A stretch of DNA of 64,000 nt from Thermoactinospora rubra (lineage in GTDB: Bacteria; Actinomycetota; Actinomycetes; Streptosporangiales; Streptosporangiaceae): the NCBI RefSeq assembly GCF_002093975.1, contig NZ_KZ084324.1:315606-379605 (forward strand). Direction: 5' to 3'. A program made the position numbers and the translations under genes. Each line of letters opens with the position of its first letter. Positions within the stretch are counted from its first letter, which is position 1. The notes under the pieces were generated by a model, which was not told where the DNA came from, did no database searches, and saw nothing but the letters and a program-made list of their open reading frames with translations. Of the stretch, positions 1-64,000 are shown piece after piece.

Positions 1-37
1 ATTCAGCTCGTTTCCCAATGGGATGAGCCGGTAAGCA

Positions 38-97
38 AGTAGACCGGCCTGCCGGATGAGAAGCAAGCTAAGAGTGCCGCCTCCGCCGTAAAGAATC
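38..97 (-). promoter_or_regulatory. Upstream module, copy 1 (paralogue off-window)
   Basis: On the minus strand two blocks, GATTCTTTACGGCGG (83-97) and GGCCGGTCTACT (38-49), recur at 837-851 and 792-803. Their start-to-start spacing is 45 bp in both copies. The second copy lies about 80-140 bp upstream of the small secreted protein gene at 444-710. Conserved spacing in otherwise diverged DNA suggests a shared promoter or activator site. The protein that binds it is unknown. Confidence 0.45.
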
Positions 98-306
98 GCC
101 AAACATGCCAGGACTTTCTTTAGCCGGAAGGCGATGGCGTGACGCATTCACGTCGAGCCGAAAGGTCTGCAAAGAGAATGGCCGCCGGACCGGCGGCCGT
201 TGAAATCAGCGAAACAAATATGACGCGCGTCGCCCTGTGCACCGGGCGGGCCCGGCCGGGGCCGGTCACGTCCGGCGGAAGGCCGATCGCCGTCGCGCCA
301 CCACCG

Positions 307-348
307 CGCCACCACCGGGCCACCACCACCGGGCCACCACCACCGGGC
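307..348. repeat. 14-bp tandem repeat, three copies
   Basis: The unit CACCACCACCGGGC occurs twice exactly (321-334, 335-348). One copy with a single mismatch precedes them (307-320), and shorter degenerate flanks extend to about 296-360. All frames give low-complexity peptides and none belongs to a supported gene. Confidence 0.8.
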
Positions 349-443
349 CACCGCCGCGCCAGCCGTCGCGCCGGACTGCGGACCGGTGGTCCGCCGCCGT
401 GGCGGCGGGCCTCTTCGGCGCCGTCCCCGCGGGTGTGCCCTTC

Positions 444-710
444 TCAGCCCTCGCCGTGGTCCGGGCGGGTCGAGTGGACATGAATGCCGCAGTCGACGTG
501 CCGCTGCTCGGCGAGGGCCGTCGGGGCGATGGGGGCAAGGATGATGAGAAGTGACTCAATTCCGGAATTGCCGCACACGATCACGTTTCCGTACGGCATG
601 GGCGTGTCGAAGTCGTCCGGACGAGGCGTCTCGGCGTGGGCCGGGGTGACGAGCAGCATGCCGGCGAATGTCGCGAGGGCGGCACCGCCCGATGCGAGCC
701 TCTTGAGCAT
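444..710 (-). CDS. Small secreted Cys-motif (chaplin-like) protein
   Basis: This is an 88-residue protein with an N-terminal signal peptide: a basic start (MLKR), a hydrophobic core and a probable cleavage after AHA near residue 26. The mature part carries NVIVCGNSGI, a hydrophobic stretch, and VDC, with the two cysteines separated by 27 residues. The paralogue at 1124-1375 has the same C-X27-C spacing and the same CGNxGI and VDC motifs. Chaplins also combine a signal peptide, a CGN motif, a hydrophobic segment and a second Cys, so a surface or aerial-growth role is possible. The match is only partial and the function is inferred. Confidence 0.75.
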   Translation of the reverse strand: MLKRLASGGAALATFAGMLLVTPAHAETPRPDDFDTPMPYGNVIVCGNSGIESLLIILAPIAPTALAEQRHVDCGIHVHSTRPDHGEG

Positions 711-791
711 GGGGACTCCCGATCGGTCTCGGCCTGAGGAATCGCTCTCGGCCTGGCGTCAGCTCACGCCACGGCGAATGAGCCGCTAGAG

Positions 792-851
792 AGTAGACCG
801 GCCCGTCCGACGAGGCGCAAGCCACGAACGCAGCCGCCGCCGTAAAGAATC
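792..851 (-). promoter_or_regulatory. Upstream module, copy 2
   Basis: The minus strand carries GATTCTTTACGGCGG (837-851) and GGCCGGTCTACT (792-803), matching 83-97 and 38-49 with identical 45-bp spacing. A shorter match to the second block, GGTCTACT, lies at 1437-1444 upstream of the other paralogue. TCTACT could be part of a -10 element, but no -35 partner is obvious. Confidence 0.45.
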
Positions 852-945
852 TTCAAGCCTTGCCGGGACGGCGCCTCAGGGGGAAAGCGCATGGTGGTGA
901 ATCGCGGCAGATCCCCCAACCCGCTTTCAGCCGGGTCATCAACGG

Positions 946-983
946 CAAAAAGCGGGCGTCGTGGCTAAGACCACGACGCCCGC
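946..983 (-). terminator. Intrinsic terminator of the 1124-1375 gene
   Basis: A perfect 13-bp stem (arms 952-964 and 971-983, GCGGGCGTCGTGG) has a 6-nt loop. On the minus strand it is followed by a run of five T (947-951). Confidence 0.85.
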
Positions 984-1123
984 GATTTCGGCTATATGCC
1001 CAGAGGGGGCTAAATCCTCAAGAAAGGAGATTTCGGGAGCCCCGGCACGGGTTCGGAGGTTGTGCGGCCAAACCTGCCGAACACGTGCAGGACGGACCGT
1101 TGGTGACGTTGTCCGTCTTCGTC

Positions 1124-1375
1124 CTACTCCTGCTTGACCGTGATGCTGCAGTCCACCGGCTGGTTGTGCGCGAGGTTGACCGGCACGAGGTTGAGAAGGA
1201 TGAGAGCGACGTCGCCGATTCCCTGGTTGCCGCAGATGATGATGTTGTCGGATGCCGTGCCGGTGTTGTGCTTGATGCCCTGGTGTGGCCGTGGATCGCC
1301 GTCGGCCAGGGCCGGAGAGGCGAAGCCGGCGAGCCCCGCGATCACGGCGCCGCCGACGAGAAACTGCTTAAGCAT
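1124..1375 (-). CDS. Small secreted Cys-motif (chaplin-like) protein
   Basis: I chose the start at 1375 because GAGGAG lies five bases upstream and the protein then begins directly with a signal peptide (MLKQFLVGG, cleavage near ALA-DGD). The longer frame from 1465 adds a non-signal Arg-rich extension. The protein has 83 residues. The mature region carries DNIIICGNQGI, a hydrophobic segment and VDCSI, with C-X27-C spacing as in the 444-710 protein. It is probably a cell-surface or secreted structural protein. A rho-independent terminator follows at 946-983. Confidence 0.75.
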   Translation of the reverse strand: MLKQFLVGGAVIAGLAGFASPALADGDPRPHQGIKHNTGTASDNIIICGNQGIGDVALILLNLVPVNLAHNQPVDCSITVKQE

Positions 1376-1640
1376 TTTACTCCTCGTTGATCTCGATCTG
1401 ATGCTCGGCCTTACCGCGTGGAGGCCGCCATGATCCAGTAGACCCCTGTTTAACGGTGTGAGCAAGCGAATAGCAGCAAAGAAGGCTTAATCTCTGATCA
1501 TCCCGTTTTTCTGGCGGCGAATCCGTATTCCAGACTTAATTCACCTGTTTTCAGGAGCCTTGCGGAGCCGTAGGCCGAGATTGGTCCAGATAGGTTGACC
1601 CGTGCGAAAAGGGACGCGCGCCGGACGAGCACGCCGCTGG

Positions 1641-1665
1641 CCTCGTGCCGGTGACCGGCACGAGG
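1641..1665. terminator. Dyad in the 1376-1713 intergenic stretch, probable terminator
   Basis: Arms CCTCGTGCCGGT (1641-1652) and ACCGGCACGAGG (1654-1665) are exact reverse complements. It lies 49 bp beyond the stop of the flavoprotein gene at 1714-2898 and probably ends its transcript, though there is no T run. The rest of 1376-1713 is the leader of the small secreted gene and an AT-richer stretch with no gene. Confidence 0.55.
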
Positions 1666-1713
1666 ACCACATCAGCCCAGCGCCGACCGCCCGGCACCCT
1701 CGCCAGAAGAGCC

Positions 1714-2898
1714 TCACTTCCGCACGGATCGCACCAGGCCGGACGTCACCGTGCGGGCCGCGAACCGCGTCCCGTGGACGAATCGCATCACCGGCCCGAA
1801 GGTCGGGGCGGCGGCGAGGCCGACGATGAAGAGGCCGGGCACGCTCGTCTCGAAGTGCCTCGACAGCCGGGGCGCCGACCTCAGGTGCCGCACCGCGCGC
1901 CGGACCTGGCGGTCGAGCACGGTGATGCGGGCGACGTCCACCACGTAGCCGGTGGCCGCGATGACGTGGTCGGTGCGGACGGTCGTGACCTCCCCGTCGG
2001 CGCCCTGGAGGGTGAGGGTGACGTCGTCGCCCGCACGCGCCTCCCTGAGCTGCGTCGACAGCAGCACCGGGATGCCGGCGAAGCGCTCCCTCAGCCACCA
2101 CGATCCGGCCGGGCCGAGCGTGTTGCGGACGATGCGCCGCCGTACCGAGGCCGGAAGGGAGGGCACCACGCCGGGCAGCTCCGACCACACCCAGGACTTC
2201 CACCCGGTGCCCAGGCCCGACATGGGCGCCAGCGCGCGGGCCAGCGGGCTGCGGTTGACCACGGGCACGGTGTTCCACTCCAGGGCCGCCGTGCGCACCA
2301 CGACGAGCGGCCGGGCGCCGGCCTCGCGCAGCAGGCAGGCCGTCTCGAGCGCCGACTGCCCCGCCCCGATGAGCGCGACGTCCTTGCCCGCGAAGCGTGC
2401 CGGGTCGTGCACCTGGCAGCTGTGCAGGGACAGCTCCCCCGGCAGCCCTTCCAGTACGGCGGGGCGGTGCGCGAAGGGCAGGAAGCCCAGCGCCAGCACC
2501 ACGGTCCTGGCCCGCACGACCTCCTCGGTCGACAGCGTGACCACGAACTCGTCCTCGTCCTTGGCCACCCGCGTCACGTCGACGGGGACGACGCAGTCAT
2601 GCACCGCGTTCTTCTGGAACCAGCGCCCGTAGTCGACGAACCGATCCACCGGGATGGGCTGGCCGTACCCGCACGGCAGGCTGTTGCGCGCGCAGTAGTC
2701 CTCGAAGGTGAAGTGACGGCCGGGATCGGCGAGGTTGGACGCCGCCGGCTCGGATTTCAGCAACATGCCCACCGGCATGTTCCGGTCCCACGATTCCATC
2801 GGCCGGCCGAAGACCTGGACCTCCAGGCCATGCGCCAGCGCGTGAGCGGCGACGGACAGGCCGTAGGGGCCGGCGCCCACAATGGCGACGTCGATCAT
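1714..2898 (-). CDS. NAD(P)/FAD-dependent monooxygenase-like oxidoreductase
   Basis: The protein has 394 residues. Residues 2-15 contain the FAD-binding motif AIVGAGPYGLS. A second dinucleotide fold (ALIGAGQSALE) lies near residue 170, and an ATGY motif near residue 320. This layout is that of class B flavin monooxygenases and SidA/PvdA-like N-hydroxylases. The start at 2898 follows AGGGG at a good distance; the frame continues upstream only as the shadow of the ATP-grasp gene. It lies 53 bp downstream of that gene on the same strand, so the two are probably co-transcribed. The substrate is unknown; an amino group or amino acid conjugate is a guess from the neighbour. Confidence 0.8.
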   Translation of the reverse strand: MIDVAIVGAGPYGLSVAAHALAHGLEVQVFGRPMESWDRNMPVGMLLKSEPAASNLADPGRHFTFEDYCARNSLPCGYGQPIPVDRFVDYGRWFQKNAVHDCVVPVDVTRVAKDEDEFVVTLSTEEVVRARTVVLALGFLPFAHRPAVLEGLPGELSLHSCQVHDPARFAGKDVALIGAGQSALETACLLREAGARPLVVVRTAALEWNTVPVVNRSPLARALAPMSGLGTGWKSWVWSELPGVVPSLPASVRRRIVRNTLGPAGSWWLRERFAGIPVLLSTQLREARAGDDVTLTLQGADGEVTTVRTDHVIAATGYVVDVARITVLDRQVRRAVRHLRSAPRLSRHFETSVPGLFIVGLAAAPTFGPVMRFVHGTRFAARTVTSGLVRSVRK

Positions 2899-2951
2899 GT
2901 GTTTTACCCCTGCTCTGAGCTTGATGGTGATGAGTGGCGGTGTGTGGCGGT

Positions 2952-4196
2952 TCAGCGGGCGGGGAGCCAGCGGGTGAGCGTACGGCGGAGCGTGTACCCG
3001 ACCATCCCGGCGAACGGTTTCCTGTCGTCGGCGGCGTACCAGGCCAGCTCGTCGGCCTCCACCAGGCAGCGCAGCCAGCTCACCGTCCGCCTGCCGGGGG
3101 CGCCGCGCCGCGGGATCATCCGCTGGACCAGGTCGTAGTTCTCGACCAGGTACGTCCTGCCGTACACCGGACGGACCGCGGGCAGCGCGCCGCCGGTGAG
3201 GTCCACGAAGGCGGCCCTGACGACGTCCATGCCGTTGGTGTCGCTGAAGAGCCGGAACTGCGCGCCGACGCGGGGGTTGAAGTCGACCAGGCAGTAGCGG
3301 TCGTGCTCGGCGTCGTAGCGGAAGTCCAGGTCGAGGATGCCGGTGTAGCGCAGGGCGGCCGCGAGGCCGCGGGCGGTCTCCTCCAGCCGGGGGTTCGGGA
3401 GCCAGCGGCCCAGCGTGGTGAGGCCGGCCGCCGGGGGATAGGCGTGGTCCTTGCGCCCGGCGCCGCCGAACAGGCACGTCGAGTCGCCCGAGAAGTAGCC
3501 GTGGAAGAACCAGTCGCTTCCCGGGCGGTGCGGGATGTACCGCTGGAGCAGCAGCGCGTTGTCCGGCCCGATGTCCAGGCCCGGCAGCATCGCCGCCTGG
3601 CGGCTGCCGCGGATGACCACGGTCGTGCCGGGGCCGCCGCCCGTCCGCGGCAGCCACGGCCTGGCCCACTTGGCCACCAGCGGGTAGCCGAGCTTCGCCA
3701 CGGCGGTGGCCAGCTGGCCGGGGTCGTCGACCACCAGCGTCTCCGGGTGCGGCACGCCCAGGTCGCGGCAGACGTCGGCCAGGCTCGCCTTGTCGGCCAG
3801 CCGTACCGGCGAGGCCTCCTGCCGCGGCAGCAGGAAGCCCTCCGCCAGGTCGGCGGCGTGCTCGACCGTTTTGATGGCCGTCAGGTCGTCCATCGCGAAC
3901 AGCACGGCGCGCCTGCCGATGCGCGCCGCGAGCGCGAGCAGGGTCGCCTCGAAGCGGTCGCCGCCCTGCCAGGTGTGGAGGGCGGTCAGGTATCTCGAGT
4001 GCGCCACCGGCCCGTGCGCGGCCTCCAGGACCGCGTGAACCTCGATCCCCAGCCGGCCGAGCGTGCGAATGGCCGCCAGCGTGCCGTGGTGAAAGGGATT
4101 TCGGTTCATCCGTATGACGACCGCCGGAGTCCCCACGTCAACCGACAAGGGGACGCCCACGGCCCTCGCGCCGTGTTCCGGCGAATCCATGACCAT
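2952..4196 (-). CDS. ATP-grasp carboxylate-amine ligase-like protein
   Basis: This is a 414-residue ATP-grasp enzyme. The N-terminal region has VIRMNRNPFHHGTLAAIRTLG, shortened by convention to the motif NPFHHG, seen in carboxylate-amine ligase relatives. The ATP-grasp core has YPLVAKWARPW (ATP-binding lysine region), LLQRYIP, a Gly-rich loop, and the Mg-binding region LDLDFRYD and LVDFNPRVGAQF near residues 290-320. Such enzymes join a carboxylate to an amine or similar nucleophile through an acyl phosphate. The gene is first of a two-gene unit with the flavoprotein at 1714-2898 and diverges from the GH26-like gene at 4383. The substrates are not predictable from sequence. Confidence 0.8.
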   Translation of the reverse strand: MVMDSPEHGARAVGVPLSVDVGTPAVVIRMNRNPFHHGTLAAIRTLGRLGIEVHAVLEAAHGPVAHSRYLTALHTWQGGDRFEATLLALAARIGRRAVLFAMDDLTAIKTVEHAADLAEGFLLPRQEASPVRLADKASLADVCRDLGVPHPETLVVDDPGQLATAVAKLGYPLVAKWARPWLPRTGGGPGTTVVIRGSRQAAMLPGLDIGPDNALLLQRYIPHRPGSDWFFHGYFSGDSTCLFGGAGRKDHAYPPAAGLTTLGRWLPNPRLEETARGLAAALRYTGILDLDFRYDAEHDRYCLVDFNPRVGAQFRLFSDTNGMDVVRAAFVDLTGGALPAVRPVYGRTYLVENYDLVQRMIPRRGAPGRRTVSWLRCLVEADELAWYAADDRKPFAGMVGYTLRRTLTRWLPAR

Positions 4197-4382
4197 GGCG
4201 GTAGTCCTATCACGGATGCGCCGCGACGCGCGCTTGCGCCATGTTCGAGCGGTTTTTCTTTAGCGGCGTTTGACGCTTTTCTGACATTGGCTCGTTTCGA
4301 TCGGCGAATCGCGTTATTCGCCACGAACCGCCGATCGCGTCAAATGTTCTCGGGTTGCCGCGAGAGGGAATAGAAGTTTCAC

Positions 4383-5813
4383 ATGATGTCAGCCGGTCGT
4401 CGACGCATCGAGAGGCGACGAAACGTGAGATGGGGCCGCGTTCCACCAACGCTGGCGCTCGGTGTGCTCGGGGTCGCGGTCCTGTCCGTCGCCGTCGCCG
4501 GTGCCCAGCAGGCGATGCGCTCCGAGCTTCCCAACGGGGCGGGCAAGGCCGCGCTCGGCGTGTTCCTGGGGTCCGACTTCCGAGGCGTGGCCCGCGTGCC
4601 GGGCTTCGAGGCGTGGCTGGGCAGGGAGGTGACGGTCGGCCGCACCTACCTGCCGGGCGAGACGTGGGAGTCGCTGCGGGGCCCGGGCTTCATCCTCGAC
4701 CCCTGGACGCGGTGGAAGTCCGCCAAGCCGGGCCGTGTCCTCGCCATCAACGTGCCCATGATCGCGCCCAACGAGAGCGGCATGTCCGACTTCGAGGTCT
4801 CGGTGCTGCTGAGGGCGGGTGCGGCGGGGGCCTTCGACCTGATCTTCCAGGACCTCGCCACCAAGCTGGTGGCCGCCGGGGCCGGGGACTCCGTCATCGT
4901 CATCGGCTGGGAGATGAACGGCACGACCTACTCCAGCCGCTGCGCCCCCAATCCCCCGGCGTGGAAGGAGTACTGGCGGCGCATCGTCACGAGCATGCGG
5001 TCGGTCCCCGGGCAGAGCTTCCGCTTCGACTTCACGCCCAACCGGGGGAGTGACGCCATCGCGTGGACCGCCTGCTACCCGGGCGACGACGTGGTGGACA
5101 TCATCGGCATGGACGTCTACGACCAGGCGCCGGGACGCAGCTTCTCCGACTACGTCAACCAGCCGTACGGCCTGCGGCACCACGCCGAGTTCGCCGCTGC
5201 CCACGGCAAGCCGATGTCGTTCCCCGAATGGGGGCTGTTCCGGTACGGCGACCGCCCCGAGTACGTCCGCGAGATGCTGGACTGGATCGCCACCCATAAC
5301 GTCGCCTACCACTCCATCTCGGATTACTGCCCGCACGGGGTCTGGCAGTGCCCGGCCAACTCGCGGTCCGCCGACGTCTACCGCAGGCTGCTGAGAGCTC
5401 AGCCGAACCCGAGTCCCACGCCGACGTCGACGACTCAGCCGACTCAGGCGACCTCCCAGCCGCCCACGCAGCCTGGCACACCGCCAGGCACACCGCCACC
5501 CATCCTGCCACCCACCCTGCCGGCCACGCAGCCGGCCTCACAGCCGACCGCGGCCCAGCCGGCGAGCCCGTGGCCGTCCGCCGTCTCCTCCGGCTTGTGG
5601 TCCCCGGCGCCCTGGCCCACCGCGGCCGCGCCGTCGCGGCCGCTCCCGGCGGTCACGGCGCCGGCGACCGCGTTCCCGCCCGTGCCGGCGACCGCGCTCT
5701 CGCCTGTGCCGGCGCCGGCGCCCCAGGTCATGCCCGCGCCGGGCAAGCCGGTGCCCAGCCCCACCACGATGCCGATCGTCACGCCGCGGCCCTCCGGCAC
5801 CTCTCGGTCCTAG
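4383..5813 (+). CDS. Secreted GH26-like endo-glycosidase with Pro/Thr-rich tail
   Basis: The protein has 476 residues. A basic N-terminus and one hydrophobic segment (about residues 24-42) suggest export or membrane anchoring. The catalytic domain (about 55-345) has VIGWEMNG, as in the GH26 acid/base region, and MSFPEWGLF, as in the nucleophile region. Known GH26 enzymes are endo-beta-mannanases and related endo-glucanases or xylanases. Residues 350-476 are a Pro-, Thr- and Ser-rich tail with short repeats, probably a wall-spanning or glycosylated linker. It lies between the ATP-grasp pair and the exopolysaccharide operon and may trim or release the polymer. ATG codons at 4383 and 4386 are equally possible starts. 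Confidence 0.75.
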   Translation: MMSAGRRRIERRRNVRWGRVPPTLALGVLGVAVLSVAVAGAQQAMRSELPNGAGKAALGVFLGSDFRGVARVPGFEAWLGREVTVGRTYLPGETWESLRGPGFILDPWTRWKSAKPGRVLAINVPMIAPNESGMSDFEVSVLLRAGAAGAFDLIFQDLATKLVAAGAGDSVIVIGWEMNGTTYSSRCAPNPPAWKEYWRRIVTSMRSVPGQSFRFDFTPNRGSDAIAWTACYPGDDVVDIIGMDVYDQAPGRSFSDYVNQPYGLRHHAEFAAAHGKPMSFPEWGLFRYGDRPEYVREMLDWIATHNVAYHSISDYCPHGVWQCPANSRSADVYRRLLRAQPNPSPTPTSTTQPTQATSQPPTQPGTPPGTPPPILPPTLPATQPASQPTAAQPASPWPSAVSSGLWSPAPWPTAAAPSRPLPAVTAPATAFPPVPATALSPVPAPAPQVMPAPGKPVPSPTTMPIVTPRPSGTSRS

Positions 5814-5833
5814 CGTCCGGGCGAGCACGAGAA

Positions 5834-5863
5834 GATGCCGTGCCCCTCGTGGAGCACGGCATC
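5834..5863. terminator. Bidirectional terminator between convergent genes
   Basis: A perfect 10-bp stem (arms GATGCCGTGC at 5834-5843 and GCACGGCATC at 5854-5863) has a 10-nt loop. It sits between the stops of the GH26-like gene and the collagen-like gene. Confidence 0.7.
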
Positions 5864-5879
5864 AAGGACCTCGGCCGTC

Positions 5880-6641
5880 CTACATGTTGGGCGGTGTGTG
5901 GTTGATGAAGGCCGTGCAGTTCTTCGGCCAGGAGTCCGGCTTGTCTGAGTGGGTGACCGCGCACCGCGTCTGGTAGACCCCGCCGGTCGAGGTCAGCACC
6001 GTGACGGCGATCGAGTCGCCCAGGGTGGCGAGCGTCACGTCCACGACGCTGCGCGGGTAGCCGGACAGGCCGGAGAGGTTGTACCAGTACGGCCCGCTTC
6101 CGCGAGGGTCGCGGATCCAGGTCTGGCCGCCGCTCCGGACGACGCCGATGAACTTGTTGCCGCCGTGGGGGGCCGTGTCGATGCCGACGGAGGAGCCCGC
6201 CGGTCCGGGCGGGCCCTGGAGACCACGCGGACCCTGCGGGCCGCGCGGGCCACGCTTGTGGTTGTGCACGTGGTCCCGCTGGTGCCCGTTGGACTTGCGC
6301 GACCAGGAGTAGCCGCCCTGGTCGTTGTTGCCGCGGACGGTGGGCTTCAGGGTACGAGGCCAGCCGCCCTGGTCGCGGTCGTCGCGGACGGTGGGCTTCA
6401 GGTCACGAGGCCAGCCGCCCTGGTTGCGGATGTCGCGGATGGTGGGCTTCAGATCACGAGACCAGCGGTCCTGGTCGCGGGTGGTGGGCTTCGGATCAAG
6501 AGGCCGGCTGGCCTTGACGCCCGAGACGGGGACGGCGGTCGCCTGAGCGCTCACGCCCACCGAAGGCAGCAGGAAAGCGCCTGCCCCAACGGTGGAAATG
6601 GCGAGAATGCGAACGCCGTGTCTGATTGCCTTGAAGGCCAT
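5880..6641 (-). CDS. Secreted repeat protein with short collagen-like segment
   Basis: The protein has 253 residues and a signal peptide (about 1-33, cleavage near VSAQA). Residues about 45-115 hold four degenerate repeats built on LKPTxRDxxxQGGWPR. A His/Lys-rich stretch and a short Gly-X-Y block (GPRGPQGPRGLQGPPGPAG) of about six triplets follow. The C-terminal 95 residues form a distinct domain with two Cys and several Trp and Tyr. It is probably an extracellular matrix or spore/hyphal surface protein. The Gly-X-Y block is too short to be a long collagen rod by itself. I know no family for the KPTxRD repeats. Confidence 0.75.
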   Translation of the reverse strand: MAFKAIRHGVRILAISTVGAGAFLLPSVGVSAQATAVPVSGVKASRPLDPKPTTRDQDRWSRDLKPTIRDIRNQGGWPRDLKPTVRDDRDQGGWPRTLKPTVRGNNDQGGYSWSRKSNGHQRDHVHNHKRGPRGPQGPRGLQGPPGPAGSSVGIDTAPHGGNKFIGVVRSGGQTWIRDPRGSGPYWYNLSGLSGYPRSVVDVTLATLGDSIAVTVLTSTGGVYQTRCAVTHSDKPDSWPKNCTAFINHTPPNM

Positions 6642-6830
6642 GATTCTCCCGTTTCTTTTACAGGGTAATTTCTCTGCCGGTCAGGCAGCTACGGTCTACC
6701 CGAGGGTGATTACCGTCGAACGTGCGCTATTTTGAATTGTGCGCAAAGAAGCCGCAAACACCGATTCGGCATCCAGAATTACGGGATAAAATAGTCTCAG
6801 GCTCTTTTGGCGGCTCCGCGGAATTGGAGG

Positions 6831-7937
6831 TCAATATCCCCGATGGGTGATTCGGGGAGAAAGTTCCGCCACTCGGGCCGTCAGAGCCGCCAGGCGGTCG
6901 AAGGCCGTCCCGGCGTGGAACTCCTTCGCCCGGATGGCCGCCGCCTGCCCCTCCGCCCAGGCGATCTGGGGCTGGGCCAGCCGTACGGCGAGCTCGGCGG
7001 CCAGCGCCTCGACCGCCTCGGCGGGGACCAGCGCGCCCACGTCGGGCGTGACCACCTCGGCCAGCCCGGGCACGGCGGTGGCCACCACCGGGCGCCCGCT
7101 CGCCAGCGCCTCCAGGACGGTCAGCGGCAGCCCCTCCCAGCGGGAGGGCAGGACGACCACGTCGGCCGCGGCGTACCAGGGCCGCACGTCGCCGACCGGC
7201 GGGTAGAAGCCGGCTCCCGGGACCGCGAGCCGTTCGAGGTCGTGTCGCATGTCCCCGTCGCCCACGATCGCGAGGAGGGCGGCGGGACACTCCCGCCTGA
7301 CCTGCTGCCAGGCCCGGAGCAGCACGTCCTGGCCTTTCTGCCGGGTCACGCGGCCGACGCACACCGCCAGGGGCGCGTTGCCGGGCAGGCCGAACCCGCG
7401 GCGGGCGCGCTCCCTGGCCTCCTCGTCCGCCGGATGGAACCAGTCGAGGTCCACGCCGTTGCGCACGACGACCAGCTCGCCGGTAATGCCTTTCTCCCGG
7501 CCGAGCTCGGCCTCGCCCTCGCCCACGCACACCACGGCGTCGCACCACCGGGCCGCCGCGCGTTCCCACGCCGCCGCGGCCCGCACCATCGGCCCCCGGC
7601 ACGCCAGCCAGGACCAGCCGTGCGGCTGGAAGATCGTCGGCCGCCGGCCGCGGACGGCCAGGCGTCCCACCAGGCCCGCCTTGGCGGAGTGGAGGTGGAC
7701 GACGTCGGGGTCGACGCGGTCGACGATCTCGCGCAGGCGGCGCAGCTCCGGCAGGCAGCCGGGCCCGGGCGAGCGTCCGGCCTCCCACGGCACATGCTCG
7801 ATCCCCGGCGCGTCGAAGGCGGCGGGCGCGGCCACGGTGACCGGCCAGCCCCGGGTCACCTGGTCGGACGCGGCGGCGGCGACATAGCGGGCCACGCCGC
7901 CGTCCGCGGGCTGGCTGACATGGAGGACGGAGGGCAT
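6831..7937 (-). CDS. GT4 glycosyltransferase, last gene of the EPS operon
   Basis: The protein has 368 residues with two Rossmann-like halves. The N-terminal half has VSQPADGGVARYV and PDVVHLHSAKAGLVGRL. The C-terminal half has VCVGRVTRQKGQDVLL, IVGDGDMRHDL and SRWEGLPLTVLEALASG, the donor-binding E-x7-E region of the GT4 family. It is likely to add a sugar to the lipid-linked repeat unit at the inner membrane face. Its ATG overlaps the upstream stop as TGATG at 7935-7939. The donor sugar is unknown. Confidence 0.85.
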   Translation of the reverse strand: MPSVLHVSQPADGGVARYVAAAASDQVTRGWPVTVAAPAAFDAPGIEHVPWEAGRSPGPGCLPELRRLREIVDRVDPDVVHLHSAKAGLVGRLAVRGRRPTIFQPHGWSWLACRGPMVRAAAAWERAAARWCDAVVCVGEGEAELGREKGITGELVVVRNGVDLDWFHPADEEARERARRGFGLPGNAPLAVCVGRVTRQKGQDVLLRAWQQVRRECPAALLAIVGDGDMRHDLERLAVPGAGFYPPVGDVRPWYAAADVVVLPSRWEGLPLTVLEALASGRPVVATAVPGLAEVVTPDVGALVPAEAVEALAAELAVRLAQPQIAWAEGQAAAIRAKEFHAGTAFDRLAALTARVAELSPRITHRGY

Positions 7938-9070
7938 CAGCGCTCGCCCTCCTGCGGTGCGGGCGCGAAGCGCGCCAGCCAGGGCCACCGCTGCTTGGCG
8001 AAGGTCCTGGCGGCCCGCTCGGTCCGGGCGTGGGCCGCGTACCAGGCCGCCTGCCCGCCGCGGCCAAGGATCAGCCGGTGGTTGTCGACCGGCTGGGCGC
8101 CCCACTTGATCTTGTGGGGTTCGGTGCCGCGCAGCAGGCTCAGCGTCGGGATGCCACGCGCGTACGTGGCCTGGAGGTTGTGGCGCAGCAGCAGCGCGAA
8201 GATGTCGATCTTCGTGCGCAGGTCCGGGTGCGCGCCGTACAGGTAGCCGCCGGTGAAGTCCTTGCCGATGAGGCACAGGTCGGAGACCACCAGCCGCCCG
8301 TCCACCCGGAACTCCGTCAGCGCCGCCCGCCGCTGGGCGATGAGCGACCGGACGGCGCGCGTCAGGTGGCCCGAGAACCGCGGGCTGAGGTGCTCCGGGT
8401 TGATCCCCCGCCCGGCCCACTGCAGGGCGTGCAGCCGCAGCAGGTCCGCGATGCCCCGCGCCGCCTGCTCGGCGGGGACCGCGGTCACCGACACGTTCAG
8501 GTTGTCGATCCTGCGCAGGGTACGGCGTAGCTTGCCGGCCGTGCGCGTGTCCATGCCGGCGAGGTGGGCGTCCATGGTCGCGGCCGGGATCTGCAGGCAC
8601 GGCGAGGCCGGGAGCCGCCAGTGGGACCCCGGCCAGCCGGCACGCACCCGGTCGAGCGCCGAGCCCGGGCGGATCTCCGGGAAGTCGACCACGTCCCAGC
8701 CCGGCTGGCCCAGGACGGCCTCGGCCATGGCCCTGGCCGCCTCCTCCCGGTGCTCGTCGTCGAGCAGGATGTCGGTGAAGTCGGACTGCCCTGCGCCGAC
8801 GGGACTCAGGACGCGGCAGCCCAGGCGGCGCCCGGCCATGAGGGGGAGGGCCCCGACCAGCCGCTCGTGGCGGCGCAGCAGGAAGATCCGCAGGTGCTCC
8901 GGCCTGCCGTACTCGCGCCACCAGGAGTCGAGCCACGCATGCGTCTGGAACGGCGTGGCCGTCGAGCAGCGGTCGTAAAGGTCGTCCCACTCCTCCTTCA
9001 GGCTTCCCCACTCGCCGGGATCGGTCACGGGGTGGAGCGCCCACTCCCGCAGCCCGGTGCGCGCCGTCAT
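7937..9070 (-). CDS. GNAT acetyltransferase, CelD/BcsL-like
   Basis: The protein has 377 residues. The N-terminal segment LKEEWDDLYDRC and TPFQTHAWLDSWW, with a later GNAT fold (FTGGYLYGAHPDL, LSLLRGTEPHKIKWG), is typical of the CelD/BcsL-like acetyltransferases found in polysaccharide clusters. The start at 9070 overlaps the Wzz-like stop (9067) by four bases. It probably acylates a sugar or amino-sugar of the exopolysaccharide. The acyl donor and target are not predictable. Confidence 0.8.
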   Translation of the reverse strand: MTARTGLREWALHPVTDPGEWGSLKEEWDDLYDRCSTATPFQTHAWLDSWWREYGRPEHLRIFLLRRHERLVGALPLMAGRRLGCRVLSPVGAGQSDFTDILLDDEHREEAARAMAEAVLGQPGWDVVDFPEIRPGSALDRVRAGWPGSHWRLPASPCLQIPAATMDAHLAGMDTRTAGKLRRTLRRIDNLNVSVTAVPAEQAARGIADLLRLHALQWAGRGINPEHLSPRFSGHLTRAVRSLIAQRRAALTEFRVDGRLVVSDLCLIGKDFTGGYLYGAHPDLRTKIDIFALLLRHNLQATYARGIPTLSLLRGTEPHKIKWGAQPVDNHRLILGRGGQAAWYAAHARTERAARTFAKQRWPWLARFAPAPQEGER

Positions 9071-9747
9071 GCCTCCACCTTCTCTTTCTCCTTGCCGGGC
9101 ACCCGCTCTTTCACCCGCTCCTTGCCGGGCTTGCCGACGACCTGCGGCAACGCCACCTCCTGGGGCCCGGTTCCGGTACGGCGCAGCCGCGACCCCGGCG
9201 CGGGGCGCACCAGATACGCCAGCGAGCCCAGCAGCGCCCCCGCCGCGCCCCCCACGGCCAGGTTGACCGCCAGGTTGGGCGAGGAGGGCCGCGTGGGCGG
9301 GTGGGCCGCCGACAGGCTGGCCATGCGCACGCCCGTGTCGGCCGAGTGGCTGTTGGCGTAGGCGATGAGCGCCTGGGCGACCGCGTTGGCCTGGTGGGCG
9401 GCCCGCTCGGAGGTGGTGGCGGAGGCGTTCAGGCTGATCACCGGCGCGTCGGGGGAGGCCGACACGCGCACCACCCGCTGCAGGTCGTCGACGGACTGTC
9501 TGGGCACGTTGAGCAGCATCACCGAGCCCAGCACGGCCGGCTGGGTGACGATCTTGGCGAAGGCCTGCGCGAAGCGGGTGGCCTGCTCGACGTCGCCCCG
9601 GTCCTTGGCGACCACGACGACGTAGGCCTCCGAGGTGTAGACGGGCTCCCTCAGCAGGGAGAACCCCAGCCCCGCCGCCAGCCCCGCGAGCACGGCGGCG
9701 GCCTGCGGCCACCACCGGAGCAAGGCCACCGCTTTCGAACTCATCAT
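9067..9747 (-). CDS. Wzz-like polysaccharide co-polymerase
   Basis: The protein has 226 residues with two membrane segments (about 11-32 and 155-176) flanking an extracytoplasmic region of about 115 residues, the topology of Wzz/BY-kinase adaptor proteins. The C-terminal cytoplasmic tail is short and highly charged (Lys/Glu-rich) and has no Walker motif, so there is no fused tyrosine kinase. No separate kinase gene lies in the operon. It is expected to set chain length together with the Wzy-like protein. Confidence 0.75.
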   Translation of the reverse strand: MMSSKAVALLRWWPQAAAVLAGLAAGLGFSLLREPVYTSEAYVVVVAKDRGDVEQATRFAQAFAKIVTQPAVLGSVMLLNVPRQSVDDLQRVVRVSASPDAPVISLNASATTSERAAHQANAVAQALIAYANSHSADTGVRMASLSAAHPPTRPSSPNLAVNLAVGGAAGALLGSLAYLVRPAPGSRLRRTGTGPQEVALPQVVGKPGKERVKERVPGKEKEKVEA

Positions 9748-10874
9748 TGATATTCCTCCAGGGTCGGTCCAGCGGTCCCGGCCTTGGCCGCCTGCTCGAG
9801 GATCCGCTGGTAGAGGCCCTCCACGCGGGCCACGTGATGCCGTATGTCGTAGTGCGCGACGGCGGCCGGGCAGGGATGGCGGGTGAGCCCGCCGGCGATG
9901 AGGGCCCGGATCGCGTCACCGATCGCGTCCGGGTCGCAGGCCACCCGGCGCGCGCCGGGAGCGGCGCCGGGCGGCAGCTCCTCCAGCGCCGGACAGGCGT
10001 TGTAGAGCACGGGCAGGCCGGCGGCGAGCGCCTCGACGACCGCCAGCCCGAAGGTCTCCTCGGGCGAGGGCGCGACGAAGAGGTCCATGGCCGACAGCAG
10101 GGCGGGCACCTGCGCCGACTCGCCGGCGAACAGCACGCGGTGGGCCACGTTCAGGCGGCGGGCGAGGGCCAGCAGGTCCAGGCGCGCCGGCCCGTCGCCC
10201 ACCAGCAGCAGGACGACGTCGGGAACGTCGGCGACCGCCCTGATCGCCACGTCGAACCGCTTGCCGTGGTCCAGGCGTCCCACACCGCCGACGACGACCG
10301 TGCCCGGGCGGATCTCCAGCCGGCTCCTGGTCACCTTGCGCAGGGTGGGATCGAAGGCGTAGACCCGGCTGTCGATGCCGTTGGGTATCACCTCGATGCG
10401 TGATCGCGGCACGCCCCACGCCAGCAGCCGCCGGGCCGTGGCCATGGACACGGCGATCGTCGCGTGCCCGAGCCGCTCGCCGCCCCTGGCGAGCATGCGG
10501 ACCGGCCAGGTGATCCGCCGGCCCTCGATGCGTTCCTCGCCGATGGAGTGCTCGGTCGCCACGATCGCGGTCACGCCCGCCATCCGGGCGGCGAGCCGGC
10601 CGTACAGCCCGGCGCGGTAGAGGTGGGTGTGGACCACGTCGTAGCGCCCGGCCCGCATGAGCCTGGCCAGCCGCGGCAGCACGCGCAGGTCGCGGTTGCC
10701 GGTCATGCCCAGGTGGTGCACCGGGACGCCGCTGTCGCGGATGGCGCCGGCCATCACGCCCGGGTTGGTCAGCACCGCCACCTCCGATCGGAGGGTGTGG
10801 TGGGAGACCAGGTCGAGCAGTTGCCGCTCCGCCCCGCCCGCCGCCAGGCCGGTGATGACGTGCAGTACCTTCAT
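9744..10874 (-). CDS. GT4 glycosyltransferase
   Basis: The protein has 376 residues. It begins MKVLHVITGLAAGGAERQL, the standard GT4 start with the GGAE acceptor loop. It then has VVHTHLYRAGLYGRLAA, VIPNGID, GGVGRLDHGKRFD, LVGDGPARLDL and PEETFGLAVVEALAAG (E-x7-E). The start at 10874 overlaps the deacetylase stop by four bases. It transfers a sugar from a nucleotide donor to the growing repeat unit; the identity is unknown. Confidence 0.88.
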   Translation of the reverse strand: MKVLHVITGLAAGGAERQLLDLVSHHTLRSEVAVLTNPGVMAGAIRDSGVPVHHLGMTGNRDLRVLPRLARLMRAGRYDVVHTHLYRAGLYGRLAARMAGVTAIVATEHSIGEERIEGRRITWPVRMLARGGERLGHATIAVSMATARRLLAWGVPRSRIEVIPNGIDSRVYAFDPTLRKVTRSRLEIRPGTVVVGGVGRLDHGKRFDVAIRAVADVPDVVLLLVGDGPARLDLLALARRLNVAHRVLFAGESAQVPALLSAMDLFVAPSPEETFGLAVVEALAAGLPVLYNACPALEELPPGAAPGARRVACDPDAIGDAIRALIAGGLTRHPCPAAVAHYDIRHHVARVEGLYQRILEQAAKAGTAGPTLEEYQ

Positions 10875-11584
10875 CGCCCGCGCCTCCACTTCCAGCGGTG
10901 CCGGGCGCGCTTGGCGTACAGCCGGAGCAGGCCGTCGCGCTGGCCGATGTAGGTGCGCGGCAGCGTGTGCTGGTCGGCGGCCGGCGGCTTGATGGCGCAG
11001 GCGTAGGAGTACCCGGCGGCCCGGGCGGCGTCGACCGCGTTCTCGTCGATCGCGCCGTACGGGTAGGCCAGGCCCTCGACCTGGCGTTGGACGATCTCCT
11101 CCAGCAGCACCCGGCTGGTCTTCAGTTCCCGCTCGACGTCGTAGGGGTCCGCCGAGGCCAGGACCGCGTGCGTGACGGTGTGGGAGCCGACCTCCATGCC
11201 CTCGGCGACCGCCCACCGCAGGTCCTCGGCCGTCATCAGCGGCTTGCGCGGCCCGTCGGGATCCCAGTCGTTGACGCCGCCGATCTTCCCGGCCACGACG
11301 AAGACCGTGGCGGTGAACCCGTGCCGCCGCATGATCGGCACGGCCTGGGTGACGAAGTCGGCGTACCCGTCGTCGAAGGTGAGGCCGACGAGGCGGCGCG
11401 CCCGCCTGGTGTACTGGGCCAGCAGCAGCTCCCGCACGGACACCCCGCGCAGCCCGCGGCCCGCCAGCCACGCCATCTGGGCGGCGAACCGCTCCGGGGT
11501 GACGGTGATGTGGTACGGGTCCGCCTCGTAGTGGTCGACGGAGTGGTACATCAGCACGTACGGCGCCGCGGCGCTTGCTCTCAT
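10871..11584 (-). CDS. Polysaccharide deacetylase (CE4, NodB homology)
   Basis: The protein has 237 residues. It has VLMYHSV, the metal and catalytic motif LTFDDGYADF, and SHTVTHAVL (metal-binding His pair), followed by GLAYPYGA; these are the CE4 signatures. No signal peptide or membrane segment is visible, so it may act in the cytoplasm or leave by another route. N-deacetylation of amino-sugar residues in the exopolysaccharide is the likely role. Four-base overlaps with both neighbours indicate translational coupling. Confidence 0.85.
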   Translation of the reverse strand: MRASAAAPYVLMYHSVDHYEADPYHITVTPERFAAQMAWLAGRGLRGVSVRELLLAQYTRRARRLVGLTFDDGYADFVTQAVPIMRRHGFTATVFVVAGKIGGVNDWDPDGPRKPLMTAEDLRWAVAEGMEVGSHTVTHAVLASADPYDVERELKTSRVLLEEIVQRQVEGLAYPYGAIDENAVDAARAAGYSYACAIKPPAADQHTLPRTYIGQRDGLLRLYAKRARHRWKWRRGR

Positions 11585-13113
11585 CGTGGTCGGTCTTTCT
11601 CTGCGGTGCGCATGGTCGCGAACTCCTCCTTGAGTCCGGTGAGGACGGCGGCGAGCGCGAAGACGGCCGTCACGGTGACGCCCCCCGCGCCCAGGGCCAG
11701 TGGCAGGGGGAGGGGCTGGAGCAGGGGGCGCAGCAGGTGGCCGGCCAGGCCCGCGGCCACGGCGGCGGCCACGAGCCGGGCCGTCGTCAGGGCGACGGCC
11801 GCCCTGGGCAGCCGCACGGGCGTGCGCCAGCCGGCCAGCAGCAGGACGGCGGTCAGGGTGATGCCCGCGGCGTTGGAGAGCGCGATGCCGCCGGCGCCGA
11901 GGGGGCCCGCGAGCACCAAAGCGCCCACGGCCGTGCAGGCCAGGCCGGCGCCCATGGTGGCGGCCGGCACCCAGGAGGGCCGCTCGGCGGAGAAGTACAC
12001 GCGGTAGACCACGCCCACGACCGTCTGGCCGAGCAGTCCGAGGGAGTACAGCCGCATGCTCCAGGCCGTGTGGGCGGTGTCGGCGGCGGTGAAGGCGCCG
12101 CGCTCCAGCAGGAGCCGGACGATCTCCGGGGCGAACACCACGAGGAACGAGGTCGAGCACAGCACGATGGCCCCGGCCACCAGCAGGTCGTCGGTCACCC
12201 GGCGCCGCGCGCCCGCCTCGTCCCCGGCCGAGATGCTGCGGGCCAGGGCGGGGAACGTCACAGTGGCGACGATCAGCGAGATGATCATCGGCACCTGGGC
12301 GATCTTCTGCGCGAAGTTGAGGTGGGAGATCGAGCCCGCCGGCAGGGTGGAGCCGACCAGCCGCTCCACGAACACCTGGCCCTGGCGGACGAGCGTGAAG
12401 GTGGCGATGGGCACGAAGCCGCCGAGCGAGAAGGCCGCGCGGGTCACGATGCGCCGCGGCAGCCCCACCTTCCTCAGGAAGGCGGGCAGCTGGACGGCCA
12501 CCATGAGCAGGCTGCCGGCGGCCACGCCCCAGGCGGCGGCCAGCACGCCCAGGTCGTGCTCCGCGGCGACGATGAGGGCGATGATCCCCACGTTGTAGGC
12601 GACGTAGATCGCGGCCGGGGGGCCGAAGACGTGCTTGGAGCGCAGCGCGGCGCTCGCGTAACCGGCCAGCGCGAAGGCGACGACGGTGATCGAGGTGACG
12701 CGGGTGCAGGCGGTGGCCAGCTCCTGCTCGTCCATCCCCGGCGCCAGGCCGGGGACGATCCAGGGCGCGCCGAGCATGACGGCGACCGTCACGGCCAGGA
12801 ACCCGGCCGCGGCGACGGGCAGCGTGGCGCCCACGACCTCCCTGATGTCCCTGCCTTCCACCAGCGCGCGGCTGAACATGGGCACCAGCAGGCACATCAT
12901 CGCCCCCTCCAGCAGGAGCGACGCGGCGGTCTCCGGAACCGTCCAGGCCACCAGGAAGGCGTCGGTCTGCGCGGTGGCGCCGAAGACGCCGGCGATGAGC
13001 AGGTCGCGGACGAACCCGAGGGCCGACCCCAGGGCCGTCAGCACGGCGGTCAGGCCCGTGGCGCGGACCAGCCGCGAGCGGGTGACGCGCTCCTCGTCTT
13101 CGAGCATGGTCAT
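11581..13113 (-). CDS. MurJ/MVF-family lipid-linked sugar flippase (Wzx role)
   Basis: The protein has 510 residues and about 13-14 hydrophobic segments. Early motifs GFVRDLLIAGVFGATAQTDAFLVAW and MCLLVPMFSRALVEG, cited here by their cores VRDLLIAG and PMFSRAL, are typical of the MurJ/MviN family. In an operon that otherwise lacks a Wzx, it is expected to flip the undecaprenyl-linked repeat unit. A true MurJ for peptidoglycan is usually near the end of actinobacterial chromosomes and is often fused to kinase-like domains; this one is not. Confidence 0.85.
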   Translation of the reverse strand: MTMLEDEERVTRSRLVRATGLTAVLTALGSALGFVRDLLIAGVFGATAQTDAFLVAWTVPETAASLLLEGAMMCLLVPMFSRALVEGRDIREVVGATLPVAAAGFLAVTVAVMLGAPWIVPGLAPGMDEQELATACTRVTSITVVAFALAGYASAALRSKHVFGPPAAIYVAYNVGIIALIVAAEHDLGVLAAAWGVAAGSLLMVAVQLPAFLRKVGLPRRIVTRAAFSLGGFVPIATFTLVRQGQVFVERLVGSTLPAGSISHLNFAQKIAQVPMIISLIVATVTFPALARSISAGDEAGARRRVTDDLLVAGAIVLCSTSFLVVFAPEIVRLLLERGAFTAADTAHTAWSMRLYSLGLLGQTVVGVVYRVYFSAERPSWVPAATMGAGLACTAVGALVLAGPLGAGGIALSNAAGITLTAVLLLAGWRTPVRLPRAAVALTTARLVAAAVAAGLAGHLLRPLLQPLPLPLALGAGGVTVTAVFALAAVLTGLKEEFATMRTAEKDRPR

Positions 13114-14396
13114 GGGCGGACCTCGTCGCAGATCGTCGACAGCGCCAGGCCGATCATCACCGCCGTCACCACCGTGGGCGGTCCGCCCGGGTCGGCGTAG
13201 ACGAAGTCGGTGAGCTGCCAGGCGACGAACCCGGCGGCCGTCAGGCTCGCGGCGGTACGGCGGCGCCGTACCGCCAGGCAGGCCCACACCGCCAGCCCGC
13301 CGCCCAGCGCGCAGAAGGCGGTGAGCCCGACCAGCCCCTGCTCGCTCAGGACGAGCAGGTACATGTTGTGGGGCGACAGCAGCGGCTGCCGCTGGAAGCC
13401 GTTGACCGGGTCGGCGGTGTCGCTGCCCGCCGACACGTGGACGGGCGCGTAGCCGTCACGCTGCTCGGCGAATCCGCGCGGGCCCACGCCGAGCAGCGAG
13501 TGGTGCCGCCACATCCCGACGGCCGCCTCCCACAGCCCGTAGCGGTCGGTGACGGACTGGTCGGGCTGGGACGTCGAGGACATCAGGGATGTCATGCGCT
13601 CGGCCAGGGTGGGGGAGCCCATCCCGATCACGGTCGCCAGGACGCCCGCCGCCGCGCCGACGAGGGCGACCCGCACCGCCGTACGCCACCCGGACAGCAC
13701 GGTCATGGCCGCCGCGGCCACCAGGCACGCCACCCAGGCGCCCCGGCTCAGCGAGGCGGTCAGCGCGGGGACCAGCACGCACAGGGCGAGGATCGCCAGG
13801 CCGCGCCGCCGGCCGCGGCAGGTCAGCGCCACGGCGAGGGCGACGACCAGGCCGTAGCTGACGAGGGTGGCCATCCCCATGACGTCGACGGCTCCGAAGG
13901 TGCCGACCGCTCTGATCGGCTCGCCCGCGTAGGAGGCGCCGGAGCCCGTCGCGGTCTGCCACAGGCCCACCAGTGCCTGGACCAGCGCCACCGCGAGCAC
14001 GGTCCCCATGAGGAGGCGGCGGCCGGCGCGGTCGCGGATCACGAGGACGACGGCGAGCGGGATGATCGCGAAGACCTCCAGGAACCGCACGAACCCCGTC
14101 AGGCTGGTGACGGCGTCGGGGGAGGCCAGCGTGGCGGCGGTGACGGCGAGCACGGGAGGGGCGAGGATCCACACGCGCCTGGAGAGCGGGCGAAGCGACG
14201 CGCGGGCGGTGACCGCCGCGGCGGCGACCAGCCCGACGGCGGCGACGTCCGCGACCGCCACGCTGAACGCGCCGTCCTTGTGGCCCTGGGGCACGCACGC
14301 CAGAGCCACCGTCAGGGCGGCGAAGACGCCCGGGCGGAGGAGGTGACCGGGCGGCGCGACCTCGGTGCCGATGACCCGGCTTGCCGTGACTGTCAT
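13110..14396 (-). CDS. O-antigen ligase / Wzy-like polymerase
   Basis: The protein has 428 residues and about 10-12 membrane segments. A large loop at about 275-345 contains the Wzy_C-type signature: WEAAVGMWRHHSLLGVGPRGF, given here by its core LLGVGPRGF, followed by SPHNMYLLVLSEQGLVG. This is the O-antigen ligase/polymerase superfamily. In this operon it most probably polymerises repeat units at the outer face of the membrane. Start at 14396, eight bases after the sugar transferase stop. Confidence 0.82.
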   Translation of the reverse strand: MTVTASRVIGTEVAPPGHLLRPGVFAALTVALACVPQGHKDGAFSVAVADVAAVGLVAAAAVTARASLRPLSRRVWILAPPVLAVTAATLASPDAVTSLTGFVRFLEVFAIIPLAVVLVIRDRAGRRLLMGTVLAVALVQALVGLWQTATGSGASYAGEPIRAVGTFGAVDVMGMATLVSYGLVVALAVALTCRGRRRGLAILALCVLVPALTASLSRGAWVACLVAAAAMTVLSGWRTAVRVALVGAAAGVLATVIGMGSPTLAERMTSLMSSTSQPDQSVTDRYGLWEAAVGMWRHHSLLGVGPRGFAEQRDGYAPVHVSAGSDTADPVNGFQRQPLLSPHNMYLLVLSEQGLVGLTAFCALGGGLAVWACLAVRRRRTAASLTAAGFVAWQLTDFVYADPGGPPTVVTAVMIGLALSTICDEVRP

Positions 14397-14404
14397 GCGC
14401 CGCC

Positions 14405-15742
14405 CTATCCGCCCAGGCGCAGCACGCAGACGAAGGTCCGCAGCATGATCTGCACGTCCAGGCCCAGAGTCCAGCTGTCGATGTAGTGGTTGTCGTAGCG
14501 GGCGCGGGCGTCGATCGAGGTGTCGCCGCGCAGGCCGTGGACCTGCGCCCAGCCGGTGATCCCCACGGGCACGCGGTGGCGGCTGCCGTAGTGCGCCAGC
14601 GAGCTGGAGAACCGGTCGACGAAGAAGGGCCGTTCCGGCCGCGGCCCGACCAGGCTCATGTCGCCGCGCAGGACGTTCCACAGCTGGGGCAGCTCGTCGA
14701 GGGAGCTCTTGCGCAGGAACCGGCCCACCGGCCCGATGCGCCGGTCGTCGGCGATGGTCCAGCGCGTGGCCGACTCCAGGGGGTCGGCCGGCGCGAGCGT
14801 GCGGAACTTCAGCAGCTCGAAGCACCGGCCGCCGGCGCCCACCCGCTGCTGGCGGAACAGCACACCGGGACCGCCCTCCAGCCGCACGGCGAGCGCGCAC
14901 AGCGCCAGCAGCGGGGAGACGGCCAGCAGGCCGAGCGCCGCGATCACCACGTCGAGCGCCCGCTTCACCGCCCAGCCGGGCCGGCGCTGCGCGGGCGGGA
15001 CCATCGGCAGCAGCGGGAAGCCGCGGATGTGGTCGCCCGGAGAGATGAAGTCCAGCAGCGGGCTGTCCGGGGGCGGCGCGAGGAGGACACGGCAGCCGAG
15101 GCCGGCGATCTCGTGAAGCGCCGCCCGCGCCAGCGGCGGGCCGGTGATGATCACGATGTCCGGGCGTACGGCACGCACGAGCTCGACGCAGTCGGCCCGC
15201 GTCCCGAACCACGGCACGTGCTCGCGGACCGGCTCGTCGTCGATCAGGCCGATCGGCACGATGCCGCCCTCCGGGTGGGCGAGCAGTTCGGCCACGATCC
15301 GCCCGCCGTGGCCGGCGCCGACGACCACCGCGCGCCGGGCACGGCGTCGCGCTGGGGGAAGGTGGCGGGCCAGGTGACAGGCGGTCGTCAGCGCCGCGTA
15401 CGCGGCGGCCGCCGCGAGCCAGGCGGTGAGTCCGGGGAGGACCGGAGCGGAGACCATGGCGACGACGATCAGGCCGGAGCACAGGTACCGCGGCGCGTGC
15501 GACCAGGTCCCGGCCCGGTCGTAGAGCCCGAGCGTGGCGTTCACCAGGAGGGCCAGCGCCGTCGCGAGGAGGACGTCGGGCCACGACCAGCCCATGACCG
15601 CGGCGGCGCCGAGCAGGCAGGCCGCCTCCTGCGCCGGTCGGGCGGCCAGTGCCCCCCACGGGGGGCGGCCGCCCGGCGGCGAACCCGTGTTCCGTATCGG
15701 TGTGCCGCCGGTGAGTTCGCTCTCGCTAGCGGTTGTGGCCAT
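14405..15742 (-). CDS. Initiating polyprenyl phosphoglycosyl transferase (EPS)
   Basis: The protein has 445 residues. Four N-terminal membrane segments (about 28-115) are followed by a CoA-binding-like region (VVVGAGHGGRIVAELL). The C-terminal bacterial sugar transferase domain (about 245-445) has KRALDVVIAALGLL, KFRTL, SSLDELPQLWNVLRGDMS, LVGPRPERP and GITGWAQVHG. It transfers a sugar-1-phosphate to undecaprenyl phosphate and starts repeat-unit assembly. It is the first gene of the operon, with GGAGG before the ATG at 15742 and about 475 bp of upstream DNA. Confidence 0.88.
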   Translation of the reverse strand: MATTASESELTGGTPIRNTGSPPGGRPPWGALAARPAQEAACLLGAAAVMGWSWPDVLLATALALLVNATLGLYDRAGTWSHAPRYLCSGLIVVAMVSAPVLPGLTAWLAAAAAYAALTTACHLARHLPPARRRARRAVVVGAGHGGRIVAELLAHPEGGIVPIGLIDDEPVREHVPWFGTRADCVELVRAVRPDIVIITGPPLARAALHEIAGLGCRVLLAPPPDSPLLDFISPGDHIRGFPLLPMVPPAQRRPGWAVKRALDVVIAALGLLAVSPLLALCALAVRLEGGPGVLFRQQRVGAGGRCFELLKFRTLAPADPLESATRWTIADDRRIGPVGRFLRKSSLDELPQLWNVLRGDMSLVGPRPERPFFVDRFSSSLAHYGSRHRVPVGITGWAQVHGLRGDTSIDARARYDNHYIDSWTLGLDVQIMLRTFVCVLRLGG

Positions 15743-15828
15743 TGGTTCGTGCCTCCAAGGTCACTGCGGTCCATTCAGCTGGGATGCTCACGGCGGGCTG
15801 AGACGAGCGATGTGGGGGTGGCACTGCC

Positions 15829-15886
15829 TCTTCCGGCACCGCCTGTTTCCGGCATCGCTTGGTTTCCGGGCGCCGCGTGTTTCCGG
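15829..15886. repeat. Four phased TTTCCGG boxes upstream of the EPS operon
   Basis: TTTCCGG recurs at 15846, 15863 and 15880 with exact 17-bp spacing. A CTTCCGG copy precedes them at 15830. The flanks are degenerate. The array lies 90-145 bp upstream of the first EPS gene and could be a regulator-binding array; the regulator is unknown. Confidence 0.55.
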
Positions 15887-16137
15887 CGCGGCCGGTGTCA
15901 GGGCGGCGCCGGTTCCGCGAGGAAGCGGAATACGCAGACGCGGGCGCCACCCATGATCCCTCCGAATAGTACTTGGAGAATGCGGGCGATCAGCGGTGGA
16001 AAACCGGGCGTCGCGGGTGATCTGGTGGCAAAGATTTCCCAGCCGGACGTGGCGGTGAATTGTCGCGGACTTGGCAATATCGTGGACGCCTCGGGAGAAT
16101 ATCGCGGGCGTGCCTAGGGAGAGTTCAGGGAAATTCA

Positions 16138-16174
16138 AACCCGCGGCTTCCTTTCGTTGCGGAGGCCGCGGGTT
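16138..16174. terminator. Stem-loop after the 16218-16532 gene
   Basis: A 10-bp perfect stem (AACCCGCGGC at 16138-16147 and GCCGCGGGTT at 16165-16174) has a 17-nt loop. It lies 44 bp beyond the stop of the minus-strand gene. Confidence 0.6.
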
Positions 16175-16217
16175 CGCGGATGATTCGCCCCTTTGCGGGC
16201 GGTCGCCGGACCGGTGG

Positions 16218-16532
16218 TCAGATGCGGATGTCCACCTGGAAGGGGTCCTTCTCCACCAGGACGGGGCCATGATGGGTGCGCACGTGGACGATCATTTTGC
16301 CGTCGTTTTTCATCGTGATGTAGAAGACGACAGGCTGCCCGGCGGCGTACGTGGACTTGGAGTCGTAAACCCAGATGTGGGAATTCCTGGCGCATGCCCC
16401 CGTGTGGCTGAACTGCGCGCGGACCCAGTCGCGGAAGCCGTCCGGCGGCATGAGGGTCACGCCCTCGGCATCCCTGATCAAGAAGATGACCGGGCACTCG
16501 TCGTAGCGGACGACTAGGGGCTGAGTCATCAT
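16218..16532 (-). CDS. Hypothetical protein, 104 residues
   Basis: I do not recognise the family. The protein has no signal peptide or membrane segment and is predicted to be a soluble beta-rich domain (VVFYITMKNDGKMIVHVRTH). It has three Cys (about residues 13, 47 and two further). A good RBS (GGAGGA) precedes the ATG pair at 16532/16529, and a terminator follows, which supports it as a real single-gene unit. Codon use is less GC-extreme than the EPS genes. Confidence 0.6.
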   Translation of the reverse strand: MMTQPLVVRYDECPVIFLIRDAEGVTLMPPDGFRDWVRAQFSHTGACARNSHIWVYDSKSTYAAGQPVVFYITMKNDGKMIVHVRTHHGPVLVEKDPFQVDIRI

Positions 16533-16821
16533 CCGTCCTCCTTCGGGGTGCTTCGGCGGGTTACGGCTCCATGGGGAGAAAACCCCGGTTGGCTGGACGA
16601 TCTGGTCGATTGATATATGCCCACTTCGAGGCGGAAATCGAGGGCCATCGCATGGATCGGGTCATGGTGGCATAAAAATTGCCGCCGTGCGCCCGGCGTT
16701 TTCCGCCATTGCGGCGGCGTTTCGCCGTGACCGGCGGCCGGGGCCGCCATGCGGCGGGCGTGGGCGTGGGCGTGGGCACGGCATGCCGCCTTGTCGCCTA
16801 AGGACCGGCCTAAGGACCGGC

Positions 16822-17157
16822 CTACGGGATCGGCCGGAAGGCCGCCCCGCCTCGGGCGACGCTCGCGGTGGGCGAGCCGGTGCGCCGCCCCGCCTCGGCG
16901 AGCACCCGCTCCACCCGGTCGGCCGCCGCGCCGATGTCGGTGACCGGGCCGATGGGCGCCCGCCACGGGAACCAGAAGCACAGCCGCCCCTCGTCGTCGG
17001 CGCCGGTCAGGATCGCGTCACGCATGACGGGGGCGACGGCGTTGACCACCTCCAGCAGGGGCGGATGCCCCTGGGAGGTGTTCAGGCCGACGATGAAACC
17101 GCGTCGTTCCAGTTCGCTGCCCAGTTCGCTCAGATATGCAATGGCGTCCGCGCTCAT
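16822..17157 (-). CDS. Hypothetical protein, 111 residues
   Basis: The start at 17157 is chosen because GGAAG lies five bases upstream; an upstream ATG at 17184 would add nine residues without an RBS. The sequence is soluble, with a helical N-terminus (YLSELGSELERRGF) and a central FWFPWRAPIGPVTD. It ends in an Arg/Pro-rich tail. I do not recognise a domain. The 12-bp tandem repeat TAAGGACCGGCC just beyond the stop is a local duplication. Confidence 0.55.
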   Translation of the reverse strand: MSADAIAYLSELGSELERRGFIVGLNTSQGHPPLLEVVNAVAPVMRDAILTGADDEGRLCFWFPWRAPIGPVTDIGAAADRVERVLAEAGRRTGSPTASVARGGAAFRPIP

Positions 17158-17519
17158 GGTGTCTTCCCGCTCTGATTCCGGCATTTCGCGATGATTGCCA
17201 TACAGAGGGGATATGTGTCGCTTACGGCCATGGCAAACTCATGACATGACAATGGTATGGTCGCCATGCCGTATTTCTTCGGAAAGCTTGCCCTTCCTTT
17301 CCTTTTCTCACCGTCGCCGGAGCGTCGTCTGGAGCGTCGGAAGGGCGGAGGTCAGCGGGGATGGGGGCGGGAAGGGGCGCCGGTCCGGGCCGTCGCCGGG
17401 GCCCCTGTCGGCGGGGCGGAGGGCGACGGCCCCCCTCGCGGTGTCACGCGGGCTGAGACAGTCACGATGGGTCATCTGATGGGTCCATGACCGAGCTGGC
17501 GACGGCCCCCCTCGCGGTG
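17158..17519. other. Intergenic stretch with a duplicated 38-bp segment
   Basis: No gene is supported. The right half carries the first copy (17422-17459) of a 38-bp sequence that also forms the 3' end of the CBM48 gene. Confidence 0.55.
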
Positions 17520-17535
17520 TCACGCGGGCTGAGAC
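17422..17535. repeat. 38-bp direct repeat, copies 76 bp apart
   Basis: The segments 17422-17459 and 17498-17535 are identical. The second copy overlaps the last five codons and stop of the CBM48 gene (stop at 17520-17522 on the minus strand), so the gene's 3' end is duplicated just downstream. Confidence 0.85.
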
Positions 17536-17873
17536 TCCCGGACGGCGGTGCGCCGGGTGGTGGTAGCGGCGACGGGCTTGCGGCGCTTGCTGAGGGGAAC
17601 ACGCACGATCGCGCCACGCTCGTCGAACTCGGCGGCGTGCGGGTCGTCGAACCAGCGGCCGCCCTCGCCGAGGTACCGGAAGGCGAAGGTCTCGCCCTCG
17701 GGGACCGAGACGGACACGCTGTACCTGCCGTCCTCCTGACGCTTCATGGGGTGGGCGTAAGGGTCCCAGCCGTTGAAATCCCCGACGACCGAGACCGGAC
17801 CGGTGACCTCGCCGTTGAGCGTGAACACGAGCTCAACCCGGCCGTCCTTGTCTGGTTTTCCTAGAGTGATCAT
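17520..17873 (-). CDS. Free-standing CBM48/isoamylase N-terminal domain protein
   Basis: The protein has 117 residues. The core VVGDFNGWDPYAHPMKRQEDG, cited as GDFNGWDP, and the later FAFRYLGEGGRWFDDP are the beta-sandwich signature shared by glycogen-debranching enzymes and AMPK-beta-type glycogen-binding modules. The C-terminal 25 residues are Arg/Thr-rich and probably disordered. It has no catalytic domain. It lies 162 bp downstream of glgC on the same strand, so a glycogen-linked adaptor or regulatory role is likely. Start at 17873. Confidence 0.75.
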   Translation of the reverse strand: MITLGKPDKDGRVELVFTLNGEVTGPVSVVGDFNGWDPYAHPMKRQEDGRYSVSVSVPEGETFAFRYLGEGGRWFDDPHAAEFDERGAIVRVPLSKRRKPVAATTTRRTAVRESQPA

Positions 17874-18035
17874 TGTGTCCTCTCGCGTGGTTTTCCATCC
17901 GGCTTGTTGCCATCGGCATCCATACCCAGCCCCGCGGTGGCGGCGGTTGGATCTCCGGGAAATTGGCGACGGTTTTGAGAGAACACTGATGTTGGAAGGA
18001 GAAACGATGGGACGCGGCATTGTTTCGCGGCCGGC

Positions 18036-19352
18036 TCAACGGGTCGAATTGGCGCCGTGCCATTCATGGCGGCCTTCGATCCCGGCCGCGACGAGATCGG
18101 AGACCACCGCGTCGCCGTCGTCCTCGATGACCTGCTCGCGCCCGATGACCACGACGCCGCCGGCGGTCACCGTGAAGCGGGAACGGTCGTGGTCGAGGTC
18201 GACGCCGATGCGGGCGCCGTCGGGGATGACGACGTCCTTGTCGACGATCGCGCGGCGGACGATCGCACCCCGGCCCACCCGCACGTTGTCGAGCAGGACC
18301 GACTCCACGACCCGGGCCGAGGAGTGCAGCACGACGTTGGGCGCCAGCACCGACCGCTGGGCCGTACCGCCGGAGACCACCGCACCGGGGGACACCAGCG
18401 ACTCGGTGACCAGCCCGTACCGGCCACCCAGGCAGCGCAGGAACGTCGCGGGCGGCAGCCGGTCGCAGTCGGTGAACAGCGGCCAGCGGCTGTTGTGGAG
18501 GCTGAACGCCGGAGGCGTCGACAGCAGGTCCATGTGGGCCTGGTGGTAGGCGTCGAGGGTGCCGACGTCGCGCCAGTAGCCGCGCTCGGAGTCGGCCATG
18601 CCGGGGACGGCGTTGCGAGCGAAGTCGTAGACCTCCGCCCGGCCCAGCCGTACCAGCATCGGGATGATGTTCGCGCCGATGTCGTGCCCGCTGGCCGGGT
18701 CCAGGGCGTCCTGGCGGACGGCGTCGACCATGGCCTGCGTCCTGAAGACGTAGTTGCCCATCGAGGCGTAGACCTCCTCGGGGCTGTCGGGCAGGCCGAC
18801 GGGGTTGTTCGGCTTCTCGGTGAACGCGGCGATCCGCCGCCCTCCGGGGTCGGTCTGGATGACGCCGAACTGGTGGGCCAGCGCGAGCGGCTGCCGCACC
18901 GCCGCCACCGTCACGTCGGCGCCCGACTCGATGTGCTGGGCCACCATCTCCCGGGGGTCCATGCGGTAGACGTGGTCGGCGCCGAAGACCATGACGTGGT
19001 CGGGCATCTCCCCGCAGATCACGTGGAGGTTCTGGAAGAGGGCGTCGGCCGTGCCGGAGAACCACCGGGCGCCGAGCCTTTGCTGTGCCGGGACCGGCAG
19101 CACGTAGTCGTCGAGCATCGCCGGCAGCCGCCAGGTCCGCAGGATGTGCCGGTCCAGGCTGTGGCTTTTGTACTGCGTCAGCACCAGCACCTTGCGATAG
19201 CCGCCGTTGACCAGGTTGGACAGCACGAAGTCGATCAGGCGGTATATTCCGCCGAACGGCACCGCAGGCTTGGCTCTCTCGGCCGTGAGGGGCATCAGCC
19301 GCTTACCCTCTCCACCTGCTAGTACGACAGCCAGGACCTTCGGCGACATCAT
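18036..19352 (-). CDS. glgC: Glucose-1-phosphate adenylyltransferase
   Basis: The protein has 438 residues, slightly longer than usual. The N-terminal nucleotidyltransferase signature is [15 protein letters not shown] with KPAVPFGG. It is followed by [29 protein letters not shown] and a C-terminal left-handed beta-helix ([25 protein letters not shown]). It makes ADP-glucose from ATP and glucose-1-phosphate for glycogen synthesis. In this family it is usually allosterically controlled by glycolytic intermediates. ATG codons at 19352 and 19349 are both possible. Confidence 0.93.
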
Positions 19353-19475
19353 GCCTGCGACGTTAGCCCTCGCTTTTGCCGACTCTTAGGCGACGAATAT
19401 CAGGGTTGCCTCAGATATCGGCAAAGATTCGGCGCTTGGTGTTCCAGGTTCGTGGCGGTGACGCTAGAAGCGAGA

Positions 19476-20423
19476 TCACGGCTGCCCGGTGAGGATCCTT
19501 TCCGCCGGACGGGCGCGGGCGGCCTCGATGTGTTTGGCGTGTTCGGCGTATTTGGCTTCGATCAGGTCGAGGATCGGCCGGCGCAGGTCGACGCCGTCGA
19601 AACCGCCGAAGTTCGGGAAGGAGTTCGTCTCCAGGATCACCGGGCCGTCGATCGTGCGCAGCATGTCGGCGCTCATCAGGTCCAGCTCGGCGGCGCGAGC
19701 CGTACGCTCGACCACCTCGATCTCCTCGGCGGTCAGCTCCACCGGGCGGCACACGTCGCCGGGGCCGTTGGAGCGGAAGTCGCCCGGGCGGCCGCGCTGC
19801 TCGACCGCGGCGACGACTTTGCCGCCGACGGCGACCACGCGGTGGTTGCACCCGGCCGCCTCGGCGAAGAACTGCTGCACCAGCAGGGTACGGCCGCGCC
19901 GCCGGATGGACTCGGCCCGCTCCAGCAACTCGGCCGGATGGCGGGCCAGGGTGACCTCCGAGCCCCGCGCCCCGTCGGGCTGCTTGAGCACCACCGGGTA
20001 GCCGTAGGCGTCGGCGAAGGCCCGCAGCTCGCGGTCGTTCGGGCACAGGGCGGTGACGGGCGTGGGCACGCCGTGGGCGGCCAGCCGTACGTGGGTGGCG
20101 AACTTGTCGGCCGAGCGCAGCACCGGGCCGGTGGAGTTCAGGTGCGGGACGCGGTCCTCCACCGCGGACAGGAGGGCCAGGCCGCCGACGGCGTCGGTGG
20201 ACATCTGGTGGACGATCGCGTCCACGTGCAGCGGTTCGCCGCCCACGCACAGGTATGGGCCGGTGTCGTCGAGAGCGACGCCGAGCTCGGTCCAGGGCAC
20301 GACGAGCGGGGTGTGGCCGCGCAGCCGCGCCCCGTCGGCCAGGAACGTGATGTCGCAGTTCGGAGCACCTTCACCGTAAATGATCAAGAGTGTGAGGGGT
20401 GTCGCTTTCTGCACCGTTTCCAT
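19476..20423 (-). CDS. RimK-like ATP-grasp ligase
   Basis: The protein has 315 residues. The ATP-grasp fold is shown by FATHVRLAAHGVPTPVTAL, YPVVLKQPDGARGSEVTL (ATP-binding lysine and Gly loop), LLVQQFFAEAAGCNHRVVAVGG and the Mg site GPVILETNSFPNFGGFDG. This is the RimK/LysX-type group that adds amino acids to a carboxyl. A substrate cannot be assigned. It has its own upstream region and is flanked by glgC and the PadR gene on the same strand. Confidence 0.78.
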   Translation of the reverse strand: METVQKATPLTLLIIYGEGAPNCDITFLADGARLRGHTPLVVPWTELGVALDDTGPYLCVGGEPLHVDAIVHQMSTDAVGGLALLSAVEDRVPHLNSTGPVLRSADKFATHVRLAAHGVPTPVTALCPNDRELRAFADAYGYPVVLKQPDGARGSEVTLARHPAELLERAESIRRRGRTLLVQQFFAEAAGCNHRVVAVGGKVVAAVEQRGRPGDFRSNGPGDVCRPVELTAEEIEVVERTARAAELDLMSADMLRTIDGPVILETNSFPNFGGFDGVDLRRPILDLIEAKYAEHAKHIEAARARPAERILTGQP

Positions 20424-20458
20424 ACATAGAGTAGTTGAAAGGCGTCAGTGCGTAGCAA

Positions 20459-21109
20459 TCACCCGGAATCGGAAACCTTTGTCCCGGTCCGCTCGGCGCG
20501 ACGGACGATTTCCGCCATCTCCTCGCGGTCCGCCACCGCCTCCCGGGGGTCCTCCGGCCACTGCTCGACGATCCCGATCGCCCATTCCGCCCAGGTGGCG
20601 ACGAGCGCGTAGAAGTCGGTGAGGAAGCGGCCGGCCAGCATGTTCTGGGCGGCCCGTTCGGGAAACGGCCCCTGGCCGGCGAGGTAGGCGCGTGCGGCGG
20701 CCAGGTTCTCGGTGTTGCGCTCGACGGCCCAGGCCCGCGCCGCCTGGAGCGCCGCCAGCGTGTCCGCCGTGGTCCCGGAGTCGGCGAAGAACACCTTCAG
20801 CAGCTGCTCCCACTCCAGGGCCGGCCCCTCGCCCGGCTCGCGCAGCCAGGCCGCGAGCGCCCGCCTGCCCTCCGGCGTGATCGTGTAGACGGTCCGCCTC
20901 CGCCTCCCGACGGACTCCTCGGCGGCCGTGGCCAGGCCGTGGCGCACGAGCTTCTTGGGTTCCTCGTAGATCTTGCTCTGGGCGCGCGGCCAGATGCGGC
21001 CCAGGCTGCGGTCCATCTGCCGGGCCAGCTCGTAGGTGCTCCACGGGCGTACGGCCAGCAGCCCGAGGACCGCGTAGGAGGTCGTGGTCAGCGCCGGAAC
21101 CCTTGACAT
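20459..21109 (-). CDS. PadR-family transcriptional regulator
   Basis: The protein has 216 residues. The winged helix (about 8-85) has YAVLGLLAVRPWSTYELARQM, given by its core YAVLGLL, with RIWPRAQSKIYEEPKKLV and RRRTVYTITPEGRRAL. A helical C-terminal dimerisation domain typical of the long PadR type follows. The gene diverges from the methyltransferase at 21176. A perfect dyad (21140-21158) lies between them, so it probably represses both. The effector is unknown. Confidence 0.88.
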   Translation of the reverse strand: MSRVPALTTTSYAVLGLLAVRPWSTYELARQMDRSLGRIWPRAQSKIYEEPKKLVRHGLATAAEESVGRRRRTVYTITPEGRRALAAWLREPGEGPALEWEQLLKVFFADSGTTADTLAALQAARAWAVERNTENLAAARAYLAGQGPFPERAAQNMLAGRFLTDFYALVATWAEWAIGIVEQWPEDPREAVADREEMAEIVRRAERTGTKVSDSG

Positions 21110-21139
21110 GGATCGCCCCCGGGCGTAGGCAGGAATCGA

Positions 21140-21158
21140 ATACTCCCTTTGGGAGTAT
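21140..21158. promoter_or_regulatory. Probable PadR operator
   Basis: ATACTCCC (21140-21147) and GGGAGTAT (21151-21158) form a perfect 8-bp dyad with a TTT centre, in the 66-bp gap between the divergent padR-like and methyltransferase genes. Confidence 0.75.
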
Positions 21159-21175
21159 AGAGCAGGGGGTGCCCC

Positions 21176-22030
21176 ATGGACGAGAAGACGCTGAGGATCG
21201 ACCCCGCCAACGCCGACCAGGCGCGGGCCTGGGACGGGGAGGAGGGGGCCTTCTGGGCCGAGTACGCCGAGCAGTTCGACCTGGCCATGAGCGGATACCA
21301 CGGCCGCCTCCTGGAGGCGGCGGCCATCGGCCCGGCCGACCACGTGCTGGACATCGGCTGCGGCACGGGCCAGACGACCCGCGACGCCGCACGCCGGGCG
21401 GGCGAGGGGGCGGTGCTCGGCGTCGACCTGTCGGCGGAGATGCTCCGCGTCGCCCGGCGGGCCGCCGAGCGGGAGGGGCTGGGCAACGTGCGCTTCGAGC
21501 AGGCCGACGCGCAGGTGCACCCGTTCCCCGAGGGGTCCTTCGATGTCGCGGTCAGCCGTACCGGGACGATGTTCTTCGCCGACCCCGTGGCCGCCTTCCG
21601 CAACATCCGCCGGGCGCTGCGGCCCGGCGGCCGGCTGGTGCAGCTCGTCTGGCAGGCGCCGTCGGAGAACCCGTGGCTGCTGGAGCTGCGCGCCGCGCTC
21701 GCCGCGGGCCGGGACCTGCCCATGCCGCCGGTCGGCGGGCCGGGGCCGTTCGGCCTGGCGGAGCGGGGCAGGGTGCGCGAGGTGCTGGCCGCGGCGGGGT
21801 TCGCGGAGCCACGGTTCGAGGACCTGCGCGCGCCGATGCACTTCGGGGCCGACGCTCCGGGGGCGTTCCGGTTCGTGACGGGCCTGCTCGGGTGGATGCT
21901 CGACGGGCTGGACACGGCGGCCAGGGACCGCGCGCTGGACGACCTGCGCGGCACCCTGGAGGCCCACGCGACGCCCGACGGGGTGCTCTACCCCTCGGCG
22001 ACCTGGCTGATCACCACGCATCGGGCCTGA
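21176..22030 (+). CDS. Class I SAM-dependent methyltransferase
   Basis: The protein has 284 residues. Motif I is VLDIGCGTGQTTRDAAR, followed by VLGVDLSAEMLRVARRAA (motif II acid) and VRFEQADAQVHPF. The region AVSRTGTMFFADPVAAFRNIRRALRPGG, cited as RRALRPGG, matches the UbiE/methyltransf_11-type group. The substrate is unknown. It diverges from PadR and shares the operator at 21140-21158. Its 3' end overlaps the convergent kinase gene by 20 bp. Confidence 0.85.
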   Translation: MDEKTLRIDPANADQARAWDGEEGAFWAEYAEQFDLAMSGYHGRLLEAAAIGPADHVLDIGCGTGQTTRDAARRAGEGAVLGVDLSAEMLRVARRAAEREGLGNVRFEQADAQVHPFPEGSFDVAVSRTGTMFFADPVAAFRNIRRALRPGGRLVQLVWQAPSENPWLLELRAALAAGRDLPMPPVGGPGPFGLAERGRVREVLAAAGFAEPRFEDLRAPMHFGADAPGAFRFVTGLLGWMLDGLDTAARDRALDDLRGTLEAHATPDGVLYPSATWLITTHRA

Positions 22031-22808
22031 GCCGCTCGGCGACCTCCAGCCAGGCGGTGACCTCGCGGGCACCCAGGTGGCGGATGCTCCAGTCCACCTG
22101 GCGCAGGCTCATGTGCGCCCAGCAGACCAGGGCGACGTCGCCCTCCACCTCCGCATGGAGCTCCTGGCCCCGGCGGGCCAGGTCGAAGCGGAGCGTGACC
22201 AGGTCGAAGCCGGCGTCGCCGCGCCCGGCGCCGTCCCAGTCGATCACGCCGCGGACCGCTCCCGAGGCGTCGACCAGCACGTTCCCCAGGTGGAAGTCGG
22301 TGTGGACGAGGTCGTCGCCCTCCAGCTCGTCGGGAAAGGCCCGGCCGACCTCCTCCACCTGGTCCAGCAGCCGCCGGGTGCGGCTGTCGTAGGCGCGCAA
22401 CGAGCCGTGCAGGCAGAAGCCCGGGCCGTCGGCGCGCAGGTGGAGCCGCAGCGGCGGCAGGTCGCGGCGGCCGGCCAGCAGGCCGCGGCACCGCCGGTTG
22501 ACCTCCAGCATCGACCGGACGGTCGCCGCGGCGGGCTCGCGCGGCGTGACGCCGGGCAGCAGTTCCTGGACCACGACCGGCGGATGCACCAGCTCGTACC
22601 GCGGCGCCGGGATGCCGGCCGTCCGCGCGATCTCCAGCAGCTCGCTCACGTCCGGGCCGCGGGTGAGCACCGACCGCCGTCCGTCCGGCCAGCGGACGTA
22701 CGCGGCGCCCACCTGACCGCCGGGGCACGGGCCGTCGTAGGCGAGGGGGACGGGCAGCTCCCGCAGGTGCCGGTGGACGTCCAGGCGGGGCGTGGGGGTG
22801 AGCGTCAC
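22011..22808 (-). CDS. APH-like phosphotransferase
   Basis: The protein has 265 residues and the protein-kinase-like aminoglycoside phosphotransferase fold. The catalytic loop is LVHTDFHLGNVLVDASG and the metal-binding segment is GVIDWDGAGRGDAGFDL. The early part has a weak ATP site (VRWPDGRRSVLTRG). The family includes antibiotic and small-molecule kinases such as aminoglycoside, macrolide and homoserine kinases, so resistance cannot be assumed. It is convergent with the methyltransferase. Confidence 0.82.
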   Translation of the reverse strand: MTLTPTPRLDVHRHLRELPVPLAYDGPCPGGQVGAAYVRWPDGRRSVLTRGPDVSELLEIARTAGIPAPRYELVHPPVVVQELLPGVTPREPAAATVRSMLEVNRRCRGLLAGRRDLPPLRLHLRADGPGFCLHGSLRAYDSRTRRLLDQVEEVGRAFPDELEGDDLVHTDFHLGNVLVDASGAVRGVIDWDGAGRGDAGFDLVTLRFDLARRGQELHAEVEGDVALVCWAHMSLRQVDWSIRHLGAREVTAWLEVAERLRPDAW

Positions 22809-22833
22809 GGTCGACGATCGTAACGCGGCTTGC

Positions 22834-22872
22834 AGTTCGTGGCACGAACTAATATGGTTCGTGCCACGAACC
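22834..22872. promoter_or_regulatory. Tandem MarR-type operators
   Basis: Two perfect dyads with 8-bp arms share the core TTCGTG-n-CACGAA. They are AGTTCGTG/CACGAACT at 22834-22850 and GGTTCGTG/CACGAACC at 22856-22872. Their centres are 22 bp apart, two helical turns, so both face the same side. They lie just upstream of the flavoprotein gene at 22892 and within about 65 bp of the kinase start at 22808. Confidence 0.8.
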
Positions 22873-22891
22873 TTTTCCTGAGGAGGAAGCC

Positions 22892-23998
22892 GTGAGCCGT
22901 ACCGTGGTGGTCGTCGGAGGGGGTTACGGCGGCGCGTCCGTCGCCAAGGCTCTGGACGAGGACGCCGACGTCGTCCTGGTTGAGCCCAGGGACGCCTTCG
23001 TCCAGAACGCCGTCGCCCTCCGTGCCCTGGCGAGGCCGGAATGGGCCGAGAACATGTTCTTCCCGTATGACCGTTTGCTCCGCCGCGGCCGCGTGGTCCG
23101 GGACCGTGCGGTGGCGGTCGACCCTGGAGGCGTCACCCTGGCCTCCGGCGCGCGTGTCGAGGCCGACTACCTGGTCCTGGCCACGGGATCCGCCTATCCC
23201 TTCCCCTTCAAGACCGGCACCGACAGCACCGCCGACGCCCGCGAGCGGCTGCTCGCCGTCCACCGGGACCTCGCCCGGTCCGGCCGCGTGCTGGTGGCCG
23301 GGGCCGGACCCGTCGGCCTGGAACTGGCCGGAGAGATCAAGGCGGTCTGGCCGCACAAGCACGTGACCGTCGTCGACCCGGTGCCGGACCTGCTGCCGGG
23401 CTTCCACCCCGACCTGCGCCGCGACCTGCGCCGCCAGCTCGACGCCCTGGGCGTGGAGGTACGGCTCGGCACCCGCCTGGCCGCGCCCCCGCCCGCCGAA
23501 CAGGGCCGCCGCGAGCCGTTCACCGTCGAGTCGACCGCGGGCGCCGTCTCCGCCGACATCTGGTTCCGCGCCTACGGCGTGCGCGTCGCCGCCGACTACC
23601 TCGACGGCGCCCTCGCCGCGGCACGCACCCCGCAGGGGACCGTGCGGGTGACCGAGCACCTCAACGTCGAGGGGCACGCCCACGTCTACGCCGTCGGCGA
23701 CATCACCGACCTGGCGGAGGCCAAGATGGCCGGCAACGCGATGCGGCACGCCGAGGTCGTGGCCGGGAACATCGCCGCCCAGATCGGGGGCGGGCCGCCC
23801 GCCGAGGTCTACCGGCCCTCCGCCGTGCCGTTCGTGCTCCTCCCGCTCGGCCCTCACGGCGGCGTCGGCCAGCTGCCCTCCCCGGACGGCCCGGTCGTCC
23901 TGGAGGCGCGGGCGGTGTCGGAGTACAAGGGCGCCGACCTGTTCACCGGCCGGTTCGCCGAGCTGTTCGGCGTCGGCGAGCGGGCGTCGGCCGCGTGA
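22892..23998 (+). CDS. FAD-dependent NAD(P)H oxidoreductase, AIF/NDH-2-like
   Basis: The protein has 368 residues. It has VVVVGGGYGGASVA (FAD), LVLATGS, a second Rossmann motif VAGAGPVGLELAGEI for NAD(P)H, and HVYAVGDITDLAEAKMAGNA near the C-terminus. This is the pattern of the AIF/FSP1/NDH-2 group, whose known members reduce quinones. GTG start with GAGGAGG upstream. Two MarR-type operators lie directly upstream and the marR-like gene at 24018 is next to it, so expression is probably induced by a phenolic, quinone or oxidative signal. Confidence 0.85.
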   Translation: MSRTVVVVGGGYGGASVAKALDEDADVVLVEPRDAFVQNAVALRALARPEWAENMFFPYDRLLRRGRVVRDRAVAVDPGGVTLASGARVEADYLVLATGSAYPFPFKTGTDSTADARERLLAVHRDLARSGRVLVAGAGPVGLELAGEIKAVWPHKHVTVVDPVPDLLPGFHPDLRRDLRRQLDALGVEVRLGTRLAAPPPAEQGRREPFTVESTAGAVSADIWFRAYGVRVAADYLDGALAAARTPQGTVRVTEHLNVEGHAHVYAVGDITDLAEAKMAGNAMRHAEVVAGNIAAQIGGGPPAEVYRPSAVPFVLLPLGPHGGVGQLPSPDGPVVLEARAVSEYKGADLFTGRFAELFGVGERASAA

Positions 23999-24017
23999 CG
24001 TTCCTGGGCTGGGTGGC

Positions 24018-24500
24018 TCAGCGTGCCGGGACGGCCTCGCCGTTCTCCTCGGTGTCCTTGAACACCACGGGGACGTTGTTGTCGAGCACTACGCGCCCGA
24101 GCAGGGCGGCCAGCGTGGCCCGCTCCTCGGCGGACAGGCCGGCGGGGAGCAGGTCGATCCGCCGGCACGTCTCCGCGTAGAAGGCCTCGGCCAGCTCGCC
24201 GCCCTGCTCGGTGAGCGTGACGCGGACCGCCCGCCTGTCGCACGGGTCGGGCTCGCGCCGTACGAGACCGCGCTGGGCGGTGCGGTCCACCAGCTCGGTG
24301 AGGCTCGACTTGGCCAGCCGCAGCACCGCGCCCAGTTCGCTCATGCCGTACGGCTGGGCCATGAGCACGCAGAGCAGCTGCCCTTGCTGGGGCGTCAGGC
24401 CGTACTCCTTGGCGGACTCGGCGTAGGCCGCGTTGACCAGGAAGGAGGCGCGGACGAGCGCGGTGACGACGCTCATCGGCTCGCCGGGTGCCTTGGCCAT
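24018..24500 (-). CDS. MarR-family transcriptional regulator
   Basis: The protein has 160 residues. The winged helix is visible in LTPQQGQLLCVLMAQPYGMSELGAVLRLAKSSLTELVDR, given by its core MSELGAVLRLAKSSLTELVD, and DRRAVRVTLTEQG in the wing. It is convergent with the flavoprotein gene and diverges from the LLM gene at 24557. A TTCGG/CCGAA dyad just upstream of its RBS (24519-24531) fits autoregulation. The TTCGTG/CACGAA tandem sites at 22834-22872 are the most likely distal targets. Confidence 0.85.
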   Translation of the reverse strand: MAKAPGEPMSVVTALVRASFLVNAAYAESAKEYGLTPQQGQLLCVLMAQPYGMSELGAVLRLAKSSLTELVDRTAQRGLVRREPDPCDRRAVRVTLTEQGGELAEAFYAETCRRIDLLPAGLSAEERATLAALLGRVVLDNNVPVVFKDTEENGEAVPAR

Positions 24501-24518
24501 GCGCCGACCTCCTTGTGA

Positions 24519-24531
24519 TTCGGAACCCGAA
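24519..24531. promoter_or_regulatory. Putative MarR operator between divergent genes
   Basis: TTCGG (24519-24523) and CCGAA (24527-24531) form a perfect 5-bp dyad in the 56-bp gap between marR-like and LLM genes. It resembles, but is not identical to, the TTCGTG/CACGAA sites at 22834-22872. Confidence 0.5.
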
Positions 24532-24556
24532 CTATTTTATGACGGAAGAGAGATGA

Positions 24557-25486
24557 GTGGTCATGGCGGAACGAGAAAGGCCGGGTGGGACACGGCCGCT
24601 TTTCGGCATCGGGCTCAGCACCGCGGTCCGCGACGCGGCACGGACCCTGCGGCTCGCCGCCCAGGCCGACGAGCGGGGCCTCGACCTGTTCACGGTGTCC
24701 GACCATCCCTACTTCGGCGGGCGCTTGGACGCCTACGCCATCGTGGGCGCCGCCCTCGGCCGCACGTCCTCCGTCGCCGGGCTGGTCAACGTGACCAACC
24801 TGCCCTCCCGCCCCGCCCCGATGCTGGCGCGCACCGTCACCTCGCTGTCGGCCCTGTCCGGCGGCCGCGTCGTGCTGGGCATGGGCGCGGGCGGCTCCTG
24901 GGACCACATCACCAGGCTGGGCGTCCCGCGCCTCGCGCCGGGAAACGCGGTGCGGGCGATGGAGGAGGCCATCACCTTGGTGCGCGCCCTGTCGGGTGGT
25001 GGGCGCCCGGTGACCTTCGACGGGGAGTTCTACCAGGTCACCGAGCTGGAGCCGGCACCGGTGGCGGCGCCGCCCGTCTGGACCGGCTCGGTCGGCCCCC
25101 GCTCGCTCGCCGCGACCGGGCGGGTGGCCGACGGCTGGATCCCGGGGCACGCCGCGGACTGGCTCAGCGAGCGGTACCGCACGTCGCGGCCGGTCATCGA
25201 CGAGGCCGCCGTCGCGGCCGGCCGTGATCCCCGCGACGTCGCCACGGTCTACAACCTGCCGGGGATCATCACCTCCGCGCCCTTGAGCAGGACGCGCGAC
25301 GGCGACGGGCGCTGGATCGGGGGCTCGGTGGAGCAGTGGGTGGAGGAGCTCACGGGCGCGGTGCTGGAGCACGGCGCCTCCGGGTTCGTCCACTTCGGCG
25401 CCGACGGCACGCCCGCGGACGTGACGCTCGGCCGCTGGGCGCAGGAGATCGTCCCGGCGGTCCGTGAGGCCGTCGCTGGCCGTTGA
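24557..25486 (+). CDS. LLM-class F420-dependent oxidoreductase
   Basis: The protein has 309 residues and the luciferase-like TIM-barrel: RTLRLAAQADERGLDLFTVSDHPYFGG, given by its core GLDLFTVSDHP, then RPAPMLARTVTSL, GGRVVLGMGAGG, GEFYQVTELEPAP and VGPRSLAATGRVADGWIPG. Actinobacterial relatives use F420 or FMN. GTG at 24557 or ATG at 24563 may be the start. It diverges from marR-like and probably shares its control. The substrate is unknown. Confidence 0.85.
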   Translation: MVMAERERPGGTRPLFGIGLSTAVRDAARTLRLAAQADERGLDLFTVSDHPYFGGRLDAYAIVGAALGRTSSVAGLVNVTNLPSRPAPMLARTVTSLSALSGGRVVLGMGAGGSWDHITRLGVPRLAPGNAVRAMEEAITLVRALSGGGRPVTFDGEFYQVTELEPAPVAAPPVWTGSVGPRSLAATGRVADGWIPGHAADWLSERYRTSRPVIDEAAVAAGRDPRDVATVYNLPGIITSAPLSRTRDGDGRWIGGSVEQWVEELTGAVLEHGASGFVHFGADGTPADVTLGRWAQEIVPAVREAVAGR

Positions 25487-25540
25487 CATGCAGCCGTCTG
25501 GCTGCCTAACCTGAAATGCAGCCGGATGGCTGCATTTCAG
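25483..25540 (+). promoter_or_regulatory. ArsR-type promoter with two embedded operators
   Basis: TTGACA (25483-25488, overlapping the LLM stop) and TAACCT (25507-25512) form a promoter with an 18-bp spacer. A dyad GCAGCC/GGCTGC (25490-25505) fills the spacer. A second, longer dyad with 13-bp perfect arms CTGAAATGCAGCC and GGCTGCATTTCAG (25511-25540, centre GGAT) covers the transcription start. The inner GCAGCC-n4-GGCTGC core is the same in both and the centres are 28 bp apart. A repressor bound here would block RNA polymerase directly. Confidence 0.8.
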
Positions 25541-25558
25541 GAATGGCGGGACGACGGG

Positions 25559-26344
25559 ATGGACGAGGTGTTCAAGGCGCTGGCCGACGCCAGCCGCCGC
25601 CGGCTGCTGGACAGCCTGCACGCCCGCAACGGGCAGACCCTGCGGGAGCTGTGCGCCGGGCTGGACATGGCCAGGCAGTCGGTGAGCAAGCACCTGGCGG
25701 TGCTGGAGGCGGCCAACCTGGTCACCACGGTACGGCGGGGCCGCGAGAAGCTGCACTACCTCAACGCCGCGCCCATCAGCGACATCGCCGAGCGCTGGAT
25801 CAGCCGCTACGACCAGGCCCGGGTCAACGCCTTGGCCGACCTGAAGAAGGCACTGGAGGACACTCCGATGGACAAGCCAGAGTTCGTCTACACGACCTAC
25901 ATCGGCACCACGCCCGAACGGCTGTGGCAGGCGCTCACCGACCCCGCGTTCACCCGGCGCTACTGGGAGACGACGTTCACGACGGACTGGACGCCGGGGT
26001 CCACGATGACCTGGGAGCACCGCGGCGTGCTGATCGGCGACCCCGAACAGGTCGTCCTCGAAGCCGAGCCGTACCGCCGCCTGTCCTACACCTGGCACAC
26101 CTTCACGCCGGAGCTCGGCAAGCTGTTCGGCTGGGACGAGGAGTTCCTCGGCCAGGTGGCCGGCGAGCGGCGCTCGAAGGTGACCTTCGACATCGAACCG
26201 GCCGGCGACATGGTCAAGCTGACCGTCATCCACGACGGGTTCGACCCCGGCAGCACGGTGGCGAAGCTGGTCAGCGGCGGCTGGCCGCAGGTCCTCTCCA
26301 GCCTCAAGACCCTGCTCGAGACCGGCGATCCGCTCCCGGCCTAG
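25559..26344 (+). CDS. ArsR HTH fused to SRPBCC/AHSA1 domain
   Basis: The protein has 261 residues from the ATG at 25559 (MDEVFKALADASRRRLLDSL), the standard ArsR start. An in-frame ATG at 25526 lies inside the 13-bp-arm operator and is less likely unless the mRNA is nearly leaderless. Residues 1-95 are an ArsR winged helix (DMARQSVSKHLAVLEAANLV, RRGREKLHYLN). Residues 105-260 are an SRPBCC/AHSA1 domain (YIGTTPERLWQALTDPAFT, SYTWHTFTPE). Separate ArsR and AHSA1 genes are often adjacent; here they are one protein. It probably represses its own promoter and the SRPBCC part may bind the signal. Confidence 0.85.
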   Translation: MDEVFKALADASRRRLLDSLHARNGQTLRELCAGLDMARQSVSKHLAVLEAANLVTTVRRGREKLHYLNAAPISDIAERWISRYDQARVNALADLKKALEDTPMDKPEFVYTTYIGTTPERLWQALTDPAFTRRYWETTFTTDWTPGSTMTWEHRGVLIGDPEQVVLEAEPYRRLSYTWHTFTPELGKLFGWDEEFLGQVAGERRSKVTFDIEPAGDMVKLTVIHDGFDPGSTVAKLVSGGWPQVLSSLKTLLETGDPLPA

Positions 26345-26390
26345 GCGGGCGCCCGGGGGTCGAAGCCGGCGGGCGTTCCGCCCTTCGGCC

Positions 26391-26410
26391 CCTTCATATG
26401 CCTTCATATG
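26391..26410. repeat. CCTTCATATG tandem pair
   Basis: CCTTCATATG is repeated twice head-to-tail in the gap between the ArsR-SRPBCC gene and cutA. No function is assigned. Confidence 0.6.
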
Positions 26411-26455
26411 ATGCATACGGCTGTTGAACCTTCAGCGGGTTGAGGTGACGCCGGC

Positions 26456-26785
26456 ATGGGCGACTACTTGCAGGTGACGACCACGGCGAGCAGTTCGGAC
26501 GAGGCCGCTCGGCTCGCTCGCGCCGTCACGGAGGCGCGGCTCGCCGCCTGCGTGCAGATCCTCGGGCCCATCCGGTCCGTCTACTGGTGGGACGGCGAGG
26601 TCCAGGACGAGCAGGAGTGGCAGCTCGTGATGAAGACGACCGCCGACGCTCTCCCCGCGCTCGAATCGCACATCAAGGCCAACCACAGCTACGACGTGCC
26701 CGAGATCGTGGCGACTCCGATCGTCGGCGGCAGCGCGGAGTACCTGGCGTGGGTGAGCGCCGAGACGGGGTCGGGACGCGCCTAG
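26456..26785 (+). CDS. cutA: CutA1 divalent-ion tolerance protein
   Basis: The protein has 109 residues, the usual CutA length. It has VTTTASSSDEAARLARAVTEARLAACVQIL, given by its core ARLAACVQILG, then YWWDGEVQDEQEWQLVMKT and SYDVPEIVATPI, the conserved CutA signatures. CutA forms a trimer with a PII-like fold; a role in copper tolerance is the historical name but the biochemical function is unclear. Confidence 0.93.
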   Translation: MGDYLQVTTTASSSDEAARLARAVTEARLAACVQILGPIRSVYWWDGEVQDEQEWQLVMKTTADALPALESHIKANHSYDVPEIVATPIVGGSAEYLAWVSAETGSGRA

Positions 26786-27031
26786 CCTTCACCGGATTTT
26801 TCCGGCAAGCCATCCCGTGTCAGCCCGCCGTGACCTTGGTGTCAGCGGAACCGCACGGCCGATCGCCCTCGCAGTGCTCGTAGACCATAGGCCCGGCATA
26901 CAGGTACGGCAATCCTGATGAACAGGCGGACGCTGGACCGCCCCGACTGGTAGCGCAGCGACGTGGGACATATCGACCTGTCCTGAGTTGTCACTAGCGG
27001 ATGGGTGGGTTAGAGGTATAGAACACAGTTT
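26786..27031. other. Spacer before the HNH gene, lower GC
   Basis: No independent gene is seen. The GC content falls toward 55-60% near 26980-27040, and this DNA together with the HNH gene lies in the replaced 3' end of the helicase gene. Confidence 0.5.
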
Positions 27032-30000
27032 GTGATCATGTCCTTGGGTGACGACCTGGACAGCCGAGTCCGGATTGCAGCGATGGCCTGGTTGCAACGG
27101 CGATGTACTCCGGACAATCCGGTAGTCACACGCGACGAGCTGCTCAACTTCCAGTTTGAAGGCCGGACATTCGGTCTCATCGATCGCCAGCTGGGCATCC
27201 GCAAGCCGAAGGAACTGAGCGCCGCCCTCTCCATCCTGACCACCTACACTTCCGACGGCGAGCGTGCGCCCTATGAGGACGAAGTGGGAACGGATGGCCT
27301 GCTGCGCTACAAATTCCAGGGCGACAACCCGGACCTCTACACAAATCTCGGGCTCCGCCGCGCCTATGAGCTTGGACTGCCCCTCATCTGGTTCTTCGGC
27401 GTGAAGCAGGGCCTGTATCTGCCGTTCTTCCCGGTGTGGATCGTCGCCGTGGAGCTCGACCGACTGCAGGTAGCCGTGGCGCTGGAGGAGGCGCAGCGGC
27501 ACGTCCGGGTGGATGGGCCGGTGAGCGAGATCGAGCGCCGCTACTCCGTCAGCATGACCAGGCGGCGGCTCCACCAGCCGGTCTTCCGGCAGCGGGTGAT
27601 CCAGGCGTACGAGACGAGCTGCGCGATGTGCCACCTCAGGCATCTGTCGCTGCTTGATGCCGCCCACATCATCCCTGACCGGGAGGAACGCGGCGTCCCC
27701 GCGGTGTCCAACGGGCTGGCGCTGTGCAAGATCCACCATGCCGCCTATGACCAGCACATCCTCGGGATTCGTCCCGACCTGGTGATCGAGGTACGGTCCG
27801 ATATCCTCGAAGAGATCGACGGGCCGATGCTCAAGCACGGCTTGCAGGAGATGCACGGCCTGCGACTGGTGGTGCCGCGCCGCAGGGCAGACCGGCCCAA
27901 GCCAGAGCTGATCGAAGAACGGTACGAACGCTTCCGCGCTGCCGGATGACCATGCGGCATGGCGGAGCGCTTCTTCGTACTGGTCGATGGTGACGAAGAA
28001 CAGGTCGGCGTTCGCCTCGGGCACCCACTTGACGCCTTCACGCATGTGGGCGGGCCTGTCCACGCCGAAGGCGGCAAGGGCCTCGTTCTTGCTGTAGGTG
28101 GCGTGGACGTGCAGGGGGATGTCCCCGGGCAGCGGGTGCGTCACGCGGTGGCGGCGCTCGGCGAGCACGCCGGCCAGCTCCCGCAGCTCGCTCACCCGGT
28201 CCGGGTGGGCCAGCAACTCGGCCAGCCGCGTCTCGGCCGTGGAGGCGGGCTCGGCGCCACCCCAGAGCGCCGCGTCGAGCATCGCGAGCAGCCGCTGCTC
28301 GCGAAGCGACTCCCCGCCACGCGGGCGGCGCAGGAAGGCCAGCCGATCCGGGTCGTCGATGTGGAGCATGCGGCCGAGCGCCCTGCCGATCCTCTCGTCC
28401 TGCGGCCCTGCCGTAGCTCCCCTGCCGGCGGCTCGCCGCAACGCCGCCCAGCCGGGGCGACGGCGGTACAGGTCCTCCAGCTCCAGCCCCGTCTCTTCGA
28501 GGAAGGCGGCCAGGGTGGTCCGCTCGGGCAGCGAGGCGAGCTCGGCGGCCAGGTCGGGCCAGCGCAGGTTCAACGTCTGGCGGATGTTGTCCAGCACCAG
28601 CCGCGAGACCTCGCGGTCCAGGTCGATGTGGCAGCCGGGCGGCAGGGTGGGAAAGCCCGCCTCGACCTCGCGGGCGACTCCGGTACGGCTGGCGCCGGTC
28701 AGCGCGCGATAGCGGCGGTCGAAGCGGAACCGGCGGTGCTGGTTGCCGATGAAGTCCAGCACGGTCAGGCAGGCCTTGCCGTCGTCCAGGCGCAGCCCGC
28801 GCCCGAGCTGCTGCAGGAAGACGGTGGCGCTGTCGGTCGGGCGCAGGAACAGCACAGTGTCGATGCTCGGGATGTCGACGCCCTCGTTGAACAGGTCGAC
28901 GGCGAAGACGGCGTTGATCTCACGCGACCGGAGCTTCCGAAGCCCCGCCTCCCGGTCGGCGCGCGGGGTGCGCGAGGTGATGGCCAGGGCAGGGATGCCC
29001 GCCTCGGTGAAGCGCCGGGCCATGTACTCGGCGTGCTCGACGCTGACGCAGAAGCCCAGCGCCCGCATCCGCCCGACATCGCCGACCTTGCGGCGCAACG
29101 TCTGCAGCACCAGGCGGACGCGGGCGTCGTTGCCGGTGAAGACGTCGCTGAGCCGTGCCAGGTCGTAGCCCTGCCCGCGCTTCCATGGCACCTCGGAGAG
29201 ATCCACGCCGTCGTGCACGCCGAAGTACTGGAACGGCGCCAGCAGCTGCCGTTCGATGGCCTCCCACAGGCGCAGCTCGACCGCGATCCGGCCGCCGAAC
29301 CAGTGCTTGACGTCCTGGCCGTCGGCCCGTTCCGGAGTAGCGGTGAGGCCGAGCAGGACGCGCGGCTTGAGATGGTTGAGCAGGCGGGTGTAGGTGGCCG
29401 CCTCCGCGTGGTGGAACTCGTCCACGATCACCATGTCGAACGCGGCCGGATCCTCGATGGCGATGCGGTGCAACGACTGGATGGAGGCGAACACGTGCCG
29501 CCACTGCTCGGGTCTCCGCCCGCCGACGTACAGCTCGCCGAAGGCGCCGTCGCGCAACACCTGGCGGAAGGTGGCCAGGCTCTGGATGAGGATCTCCTCC
29601 CGGTGGGCCACGAAGAGCAGCGAGTCGACCTCGCCCGCCTCGCGCAGCCCTCGGTAGTCCAGCGCGGACACCACCGTCTTGCCGGTCCCGGTGGCCATCA
29701 CCACCAGGTTGCGCCGGCGGTTGTGGATCTGCCGCTCGGCGGCGAGCTCGGCCAGCACCTCGCTCTGGTAGCCGTAGGGGCGCACGTCCAGCGACGCGAT
29801 CGCGAGCGGCAGCTCGCGCGGCCCGGCGCCCTCCAGCTCCAGCGCCTCGTCCAGGCGGGCGCGGGCCTGCGCCGAAGCGGGGTCGTAGTCCTCGAAGGCC
29901 GGATCGCCCCAGTACTCCTCGAAGGTGGCAGCAAAGGTGTCGAGTAGATGCGGCTGCTCCACGCCCGACAGGCGGACGTTCCACTCCAGCCCGTCGATCA

Positions 30001-30721
30001 GGGCGGACTTGGACAGGTTCGAGGAGCCGACGTAGGCGGTGGAGAAGCCGGTCTCCCTGTGGAACAGCCACGCCTTGGCGTGCAGCCGGGTGGTCTTGGT
30101 CTCATACGAAACCTTGATGTGGGCGCCCAGCTCGGCCAGCCGGTCCAGCGCGCGGCGCTCCGTCGCGCCCCGGTAGGTGGTCGTGATGACCCTCAGCCGC
30201 CCGCCTCGCCGTACGAACTCGGACAGCTCGTCCTCGAGGATCCGCACGCCGTACCAGCGGACGAACGCGCACAGCAGGTCGACCCGGTCCGCCGAGGCCA
30301 GCTCCCGCTTCAGCTCGTGGCCCACGCTCGGCTGCCCGTGCCCGTTGACCAGCAACGCGCTGGCCGCGAGCGGCGTCTGCGGGCGCTGGGGGAAGACCGG
30401 CTCGCCGGCGGGGGTACGGCGGCGCGTCACGGCCAACAGCAGCTCGCGCGAGCTCGCCACCAGATCGTCCTGCGCCACCTCGCCCAGGACCGCGACGAGC
30501 CGGTTGGCCAGCTCGACCTGGCGGGCCAGCCGTTCGGCGTCGGTGCCTCGCAGCGAGCGCAGCGCCCTGCGCGTGAGCGCGGCCAGGTGGGCGGTCAGCA
30601 CGTCCGCGGCCTCGACCTGGTCGAGCGGGCGTCGCTGGGCCAGATCGCCGTGGGCGATCAGCTCACGCGCCAGCCCCTCGGTGACGAGTCGCTCGTAGAG
30701 CCCCGGGGCAAGATCGCTCAT
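26789..30721 (-). CDS. PLD-nuclease / DEAD-DEAH helicase / DUF3427 protein, 3' end replaced
   Basis: The recognisable protein is about 920 residues (to about 27955). A PLD-type nuclease domain lies near 150-285 (LHAKAWLFHRETG, VGSSNLSKSAL). The SF2 helicase domain has ATGTGKTVV near 343, VIVDEFHHAE, LLGLTATPE and QQLGRGLRLDDGK. A DUF3427 start follows (HATYSKNEALAAFGV, ADLFFVTIDQYEEAL). Homology stops at the point where the opposite-strand HNH gene ends. The frame then runs on for about 390 residues as the antisense of HNH and spacer DNA, with no family resemblance. Such proteins occur in phage-defence islands. A GTG at 30730 is an alternative start. The extra C-terminus may or may not be made. 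Confidence 0.75.
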   Translation of the reverse strand: MSDLAPGLYERLVTEGLARELIAHGDLAQRRPLDQVEAADVLTAHLAALTRRALRSLRGTDAERLARQVELANRLVAVLGEVAQDDLVASSRELLLAVTRRRTPAGEPVFPQRPQTPLAASALLVNGHGQPSVGHELKRELASADRVDLLCAFVRWYGVRILEDELSEFVRRGGRLRVITTTYRGATERRALDRLAELGAHIKVSYETKTTRLHAKAWLFHRETGFSTAYVGSSNLSKSALIDGLEWNVRLSGVEQPHLLDTFAATFEEYWGDPAFEDYDPASAQARARLDEALELEGAGPRELPLAIASLDVRPYGYQSEVLAELAAERQIHNRRRNLVVMATGTGKTVVSALDYRGLREAGEVDSLLFVAHREEILIQSLATFRQVLRDGAFGELYVGGRRPEQWRHVFASIQSLHRIAIEDPAAFDMVIVDEFHHAEAATYTRLLNHLKPRVLLGLTATPERADGQDVKHWFGGRIAVELRLWEAIERQLLAPFQYFGVHDGVDLSEVPWKRGQGYDLARLSDVFTGNDARVRLVLQTLRRKVGDVGRMRALGFCVSVEHAEYMARRFTEAGIPALAITSRTPRADREAGLRKLRSREINAVFAVDLFNEGVDIPSIDTVLFLRPTDSATVFLQQLGRGLRLDDGKACLTVLDFIGNQHRRFRFDRRYRALTGASRTGVAREVEAGFPTLPPGCHIDLDREVSRLVLDNIRQTLNLRWPDLAAELASLPERTTLAAFLEETGLELEDLYRRRPGWAALRRAAGRGATAGPQDERIGRALGRMLHIDDPDRLAFLRRPRGGESLREQRLLAMLDAALWGGAEPASTAETRLAELLAHPDRVSELRELAGVLAERRHRVTHPLPGDIPLHVHATYSKNEALAAFGVDRPAHMREGVKWVPEANADLFFVTIDQYEEALRHAAWSSGSAEAFVPFFDQLWLGPVCPAARHHQSQAVHLLQAVLEHRPVDLFEDIGPYLDHQVGTNPEDVLVIGGMVDLAQRQPVGHRGDAAFLPVRDDVGGIKQRQMPEVAHRAARLVRLDHPLPEDRLVEPPPGHADGVAALDLAHRPIHPDVPLRLLQRHGYLQSVELHGDDPHREERQIQALLHAEEPDEGQSKLIGAAEPEICVEVRVVALEFVAQQAIRSHFVLIGRTLAVGSVGGQDGEGGAQFLRLADAQLAIDETECPAFKLEVEQLVACDYRIVRSTSPLQPGHRCNPDSAVQVVTQGHDHKLCSIPLTHPSASDNSGQVDMSHVAALPVGAVQRPPVHQDCRTCMPGLWSTSTARAIGRAVPLTPRSRRADTGWLAGKIR
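27032..27949 (+). CDS. HNH endonuclease, restriction-like
   Basis: The protein has 305 residues (GTG at 27032 or ATG at 27038). The C-terminal HNH domain (about 198-250) has CAMCHLRHL, LDAAHIIPD (first His), SNGLALCKIHHAAYD (Asn and last His) and a Cys pair. The N-terminal 190 residues (TDGLLRYKFQGDNPDLYTN, FFPVWIVAVELD) resemble the reader region of ScoMcrA-like modified-DNA endonucleases. It is likely to cut DNA, perhaps modified or foreign. The gene is convergent with, and lies over, the 3' end of the helicase frame. GC is lower than that of the flanking genes, which suggests transfer. Confidence 0.8.
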   Translation: MIMSLGDDLDSRVRIAAMAWLQRRCTPDNPVVTRDELLNFQFEGRTFGLIDRQLGIRKPKELSAALSILTTYTSDGERAPYEDEVGTDGLLRYKFQGDNPDLYTNLGLRRAYELGLPLIWFFGVKQGLYLPFFPVWIVAVELDRLQVAVALEEAQRHVRVDGPVSEIERRYSVSMTRRRLHQPVFRQRVIQAYETSCAMCHLRHLSLLDAAHIIPDREERGVPAVSNGLALCKIHHAAYDQHILGIRPDLVIEVRSDILEEIDGPMLKHGLQEMHGLRLVVPRRRADRPKPELIEERYERFRAAG

Positions 30722-30847
30722 GGCCGGCACCGTACTGGAGGATCACGGCACCTGTGGAGTGGTTCCCCCTCGGCCCTCAGACATCGGTCCCTCGGACTGA
30801 GCGCAAGGTGTCTTTCCGTCCTGGTCCCTGTGGACGATGCTCGTGTC

Positions 30848-31273
30848 ATGCCCTCGGAGTCGACCAAGCCGGGCGGCCACTTCGAGGTCCTCGCTCTGGT
30901 GCTGCTCTGGCTCGTGTGGCTGCTCGCGACGCCGCACCTGTGGTGGGGCGCCGTGATCACGGCGACGCCGTTCTACGGCGACCAGCCCACCGCCGAGGAA
31001 AGCGCGACGGCATCCCGTCTGATGCGCGCCGCCTTGATCTGTGGCTTCGGGATTCCCCTCGTCGGTCTGGCGGCCTGTCTTGCTCTCCGTCGTCACGTCA
31101 TGGCCGTGCTGTTCGTCGTGACGTTGGGTGTCACTGTGGTCGCGGCACTCGCGACCGGCACGATTTCCCCGGAAACGCTTAAACCCGTCGAAACGACGTC
31201 ACCCGTCCCGTCTCATCAGCACATCGGCTGCCAGGAGCGCAGCGGTGGCGACAGTGACTGTCCGGGTGGCTGA
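30848..31273 (+). CDS. Small membrane protein, 141 residues
   Basis: I do not recognise the family. Three hydrophobic segments are visible at about 12-37, 61-83 and 86-106. The C-terminal tail (about 108-141) is hydrophilic with two Cys. It is divergent from the helicase gene and could be co-inherited with it, but nothing in its sequence shows a link. Start ATG at 30848; there is no clear RBS. Confidence 0.55.
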   Translation: MPSESTKPGGHFEVLALVLLWLVWLLATPHLWWGAVITATPFYGDQPTAEESATASRLMRAALICGFGIPLVGLAACLALRRHVMAVLFVVTLGVTVVAALATGTISPETLKPVETTSPVPSHQHIGCQERSGGDSDCPGG

Positions 31274-31299
31274 CCTCGACGAGCTCTGTGCGGCCGCCG

Positions 31300-32010
31300 T
31301 CACTGCTGCGAGGCGCCGCCCAGGATCTCGCTGCGGTAGGTGAGCAGGTGCTGCCGCCAGACCTCGGCCGCCTCCGCCGTCTTCCCCGCCTTGATGTGCT
31401 TGATCACCATGCGGGCCTCCTCGATGTGGCCGCTCCTGACGCTCGGCTCGGCGAGCGCCCGCCGCCGCAGCTCGGTCCAGAGCGGGCCGTCCACGTGCCG
31501 CAGCGCCTCCTCAAGTGCCTGCTCCAGGATGGGATTGCGGGCGGCCTTCGCGATGGCCCGGTGGAGCGGCAGGTCGCTGGAGTACGCGCCCGTCTCGGCG
31601 AACTCCGCCTCCAGCTTGGCGAGCGTGCTCTCCAGCATCCGGAGGTCTTCGGGGTAGCGCTTCTCGGCGGCCAGGGCCGCCAGGCTGGGCTCGATGGCCA
31701 GCCGCGCCTCGAAGACCTGCGGGGGGAGCACCTCGACGCCCCAGGTCGCCACCGCCGCCGCCGACCCGGTCACGACCGTGCCCCTGCCCTTGTAGGACTT
31801 GGCCAGCCCCGCCAGCTCCAGCGCCGCCAGCGCCTCCCTGATGGTGGGCCGGCTCACGTCGAAGTTCTGCGCCAGCTCCCGCTCGGAGGGCAGCTTGTCG
31901 CCCGGTTTGAGTTGCTCGTCGCGGATCGCCGCCACGATCTGGTCCGCGACCTGGACGGCGGCGCTCTTCTTGACCACCGGCGTCATCGCGAACCTGGGAC
32001 CACCTGCCAT
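31300..32010 (-). CDS. FadR-type GntR transcriptional regulator
   Basis: The protein has 236 residues from the ATG at 32010, which has GAGGAG nine bases upstream; ATG 32043 is an alternative. The HTH (about 10-75) has QVADQIVAAIRDEQLKPGDKLPSERELAQNF and SRPTIREALAALE. The helical FCD-type C-terminus has DLPLHRAIAKAARNPIL and an EEARMVIKHIKAG region. It is the presumed repressor of the catabolic cluster at 32.1-40.9 kb. An AGGCAACCT motif lies just upstream of it and again before the aminotransferase and lyase genes. Confidence 0.85.
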   Translation of the reverse strand: MAGGPRFAMTPVVKKSAAVQVADQIVAAIRDEQLKPGDKLPSERELAQNFDVSRPTIREALAALELAGLAKSYKGRGTVVTGSAAAVATWGVEVLPPQVFEARLAIEPSLAALAAEKRYPEDLRMLESTLAKLEAEFAETGAYSSDLPLHRAIAKAARNPILEQALEEALRHVDGPLWTELRRRALAEPSVRSGHIEEARMVIKHIKAGKTAEAAEVWRQHLLTYRSEILGGASQQ

Positions 32011-32056
32011 GTGCCTGGACTCCTCGTGCCGACTCGCGACCATGGTAACAAGCGGC

Positions 32057-32068
32057 TAGGCAACCTGG
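32057..32068. promoter_or_regulatory. Putative FadR operator at its own gene
   Basis: TAGGCAACCTGG at 32057-32068 shares AGGCAACCT with the motif upstream of the lyase gene (33771-33779) and, inverted, near 33659-33667. It is 47 bp upstream of the start at 32010 and supports autoregulation. Confidence 0.55.
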
Positions 32069-32115
32069 CACGTCGCTCCCGCGAGTGGCCTGCACGGTCC
32101 AACGACAAGGAGCGG

Positions 32116-32511
32116 TCACCAGGAGGCCACGCCGATACGGTGTCCCGCCGCCACGAGCGCGTCGCGGGCGGCGGCCACCTGCGACGTCTTCACCAGCAGG
32201 TAGTCGGTGTCGTATGTCGAGACGGCGAAGACCGAGATCCCAGCCTGGGCAAGCGGGGCGGTGAGGGCGGACAGGATGCCGACCAGCCCGAAATCTAGCG
32301 TGCCCGCCACCCGGAACGCGCTCCAGCCGCCTTCCACCTTGGCCGCGGCGGGCTCGCTCCCGCTCGGGCACACGACCGACACCTCGTCACTCGTCACAAC
32401 CAGTGCGAAAAGAGACGCCTCCAGGGGTACGGCAGGCGGCTCGGCGCCCGCGGGCAGGCGGCACACCGAGAACGAGCCGGTCAGCGGCTCCAGCTCCACC
32501 TTGACCATCAT
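32116..32511 (-). CDS. ACT-domain protein
   Basis: The protein has 131 residues. Two ACT-like modules are visible: FALVVTSDEVSVVCPSG and the second with LVGILSALTAPLAQAGISVFAVSTYDTDYLLV, cited as GILSALTAPLAQAGISVF. The pattern matches the CASTOR/DUF-type ACT proteins that sense amino acids. The start overlaps the aminotransferase stop by four bases, so the two are co-translated. It may sense or bind the amino acid handled by the cluster. Confidence 0.78.
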   Translation of the reverse strand: MMVKVELEPLTGSFSVCRLPAGAEPPAVPLEASLFALVVTSDEVSVVCPSGSEPAAAKVEGGWSAFRVAGTLDFGLVGILSALTAPLAQAGISVFAVSTYDTDYLLVKTSQVAAARDALVAAGHRIGVASW

Positions 32512-33635
32512 GCGCTCCTGGGCAGGTCGCGCACGACCGGGGTCAGCGCCTCCAGAGCCTCGGCCACGTACGCCGCGTCCATCCCGATGTTGATGCGGAA
32601 CCACCCCTCGCACCCGAAGAAGGCGCCTGGCGCGACGAGCACGCCGGCCCGCTCCATGAACAGCCGCCCCACCTCGACGGAGGACAGCGGGCTGTCATAG
32701 CGCACGAACGCCAGCGCCGAGGCCATGGGCGCGTGGAAGAACAGCCTGCCGTCCTGCTGCTCGACCCAGGCGGAGAACAGCTCGTAGCCCCGTCGTACGC
32801 ACTCGCGGTTGCGGTGCAGCAGCCGGTCGCGCACGGGTCCGCTGAGCGCCAGCTCGGCCAGGTGGTTGTCCAGGCGGCCTGTGGCGATGGTGAAGTACTC
32901 GTGCCGCCGCCACAGGTCGGCGATGCGCGGCGTGGCGGAGACCGCCCAGCCGATGCGCAGCCCGGACAGGCCGTAGGACTTCGACAGGCTGCCGACGCCG
33001 ATCACCCGCTCGCTCCTGCCGACGAAGGAGGGGGTCTCCTCGGGCGCGAGCCGTTCGCTGCCGCGGTAGACCTCGTCGGCGATCAGCCAGGCGCCGCTGT
33101 CCTCGGCGGCGCGCACGATCTCGTCCATCTCGCCGGGGGTGAGGATGGAGCCGGTGGGGTTGCTCGGGTTGCAGACGTAGATCAGTTTGGCGCCGCCGGC
33201 GGCGGCCTCGCGGAGCTGGTCCAGGTCGGGTGCCCAGCCGCGTCCGGGGTCCAGCCGGAAGCCCCTGACGTCGCAGCCCTTGGTCCTGGCCAGGCCCCAT
33301 ACCTGGCGGTAGCCGGGCTCCATGACCACCACCCGGTCGCCCGGCTCGCACAGCGCGTCCACGATGGCCGCGTTGGCCTCGGAGGCGCCGACGGTGACCA
33401 GCACGTCGTCCGGCCCTACGCCGTCGTAGAGGCCGGCGATGCGGCGGCGCAGGGACCGCTCGCCGTTGACCTCGGGGTAGTAGAGCGGGATGGACAGGAT
33501 CCGCTCCAGGCCGTCGGCTTCGCCGAGGAGGTCCGCGACGGTGACCGGGTCCACGGTCGAGTCGGCCAGGTTGAAGCGGACGGTCCGCTCGTAGTCGGAC
33601 TGCCAGTTCTCGAGCTCGAACGTCTGGAAGGGCAC
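32508..33635 (-). CDS. PLP-dependent aminotransferase, capreomycidine-synthase-like
   Basis: The protein has 375 residues of fold type I. It has YVCNPSNPTGSILTPGEM, IADEVYRGSE and the PLP-lysine motif SLSKSYGLSGLRIGWAV. The N-terminal FELENWQSDYERTVRFNLADSTV resembles, in LE-W-Y-S spacing, the VioD/capreomycidine-synthase group; this is given by its core LENWQSDYE. That group includes both biosynthetic and catabolic enzymes. It diverges from the lyase gene at 33799 across a 163-bp region with FadR-type motifs. The actual substrate is unknown. Confidence 0.8.
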   Translation of the reverse strand: MPFQTFELENWQSDYERTVRFNLADSTVDPVTVADLLGEADGLERILSIPLYYPEVNGERSLRRRIAGLYDGVGPDDVLVTVGASEANAAIVDALCEPGDRVVVMEPGYRQVWGLARTKGCDVRGFRLDPGRGWAPDLDQLREAAAGGAKLIYVCNPSNPTGSILTPGEMDEIVRAAEDSGAWLIADEVYRGSERLAPEETPSFVGRSERVIGVGSLSKSYGLSGLRIGWAVSATPRIADLWRRHEYFTIATGRLDNHLAELALSGPVRDRLLHRNRECVRRGYELFSAWVEQQDGRLFFHAPMASALAFVRYDSPLSSVEVGRLFMERAGVLVAPGAFFGCEGWFRINIGMDAAYVAEALEALTPVVRDLPRSA

Positions 33636-33645
33636 GGACGCTCCT

Positions 33646-33668
33646 CAGGCAAAAGGTAAGGTTGCCTG
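33646..33668. promoter_or_regulatory. Dyad in the aminotransferase promoter
   Basis: CAGGCAA (33646-33652) and TTGCCTG (33662-33668) form a perfect 7-bp dyad with a 9-bp spacer, 11-33 bp upstream of the aminotransferase start. The right arm belongs to AGGTTGCCTGG, the inverse of the motif at 33770-33780. Confidence 0.6.
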
Positions 33669-33726
33669 GCAGGATGCATCACCGTGCTCGCGTCGTCAAG
33701 GGCAGCTATTTCGTGAAATTTCCCTC

Positions 33727-33783
33727 TTGACAGGGCTTGGCTGGCGATGAAGTCTGGCTGGCAACCTACCAGGCAACCTTTCA
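33727..33783 (+). promoter_or_regulatory. Promoter and FadR-type motifs before the lyase
   Basis: TTGACA at 33727-33732 is a good -35; the -10 is weak (about 33750-33755). GGCAACCTACCAGGCAACCT (33760-33779) contains GGCAACCT twice, 11 bp apart, at the expected operator position before the lyase at 33799. The motif is shared with 32057-32068 and, inverted, 33659-33669. Confidence 0.6.
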
Positions 33784-33798
33784 AGTGAGGGTGATGCT

Positions 33799-35088
33799 AT
33801 GGACGAGCGGGAGCCGTCCCCGACCCGCGTGGAGCACGACCTCCTGGGCGAGATCACGCTGCCCACGAGCCTGCTGTACGGCATCCACACCGCTCGGGCC
33901 AGCGAGAACTTCCGCCTCGGCGGGGAGTCCCTGAACCGGTTCCCCGCGCTGCTGGCCGCCCTCGCCCAGGTGAAGAGCGCCGCGGCCAGGGCCAACGTGA
34001 AGCTGGGCGTCCTCCCCGAGGAGGTCGGCCGGGCGATCAGGGCCGCGGCGGCCGAGGTCGTCGCGGGCGGCCTGCACGAGCACTTCCCGCTCGACGTGGT
34101 GCAGGGCGGCGGCGGCACCTCCACCAACATGAACATGAACGAGGTGCTGGCCAACCGCGCGTCGATGCTGCTCGGCGGCCGGGTGGACCCGCACGACCAC
34201 GTGAACCGCTCCCAGTCGACCAACGACGTGATGCCGACCGCGGTGAACATCGCGGTGCTGGTGACCGCGCGCTCCGCCGTACGGTCCCTGCGGCTGCTGG
34301 CCCACTCGCTGAGCGCGAAGGCCGGCCAGTACGCCTCGCTGGAGCGGCTGGGCCGTACCTGCCTGCAGGACGCGGTGCCGGTGCCGGCCGGACTCGTGCA
34401 CGAGGGCCAGGCCAGCTCGGTGCGGGCGGCGGCGCGGGCGCTGGAGGACGCGGCGGACGCGCTGCTCGCGGTGCCGCTCGGCGCGACCGCGATCGGCACC
34501 GGCCTGGGCGCCCCGGACGGCTACGCCGAGCTGGCCATCCGGTTCCTGGCCGAGGAGACCGGGCTGGAGCTGCGGCAGGCGGGCAACCTCTCGGAGGGCG
34601 TCGCCTCGCTGGAGAGCCTGGCATGGGTGGGCGACGCCATGGCGCGGGCCGGGCGGACCATCGCCCGCGTGGCCGCCGACCTCAGGCTGCTGGCCTCCGG
34701 CCCCGTCGGCGGCTTCGGCGAGGTACGGCTGCCGCCGGTCCAGGCGGGCTCGTCGATCATGCCGGGCAAGGTCAACCCGGTCATGCCCGAGCTGGTGATG
34801 CAGGTCTCCTTCCAGCTCGAAGGCGGCGCGCACATCGTCCACCTGGCCTGCGCGGCCGGGGAACTGGAGGTCACGCCGATGGCGCCGGTGGTGACGGCGG
34901 AGCTGCTGCGCGGCCTGGAACGCCTGGACCGGGTGTCCGACCTGTTCGCCACGCGGTGCGTCGACGGGCTGACCTGGAACGAGGAGGCGGTCCGCGCCAA
35001 CCTCCGCGGCTCGTTGCAGCAGGCCGTCGAGGCCGCCGTCGCCAACGGCCACACCTACGCCGTCACCCGGCTGGAGGCCCGTCCGTGA
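33799..35088 (+). CDS. Aspartase/fumarase-family ammonia-lyase
   Basis: The protein has 429 residues. Superfamily motifs are GGGGTSTNMNMNEVLANRA, VNRSQSTNDVMPTA and the signature loop GSSIMPGKVNPVMPELV. The family cleaves fumarate-yielding substrates; aspartate ammonia-lyase is the closest class by these motifs, but C-N lyases for related amino acids look the same. It starts a plus-strand operon of overlapping genes that includes an amino-acid ABC transporter. Its GTGA overlap with the next gene (35085) shows coupling. Confidence 0.8.
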   Translation: MDEREPSPTRVEHDLLGEITLPTSLLYGIHTARASENFRLGGESLNRFPALLAALAQVKSAAARANVKLGVLPEEVGRAIRAAAAEVVAGGLHEHFPLDVVQGGGGTSTNMNMNEVLANRASMLLGGRVDPHDHVNRSQSTNDVMPTAVNIAVLVTARSAVRSLRLLAHSLSAKAGQYASLERLGRTCLQDAVPVPAGLVHEGQASSVRAAARALEDAADALLAVPLGATAIGTGLGAPDGYAELAIRFLAEETGLELRQAGNLSEGVASLESLAWVGDAMARAGRTIARVAADLRLLASGPVGGFGEVRLPPVQAGSSIMPGKVNPVMPELVMQVSFQLEGGAHIVHLACAAGELEVTPMAPVVTAELLRGLERLDRVSDLFATRCVDGLTWNEEAVRANLRGSLQQAVEAAVANGHTYAVTRLEARP

Positions 35089-36062
35089 GCACCGCACTCG
35101 TCGTCGATCCCGTCCACGACGGCGCCACCGACCCGGTGCTGGTGTGGAACCACGCGGAGGCCGCCTGGTGGTGCCTGTTCGTCCACCGCAGGGCGAACAC
35201 GAAGATCAGCGGCCCGGCCCGGATCGGCCGCTGTCACGGCACCCAGGTCGGGGTGGCGAGTTCCGCCGACGGCGGCCGCAGCTGGCTGTACCGGGGGACG
35301 CTCGACCTGCCCGTGGAGCCGGGGCTCAACACGTTCTGGGGCCCGGACGTCGTCCATCATGAGGGCGTCTACCACATGTTCGTCACGTTCATCCGCGGCG
35401 TCCCCGACGACCCGGCGTGGGACACGCACGGCAGGCCGAGCCCCTGGCACCGGCGGATCCACCACCTGACCAGCCGGGACCTGTGGACCTGGACCCACGT
35501 CTCGCGCCTGGACCTCGGCACGGACCACGCGGTCGACCCGTACGTGCACCCGCTGCCCGAGGGCGGCTGGGGCCTGTGGTTCAAGGACGAGGCGCGCGGC
35601 GGCGGCATCCGGCGGGCCGTCAGCTCCGACCTTCATGAGTGGAAGGCCGCCGACCTCGCGCTGGCCGACTGGCACGAGGGACCGGCCGTCTTCGTCCTGG
35701 GCGGGTACGGCTGGCTCCTGGCCGAGAGCAGGACCGGCCTGGCCCTGTACCGATCCGATGACCTGCGGCGGTGGGAGCCCCGGGGCGGCCTTGCCGTCCC
35801 CGGAGAAAAGGCCCGTCAGCCGTATATTCACCCCATATCTCATACAAGTGCATACATCGTCTATTACGCGCAAACCGGACGGGACAGCTTCGGCGAGGAG
35901 GTGCCGACCTCCAGCCAGGCGTCGGTCATCCGCGCCGCGGAGCTGACCCTGGTCGGGGGCGACCTTCACTGTCGTACGGCGAGCGCACCGGCCCTTCCCG
36001 ACGGCGTGGCGGCCATCCGGCGGCCACCCGGAACCTCGCACAGCAAGCTGGTGGACACATGA
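35085..36062 (+). CDS. Five-bladed beta-propeller glycosidase-like protein
   Basis: The protein has 325 residues. Repeated blades are visible: GVASSADGGRSWLYRG, FWGPDVVHHEGVYHMFVTF, HHLTSRDLWTWTHVSRLDLG, AVDPYVHPLPEGGWGLWFKDE, RAVSSDLHEWKAADL and YRSDDLRRWEP. This is the fold of GH32/43/62/68/130. FWGPDV and the VDPYVHP Asp are plausible catalytic or substrate acids. There is no signal peptide, so it acts in the cytoplasm. Placed between a lyase and an amino-acid ABC transporter, it suggests a substrate with a sugar part. Activity is not proven. Confidence 0.7.
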   Translation: MSTALVVDPVHDGATDPVLVWNHAEAAWWCLFVHRRANTKISGPARIGRCHGTQVGVASSADGGRSWLYRGTLDLPVEPGLNTFWGPDVVHHEGVYHMFVTFIRGVPDDPAWDTHGRPSPWHRRIHHLTSRDLWTWTHVSRLDLGTDHAVDPYVHPLPEGGWGLWFKDEARGGGIRRAVSSDLHEWKAADLALADWHEGPAVFVLGGYGWLLAESRTGLALYRSDDLRRWEPRGGLAVPGEKARQPYIHPISHTSAYIVYYAQTGRDSFGEEVPTSSQASVIRAAELTLVGGDLHCRTASAPALPDGVAAIRRPPGTSHSKLVDT

Positions 36063-37027
36063 ACAACCGCAAGCACCTCGTCCCCGTCGCCGCCCTGCTG
36101 ACCCTGACCGCCTGCGGCACCGCCCAGGACGCCGCCCCGCCCGTCGCCGGAGCGGCCTCGCCCGCCGCGTCCGCCGCGCTCGCCAGGGACGACAAGCTGG
36201 CCGCGCAGGTGCCCGCCGAGATCCGCACGCGCGGCAAGCTCGTCATCGGCACCAACGCCCCCTACGCGCCGCTGGAGTTCTTCGCCGAGGACAACAAGAC
36301 CCTCGTGGGCTTCGAGATCGACACCGGCGACGCGCTTGGGCAGATCCTCGGCCTGAAGGTCGAGTGGCAGAACACCTCCTTCGACAACATCATCCCGGGG
36401 CTGGAGGCGGGCCGGTACGACATCGGCATCGCCGGGTTCGGCATCGAGAAGGACCGGCTGGAGGTCGTCAGCTTCGTCTCCAACTACCTCAGCGGCGGCG
36501 GCTTCCTGGTCAAGAAGGGCAGCGGCGTCAAGGTCAACGACTTCAAGGACACCGTCTGCGGCCTGCGCGTGGCCGTGCAGAGCGGCACCACCCAGGTCGA
36601 GCGGCTGGAGAAGGCCGACGCCTACTGCCGCGGGGCCGGCAAGGAGCCCGTCCAGATCATCCGCATCCCCGACCAGAACCAGGCCGTGCTGACCCTCTCC
36701 AGCGGCCGGGCCGACGTGGTGACGGCCGACAAGCCGGCCGTGGAGTGGGCCGCCAAGCAGTCGGAGGGCGCGCTGTGCGTCACCGGCACCTACCGCACCC
36801 CGCACAGCCTGTCGGGCATCGCCATCCCCAAGCGCAACGCCGCGCTCAACACCGTCATCCAGGCGGCGATGACCAAGCTGATCCAGGAGGGCCACTACAA
36901 GCGGCTGGCCGACAAGTGGGGCGTGGTCGACGGCGCGATCGAGAAGTCGGAGATCTTCACCGAGCCCGGCCAGGTCCAGGACGGCGACGAGATCTTCCCG
37001 CAGCCGATCAAGGAAGGGTGTGCCTGA
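36059..37027 (+). CDS. Polar amino acid ABC transporter, substrate-binding lipoprotein
   Basis: The protein has 322 residues. The lipobox LTAC places the lipidated Cys at residue 19. The periplasmic-binding (SBP_bac_3) core has [59 protein letters not shown], cited as [10 protein letters not shown], and [15 protein letters not shown]. This is the polar or opine-type amino-acid class. It overlaps the upstream gene by four bases and precedes its permease and ATPase. The ligand is probably a polar amino acid or conjugate. Confidence 0.88.
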
Positions 37028-37031
37028 CGGG

Positions 37032-37952
37032 ATGGCGACCGACACCAGAGGCGCCGTGGTGACGGCCGACATCAAGGCGATCCCCGTCCGGCGGCCGTGG
37101 CGGTGGGTCGCCACGGGGATCGTGCTGGTGCTGCTGGGCCTGCTCCTGCTGTCGATGGTCACCAACCCGCGCTACCGGTGGGAGATCGTCGCCCGGTACC
37201 TGTTCGACGGCACCGTCCTGCACGGGCTGCTGCTGACCCTGGAGTTCACCGCCATCGCCATGGCGATCGGCATCGTCCTGGGCGTGGTCTTCGCCGTCAT
37301 GCGCGGCTCGGCCAACCCGGTGCTGTCGTGGACGGCCGCGGGCTACATCTGGTTCTTCCGCGGCACGCCGCTGCTGGTGCAGCTCATCTTCTGGTTCAAC
37401 CTCAGCGCGCTGTACCCCAGGATCGACATCGGCGTGCCGTTCGGGCCGACCTTCCTCAGCCTCGACGCCAACACACTGATCACGCCGTTCATCGCGGGAA
37501 TCCTGGGGCTGGCGCTGAACGAGGGCGCCTACATGGCGGAGATCGTCAGGGCCGGCATCATGTCCATCCCGCGTGGCCAGCTCGAAGCCGCCAGCTCCCT
37601 GGGCATGTCCAAGGCGATGACCATGCGCAAGATCATCCTGCCCCAGGCCATGCGCGTGATCATCCCGCCGACCGGCAACAACGCCATCGCGATGCTGAAG
37701 ACCAGCTCGCTGGTCAGCGTGCTGGCGATCCCCGAGCTGCTCTACAGCGTGCAGATCATCTACGGGCGCAACTTCCAGACCATCCCGCTGCTCCTCGTCG
37801 CCAGCATCTGGTACCTGCTGGCCACCTCCATCCTGACGGCCGTGCAGACCAGGATCGAGCGGTACTTCTCGCCCGACCGGGACCCCGGCCTGTCCTTCGG
37901 CGCGCGCCTGCGCCGCAACCTGCTGTCCCGACGCCACAAGGAGGCCCGCTGA
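37032..37952 (+). CDS. Amino acid ABC transporter permease
   Basis: The protein has about 306 residues from ATG 37032; a GTG at 37020 would add four residues and overlap the upstream stop. It has about five to six membrane segments. The TGxxxTLxxT-like start is seen as [15 protein letters not shown], with [14 protein letters not shown] and the EAA loop [26 protein letters not shown], cited as [17 protein letters not shown]. This is the HisMQ/GlnP single-gene permease type. Confidence 0.88.
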
Positions 37953-38710
37953 TGGCGCTGGTCCGCGCGGAAGGCGTGCACAAGAGCTACGGCAGGCACG
38001 AGGTGCTCAAGGGCATCGACCTGACCGTGGAGGAGGGGCAGGTGCTGTGCCTGGTGGGCCCCTCCGGATCGGGCAAGAGCACGCTGCTGCGCTGCGTCAA
38101 CCACCTGGAGACCATCAACAGGGGCCGGCTGTGGGTCGACGGCGAGCTGATCGGCTACCGGCAGAGCGGCGACCTGCTCTACGAGCTGCCCGACAAGGAG
38201 GTGTGCCGGCAGCGGGCCCGCATCGGCATGGTGTTCCAGAGCTTCAACCTCTTCCCGCACTACACGGCCCTGGAGAACGTCGTCCTCGGCCCCTGCCTGG
38301 TCAACAAGGAGCCGCGCGCCCAGGCCGTCGCGCACGCCGAGGAGCTGCTGCGCCGGGTCGGCCTGGGCGACAAGCTGCACAGCTACCCCACCCGGCTGTC
38401 GGGCGGCCAGCAGCAGAGGGTGGCCATCGCGCGGGCGCTGGCCATGCGGCCGAAGCTGATGCTGTTCGACGAGCCGACCTCCGCGCTGGACCCCGAGCTG
38501 GTCGGCGAGGTCCTCGACGTCATGCGGCAGCTCGCCCGCGACGGAATGACCATGATCGTCGTCACGCACGAGATGGGCTTCGCCCGCGAGGTCGGCGACA
38601 CCCTGGTCTTCATGGACGACGGCGTGATCGTCGAGTCGGGCGACCCGCGGGAGGTCCTGGCCCGGCCGCGACACCAGCGGACCCAGGCTTTCCTGTCCAA
38701 AGTGCTATGA
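37952..38710 (+). CDS. Amino acid ABC transporter ATP-binding protein
   Basis: The protein has 252 residues. It has Walker [11 protein letters not shown]-loop [11 protein letters not shown], signature [16 protein letters not shown], Walker [15 protein letters not shown] and the switch His in [12 protein letters not shown]. It is the GlnQ/HisP class that powers the permease just upstream. The ATG overlaps the permease stop as TGATG. Confidence 0.93.
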
Positions 38711-38729
38711 CTCACGGGAGCTCACCCAC

Positions 38730-39904
38730 ATGAAAGACGTCATCGTGATCGGGCTCGGCGCCATGGGGTCGATGACCGCGTGGCAGGCGGCCGCGGCCGG
38801 CGCCTCGGTCGCCGGCGTCGAGCAGTTCACCGTCGGCCACTCTCGGGGCTCCTCGCACGGCGGGTCCCGCATCTACCGGCAGATCCTGTTCGAGGGCAAG
38901 GAGTACGTGCCGCTCGCCCGCCGCTCACTGGACCTGGTCATGGATCTGGAACGGCGCAGCGGCCGGCCGCTGTTCACCCGCTCGGGCGGCCTGGTCATCG
39001 GCACCGCCGACGGGCCGCTCATCCGCGACACGCTGGCCAGCGCCGCGGCCGGCGAGGTGGAGTACGAATGGCTGGAGCCCGGCGAGCTGCGGCGGCGCTA
39101 CCCGCAACACGCGGCCTTCGACGACGACGTGGCCGTCTACGAGCCGGGCGCGGGCGTGCTGCGGCCCGAAGCCTGCATCGCCGCGGCGGTGGCCGCCGCC
39201 GAGCGGGCCGGCGCCGAGATCCGCACCGGCTCCCCGGTCGAGGAGCTGCGCGTCGCCGACGGGCACGTCGAGGTCGTCACCGGCGGGGAGACCATCAGGG
39301 CCGCCAGGGCGGTGCTCGCCACCGGCGCTTGGGGGCTGGACCTGCTTCCCGGCTTCTCACTGCCCCTGCGTACCCAGCGCTCCTGCCTGTCCTGGTTCCG
39401 CGCCGCCACGGACCCCGCCGAGTACGGCCCGGCACGGTTCCCACGTTCATCAGGGAGAGCGGCCCGCTGGACGGATGGGGCATCCCCGACGTCGACGGCC
39501 AGGGCGTCAAGGTCGGCGTCGGCGGCACGGCCAGCAAGCGCTGGCTGGACCGGCCGGAGGACAACTGGCACGACCCCACCGCCGAGGACCTCGCGCCCAT
39601 CGAGGACTTCTGCCGCCGGGCGTTCCCCGGCCTGACCCCGCGCGCGGCCCACGCCCGGGCCTGCATGAACTCCAAGACCCCCGACGGCGACTTCATCATC
39701 GGGCCCGTCGGCGGGAGCGACCGCGTGGTCTTCGCCGGCGGCTTCTCCGGCCACGGCTTCAAACACTCCCCGGCGGTCGGGCTCATCTGCGCCCAGCTGG
39801 CGCTGGACGGGCAGACCGAGTTCGACATCACGGCCTTCTCCCCCGACCGCTTCTCCAACTCCTCCGGCTCCTCCAGCTCCTCCGGCTTCTCCGGTGAAAG
39901 GTGA
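38730..39904 (+). pseudogene. Sarcosine-oxidase-like FAD amine oxidase, frameshifted
   Basis: The reading frame is broken near 39440-39442 in a CCC run. Up to there (38730 frame) it has GLGAMGSMTAW and HSRGSSHGGSRIYRQ, the FAD-binding region of MSOX/TSOX-type amine oxidases. The rest is in the +2 frame (TFIRESGPLDGWGIPDVDG, ACMNSKTPDGDFIIGP, GHGFKHSPAVG), where the Cys in ACMNS aligns with the covalent-flavin Cys of this family. One missing C explains the shift. It is either a recent loss or a sequencing error. The intact length would be about 391 residues, the normal family size, with a Ser-rich tail. Confidence 0.85.
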
Positions 39905-39906
39905 CC

Positions 39907-40905
39907 ATGCGCTACATCCGGCTCGGGCGTTCCGGGCTCCAGGTCAGCAGGCTCGCGCTCGGCACGATGAACTTCGGCCCGCTCACCGACGAGGCCACCT
40001 CCCACCGCATCCTCGACGCGGCCGTGGACGGCGGCATCAACCTCGTCGACACCGCCGACGTGTACGGCGCCGACGCCAACAGGCAGGTCTACGGGCTGGA
40101 GCCAGACAAGGGCAGGACCGAGGAGATCATCGGCACCTGGCTGGCCAAGACCCCCGCCCGGCGGGACCAGATCGTCCTGGCCACCAAGGCGTACGGCGCC
40201 ATGGGTCCCGGCGTCAACGACATCCGGCTGTCCGCCCGCCGCATCCGCCGCGCCTGCGAGGAGTCGCTGCGCCGGCTGCGCACCGACCACCTCGACCTCT
40301 ACCTGCTGCACCACGTGGACCGCACCACGCCGTGGGAGGAGATCTGGGAGGCCCTGTCACTGTTGCGGCAGCAGGGCAAGGTGCTGTACTTCGGCACCAG
40401 CAACCACGCCGCCTGGCACATCGTGCGTGGGCAGTGCGTCGCCGAGCGCCTGGGCGCCTTCGGCTTCGTGGCCGAGCAGAGCATCTACAACCTCATGCAG
40501 CGCTCGGTGGAACTGGAGGTGCTGCCCGCCTGCCAGGATCTCGGGCTCGGCTTCCTGCCGTACAGCCCGCTGCACGGCGGCCTGCTCGGCGGCATTCTGC
40601 GTAAGGAGCAGGCGGAACGCGGCAAGACGGGCCGGGCCGCCGCGGGCCTGGCCGCCGGCCGCGACCGGGTCGAGCGCTACGAGCAGGCCTGCGACGCTTT
40701 CGGCGAGCACCCCGCGGTCGTCGCCCTGGCCTGGCTGCTGCACCAGCCCGGCGTCACCGCCCCCATCGTGGGCGCTCGCACACTCGACCAGCTGTCCCTG
40801 GCTCAGCGTGCGCTCGAGGTCGAGCTGGACGCCGACCAGCTGGCTCTGCTGGACGAGATCTTCCCGGGTCCCGGCGGTCCTGCTCCGGAGGCGTACGCCT
40901 GGTAG
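39907..40905 (+). CDS. Aldo-keto reductase
   Basis: The protein has 332 residues (ATG 39907 with GAAAGG upstream; GTG 39901 is an alternative). It has MRYIRLGRSGLQVSRLALGTMNFG, the catalytic VDTADVYG (Asp and Tyr), LATKAYG (Lys) and LYLLHHVDRTTPWEE (His). It is the AKR type with NAD(P)H, close to the potassium-channel-beta/YajO-like group. It probably reduces an aldehyde or ketone made by the cluster. A strong terminator follows at 40957-40992. Confidence 0.9.
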   Translation: MRYIRLGRSGLQVSRLALGTMNFGPLTDEATSHRILDAAVDGGINLVDTADVYGADANRQVYGLEPDKGRTEEIIGTWLAKTPARRDQIVLATKAYGAMGPGVNDIRLSARRIRRACEESLRRLRTDHLDLYLLHHVDRTTPWEEIWEALSLLRQQGKVLYFGTSNHAAWHIVRGQCVAERLGAFGFVAEQSIYNLMQRSVELEVLPACQDLGLGFLPYSPLHGGLLGGILRKEQAERGKTGRAAAGLAAGRDRVERYEQACDAFGEHPAVVALAWLLHQPGVTAPIVGARTLDQLSLAQRALEVELDADQLALLDEIFPGPGGPAPEAYAW

Positions 40906-40956
40906 CCGGCGGCGGTAGTCGGCCTGCCAGACCGGCTGGCGGGCGGGCAAACGATC

Positions 40957-40992
40957 GAGGGCCGGATTCTCAATCTTGAGAATCCGGCCCTC
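40957..40992. terminator. Strong bidirectional terminator
   Basis: A perfect 17-bp stem (GAGGGCCGGATTCTCAA at 40957-40973 and its exact complement at 40976-40992) has a 2-nt centre. It lies between the convergent aldo-keto reductase gene and tRNA-Pro. Confidence 0.9.
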
Positions 40993-41009
40993 CATCAGGT
41001 GTTTTCTGG

Positions 41010-41083
41010 TCGGGGTGAGAGGATTTGAACCTCCGGCCTCTTCGTCCCGAACGAAGCGCGCTGCCAAGCTGCGCTACACCCCG
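41010..41083 (-). tRNA. tRNA-Pro (CGG)
   Basis: A 74-nt cloverleaf on the minus strand. The acceptor arm is CGGGGTG/CACCCCG with discriminator A. The anticodon stem-loop CTTCG-TTCGGGA-CGAAG gives anticodon CGG, and the T-arm has the GGTTCAAATCC loop. No CCA is encoded. Confidence 0.93.
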
Positions 41084-41146
41084 CCGCCCGGGCTCATCGC
41101 CCGTGCTCCGGAAAGTCTAGCGGACTTCCCGAGTGCTTGTGACCGC

Positions 41147-42040
41147 TCAGCGGCGGGGTACCAGGGTGAGGAGCGAGGCCTCGGGGAAGCACGCGAAGCG
41201 CGCCGGGGCGCAAGGGGAGGTGCCCAGGCCGGCGGAGACGTGGAGCCAGGCGCCGTCGTGGCGGCTGAGGCCCTTCACCCGCGCGCGGTCGATGCCGCAG
41301 TTCGTCACCAGCGCCCCGTAGAAGGGGATGCAGAGCTGGCCGCCGTGGGTGTGGCCGGCGAGCAGCAGCTGGTAGCCGTCGGCGGCGAAGCGGGACAGGT
41401 TGCGCGGCTCCGGCGAGTGCATGACGCCGAGGCGCAGGTCGGCGTCGGCGGGCGCCGGGCCGGCGACCAGGTCGTAGCGGTCGCGGTCGATGTGCGAGTC
41501 GTGGATGCCGGCCACCGCGACGTCGAGGTCGCCGGCCTTGATGCGGGCCGTGGTGTTGTTCATGTCGAGCCAGCCCTCGGCGGTCAGGCCGGCGCCGAGC
41601 TCGGTCCACGGCAGCGTGGGGACCGTCTGGCGGTGGTCGCCGCGCGAGGTGCGCCACAGGTAGCGCGCCGGGTTCTTGAAGCGCGGCGCGTAGAGGTCGT
41701 TGGAGCCGTACACGAACAGCCCGGGACGGCGCAGCAGCGGCTCCAGGGCGTGGAGCAGGGACGGGACCGCGTCGGGATGGGCGATCGAGTCGCCGGTGTT
41801 GACGACGAGGTCCGGCTCCAGGTCGCCGAGCGAGCGGACCCAGTTGATCAGCATCGTACGGCGGGGCGTCAGGTGAAGGTCGGACAGGTGGAGGATGCGC
41901 ACAGGGCGCTGCCCGCGCTCCAGCACGGGCACGTCGAACCGCCGCAGCCGGAACCAGTTGCGTTCGACGACCGAGGCGTAGCCCAGTCCGGCCACGCCGA
42001 GACCGAGCAGGGACAGGGGTACCGCTACGGCTTTCCTCAC
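41147..42040 (-). CDS. Membrane-anchored metallophosphoesterase
   Basis: The protein has 297 residues from GTG 42040; a longer frame to 42091 runs into the divergent yqeY gene. One N-terminal membrane segment (about 3-22) is followed by the calcineurin-type metal motifs LHLSDLHLT, VVNTGDSI, YGSNDLYAPR (a GNHD variant), and LLAGHTHGGQL. It is the YkuE/YaeI-type phosphoesterase. It diverges from the YqeY gene. Confidence 0.85.
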   Translation of the reverse strand: MRKAVAVPLSLLGLGVAGLGYASVVERNWFRLRRFDVPVLERGQRPVRILHLSDLHLTPRRTMLINWVRSLGDLEPDLVVNTGDSIAHPDAVPSLLHALEPLLRRPGLFVYGSNDLYAPRFKNPARYLWRTSRGDHRQTVPTLPWTELGAGLTAEGWLDMNNTTARIKAGDLDVAVAGIHDSHIDRDRYDLVAGPAPADADLRLGVMHSPEPRNLSRFAADGYQLLLAGHTHGGQLCIPFYGALVTNCGIDRARVKGLSRHDGAWLHVSAGLGTSPCAPARFACFPEASLLTLVPRR

Positions 42041-42081
42041 CCATTCATCATGCCCGATGACGAGACGGCAAGATGGTGCGC

Positions 42082-42546
42082 ATGAGCGCATTGAAAGACA
42101 AGCTGCAGGCGGACCTGTCGGCTGCGATGAAGAGCCGTGACGAGGTGCGGACCAGGACCATCCGGATGGCGCTGGCCGCGATCAACGTCGAGGAGGTCGC
42201 CGGGAAGGCCGCCAGGGAGCTGTCGGACGAGGAAGTCGTCAAGGTCCTGACCAAGGAGGCCAAGAAGCGCAGGGAGGCCGCCGAGGCGTTCTCCAACGCG
42301 GGCCGGCAGGACCGGGCGCAGGCGGAGCTCGACGAGCACGCGGTGCTGGAGGAGTACCTGCCGGCCCAGCTGTCGGACGAGGAGCTGTACCGGCTGGTCG
42401 ACGAGGCGATCGCCGAGACGGGCGCCGCGGGGCCGCAGGCGATGGGCCAGGTCATGAAGGTGGTCAACCCCAGGGTCGCGGGTCGCGCCGAGGGCGGCAG
42501 GGTCGCGCAGGCGGTGCGCTCCCGGCTCGCGGCCTCCTCCAGCTGA
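42082..42546 (+). CDS. GatB/YqeY domain protein
   Basis: The protein has 154 residues from ATG 42082 (MSALKDKLQADLSAAMKSRD); ATG 42073 is also possible. It is a helical YqeY protein (RTRTIRMALAAINVEEVA, ELDEHAVLEEYLPAQLSDEEL, MGQVMKVVNPRVAGRAEGGRVAQ). It resembles the tail domain of GatB that contacts tRNA; the role of stand-alone members is unclear. Confidence 0.88.
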   Translation: MSALKDKLQADLSAAMKSRDEVRTRTIRMALAAINVEEVAGKAARELSDEEVVKVLTKEAKKRREAAEAFSNAGRQDRAQAELDEHAVLEEYLPAQLSDEELYRLVDEAIAETGAAGPQAMGQVMKVVNPRVAGRAEGGRVAQAVRSRLAASSS

Positions 42547-42551
42547 GCCGA

Positions 42552-42602
42552 CCCGGCCGTCACAACCACCCGGCCGTCACAACCACCCGGCCGTCACAAC
42601 CA
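42552..42602. repeat. 17-bp tandem repeat, three perfect copies
   Basis: CCCGGCCGTCACAACCA is repeated exactly at 42552, 42569 and 42586, just after the YqeY stop. No gene is read across it. Confidence 0.9.
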
Positions 42603-42666
42603 CCCGCCCATCTCAGCGAGCCGATCCCTGCCGGCCCGGCCCTTCCGCCCAGCCGTACGAAAACCA

Positions 42667-42695
42667 GAGGCCTCCGCGCGATCCACGGAGGCCTC
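42667..42695. terminator. Bidirectional terminator
   Basis: A perfect 10-bp stem (GAGGCCTCCG at 42667-42676, CGGAGGCCTC at 42686-42695) has a 9-nt loop, between the stops of the YqeY and PBP1A genes. Confidence 0.8.
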
Positions 42696-42714
42696 CGGCG
42701 TCAGGGCCGGGACG

Positions 42715-44934
42715 TCAGTCGCCCGGCGTGGTCTCCTCGTCGCCCGGCGGCTCGAAGATGTTGTCGAACGGGTTGCGGCCCCGGTCGCCGCCGTCCCGGT
42801 CGCCGTCGCCCTTGTCCTTCTTGGGCGGCTTGGGCGCGCACTGCGTGCTGCAGCCGCCGAAGCGCTCCATGTTCGGCGCGACGAACGAGCTCGGCTCGAT
42901 GTCCTCCAGAGCGTCCATCATGGACTCCTTCCAGATGGGGCCCGAGATGGACGCGCCGTAGACGTAGCTGTAGTACCTGCCGCCGATCGTCACGCCGGTC
43001 AGGTCGTGCTCGAAGGCGCCGCGCGGGTCGCCGATGCTCACCGCCGAGGCCAGGTCCGGCGTGTATCCCGCGAACCAGGCGGCCGTGTAGTTGTCGGTCG
43101 TGCCGGTCTTGCCCGCCGCGTCGCGCCCGATGCCGCCGACCCCCCTCATCGTGCCCTTGGTGAACACCCCGGACAGGATGTGGTTGACCGCGTCGGCGAC
43201 CTCCTCGTCCAGGACCTGCTTGCACTTGGGCTTGAACTTGGTGACCTTGCCGTCGCGGTCCTTGATCTCGAGGATCGCCATCGGCCGGCAGTACTCGCCG
43301 CGCGCGGCGAAGACGGCGTAGGAGTTGGCCACCGTCACCGGGTCCATCTCGTTGACGCCCAGCGTGAAGGTCGGCACCTGCTCCAGCTTGCCGCCGTCGG
43401 ACCGCTTGACGCCGAGCTTCTTGGCCATCTCGACGACCTTGCAGAGCCCGACCTGCTCCTCCAGCTTCATGAAGAACGTGTTCACCGAGCCCCACGTGCC
43501 GGTCTGGAGGCTCTTGAAGCCGCCGCCGCCCTCGCTGGAGTTGCGCACCGGGTGCGGCGCCGAGCCGCCGGTCGGCTTGCCCTCGCACGTCTCGAAGTCG
43601 TGGTTGGGGTACGGCTGGACGTAGTAGGCGCTGCCCGTGGAGTTGCCGTCGCCGAACTTCATGCCCGACTCCAGCGCCGCCGCCAGCGTGTACACCTTGG
43701 CTGTGGAGCCCTGCTGGAAGCCGCGTCCGCCGCCGTGCGCCTTGTCGGCGACGACGTTGTAGCTGATCTCGTTGCGCTTGCTGCTCCTGCCGTACTTGCG
43801 GCTGGCGGCCATGGCGCGGATCTCGCCCGTGCCGGGGACGATCATGGCCTGGGAGGCGACCGGCTTGTCCTTGCTCGACACCCAGTTCTTGATCGCCTTC
43901 TCGGCGGCCTTCTGCATCTTCGGGTCGAGCGTGCTGGTGATCGTGATGCCGCCGGCGTTGAGGAAGTCCAGCCGCTCCTTCTCGGTCTTGCCGAAGTCGT
44001 CGTTGTCGAGGATCTCGTTCTTGACGTAGAAGCAGAAGTACGGGTACTTGCTCTCCTCGCAGCCGCCGGGGATCCTGCCGTTCTTGAAGCCGAGCGGCTG
44101 CTTCTTGGCCTCGTCGGCCTGCTGCTTGTTGATCTTCCCGCGCAGGACCATCGTGTCGAGCACGAGGTTGCGCCGCTCCAGCAGGCGGCCCCTGGCGTCG
44201 GAGCCGAGCGTGGGGTCGGTGGCCACGGGCTTCTGGACGGCCGCCGCGAGCGTGGCCGACTCCACCAGGTTCAGCTCGCTGGCGCGCTTCTTGAAGAAGC
44301 GCCAGGCGGCCGCCTCGATGCCGTGGGCGCTCGCGCCGAAGTAGGAGATGTTGAGGTACTTCTCCAGGATCTGGTCCTTGGTGTACTTCTGCTCGATCGC
44401 CATCGCGTAGCGCAGCTCGTTGAGCTTGCGCGAGAGCGTGGGCGCGATGGCGGCCCGCCGCTCCTCCTCGGTCTTGGCCTTGTTGACCAGGACCTGCTTG
44501 ACGTACTGCTGGGTGATGGAGGAGCCGCCCTGCACGACGCCGCCGCCGCTGACGTTCTTGAGCAGGGCCCGGATGGTTCCCTCGATGTCGATCGGGCCGT
44601 GCTCGTAGAACCGGTAGTCCTCGATCGCGATGATCGCGTCCCTCATCACGGGCGCGACCTGGTCGAGCCTGACCGGGATGCGGTACTGGTTGTAGAACTG
44701 CCCGATCTGCTTGCCGTTGACGTCGTTGAGGATGGTGAGCATCTTCAACGGCGGCTCTTCGAGGTCCTCCGGCTTGAGGTTGAGGGCCTCGGTGCTGGAC
44801 TTGACCGTCAGGCCCGCACCGCCCACGGCCGGGAGCGCGATGGCCGCGGCCAGCACGCCGGCGACGGCGCCGGCTCCGACCAGCCGTGCCACGCTGACGA
44901 TGGGGTTCGCACGATCTTTGCCCTGAGCTTGCAC
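42715..44934 (-). CDS. Class A penicillin-binding protein (PBP1A/PonA-type)
   Basis: The protein has 739 residues from GTG 44934, which has AGGGAG upstream; ATG 45015 would add 27 residues. One N-terminal membrane segment (about 14-38) is followed by a GT51 domain (EDYRFYEHGPID, GGSSITQQYVKQ) and a transpeptidase domain with STAK (SxxK), SVNTF (SxN) and KTGTT. It polymerises and cross-links peptidoglycan. The C-terminal Lys/Asp-rich tail (about 690-739) is probably disordered. It lies next to the whiB gene, as ponA2 does in mycobacteria. Confidence 0.93.
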   Translation of the reverse strand: MQAQGKDRANPIVSVARLVGAGAVAGVLAAAIALPAVGGAGLTVKSSTEALNLKPEDLEEPPLKMLTILNDVNGKQIGQFYNQYRIPVRLDQVAPVMRDAIIAIEDYRFYEHGPIDIEGTIRALLKNVSGGGVVQGGSSITQQYVKQVLVNKAKTEEERRAAIAPTLSRKLNELRYAMAIEQKYTKDQILEKYLNISYFGASAHGIEAAAWRFFKKRASELNLVESATLAAAVQKPVATDPTLGSDARGRLLERRNLVLDTMVLRGKINKQQADEAKKQPLGFKNGRIPGGCEESKYPYFCFYVKNEILDNDDFGKTEKERLDFLNAGGITITSTLDPKMQKAAEKAIKNWVSSKDKPVASQAMIVPGTGEIRAMAASRKYGRSSKRNEISYNVVADKAHGGGRGFQQGSTAKVYTLAAALESGMKFGDGNSTGSAYYVQPYPNHDFETCEGKPTGGSAPHPVRNSSEGGGGFKSLQTGTWGSVNTFFMKLEEQVGLCKVVEMAKKLGVKRSDGGKLEQVPTFTLGVNEMDPVTVANSYAVFAARGEYCRPMAILEIKDRDGKVTKFKPKCKQVLDEEVADAVNHILSGVFTKGTMRGVGGIGRDAAGKTGTTDNYTAAWFAGYTPDLASAVSIGDPRGAFEHDLTGVTIGGRYYSYVYGASISGPIWKESMMDALEDIEPSSFVAPNMERFGGCSTQCAPKPPKKDKGDGDRDGGDRGRNPFDNIFEPPGDEETTPGD

Positions 44935-45177
44935 GCTCCCTAGGTTACGTCGAAAGCGTGTCCTTATCGGTAACTGAACCCCATTTCGCCTTGACTGCGG
45001 GGGGTGACTAGTCATTCCCGGTCAACACTCCGTCGAGAAATTGGTCCTCTGGGGTCTGTCGGCCCCAACGTCTCCTTGCGTACGTTCTCCCTGCGGCAAC
45101 TGAATACGGAGGCTCGGCGCCCGCGCCCGTCGGCCCCAACTGACGACTGACCACCTAAGGGGAGTGGGGTCGAACAA

Positions 45178-45474
45178 ATGTGGATCACGGATTGGACCTC
45201 CCGAGCCGCCTGTCGGGGTGCGGACCCGGACGCTCTGTTCGTCCAGGGAGCTGCCCAGAACAGGGCGAAGCTAATCTGCAGAGGATGCCCGGTCCGTACC
45301 GAATGCCTCGCCGATGCGCTGGACAACCGCATCGAGTTCGGGGTGTGGGGCGGTATGACTGAACGCGAACGTCGCGCGCTGCTCCGGCGGCGTCCCGACG
45401 TGGTCTCGTGGCGAGAGCTGCTCGAGGCCGCGAAGGAAGAGTACGAGCGGACCAACGAGCTGATCGCGGGGTGA
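45178..45474 (+). CDS. WhiB-family Fe-S regulator, WblA/WhiB4 type
   Basis: The protein has 98 residues. The four Fe-S cysteines are at 12, 34, 37 and 43 (C-X21-CXXC-X5-C). The GVWGGMTERERRAL turn and the basic LRRRPDVVSW tail follow. DALFVQGAAQNRAKLIC and the downstream EFGVWGG match WhiB4/WblA better than WhiB1. In Streptomyces this orthologue controls development and antibiotic genes; in mycobacteria it senses redox stress. Divergent from PBP1A and convergent with the ArsA genes. Confidence 0.9.
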   Translation: MWITDWTSRAACRGADPDALFVQGAAQNRAKLICRGCPVRTECLADALDNRIEFGVWGGMTERERRALLRRRPDVVSWRELLEAAKEEYERTNELIAG

Positions 45475-45484
45475 AGCCTGCACG

Positions 45485-45519
45485 CGGTACGGCAGGCGGT
45501 CTCCCCGCCTGCCGTACCG
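45485..45519. terminator. Bidirectional terminator
   Basis: A perfect 15-bp stem (CGGTACGGCAGGCGG at 45485-45499, CCGCCTGCCGTACCG at 45505-45519) has a 5-nt loop, between the whiB and ArsA-type genes. Confidence 0.9.
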
Positions 45520-45563
45520 TCACGCCCCCATGACCGTCGACGCGCCCATGACCGCCGAGGCCG

Positions 45564-46697
45564 TCACGCGGTCTTCGCGAGCAGCGTTCCGATCTCCCGC
45601 AGGCCGTCCAGGTCGTGCACGTCGTGCCACATGGCCGGCACCTGCACCACCGGCACGGTGGGGTGGGCCGAGACGAAGTGGTCGCGCTCGCGGCCCTCGC
45701 GGGCGGCCAGCTGCATCCGTGCGGCGTGCAGGCGCAGCACCGCCGCCGTCAGCTCGTGCTCGCCCTTGGCCTCCAGGTCTTCGGCGGCGGCCGTACTGCG
45801 CGCGGCCGACAGCCGGGTGAGCGGCGAGACGTGCACGCGGTTGACCACCAGCCCGGCCAGCGGCATGCGCTCCTCGGCCAGCCGCTCGACGAAGTAGGCC
45901 GCCTCCCGCATGGCGTCGCGTTCCGGCGCGGCGACCACGAGGAAGGCCGTGCCGTGGGCCTGGAGCAGCCGGTAGGTCATCTCGGCGCGCTGGCGGAAGC
46001 CGCCGAAGACGGCGTCCAGCGCCGAGACGAACGTCTGCAGATCCTTGATCACCTGGGCGCCCAGCAGCTTGGTCATGGCCCCGGCGACCAGCCCCAACCC
46101 GGCGTTGAGCAGCCGGAACGCGCTGCGCCCCCCGGCCTTGGCGGGGGCGGTCAGCAGGCGGATGAAGCGGCCGTCGAGGAAGCGGCCCAGCCGTTCCGGG
46201 GCGTCCAGGAAGTCCAGCGCCGAGCGCGAGGGCGGGGTGTCGACGACGATCAGGTCCCACTCGTCCGAGCGCCTGAGCTGGCCGAGCTTCTCCATCGCCA
46301 TGTACTCCTGCGTGCCGGAGAAGCTGGACGACAGCGACTGGTAGAAGGGGTTGGACAGGATCTGCCTGGCCCGCTCGGGATCCGCGTGCGCTTCGATGAT
46401 CTCGTCGAAGGTCCGCTTCATGTCGAGCATCATCGCGTAGAGCTGGCCGCCCGCCTCGGTCCTGGCCACCAGGCGCGGGGTGTTGTCCAGCTCGGTGAGG
46501 CCCATCGACTGGGCCAGCCGCCGCGCGGGGTCGACGGTGAGCACCACGGCGCACCTGCCGCGCTCGGCGGCGCGCAGCCCCAGCGCCGCCGCGGTGGTGG
46601 TCTTGCCGACGCCGCCGGAGCCGCAGCACACGATGATGCGGGTGGCCCGGTCGTCGAGGATGGCGTCGATGTCGAGCACGGGCGCTGCCTTGGTCAC
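45564..46697 (-). CDS. ArsA/GET3-type ATPase, second of a pair
   Basis: The protein has 377 residues. The deviant P-loop is IVCCGSGGVGKTTTAAAL, with switch DLIVVDTPPSRSALDFL. It is the second of two ArsA/GET3-like ATPases (Rv3680 position). It overlaps the upstream gene by four bases. The pair is assumed to act together on a hydrophobic or anionic client; a role with the envelope is inferred from neighbours. Confidence 0.88.
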   Translation of the reverse strand: MTKAAPVLDIDAILDDRATRIIVCCGSGGVGKTTTAAALGLRAAERGRCAVVLTVDPARRLAQSMGLTELDNTPRLVARTEAGGQLYAMMLDMKRTFDEIIEAHADPERARQILSNPFYQSLSSSFSGTQEYMAMEKLGQLRRSDEWDLIVVDTPPSRSALDFLDAPERLGRFLDGRFIRLLTAPAKAGGRSAFRLLNAGLGLVAGAMTKLLGAQVIKDLQTFVSALDAVFGGFRQRAEMTYRLLQAHGTAFLVVAAPERDAMREAAYFVERLAEERMPLAGLVVNRVHVSPLTRLSAARSTAAAEDLEAKGEHELTAAVLRLHAARMQLAAREGRERDHFVSAHPTVPVVQVPAMWHDVHDLDGLREIGTLLAKTA

Positions 46698-47695
46698 GCT
46701 GCCCCCTGGATGCGCATGGTCTCGGCGAGTTCGTACAGTCCGGCCAGGTCCACCCCGTCCGCCAGCAGGGGCAGCTCGTAGCGCGGCGCTCCGGCCTCGG
46801 CCAGCGTGGCTCGTTCCCGGTGTTCGAGTTCGGTACGGCGGGCGTGCTCGACGACCTCTTCGAGCAGCGCCTCGGCGATCTCCGTGGCGTCGTCCGGGCC
46901 GTCGGCCAGCCCGGCGGCCTTGAGGCCGAGAGCGAGCTCGGCCACGTCGAAGGTGCCCTTGACAGCCGAGTCAAGAGCGGCCTGCGGAAGCAGCGATTCG
47001 CGCACCATGTTGATGAAAACGCCGCCGGACGGCAGCCCGGCCGAGCGCAATTCGGTGATCCCGTCCAGCGTCTCCTGGACGGGCATTTCCTCCAGCAGCG
47101 TCACGAAGTGCACGGCCGTTTCCGGACTTTTCAGGACTCCGGCGACCAGCTCGGAGTGGTTCTTGATCGGCCCCACCTTGGCGAGCCCGGCGACCTCCTG
47201 GGTGACGTTGAGGAAGCGGGTGATCCGCCCGGTGGGCGGGGCGTCCAGCACCACCGCGTCGTAGACGCGCCTGCCCGAGCGGTCCTTCCTGCGCACCGCC
47301 TCGGTGGTCTTGCCGGTGACCAGCACGTCGCGGAAGCCTGGCGCGACCGTGGTGGCGAAGTCGACGATGCCCATCCGGGTCAGCGCGCGCCCGGCGCGGC
47401 GCATGCCGTAGAACATCTCCATGTACTCGAGCATCGCCTCTTCGGGATCGACGGCGAGGGCGTAGACGTCGCCGCCGCCCGGGGCCACGGCGATCCTGCG
47501 CTCCTCGTACGGCAGCGGCGGCAGGTCGAAGACCTGGGCGATGCCCTGCCGTCCCTCGACCTCCACCAGCAGCACCTTGCGCCCGCCGGAGGCCAGCGCC
47601 AGCGCCAGGGCGGCGGCCACGGTCGTCTTGCCCGTGCCGCCCTTGCCTGTCACCACGTGCAGCCGTACGCCGTCCCAATCCGTGTCCCGGTCCAC
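46694..47695 (-). CDS. ArsA/GET3-type ATPase, first of a pair
   Basis: The protein has 333 residues. It has VVTGKGGTGKTTVAAALALALA, cited as GKGGTGKTTVAAALA, then YDAVVLDAPPTGRITRFLNV for the switch II region. It matches Rv3679 in position and length. The divergent start faces the DUF4177 gene at 47773 across a 77-bp promoter region. Confidence 0.88.
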   Translation of the reverse strand: MDRDTDWDGVRLHVVTGKGGTGKTTVAAALALALASGGRKVLLVEVEGRQGIAQVFDLPPLPYEERRIAVAPGGGDVYALAVDPEEAMLEYMEMFYGMRRAGRALTRMGIVDFATTVAPGFRDVLVTGKTTEAVRRKDRSGRRVYDAVVLDAPPTGRITRFLNVTQEVAGLAKVGPIKNHSELVAGVLKSPETAVHFVTLLEEMPVQETLDGITELRSAGLPSGGVFINMVRESLLPQAALDSAVKGTFDVAELALGLKAAGLADGPDDATEIAEALLEEVVEHARRTELEHRERATLAEAGAPRYELPLLADGVDLAGLYELAETMRIQGAA

Positions 47696-47772
47696 GATTG
47701 GAAGGCTACCGAACGGTCATTTGCTGAAACCAAGCCCAGGTCTTTGAACTAGCTCACACTACGCTGCTGCCT

Positions 47773-47928
47773 ATGAAGAAATGGGAGTACCTCACGGCAC
47801 CGCTCTTGGTCCACAACACCAAGATGATCCTGGACAACTTCGGCGCCGACGGGTGGGAGCTCGTCCAGGTCGTCCCGGGGCCGACGCCCGAGAACCTGGT
47901 GGCCTACTTCAAGCGGGAGAAGCAGTGA
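47773..47928 (+). CDS. DUF4177 small protein
   Basis: A 51-residue protein with MKKWEYLTAPLLVHN, ILDNFGADGWELVQVV and YFKREKQ, the DUF4177 signature of small actinobacterial proteins. It overlaps the RidA gene start as GTGA at 47925. In mycobacteria the same small gene (Rv3678A position) precedes RidA. No function is known. Confidence 0.85.
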   Translation: MKKWEYLTAPLLVHNTKMILDNFGADGWELVQVVPGPTPENLVAYFKREKQ

Positions 47929-48386
47929 GCACGCCCGAGGAGCGGCTGGAGAAGCTCGGGCTGACCCTTCCCGAGGTCGTGCCGCCGCTGGCGGCGTACG
48001 TGCCGGCGGTGCGCACCGGGTCGTACGTCTACACGTCGGGGCAGGTGCCCATGGTGGAGGGCAGGCTCCAGGCGGCGGGCAAGGTCGGCGCCGAGATCAC
48101 GCCCGAGCAGGGCGCGGCGCTGGCCCGCACGTGCGCGCTGAACGCGATCGCCGCGCTGCGCACGCAGGTGGAGTCGCTGTCCGACGTGGTGCGGATCGTC
48201 AAGGTCGTCGTCTTCGTGGCCAGCGCGCCGGACTTCACGGGCCAGCCCCAGGTGGGCAACGGGGCGAGCGAGCTGCTGCGCGAGGTCTTCGGCGACGCCG
48301 GGGTCCACGCGCGCAGCGCCGTGGGTGTCGCGGTGCTGCCGCTGGACGCGCCGGTGGAGGTCGAGCTGATCGCCGAGGTCCGCTGA
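47925..48386 (+). CDS. RidA/YjgF-family enamine deaminase
   Basis: The protein has 153 residues with GTG start. It has GSYVYTSGQVPMVEGRL, ALNAIAALRTQVESLSDVVRIVKVVVFVAS and ARSAVGVAVLPLDAPVEVE, where the Arg in ARSAVG is the RidA catalytic arginine. It hydrolyses reactive enamine intermediates made by PLP enzymes. Confidence 0.9.
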   Translation: MSTPEERLEKLGLTLPEVVPPLAAYVPAVRTGSYVYTSGQVPMVEGRLQAAGKVGAEITPEQGAALARTCALNAIAALRTQVESLSDVVRIVKVVVFVASAPDFTGQPQVGNGASELLREVFGDAGVHARSAVGVAVLPLDAPVEVELIAEVR

Positions 48387-48543
48387 CCTGACTGTCCGCA
48401 GGGAGGCTCCGCCAGGCGACGGGTGGCCCGCCGTCCCCGCCTTCCCGCCGACCTCGGTGCAGGACCAGGGGAGAGGGTGGTGGTACGGCGGGCACCACCC
48501 ACTATGTGTCACTATGACCGAGTGATGTTCTAGTGGAGGTCGA

Positions 48544-49353
48544 GTGACGGATATGTCGGTTCCGGCGGATCTGGTGCAGCGAGCCAGGGACATCGCGGCC
48601 GGGCGCGTCGAGCCGGTTCCCGCCAAGGATGCCGCCACCGTGGTCCTCCTGCGCGACGGCGCCCGGGGCCCGGAGGTCTACCTGCTGCGGCGCAAGTCCA
48701 CCATGGCCTTCGCCGCCGGCGCCTACGTCTTCCCCGGCGGCTCCGTCGATCCCCGGGACGCCGACCACGCCGTCGCCTGGGCCGGGCCCGCTCCCGCCGA
48801 GTGGGCCGAGATCCTCAAGGCGGACGAGAAGACCGCCAGGGGCCTGGTGTGCGCGGCCGTGCGCGAGACGTTCGAGGAGTCCGGCGTGCTCCTCGCGGGA
48901 CCGGATCCCGGCGGGGTGGTCGAGGACACCACGGGCGAGGACTGGGAGGCCGACCGCCTGGCGCTGATCGACAGGACGCTGGCCTTCGCCGACTTCCTGG
49001 ACCGGCGCCGCCTCGTGCTGCGCTCCGACCTGCTCAAGCCCTGGGCGCACTGGATTACGCCCGACGTCGAGGTCAGGCGCTTCGACACCCGCTTCTTCGT
49101 GGCGGCACTGCCGTACGGGCAAAGGACCCGCGACGTCGGCGGGGAGGCGGACGAGGTGGCATGGAAGCGGCCGGAGGAGGCGATCGGGCTCGCGCACAAG
49201 GGGGAGATCTTCCTGATGCCGCCGACCTATGCCACCCTCACGGAGATGGCGAAATATCCGTCGACGGCGGACATCCTCCAGGCCGAACGCCGCATCACCA
49301 CCATCCAGCCCCGGGTGGTCGAGGTCGACGGCGAGGCGAGGCTGGTCCTGTGA
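48544..49353 (+). CDS. Nudix hydrolase, NUDT19-like
   Basis: The protein has 269 residues from GTG 48544, which has GGAGG four bases upstream. It has an N-terminal Nudix fold (DAATVVLLRDGARGPEVYLLRRKSTMAF, cited as EVYLLRRKSTMAF), FPGGSVDPRD and the box AAVRETFEESGVLL with an insert before it. This is the long Nudix class of NUDT19/CoA-related type. It is coupled by GTGA overlap to the MBL gene. Confidence 0.85.
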   Translation: MTDMSVPADLVQRARDIAAGRVEPVPAKDAATVVLLRDGARGPEVYLLRRKSTMAFAAGAYVFPGGSVDPRDADHAVAWAGPAPAEWAEILKADEKTARGLVCAAVRETFEESGVLLAGPDPGGVVEDTTGEDWEADRLALIDRTLAFADFLDRRRLVLRSDLLKPWAHWITPDVEVRRFDTRFFVAALPYGQRTRDVGGEADEVAWKRPEEAIGLAHKGEIFLMPPTYATLTEMAKYPSTADILQAERRITTIQPRVVEVDGEARLVL

Positions 49354-50138
49354 GTGGCCTGCACATCCCGGTCGAGACCCCCGACGGCTCGCGTACGGCC
49401 CACGCCGAGAACATCCTGGCCCCCAACCCGGGCCCGATGACGCTCGACGGCACGAACACCTGGGTGATCGGCGGTGACGAGGTCGTCGTGGTGGATCCCG
49501 GGCCGGATGATGAAAAACACCTACAAAGGCTGAAAAATCACCTGGAAGGCCGAAGAGTCGCCCAAATCCTGCTCACCCACGGCCACCACGACCACAGCGG
49601 GGGAGCGCGCCGCCTCGCCGAGCTGATCGGCGCCCCGGTCAGAGCCCTGGACCCCCGCCACCGGCTGGGCGAGGAGGGCCTGACCGACGGCGACGTGGTC
49701 AGCGCCGGCGGCCTGGAGGTCAGGGTGTACGGCACGCCGGGCCACTCGTTCGACTCGCTGTGCTTCTGGATCGAGGCCGACCGGGCCATGCTCACCGGCG
49801 ACACGGTCCTGGGGCGCGGCACGACGGTGATCGCCCCCGACGGGAACCTGGCCGACTACCTGCGCAGCCTGGACCGCCTCAGGGCGACGGCGGAGAGCCT
49901 GGAGGCGGAGGCGCTCCTGCCCGGCCACGGGCCGGTGTTGCCCGACCCGCTGCGGGTGCTCGACGGCTACATCGCCCACCGGCGCGAGCGCCTCGACCAG
50001 ATCAAGGCGGCCCAGGCGCGGGGCGCCAGGACGCCGCGCGAGATCGTGGAGATCGTCTACGCCGACGTCGACCGGTCGCTGTGGCCGGCGGCCGAGATGT
50101 CGGTGCGCGCCCAGCTGGACTACCTGGAGCGGTTGTAG
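49350..50138 (+). CDS. Metallo-beta-lactamase-fold hydrolase
   Basis: The protein has 262 residues. It has TNTWVIGGDEVVVVDPGP, the metal motif LLTHGHHDHSGG, GTPGHSFDSLCF, LTGDTVLGRG and LLPGHGPVLPDP. This is the glyoxalase II/LACTB2-like group, and the Rv3677c position. Its 3' end overlaps the convergent Crp gene by 19 bp. Confidence 0.88.
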   Translation: MSGLHIPVETPDGSRTAHAENILAPNPGPMTLDGTNTWVIGGDEVVVVDPGPDDEKHLQRLKNHLEGRRVAQILLTHGHHDHSGGARRLAELIGAPVRALDPRHRLGEEGLTDGDVVSAGGLEVRVYGTPGHSFDSLCFWIEADRAMLTGDTVLGRGTTVIAPDGNLADYLRSLDRLRATAESLEAEALLPGHGPVLPDPLRVLDGYIAHRRERLDQIKAAQARGARTPREIVEIVYADVDRSLWPAAEMSVRAQLDYLERL

Positions 50139-50800
50139 AGGCGGTCCCAGTCGAGGATCGTGACCGCCTTGGCCTCGATGCGCAGCCAGCCGCGCTGGGC
50201 GAAGTCGGCCAGGGCCTTGTTGACGGTCTCGCGGGAGGCGCCGACCAGCTGGGCCAGCTCCTCCTGGGTGAGGTCGTGGTGGACGCGGATGCCGTCGTCG
50301 GTCTTGGTGCCGAACCGCTCGGCCAGGTCGAGCAACTGCTTGGCCACGCGCCCGGGGACGTCGGTGAAGACCAGGTCGGCCAGCACGTCGTTGGTCCGGC
50401 GCAGCCGCTGGGCCAGCGCGCGCAGCAGGTGCAGAGCCACCTCCGGACGGCCGGTGAGCCAGGGCCGCAGGTCGTCGTGGCCCAGCCCGGCCAGCCGCGC
50501 CTCGGTCAGCGCCGTGGCGGTGGCCGTACGCGGGCGCGGGTCGAACAGCGACAGCTCCCCGAACATCTCGCCCGGCCCGAGCACGCTCAGCAGGTTCTCC
50601 CGGCCGTCGGACGACGTGCGGGAAAGCTTGATCTTGCCTTCGAGCACGACATAGAGCCGGTCGCCGGTCTCGCCCTCGTTGAAGAGCGTCTGTCCCTTGG
50701 GCAGCTGCACTTCGGTGATGCTCGTGCGCAACGCCGCGGCGCTCTCGCGGTCGAGAGCGGCGAACAGGGGGGCCTTGCCCAGCACGTCGTCGGTGTTCAC
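50120..50800 (-). CDS. Crp/Fnr-family regulator
   Basis: The protein has 226 residues from GTG 50800, which has GGAGG upstream. The cNMP-binding domain (about 15-115) has [49 protein letters not shown], cited as [19 protein letters not shown]. The HTH is [24 protein letters not shown]. It is the orthologue by position of Rv3676 and is likely to respond to cAMP. Confidence 0.9.
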
Positions 50801-50850
50801 TCTGCCTCCTCTGTTCCCATTGTGACGCACGACACCCTTACCCTGAGAGG

Positions 50851-51552
50851 GTGCCCACCGAGACCCGACTGGCCCTCGTCCGGCGCGCCCGGCGCATGAA
50901 CCGGATCCTCGCCGAGACCTATCCGGACGCCCACTGCGAGCTGGACTTCACCAACCCGTTAGAGCTGCTCGTGGCCACCATCCTCTCGGCGCAGTGTACG
51001 GACAAGCGGGTCAACATGGTTACCCCCACCCTGTTCGCGAAATATCCGACAGTGGAGGACTACGCCGCTGCCGACCGGACCGAACTCGAGGAGATCATCA
51101 AGTCGACCGGCTTCTACCGCGCCAAGGCGGGCAGCATCATCGGCATGGCCCAGGCCGTCTGCGAGCGCTATGGCGGCGAGGTCCCCAAGAAGCTCAAGGA
51201 CCTGGTCACCCTGCCGGGCGTCGGCCGCAAGACGGCCAACGTCGTGCTGGGCAACGCCTTCGGCGTGCCGGGGCTCACGGTCGACACGCACTTCCAGCGG
51301 CTGGTCCGGCGCTTCGGGTGGACCGAGGAGACCGACCCGGTCAAGATCGAGCAGGTGGTCGGCGAGCTGATCCCCAAACGCGAGTGGACGATCTTCTCCC
51401 ACCGCGTCATCTGGCACGGCCGCCGCATCTGCCACGCCCGCCGCCCCGCCTGCGGCGTCTGCCCGCTGGCCACCCTGTGCCCGTCGTACGGCACCGGCCC
51501 CACCGACGAGAAGACGGCCACCAAGCTCGTCCGCCCCGGACCGTTCTCGTGA
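50851..51552 (+). CDS. nth: Endonuclease III
   Basis: The protein has 233 residues. The helix-hairpin-helix [12 protein letters not shown] carries the catalytic Lys and VDTHFQRL the catalytic Asp. The 4Fe-4S cluster Cys pattern is [17 protein letters not shown]. It removes oxidised pyrimidines in base-excision repair. It diverges from the Crp gene at 50-bp distance. Confidence 0.95.
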
Positions 51553-51594
51553 GTTCCGGGAAGGAAAAACGGCCGTGACGGCGTTGGAGATCGC

Positions 51595-52239
51595 ATGGTC
51601 CCCGACTGGCTGAGCACCCTCGTCACGCACGCCGCCCAGACCCCCGTGCCGCCGGTCATGCGCCCGCCCGCGAGCGGCGCCGGCCGGCCCGCGGCGGTGC
51701 TGCTGCTGTTCGGCGACGGCCCGGACGGCCCCGACGTCCTGCTGATCCAGCGCAGCTCGCGCGGCAGGCGGCACGCGGGCCAGCCCGCCTTCCCCGGCGG
51801 CGGCGTCGACCCCGAGGACGGCGGGCCCGTCGCGGCCGCGCTGCGGGAGGCACAGGAGGAGACCGGCCTCGACCCGTCCGGCGTCGAGGTCGTCGGCACC
51901 ATGCCCGAGCTGTACGTCTGGCGCAGCGACAACCGGGTCACCCCCGTGATCGCCTGGTGGCACACCCCCTGCGCCGTCCACGCGGCCGCCCCCGACGAGG
52001 TCGAGGCGGTCGAGCGCGTGCCGATCGCCGAGCTGGCCGACCCGGCCAACCGGCTCAAGCTGCGCCACCCGAGCGGCTACTGCGGCCCGGCCTTCCGCGT
52101 GCGGGGGCTGCTGGTGTGGGGGTTCACCGCCGGCATCCTCGACAACGTGCTGCGCTGGTCCGGCTTCGAGCGGCCGTGGGACCACGAGCGGGTCGAGGAC
52201 CTACCGCCCGACGTGCTCAACCTCGCCGCACGCGGCTAG
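51595..52239 (+). CDS. Nudix CoA pyrophosphatase-like hydrolase
   Basis: The protein has 214 residues. It has LLIQRSSRGRRHAGQPAFPGGGVDPED, cited as RRHAGQPAFPGGGVD, with the box AALREAQEETGLDPSG; this is the UPF0035/NUDT7-like CoA-pyrophosphatase signature. It is the Rv3672c position. The 3' end overlaps a small opposite ORF. Confidence 0.88.
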   Translation: MVPDWLSTLVTHAAQTPVPPVMRPPASGAGRPAAVLLLFGDGPDGPDVLLIQRSSRGRRHAGQPAFPGGGVDPEDGGPVAAALREAQEETGLDPSGVEVVGTMPELYVWRSDNRVTPVIAWWHTPCAVHAAAPDEVEAVERVPIAELADPANRLKLRHPSGYCGPAFRVRGLLVWGFTAGILDNVLRWSGFERPWDHERVEDLPPDVLNLAARG

Positions 52240-52419
52240 CGCCCGATCGATCGCCCGCAGCAGCGCCGGGTCGGTCTCGCTGGCCGCCAGGTACCTCAGC
52301 ACCAGGACCGCGCGCCCGCGGCAGTCCTCGGGCACCGTCCGCATCAGCTCCACGCCGCGCAGCCGCTCGGCCGGCGTCTCGCCCGCGCACATCCGGCGGG
52401 CACGGATGAAGGCCTCCAT
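52201..52419 (-). CDS. Small hypothetical protein, 72 residues
   Basis: A short helical protein (ERLRGVELMRTVPEDCRGRAVLVLRYLAAS, two Cys) whose 3' end overlaps the convergent Nudix gene by 39 bp. There is no known domain. It is kept because its helix-like composition is not a simple shadow, but it may not be expressed. Confidence 0.35.
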   Translation of the reverse strand: MEAFIRARRMCAGETPAERLRGVELMRTVPEDCRGRAVLVLRYLAASETDPALLRAIDRALAACGEVEHVGR

Positions 52420-52500
52420 ACCGTTACGGTATTTCCCCTGGTCAGGCCGACGTGCCGAGAGTCACGCACAATTCACCCGCTGTCTGGATACCTTTGAAGC

Positions 52501-53691
52501 GTGCGTGGCGATCTGCTTGACCTTATTTTGATCGGCCTCGTGATCGCCTTCGGCATCTCGGGCTACCGCCAGGGGTTCATCATCGGAGCGATGAGCTTCG
52601 TGGGCTTCGTCGGGGGCGTCTTCCTCGGGGTGTACATCGCCCCGCCCATCGCCAGGGCGGTCGTCGACGGCGACGTGGAGCAGGCGCTGCTCGCGATCGT
52701 GATCGTGTTCCTCACCGCCACCATCGGGCAGTTCGCCTCCTCCACGATCGGCGCGGTGGTGCGCAGCCACGTCACCTGGGAGCCGGCCAAGGTCGTCGAC
52801 GCCCTCGGCGGCACCTTCGCCAGCGCGCTGTCGGTCCTGGTGATCGCGTGGATGATCGGCAGCCTGCTGGTCTCCAGCTCCTTCGCGCCGATCGTCGAGC
52901 AGATACGCAACTCGCTGCTGCTGGAGACCGTGGACGACGCGGTCCCGGAGGCGGCCCGCGACTGGCAGAGGCCGTTCAAGGAGTTCATCGACCGCTCGGA
53001 GTTCCCGCCCGTCTTCGACGCGATCGGCGGCGGGCAGTGGGTGGACGTGCCGCCGCCCGACGCGGGCGTGCTTCAGGGCGAGAAGCTGCGGCGGGCCCGC
53101 AACGCCGTCGTCAAGGTGCAGGGCACCGCGGAGAGCTGCGGCAAGCGGATCGAGGGCACCGGGTTCGTCTTCGCCCGCGAGCACGTGATGACCAACGCGC
53201 ACGTCGTCGCGGGCGTCAACCGCGACCTGCGCATCACCGACTACGACAACAACGTGCTGCCCGCGACCGTGGTCCGCTACAACCCCAAGCGCGACATCGC
53301 GGTCCTGCACGTCCCCGGCCTGCGGCTGCCGGTCCTGGAGTTCGACAACGGGGCGGAGAAGGGCGACAACGCGATCATCGCCGGGTACCCCAAGGGCAGG
53401 GGCTTCACCCCCGAGCCCGCCCGCATCCGCGTCAAGCAGGTGGCCGACAGCCCCGACATCTACCGCAGCCAGAACGTCAAGCGCGAGGTCTACCAGATCC
53501 GCGGCAAGGTGCTGCCGGGCAACTCCGGCGGGCCGCTGCTGAGCGTCGACGGCAAGGTCTACGGCGTCATCTTCGCCGCGGTGACCACCCAGCCCGACAC
53601 CGCCTACGCGCTCACGAGCGACGAGGTGCGGCCCGACGCCGTGCAGGGCGCGCGCGACACCACCCCGGCCGGCACCCAGACCTGCGACTAG
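52501..53691 (+). CDS. marP: MarP-like membrane serine protease
   Basis: The protein has 396 residues with GTG start. Four membrane segments (about 5-125) of the CvpA type are followed by a trypsin-like protease domain with His in VMTNAHVVAG, Asp in PKRDIAVLHV and Ser in LPGNSGGPLL. In mycobacteria MarP protects against acid and oxidative stress from the periplasm. This is the Rv3671c position between the Nudix gene and the hydrolase. Confidence 0.9.
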   Translation: MRGDLLDLILIGLVIAFGISGYRQGFIIGAMSFVGFVGGVFLGVYIAPPIARAVVDGDVEQALLAIVIVFLTATIGQFASSTIGAVVRSHVTWEPAKVVDALGGTFASALSVLVIAWMIGSLLVSSSFAPIVEQIRNSLLLETVDDAVPEAARDWQRPFKEFIDRSEFPPVFDAIGGGQWVDVPPPDAGVLQGEKLRRARNAVVKVQGTAESCGKRIEGTGFVFAREHVMTNAHVVAGVNRDLRITDYDNNVLPATVVRYNPKRDIAVLHVPGLRLPVLEFDNGAEKGDNAIIAGYPKGRGFTPEPARIRVKQVADSPDIYRSQNVKREVYQIRGKVLPGNSGGPLLSVDGKVYGVIFAAVTTQPDTAYALTSDEVRPDAVQGARDTTPAGTQTCD

Positions 53692-54161
53692 ATGTCCCCG
53701 GGCCAGATCTTCTCCAGGGCGGCCAGCACCGAGGCGATCGCCTCCTCGGGGTCGCTGTCCTGCCGCAGCTCCGTGGCCACCCGGCCGACCGGCTCGTACG
53801 GCATGCCGTACGCCTGGACCTTCGCGGCCCCGCGCGCCAGCAGCGTCACGGCGCCGCGCGCGTTGCCGCGCTGCAGGTGCGTCAGGCCCACGCAGATCTG
53901 CGCCAGGCCCTGCCACAGGTCCCGTTCGTGCTCCGGCGCGCACTTCCAGCGGCCCTCGAGGACCTCGTGCGCGTGGAACGGGCGGCCGGCGGCCAGCTGC
54001 TCCCTGGCGTCCGCGAGCGCCTGCTCGGTGCTGGGGGCGTAGTCGTCGGGGACGCGCGGCACTCCTGCCGAGCCGTACGGCAGCGGCCTGCCGTACTCGT
54101 CGCGAGGCCTGGCGTTGCGCGGCCTGCCCTGCTCGTCACGGTCTCTGGTGGTCATGGTCAT
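53688..54161 (-). CDS. DUF309 protein
   Basis: The protein has 157 residues. The Asp/Arg-rich N-terminus (RDEQGRPRNARPRDEYGRP) precedes the DUF309 core FHAHEVLEGRWKCAPEHERDLWQGLAQICVGLTHLQRGN, cited as HAHEVLEGRWK. Function is unknown. It overlaps the hydrolase stop by four bases and the 3' end of marP by four. Confidence 0.85.
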   Translation of the reverse strand: MTMTTRDRDEQGRPRNARPRDEYGRPLPYGSAGVPRVPDDYAPSTEQALADAREQLAAGRPFHAHEVLEGRWKCAPEHERDLWQGLAQICVGLTHLQRGNARGAVTLLARGAAKVQAYGMPYEPVGRVATELRQDSDPEEAIASVLAALEKIWPGDI

Positions 54162-55075
54162 CGGTCGGGTTCGGGATCGGACAGCCAGCCGAGGAGCTCG
54201 GTGTCGAACACCTCCGGCCTCTCCTCGTGGGGGAAGTGCCCGGCGCCCTCGACGAGCCGCCAGCGGTACGGCGCGGCCACGTAGCGGCCGGACCCCTGCG
54301 CGGTGCGCGGCAGGACGCACGTGTCGAGCGCGCCGTGCAGCTGCAGGGTCGGCGCCTCCACCTCGGCGCGCATCGCGCGGGCGTACCGCAGGCCGTCGGG
54401 GCGCAGCTGCGAGCGGGCGAACCAGCGGTGGTACTCCAGCGCCGAGTGGGCGACGGCCGGGATCCGGAAGGCCTCCCGGTAGGTGCGGGCGGTCTCCGGG
54501 TCGGGCCAGCCGGGGCCGGACCACTGCTCCAGCAGTCTGCCCACCAGGGAAGCCCCGCGGGCGGTCAGCCGCAGTTCGGGCAGGAAGGGCACCTGGAAGC
54601 CGAGGGTGCGGCCGCTGGCGCGCAGCTGGCCGAACGGGTCGGCCAGCAGGGCGCCGCGCAGCCGCAGCGGGTGCGGCGAGCCGACCGCCACGAGCCGGTG
54701 CACGGCCTTCGGCTCCAGCGCGGCCATCGTCCAGGCCATCAGCCCGCCCCAGCCGTGGCCGACCACGATCGCGCCCGTCTCGCCCAGCGCGCGGATCAGG
54801 CCGGTGGCGTCGCCCGCCAGCGTGGGCAGGTCGTAGCCGCGTGGCGGCTTGTCGCTGCCGCCGTAGCCGCGCAGGTCGATCGCGACGGCCCGGTAACCGT
54901 GGGCGGCGAGGCTGCGCAGCTGGTGGCGCCAGGTCCACCAGAACTGGGGGAAGCCGTGCAGCAGCAGCACGAGCGGGCCCTCGCCGGCCTCCACGACGTG
55001 GAAGCGGGTCCCGCCGGCGTGGACCGACCGGTGCGTCCAGGGCCCGTCGATGAAGACGACCGACTCGTCACTCAT
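54158..55075 (-). CDS. Alpha/beta hydrolase, EphE-like, with unusual nucleophile elbow
   Basis: The protein has 305 residues. It has HVVEAGEGPLVLLLHGFPQFWWTWRHQL, cited as LLLHGFPQFWWTW, typical of epoxide hydrolases. The nucleophile elbow, however, reads VGHGWGG: the residue expected to be Asp (or Ser) is Gly. The C-terminal EGAGHFPHEERPE supplies a candidate catalytic His. It may be inactive or have another use. This is the Rv3670 position. It overlaps the holin-like gene by eight bases. Confidence 0.8.
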   Translation of the reverse strand: MSDESVVFIDGPWTHRSVHAGGTRFHVVEAGEGPLVLLLHGFPQFWWTWRHQLRSLAAHGYRAVAIDLRGYGGSDKPPRGYDLPTLAGDATGLIRALGETGAIVVGHGWGGLMAWTMAALEPKAVHRLVAVGSPHPLRLRGALLADPFGQLRASGRTLGFQVPFLPELRLTARGASLVGRLLEQWSGPGWPDPETARTYREAFRIPAVAHSALEYHRWFARSQLRPDGLRYARAMRAEVEAPTLQLHGALDTCVLPRTAQGSGRYVAAPYRWRLVEGAGHFPHEERPEVFDTELLGWLSDPEPDR

Positions 55076-55475
55076 CGGATGCCAGCTCTTTCAGTCCCTT
55101 GAGGGAGCGCGTCGTGCGCTTCATGCCCGCCAGCCCCTTGAGCCTGCGGACGCCCACGAGGACCAGGATCCCGGCCGTGACGAGATAGAAGGCGGTGACG
55201 ACGGCGAACGAAGCCCACGTCCACAGCCACTGGTCCAGCACGTGGGCGAGGGTGAAGGACAGCAGGATCAGGCACAGGTGCGCCATGAAGGCGGCGGCGG
55301 CGAACAGCCCGGTGGCCATGCCCACCCGCTTGGCGTCGAACCGGAGCTCGGCCTTGGCCAGCTCGATCTCCGACCGGACGAGCGTGGAGATCTGGTTGCT
55401 CGCCTCGGCGACCAGCTCGCCGAGCGAGGGTTGCTCGCTCGGGACTCCGGTGGGGGGCGTCGCGCTGTGGGACAT
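55068..55475 (-). CDS. Holin-X-like membrane protein
   Basis: The protein has 135 residues. It has LGELVAEASNQISTLVRSEIELAKAEL, given by its core RSEIELAKAEL, then two membrane segments (about 50-72 and 80-107) and a basic tail. This is the actinobacterial putative phage holin/DUF1469 family; they are ordinary chromosomal membrane proteins, not phage genes. It is the Rv3669 position. Confidence 0.85.
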   Translation of the reverse strand: MSHSATPPTGVPSEQPSLGELVAEASNQISTLVRSEIELAKAELRFDAKRVGMATGLFAAAAFMAHLCLILLSFTLAHVLDQWLWTWASFAVVTAFYLVTAGILVLVGVRRLKGLAGMKRTTRSLKGLKELASDE

Positions 55476-55590
55476 GAACGTCTCCTATCGGGCCGCAGTG
55501 GTCGTGTCAAACATCTTCCAGGGCGAGGCGGCCCTTACGCATGCGGAGGTGCACGAGTGTCGCGACGAGCCCGGCGATCGGCGTGCCGGA

Positions 55591-55616
55591 CGGGGTACGG
55601 CGGGCGCCGTACCCCG
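55591..55616. terminator. Terminator after acs
   Basis: CGGGGTACGGCG (55591-55602) and CGCCGTACCCCG (55605-55616) are perfect complements, 12-37 bp beyond the acs stop. Confidence 0.75.
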
Positions 55617-55627
55617 CCCGCGCGGCT

Positions 55628-57601
<1,974 letters not shown>

Positions 57602-57952
57602 TTCGCACTCCTTCTATGGCATGGGTCGTGTCCCACTTCACCAGCTCGTGAGGTGTGAAGACAAGAGGTCTAGACAGGTACGTACCGTGTCCGGCGGCCG
57701 AGCGGGAGGGATGGACAATGGCGGTAATGGTTGTAATTAATCCGTTGTCATATTGACATCAGAGAAATATAGACGGAGGTATTCGGGGGAGCGGGCCCGA
57801 GGTTATTGCGGGTACGGCGAGGCGGCTCGAATCAGGGGATTGGGGAAGGGAGGTGTCACCTCGGGGGCAGGGTGGCCGGGCGCCGGGCCGTACCTCTCGG
57901 CGGGACGGGTCGCGAAGGCGCGCAGGTGAGGCGGCCGGTAGGGTCGGGGACC
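57602..57952. other. Intergenic region between acs and the 57953 gene
   Basis: No gene is supported. It holds an AT-rich part (57725-57780) with a good promoter on the plus strand, and a GC-rich leader of about 170 nt to the next start. Confidence 0.6.
57745..57773 (+). promoter_or_regulatory. Sigma70-like promoter
   Basis: TTGTCA (57745-57750), a 17-nt spacer, and TATAGA (57768-57773). It lies within AT-rich DNA and points to the gene at 57953. Confidence 0.6.
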
Positions 57953-58732
57953 GTGAGTGACCCCTTGGCTGTCATCGCGGAGCTGCCCGGCGTGCCGGAG
58001 GCCGTGGACGAGGCGCGGCAGGCCGTCGACCGGCTGTATCGCCACCGCGTGCTGCGTCGCCGCAGCCCCGAGGTCTCGATCGAGTCCTCCCTGCGCGGGG
58101 CCCGCGCTTCCGCCGCGATCGAAGGCGTCGACGTGCCGCTGGAGCAGCTGCGCCGCGGCGAGGTGACCGATCCGGTGGTCCAGGGAGCGCTGCGCGCCTC
58201 GGCCGAGCTGGGCCGGCTGGGACCCACCTGGCGGAGCGCGCCCCGCCAGGTGCTCGCCCGGCTGCACACGCTCGCGGCCCGTGACCTGGCGGAGGAGGAG
58301 TCGCTGGGCCGTCCGCGCGTCGCCGACTCGGCGCCCGACCCGCTGGGACTCGGACCGGCTCCCGGCGCGAAGGAGACGGCGGCCCGCCTCGAGGCGCTGG
58401 TCGCGCTCGTCTCGGCGCCGTCCAAGGCCCCGGCCCTGGTGCTGGGCGCCATCGTGCACGCCGAGCTGGCCGTGCTGCGCGTGTTCGGCACCGCGGACGG
58501 CGTCGTCGCGCGGGCGGCGGAGCGGCTCACGCTGGTGGAGTTCGGGCTCGATCCGAAGTCGCTCGTGCCCGTCGAGCTGGGGCATCTGGAGGAGGGGTAC
58601 GCGGCGGGGCTGCGCGCGTATCTGACCGGGACGCGGGACGGGGTGGCTTCCTGGGTACGGCGGTGCGCCGGGGCGGTGATCGTGGGAGTGCGGGAGACCA
58701 CGGCCATCTGTGAGGCGCTTCAGCGGGGCTGA
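57953..58732 (+). CDS. Fic/DUF-like protein, 259 residues
   Basis: The start at GTG 57953 gives 259 residues. It is a helical protein with SPEVSIESSLRGARASAAIEGVDVPLEQL, whose core ASAAIEGVDVPLEQL resembles the N-terminal region of Fic-like proteins. No HPFxxGNG Fic active-site motif is present, so no AMP-transferase activity is claimed. Homologues are often named oxidoreductase in actinobacteria near ssd. Function is unknown. Confidence 0.6.
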   Translation: MSDPLAVIAELPGVPEAVDEARQAVDRLYRHRVLRRRSPEVSIESSLRGARASAAIEGVDVPLEQLRRGEVTDPVVQGALRASAELGRLGPTWRSAPRQVLARLHTLAARDLAEEESLGRPRVADSAPDPLGLGPAPGAKETAARLEALVALVSAPSKAPALVLGAIVHAELAVLRVFGTADGVVARAAERLTLVEFGLDPKSLVPVELGHLEEGYAAGLRAYLTGTRDGVASWVRRCAGAVIVGVRETTAICEALQRG

Positions 58733-58798
58733 CCAGGGCCGATCCGGGAAGTGTCCCGTCGTGGTCCTCGGCGTCCCCTGAGAACGTCCCCGGAACGC

Positions 58799-58834
58799 AG
58801 CGGACGGCGTCTCAAGGTTGAGACGCCGTCTGCT
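58799..58834. terminator. Terminator after the 57953 gene
   Basis: A 17-bp stem (58799-58815 with 58818-58834, one G-T pair) lies 67 bp after the stop at 58732. It is followed by no T run. Confidence 0.75.
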
Positions 58835-59092
58835 GGTGCGTCGCGCCAGGTTACCAAGCGTGCACCTGTATTCGTCGGAGCGGGTCAAGCCCGTCTCGAC
58901 GCGCCTCCCGCGGCTGGTCGCGCGTGGGTGCCTGGCTAACGCACCCGGACACTTGGTCCGTGCCACCTTTGTACGACGGATCCGCCCAGATGGGAAGCCC
59001 TGGCGGCAAGACCTTTAACGAGGCTCGGCCCGCAACGCCGGTCACGGTGGGTGATCACTCGATGACTCGCTCGAAAAAACTTAGCGGAAATA

Positions 59093-59159
59093 CGAGTTTG
59101 CTCCTCGACGAAACTCGACTCGATCGGGCAGCATACGGTGGTATCTCCAGAAACTGGAG
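59093..59159. other. Two dyads in low-GC DNA
   Basis: CGAGTTT/AAACTCG (59093-59099, 59111-59117) and CTCCAG/CTGGAG with an AAA centre (59145-59159). The stretch is clearly lower in GC than its surroundings and may be a regulatory leader or a small RNA. Confidence 0.4.
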
Positions 59160-59236
59160 TGACTGTGCACGGGCCAGTTTTGCAACTCCCTTGCCACACT
59201 CTGGTTAAGTGTTGAAAGCTTTCTTCTGAAACGGGA

Positions 59237-59303
59237 CCGGCTCTACCCCCCCGGAGCCGGACCGGTCAGGCGACCCCCGCTATCCCCCCCGGCGGGGGTC
59301 GCC
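59237..59303 (+). terminator. Double hairpin, likely terminator
   Basis: Stem 1 is CCGGCTC/GAGCCGG (59237-59243, 59254-59260). Stem 2 is a perfect 12-bp GGCGACCCCCGC/GCGGGGGTCGCC (59269-59280, 59292-59303), followed by CCTTTT. It suggests that a transcript from the low-GC part ends here. Confidence 0.6.
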
Positions 59304-59366
59304 CCTTTTCGCCGCTTCCGGGCTGTCCCGGCGCCACCGGTTCCTTCACGGGGCGTCCTCCTGGCC

Positions 59367-59520
59367 CGCAGGACCTCGTCCACAGTCCCGCCTGCGCCGT
59401 CCGGCTGATCCGCAGCCTTGCCCCCACCGTCCGGCTCGTCCACAGCCCTGCATCGGCCGTCTGGCCTTATCCACAGCCCTTCCTCCACCGCCGGGCTTCA
59501 TCCACAGAACCCCGCTCGGC
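59367..59520. repeat. Degenerate ~30-bp repeat with DnaA-box-like 9-mers
   Basis: Five units of about 30 bp, most starting CCGTC-type, each carry a 9-mer like the DnaA box: TCGTCCACA (59377), TGATCCGCA (59406), TCGTCCACA (59436), TTATCCACA (59467, a perfect consensus) and TCATCCACA (59498). Spacings are 29, 30, 31 and 31 bp. The array ends 38 bp before the ssd start. Confidence 0.65.
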
Positions 59521-59558
59521 CGTCCGCGATCACGCGCCCGTCCCGCACAGTCGTCCGC

Positions 59559-60599
59559 ATGATTCGCCCACTGGTCATCACCGAGGACCGCGAGCTGCTC
59601 GACGACCTCGTCCGCATAGCCGCCGCGGCCGGAGCCCAACTCGACGTCGCCCACACCCCCGCCCACGCCAGGCCGTACTGGAACCACGCCCCTCTCGTCG
59701 TGGTCGGCAGCGACGTCGCCGACGCCGTGGCGACCACGGCACCGCCACCCCGCGACCGCGTGCTCCTCGTGACCCGCACCGCCGAGGAGCCCGACACCTG
59801 GCGCAAGTGCGTCGCGGTGGGCGCCCGCGGCGTCATCGACCTCCCCGCCTCCGAGCGCGTGCTCGTCGAGGAGTTCGCCGACGTGATCGAGCCCTCGACC
59901 CGGGCCGGCGTGATCGTCTGCGTCGTCGGCGGCCGTGGCGGCGTCGGCGCGAGCGTCCTGTCCGCCTGCCTGGCCCTCCACGCCTCCGGCGAGCGGCTGC
60001 GCACCCTCCTCCTCGACGCCGACCCGCTCGGCGGCGGCATCGACGCGCTCCTCGGCCAGGAGGAGTCCGGCGGCGCCCGCTGGACCGACCTGGTCTCCCG
60101 CGAGGGCCGGATCAGCCCCACCGCCCTCCGCGAGGCCCTGCCTGCCTTCGGCGAGCTCACCCTGCTCGCGTTCCACCGCGGCGAAGCCGGGCCCATCCCG
60201 CCGGAGGCCATGCGTTCGGTCCTGGAGGCGGGCAGGCGCGGCTTCGACCTCGTGGTCGTCGATCTGCCGCGACACCTCGACGCCGCCGCCGTCGAGGCCC
60301 TGACGCGCGCCACCGAGACGCTGCTGGTCGTCTCCGCCGACGTCCGCGGCGTCCTGGCGGCCGCGCAGGTCCTCGCCGAGGTCAGGCGCCACACCGCCCA
60401 CACCAGCCTGGTCGTGCGGCCGGGAATCGTCGACGACGAGATGGTCGTCTCCTCGCTCGGCGTCCCCCTCGCCGCCCACCTGCCCGACCACCCGCGCCTG
60501 GACACCACCCTCAACCGCGGCGAACTGCCCACCCTCGGCCCGCGCACCACACTCGGCCGGGTCTGCGACGAACTGCTGCGCTCGCTGGTGTCGCCATGA
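59559..60599 (+). CDS. ssd: Septum site-determining protein Ssd-like
   Basis: The protein has 346 residues. It is a MinD/CpaE-type ATPase-like protein: a receiver-like N-terminus (MIRPLVITEDRELLDDLVRI), then VVGGRGGVGASVLSACLALHA (a P-loop without the usual lysines: RGGVGAS instead of KGGVGKS), LLLDADPLGGGIDALLG and LVVVDLPRHLDAAA. Ssd in mycobacteria affects septum formation; the CpaE class localises Tad pili. It overlaps tadA by ATGA. Confidence 0.88.
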   Translation: MIRPLVITEDRELLDDLVRIAAAAGAQLDVAHTPAHARPYWNHAPLVVVGSDVADAVATTAPPPRDRVLLVTRTAEEPDTWRKCVAVGARGVIDLPASERVLVEEFADVIEPSTRAGVIVCVVGGRGGVGASVLSACLALHASGERLRTLLLDADPLGGGIDALLGQEESGGARWTDLVSREGRISPTALREALPAFGELTLLAFHRGEAGPIPPEAMRSVLEAGRRGFDLVVVDLPRHLDAAAVEALTRATETLLVVSADVRGVLAAAQVLAEVRRHTAHTSLVVRPGIVDDEMVVSSLGVPLAAHLPDHPRLDTTLNRGELPTLGPRTTLGRVCDELLRSLVSP

Positions 60600-61855
60600 G
60601 CGGCACGACCGGCCTCCAGCGGGACCGATCCGGCTCGCCCCGCGACCGGGCGAGCCTGGCTCGCGACCCCGCGGGCGTTCCCCGCGACCTGGTGGAGGCC
60701 GTGCGGGTACGGCTGGCGAGATCCGGCGTCGAGCCGAGCGCCGCCCAGGTCGCGGTCGCGCTGCGCGCCGAGAAGGCCGTCTTCGGCGACGCCGAGATCC
60801 TCGAGGTGGCCCGCGCGCTGTGCGCCGACCTCATCGGCGCGGGCCCCCTCGAACCGCTCCTGGCCACCCCGGAGGTCACCGACGTGCTGGTCAACGGCCC
60901 CGGCGACGTGTGGGTCGACGACGGACGCGGTCTGCGCCGCACGACCGTGACGTTCTCCGACGAGGCCGCCGTCCGCCGCCTGGCCCAGCGCCTCGCCGCC
61001 TCCGCGGGCCGGCGGCTCGACGACGCCTCGCCGTACGTCGACGCGAGACTCGCCGGCGGCGTCCGCCTCCACGCCGTCCTCCCGCCCGTCGCCTCCGAGG
61101 GCACGTGCCTGTCCCTGCGCCTCCCGCCCCGCCGTACCTTCACCCTCCCCGACCTCGTCTCCGCGGGCACGATCCCCCGCGACGCCGTAGGCGTGCTGAC
61201 CGCGATCGTCCGGTCCCGCCTCGCCTTCCTGGTGACGGGAGGCACCGGCACGGGCAAGACCACGCTCCTCAGCGCCCTGCTCTCGCTGGCCGACCACGGC
61301 GAGCGCGTCCTCCTCGTCGAAGACTCGGCCGAGCTGCGTCCCCTCCACCCCCACGTGGTCCGCCTCGAGACCCGCCCGCCGAACCTCGAGGGCGTGGGCG
61401 GCGTCGGCCTGCGAGATCTGGTACGGCAGGCGTTGCGCATGCGACCTGACCGGCTGGTCGTCGGGGAGGTGCGGGGAAACGAGGTCGTGGATCTCCTGAG
61501 CGCCCTCAACACGGGTCACGAGGGCGGCTGCGGCACCCTCCACGCGAACGCCGCAGCCGACGTCCCGGCCCGGCTCGAGGCGCTGGCCTGCGCGGCCGGG
61601 CTGAGCCGGGAGGCCGTCCACAGCCAGCTGGCCGCGGCGCTCGACGTGGTGATCCACCTGACGCGCGCCCGGATCGACGGCCGCCGCCGGGTGTCGGAGG
61701 TGTGCCTCCTGGAGCGTGGCGGCTCCGGATTTGTCGAGGCCCGGCCCGCGCTGTTCTTCGAGCCCGACGGAGGGTGCCGTGTCGGTCCCGGCTTCCAGGC
61801 GCTGAAGGAGAGGGCCGGCGCCGCGACGTGGACGACGGCTGGAGATCCATGTTGA
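60596..61855 (+). CDS. tadA: TadA/CpaF secretion ATPase
   Basis: The protein has 419 residues. It has LLATPEVTDVLVNGPGDVWVD, Walker A TGGTGTGKTTLLSALL, the Asp box LVEDSAELRPLHPHVVRLE, and Walker B and His-box regions ALRMRPDRLVVGEVRGNEVVDLL and ALNTGHEGGCGTLHAN. It is the hexameric motor for tight-adherence/Flp pilus assembly. It is coupled to ssd (4-bp overlap) and tadB. Confidence 0.93.
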   Translation: MSGTTGLQRDRSGSPRDRASLARDPAGVPRDLVEAVRVRLARSGVEPSAAQVAVALRAEKAVFGDAEILEVARALCADLIGAGPLEPLLATPEVTDVLVNGPGDVWVDDGRGLRRTTVTFSDEAAVRRLAQRLAASAGRRLDDASPYVDARLAGGVRLHAVLPPVASEGTCLSLRLPPRRTFTLPDLVSAGTIPRDAVGVLTAIVRSRLAFLVTGGTGTGKTTLLSALLSLADHGERVLLVEDSAELRPLHPHVVRLETRPPNLEGVGGVGLRDLVRQALRMRPDRLVVGEVRGNEVVDLLSALNTGHEGGCGTLHANAAADVPARLEALACAAGLSREAVHSQLAAALDVVIHLTRARIDGRRRVSEVCLLERGGSGFVEARPALFFEPDGGCRVGPGFQALKERAGAATWTTAGDPC

Positions 61856-62559
61856 TCGTGAGTACAGCGGTGGCCGCCGCTTTGGCCGTGTGGCTGTGGA
61901 CGGGGCCTGATCTCGCGACCACGCGCCTGGCACGGCTCGCCGCCGCGCCCGGTTCCACGCCAGGCGTCCGCCGGCGTCTCGGGAACGTCATCCGCCCGCG
62001 CCCCTCCAAACGCGCCGAGGCGTGGCGCACCGCGTCCCTGGACCTTTGCCAGGGGCTGTGCGCCGAACTCGCCGCCGGCCTGCCTCCCGGCGAGGCGCTG
62101 GCCCGGGCGGTCGAGGCCGTCGACTTCCCGGACGACGACCTGCCGCGCCTGCTGACGGCCGCCGCGCGGGACGGCGGAGACGTCGCCAGGACACTCGTGG
62201 AAGCGGCTCCCGCCCAGGGCGGCGAGGGTTTCCGGCAGCTGGCGGCGTGCTGGGATGTCAGCACGTCGGTGGGCGCCGGGCTGTCGCCTCTGGTCGAGCG
62301 CGTCGTCGCTGCCCTCCGGGCGGCCCGGGCGCATCGCCAGGACCTCGCCGCCCAGCTGGCCGGCCCTCGGGCGACCGCGCGCATGCTGGCCGTCCTGCCC
62401 CTGCTCGGCATCGGCATGGCGGCGGCGCTCGGCATGAACCCGCTGGGCTTCCTCTTCGGCAGCGTGCCCGGGATCGGGTGTCTCGCCGTCGGTGTCGCGC
62501 TGGACGTGTGCGGGTTGTGGTGGACGCATCGCATGGCCGTACGAGCCGAGTCGGGGTGA
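61849..62559 (+). CDS. tadB: TadB-like pilus assembly membrane protein
   Basis: The protein has 236 residues. It has one N-terminal membrane segment, a central T2SSF-like domain (LDLCQGLCAELAAGLPPGEAL, LAACWDVSTSVGAGLSPLVERV) and two C-terminal membrane segments (about 175-220). It overlaps tadA by seven bases with GGAGATCC as RBS. It forms the inner membrane platform with TadC. Confidence 0.88.
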   Translation: MLIVSTAVAAALAVWLWTGPDLATTRLARLAAAPGSTPGVRRRLGNVIRPRPSKRAEAWRTASLDLCQGLCAELAAGLPPGEALARAVEAVDFPDDDLPRLLTAAARDGGDVARTLVEAAPAQGGEGFRQLAACWDVSTSVGAGLSPLVERVVAALRAARAHRQDLAAQLAGPRATARMLAVLPLLGIGMAAALGMNPLGFLFGSVPGIGCLAVGVALDVCGLWWTHRMAVRAESG

Positions 62560-62565
62560 TCCGCG

Positions 62566-63540
62566 GTGTTGGAGATCGTCGCGATCGGGGCCGTCTGCCT
62601 GGCCGTGTGGCTGTGGATCGACCCTCGTACGCCCGAGGCGCGCCTACGGGCCGCCATCTCGCGCCCGGCCACGAACCAGCCGGGCCCGAGTGGCGGTTCT
62701 CCAGCGGTTCACTCCGCTTCGGACTCGCCAGGCTCGGACCTGGGAAGCCCGGACCGTCATACCATCGGGCAGCTTGACCACCAAGGCGTCCGGGGGCTGG
62801 ACGGCCGTCCTGCGGAGGAGTCGGGCCGTCGAGGAGTCCAGAAGCGTCGCGGCCGCTCCACGGGGGAGCCGGACTGCCAAGGCGCCCGGAAGCCGGATGG
62901 CCGCCCCGGGCTGGAGCTGGACCGCCATGCCCTGCGGAAGGCGGGCCGCCGTACCGTGGCATGGCCGCTTGCGGCAGGCGTCCTCGCAGGTCTGGCCATC
63001 GGCGGACTCGCCGGAATCGTCGCAGGTGTGATCACTGCCGCGGTCGCCTGGACCATGCTCCGGCGAAGACAACCGCCTGAGGCCGAACGCGAGCGCGCCG
63101 CCATCGTGGCCGACCTGCCCTTCGCGGTCGACCTCATGGTCGCCTGCCTCCAGGCCGGCCAGCCGGTCACGGCCGCGACGGCGATCACGGCCTCCGCCAT
63201 AGGCGGCCCGCTGGGGCGGCGTCTGACGTGGGTCAGCACGCAACTCCGACTCGGAGCCGACACGGAACCCACCTGGAGCCATCTCGGCCGCGATCCCGCC
63301 GTCAGGCAGCTGTCTGCCGCCATGATCCGCGCCGCGCGCAGCGGCGCTCCGGTCGCCGACGCCCTGATCCGGGTCGCCGACGACGCCCGCGCCTCCGCTC
63401 GCGCCGCCTCCACGGCCAAGGCGCGCCGCGTCGGCGTGATGGCCGTCGCCCCGCTCGGACTGTGCTTCCTGCCCGCGTTCGTCCTGCTGGGCATCATCCC
63501 CGTGATCGCCGGTCTGGCGGAGAGCGTCGTCATCCCTTGA
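62566..63540 (+). CDS. tadC: TadC-like pilus assembly membrane protein with repeat linker
   Basis: The protein has 324 residues with GTG start. A membrane segment (about 2-18) is followed by an unusual hydrophilic linker (about 30-130) rich in Gly, Arg, Asp and Ser, encoded by degenerate repeats. Next come two membrane segments (about 131-165), the T2SSF domain (IVADLPFAVDLMVACLQAGQPV, TWSHLGRDPAVRQLSAAMIRAARSGAPV, cited as DPAVRQLSAAMIRAARSG) and two more membrane segments. The linker is not expected in TadC and seems to be an expansion. Confidence 0.85.
   Translation: MLEIVAIGAVCLAVWLWIDPRTPEARLRAAISRPATNQPGPSGGSPAVHSASDSPGSDLGSPDRHTIGQLDHQGVRGLDGRPAEESGRRGVQKRRGRSTGEPDCQGARKPDGRPGLELDRHALRKAGRRTVAWPLAAGVLAGLAIGGLAGIVAGVITAAVAWTMLRRRQPPEAERERAAIVADLPFAVDLMVACLQAGQPVTAATAITASAIGGPLGRRLTWVSTQLRLGADTEPTWSHLGRDPAVRQLSAAMIRAARSGAPVADALIRVADDARASARAASTAKARRVGVMAVAPLGLCFLPAFVLLGIIPVIAGLAESVVIP
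62781..62903. repeat. Degenerate repeat within tadC
   Basis: The 27-bp segments 62781-62807 and 62877-62903 are near-identical (CCAAGGCG-type start and GGCCG end, four or five mismatches). The stretch between and around them is built of related GC-rich units. They encode the hydrophilic linker of TadC. Confidence 0.65.
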
Positions 63541-63877
63541 GCCCCATACGGCCATGCAGGGCCGCCGTGATCGTCTGCGGCAACCATGCCATCGGCGGGG
63601 TCCCACACGGCCATACAGGAGCTCCGCACTGACCATGACCATGCTGACGCTGCCCTGCGGCGAGCACCCGGATCAGCAAGGGGCTTACCGAGTCACCACA
63701 GCACATCGGTCACCCACGGCACGTCGATCACTCACGGCACGTCCAGTCATCCACAGCACGTCCGCGCCTCGCCGAGTTGTCCACAGAACGCCGCTCGCCA
63801 CAATCGGCCGACCCCACTTTGCAGCACGCTGAAACCCCGCGCCGGAGGCAAGATCCGGCCCACGATGAGGAGGCACG
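63541..63877. other. Gene-free stretch between tadC and the last gene
   Basis: No gene is seen. It contains an approximate 17-bp direct repeat around CACGGCCATACAGG (about 63545 and 63603) and the DnaA-box-like cluster at 63691-63785. The last 100 bp hold the RBS of the next gene. Confidence 0.55.
63691..63785. repeat. Degenerate 18-bp repeat with DnaA-box-like sites
   Basis: Four units of TCA(n)CCAC(A/G)GCACGTC type (about 63692, 63710, 63728 and 63747) are followed by TTGTCCACA (63777-63785), a perfect actinobacterial DnaA-box consensus. TCATCCACA at 63747 has one or two mismatches. The units resemble the 59367-59520 array only in the CCACAG core. Confidence 0.6.
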
Positions 63878-64000
63878 ATGTCCGACTCGTTCACCCGCAC
63901 GGAAGGCGCCGCCGCCCACGCGCCCACCCGGCCGGACCCGAACGGCTGGATCGCCAGACTGCGTTCCGGGCTGCTGTCCGGGCGCGTCGCCACGAGGCGC
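63878..64000 (+). CDS. Partial gene, likely Flp/DUF4244 pilin region
   Basis: An ATG at 63878 with a GAGGAGG site eight bases upstream opens a frame of 41 codons to the window edge (MSDSFTRTEGAAAHAPTRPD, then GWIARLRSGLLSGRVATRR). No stop is reached. In related tad loci the gene after tadC is a small Flp/DUF4244 pilin with a basic N-terminus and a downstream TTAEYA segment; that segment would lie outside the window. The assignment is from position. Confidence 0.6.
   Translation, partial: MSDSFTRTEGAAAHAPTRPDPNGWIARLRSGLLSGRVATRR

Follow-up and report, generated by a model that had tools for sequence, protein, structure and literature searches.

An SRA-HNH nuclease gene, as predicted from its fold, within the reader region of a SauUSI-type restriction gene of Thermoactinospora rubra

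The two genes and the break between them

The stretch of DNA analysed here (64,000 nucleotides, the window) comes from the soil bacterium Thermoactinospora rubra. Close to its cutA gene lies a minus-strand ORF (26789-30730, 1313 aa, protein P0001) whose 3' end is overlapped by an HNH gene on the opposite strand (protein P0002); Table 1 lists the features of the locus. P0001 joins a PLD nuclease and an SF2 ATPase in one chain (Pfam matches PLDc_2, ResIII and Helicase_C), has the motifs HAK, GTGKT and DEFH, and matches the PADLOC model mREase_IV with 779.7 bits over residues 112-920. In the PDB its retained part matches SauUSI (7clg). The closest copy found is that of genome G029 (protein P0003), which is intact, has 1020 aa counted from the start used here, and is 86% identical to the window protein over residues 1-921.

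A sequence-only reading of this DNA had DUF3427 homology stopping abruptly in the helicase where the HNH gene ends on the other strand. Alignment with the intact relative does place a break in homology there: DNA similarity to the G029 gene runs to 27971, near the HNH end although not exactly at it, since 21 nt remain to the HNH stop codon. The DUF3427 match itself did not hold up, because P0001 has none in Pfam at E<=1 and PF11907 was not found anywhere in this genome; it is the intact G029 copy that carries the domain (64.6 bits). The part absent from the window helicase amounts to about the last 100 residues.

What kind of enzyme did this gene encode? On these matches it is a SauUSI-type type IV restriction enzyme, here a broken member without a full reader, which narrows the "defence-type gene" of the sequence-only reading. 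In SauUSI the reader recognises modified cytosine and switches on the ATPase. Like the S. aureus enzyme, the retained part of the window gene (about 918 codons) comprises a PLD nuclease, an SF2 ATPase, a coupler-like region and the start of an SRA reader, and a profile of eight intact relatives aligns to residues 30-920 of 7clg. Unlike it, the window copy has no equivalent of residues ~847-953, Asp858 and Trp868 included, and continues instead as an antisense frame. The SauUSI reader (TRD) comprises residues 806-953 and has an SRA fold, and the published model places Asp858 and Trp868 at the flipped base (PMC7913695; further literature background in PMC6212794, PMC7461809 and PMC3874153). The last residues in common with G029 are FVTID, which puts the break at about residue 915-920 of P0003 and, by manual count, at about residue 845 of SauUSI. 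Residues D929 and W939 of P0003, which pair with SauUSI D858 and W868 by manual count along the 7clg profile alignment, are invariant in the eight aligned proteins and sit in the stretch that the window lacks.

Beyond the break the helicase frame happens to stay open. As the sequence-only reading proposed, this tail is largely a shadow of the HNH gene: it is codon-aligned antisense of that gene, its mean coding score is -0.27 per codon as against +0.52 for 27974-30730, and the HNH frame on the opposite strand scores positive. The lower GC reported for the HNH gene was also confirmed (64% versus 72% for the helicase). An expressed, selected antisense tail was considered as a special feature of the locus and rejected, since a GC3 of this level commonly leaves the antisense frame open: among 41 relatives scored (from the best 80 of at least 568), 13 are similar in GC3, and 4 of the 13 are also free of stop-giving codons.

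The HNH gene has an alternative in-frame start, the ATG at 27038. The -10-like TAGAAC lies only 7 nt before the GTG, and to judge by this spacing the transcript is probably leaderless. A box resembling GTGTAGAA is found just before the start in 9 of the 14 HNH relatives for which upstream DNA was printed; the other five, all from Actinomadura, differ upstream and have no such box.

Table 1. Features of the locus (positions in the window)
Feature	Positions	Strand	Basis
Helicase frame continuation, ~394 codons, mostly HNH antisense shadow	26789..27970	-	coding score, codon-aligned antisense
Terminator-like palindrome CCGGATTTTTCCGG, between former helicase stop and CutA stop	26792..26805	.	read from sequence
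Decayed helicase 3' remnant, ends with original stop codon 26820-26822	26820..26967	-	blastn/tblastn, alignment, shuffle control
Inserted cassette: promoter-like sequence and predicted SRA-HNH gene, ~0.96 kb	26993..27949	+	box in relatives, spacing, remnant limit
Putative HNH promoter	26994..27024	+	-35-like CTAGCG (26994), -10-like TAGAAC (27019)
Predicted SRA-HNH endonuclease gene, 305 aa, GTG start	27032..27949	+	HNH_2, AF2, fold matches, alignment
21-nt junction filler holding 13-nt perfect palindrome CCATGCGGCATGG (27950-27962)	27950..27970	.	outside G029 alignment
Retained 5' part of SauUSI-type gene	27971..30730	-	86% aa to G029, 7clg match, Pfam

Origin of the arrangement

Helicase matches occur in 29 of the 54 Nonomuraea genomes, in 30 copies. 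Of these copies 23 are full length, in one piece to residue 1017 or beyond; seven fall short (G000, which is this genome, G002, G004, G007, G016, G020 and the second copy of G039), and draft assembly may have cut some of them. Seven of the 54 genomes carry the HNH gene and only this one also has the helicase, the six others giving no helicase match at E<=1e-40. Thus the intact relatives have a longer C-terminus than the window protein rather than the same one, and the HNH gene is not their normal neighbour, both as the sequence-only reading would have it. The six other HNH genes of the genus have different neighbouring genes, and by eye no shared flanking DNA was seen among HNH genes beyond the promoter-like box. 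A sample of the class (296 genomes) gave 42 genomes with a helicase match (E<=1e-60, partial matches included) and 20 with an HNH match (E<=1e-30). Both genes are present in two, this genome and G190, in the latter on different contigs, and a pairing of HNH gene and helicase as a general rule was accordingly rejected. An apparent avoidance of the two genes at genus level (1 genome in common, of 29 and 7 in 54; one-sided p 0.03) was set aside as too weak and post hoc.

A tRNA-Pro(CGG) gene (41007-41083) adjoins a conserved core block (41007 onward) found in 53 of 53 genus genomes; the other side of the tRNA gene, below 41007, differs between species. The intact helicase of G029 lies 1.2 kb from this tRNA gene and the HNH gene of G031 2.1 kb from it; with respect to the tRNA, both are oriented as they are in the window. 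In 20 further genomes neither gene was found at this place, over a stretch of up to 15.6 kb (5.2 kb in one, at a contig end). In the window a 10-kb cluster separates the tRNA gene from the helicase/HNH locus. Named by eye from translations, the cluster at 31300-40905 looks like amino-acid metabolism and transport; for the DNA at 31300-35100, matches occur in 5 of 53 genus genomes (this genome being one of the five), and the G031 match is far from the tRNA gene. When the rest of the window was searched for repeats of the tRNA-Pro gene, matches did not exceed 14 nt. It is plausible that the HNH gene arrived at a variable locus common to sister species.

Two genes found near the same tRNA gene in sister species might simply have been convergent neighbours here, a deletion that reached the HNH stop codon having taken the 3' end of the helicase gene, and nuclease genes do adjoin this helicase family in some genomes. 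What lies beyond the HNH gene speaks otherwise. Searching the window with the G029 C-terminus (blastn and tblastn) gave colinear fragments on the helicase strand, past the HNH gene, at E ~1e-8: 26967-26914 (78%), 26910-26847 (78%) and a gapped fragment at 26850-26820 (81%) that overlaps the end of the second and contains the stop codon. The fragments are in differing frames, with internal sequence missing, and are not readable as one protein. The two main ones score 51.8 and 44.6 bits. As controls, 200 dinucleotide shuffles of the window gave no score above 36.5, and 27 query windows taken elsewhere in the helicase gene did not exceed 35.6 bits against the remnant interval. The third, at 28.3 bits, is below the shuffle level and was accepted for its place and order only. 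The original helicase stop is 34 bp from the cutA stop, the two genes being convergent. Because helicase remnants flank the HNH gene on both sides, an insertion is shown. A deletion between neighbours would have left no helicase sequence, let alone its stop codon, in that position; it is contradicted on this ground and we give it next to no credence.

The same remnants bear on the possibility that the assembly, a draft of 113 contigs, wrongly joined the HNH gene to the helicase. In such a chimera the HNH gene would hardly be flanked on both sides by helicase sequence, decayed on the far side. The HNH gene is moreover present in one place in the genome, and its closest relative found (G031, 87% aa identity) leaves no near-identical source in sight, so that this explanation too is scarcely credible.

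We consider it likely, from the arrangement of the sequences, that an SRA-HNH cassette inserted into the reader of the SauUSI-type gene, leaving a truncated host gene and an intact newcomer. The ATP-dependent type IV gene would originally have been convergent with cutA, running from 30730 down to its stop at 26820. Into its C-terminal SRA reader region, and in the opposite orientation, went a cassette of some 0.96 kb, made up of the SRA-HNH gene and its own promoter-like sequence. The insertion cost a few dozen reader codons, including the counterparts of SauUSI Asp858 and Trp868 (the remnant starts at about residue 950 of P0003, so D929 and W939 are absent from the window), and the remainder of the reader would then have decayed. 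The sequence-only reading, an insertion inside a defence-type gene that left a truncated helicase beside a restriction-like nuclease, is thus supported by the remnants on both sides. Its further claim that the helicase 3' end had been replaced stands as to the insertion but not as to a clean replacement, the gene having rather been interrupted, with a small loss of target and later decay.

The left edge of the cassette falls between 26968 and ~26993. On the right, similarity to the G031 HNH gene ends at 27950; the filler between this point and the helicase break is unlike the G031 sequence past the HNH stop (by eye) and lies outside the G029 alignment. Its palindrome stands directly 3' of the HNH stop and is found at this one place in the window at <=1 mismatch. 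The insert has no transposase frame and the two junctions show no direct repeat, hence no target-site duplication. One 10-nt, 90% repeat pair (26917-26926 and 27995-28004) lies on both sides but inside helicase sequence, and longer repeat pairs are ~71% alike and involve the HNH gene. The lack of a transposase and of a duplication, together with the small target loss, would be in keeping with a DNA fragment having been captured at a break.

Could the HNH gene instead be a mobile element of the homing type, with this helicase site as its target? It encodes a nuclease, brings promoter-like sequence of its own and sits inside another gene, and a comparable case exists: in genome G191 (L215:3452-8163) a DDE transposase gene divides a SauUSI-type gene at residue 914. 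The likeness lies in the host gene family and the nearly identical codon. The inserts, however, are unrelated, a DDE transposase there with the 3' part of the host still conserved, a nuclease gene without a transposase here, and we read the G191 split as an independent insertion near the codon of the window break. Target bases were also lost in the window, and the HNH gene recurs at a homologous helicase site in none of the six other genus genomes that carry it, which have no helicase match (E<=1e-40) and different gene neighbours. A homing element is thus very improbable.

In this one locus a putative modification-dependent restriction gene can be seen taking the place of another such gene, having landed in the domain used for recognition: the remnant is in decay, the motor-nuclease part is preserved and the incoming gene is intact. 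Both enzymes are of known kinds; it is the nesting of one putative modification-dependent nuclease in the reader of another that is unusual. A literature search covering titles and abstract openings, with subscription literature largely outside its scope, turned up neither a report of this locus nor any case of an SRA-HNH gene lying within a gene of the SauUSI type.

Fold and relatives of the HNH protein

The Pfam match of P0002 is to HNH_2 (36.9 bits). At least 568 relatives were confirmed among candidates in GTDB genome contigs, of which the best 80 were kept for analysis of loci; P0002 and 59 of these 80 make up a 60-member alignment. An AF2 model based on the 60 sequences has a pLDDT of 92. 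Foldseek matches to the model at E<0.001 were only TagI (6e-9) and three ScoMcrA chains. With VIA-align, TagI scored Z 13.5 over 212 residues with an rmsd of 15.6, the two domains being arranged differently; taken separately, residues 12-182 of the model match the SRA domain of SUVH5 (Z 11.5, 3.2 Å, 124 residues) and residues 182-304 the HNH domain of VcaM4I (Z 11.3, 2.8 Å, 112 residues). SauUSI's own reader gave Z 5.8 against the model. A profile search of PDB sequences gave VcaM4I at E 0.33 and TagI at E 0.64, neither significant.

Within the alignment C197, C200, H212, C232, H235 and H236 are invariant and N227 is conserved in at least 90% of members, so that the canonical H-N-H residues and a structural zinc motif are present. 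The base pocket of TagI has two tyrosines and an aspartate. The invariant Y81 and Y93 of P0002 keep the 12-residue spacing of TagI Tyr55 and Tyr67; Asp58 of TagI stands at Tyr55+3 and the invariant D83 at Y81+2, an offset of one that leaves the pocket aspartate of P0002 only approximately placed. P0002 thus resembles TagI, ScoA3IV and TbiR51I in its predicted N-terminal SRA and C-terminal HNH domains, its CxxC motif and its conserved H-N-H residues, but differs from TagI in having no significant sequence match to it. By predicted fold it is an SRA-HNH nuclease of a branch far from TagI in sequence, a finer assignment than the "restriction-like nuclease" of the sequence-only reading. The model would thereby tie to the SRA-HNH fold a widespread family that is named only HNH in the libraries searched. 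The phosphorothioate-dependent SBD-HNH enzymes (NF045808; SprMcrA, EcoWI) have a related HNH domain, and NF045808 matches P0002 with 66.2 bits over residues 176-295, below its 180-bit cut-off; the reader of P0002, however, is SRA-like and not an SBD.

From fold and motifs, P0002 is most likely a modification-dependent nuclease that carries both an SRA reader and an HNH cutter. It would read modified cytosine with this SRA domain and cut nearby, and could take over restriction of the 5mC/5hmC type from the gene it interrupts. As expected for the host of a 5mC-dependent nuclease, the cytosine-C5 methylase family PF00145 was not found in this genome; the control was positive in 10 of 14 genomes.

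The idea of the HNH family as phage cargo was rejected, with one partial match in 50,697 phage records, 12 matches in 72,556 plasmid records (all <60% identity) and one partial match in viral contigs. SauUSI-type proteins, nearly full length and 47% and 41% identical, were seen in two IMG/VR contigs (L237 and L238).

Fate of the retained nuclease-ATPase part

What has become of the truncated SauUSI-type enzyme? With most of its reader lost, it probably no longer restricts on its own. To go by SauUSI, without SRA binding the old ATPase would not be switched on at modified sites, which would leave the enzyme silent or unguided. The gene may then be a plain pseudogene in early decay, its remaining constraint reflecting a recent insertion. 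Copies are often incomplete (7 of 30 in the genus), reader loss should abolish target recognition, and the frame would end in ~394 antisense-read residues; we put this at somewhat under an even chance. Against it stands the difference between the two parts of the gene: the remnant has frame shifts, missing stretches and excess change, and the ~918 retained codons are open and in frame.

The retained part aligns with G029 in frame throughout (22 gapped columns), with a dN/dS of 0.17 over 910 codons. Among columns identical in nine outgroups, 10 are changed in the window alone, 23 in G029 alone and 126 in both; branch-specific codon changes number 41 synonymous and 19 nonsynonymous in the window, 44 and 35 in G029. 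The remnant was compared at the 117 sites that still align, in a post hoc test polarised by distant outgroups. At codon positions 1 and 2, window-specific changes number 7 of 78 in the remnant versus 36 of 1814 in the retained part (p 0.0015), and G029-specific changes 3 of 78 versus 54 of 1814 (p 0.42); unpolarised, the figures are 14 of 78 versus 156 of 1816 (p 0.008). Polarisation is ambiguous in the remnant for all 11 third-position differences and for 4 of the 14 at positions 1 and 2. Three pairs of other intact copies show the same end of the gene to be more conserved than the rest at these positions, and two pairs with G029 do so slightly. The last 120 codons before the break, compared between the window and G029, differ at 29 of 240 such sites, above the average of the retained part, and some of the remnant's excess change may be regional. 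These comparisons, few in counts and picked once the data were known, suggest that the cut-off reader decayed while the retained part kept its frame and constraint, although a recent insertion could explain part of this. The nuclease-ATPase part shows purifying selection, which lends modest support to the view that it was perhaps not simply dead after the insertion.

One such outcome would be a re-wiring, in which the reader-less nuclease-ATPase is still produced, selection keeps it and the SRA domain of the HNH protein reads for it in trans, the two genes forming a nested, convergent defence unit. We regard this as unlikely, though it would be in keeping with 4 loci, among the best 80 of at least 568, in which a SauUSI-type gene adjoins the HNH relative at a distance of ~50-110 bp and shares its strand. 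The adjacent helicase is full length in L133 and L168; in L182 and L185 it matches only from residue 315, that is from the ATPase on. The locus makes testable what a reader-less SauUSI-type motor-nuclease does and whether it can borrow its partner's reader.

Other neighbourhoods were seen in passing. The L182 and L185 helicase frames carry another helicase-like segment upstream. In L119 (6963-12320) a 1785-aa AAA/MTES_1575 protein adjoins the HNH gene; it has a weak likeness to the anti-phage protein ProA (196.6 bits, cut-off 1500), and its single-linkage similarity cluster touches 12 HNH loci among the best 80 of at least 568. SBD-HNH genes lie beside intact or broken SauUSI-type genes in six Nonomuraea genomes, divergently in G004, G010, G016, G025 and G039 (loci L089, L091, L097, L098 and L099) and convergently in G006 (L092). 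Two of these six SBD-HNH neighbours were scored, and both are above the NF045808 cut-off.
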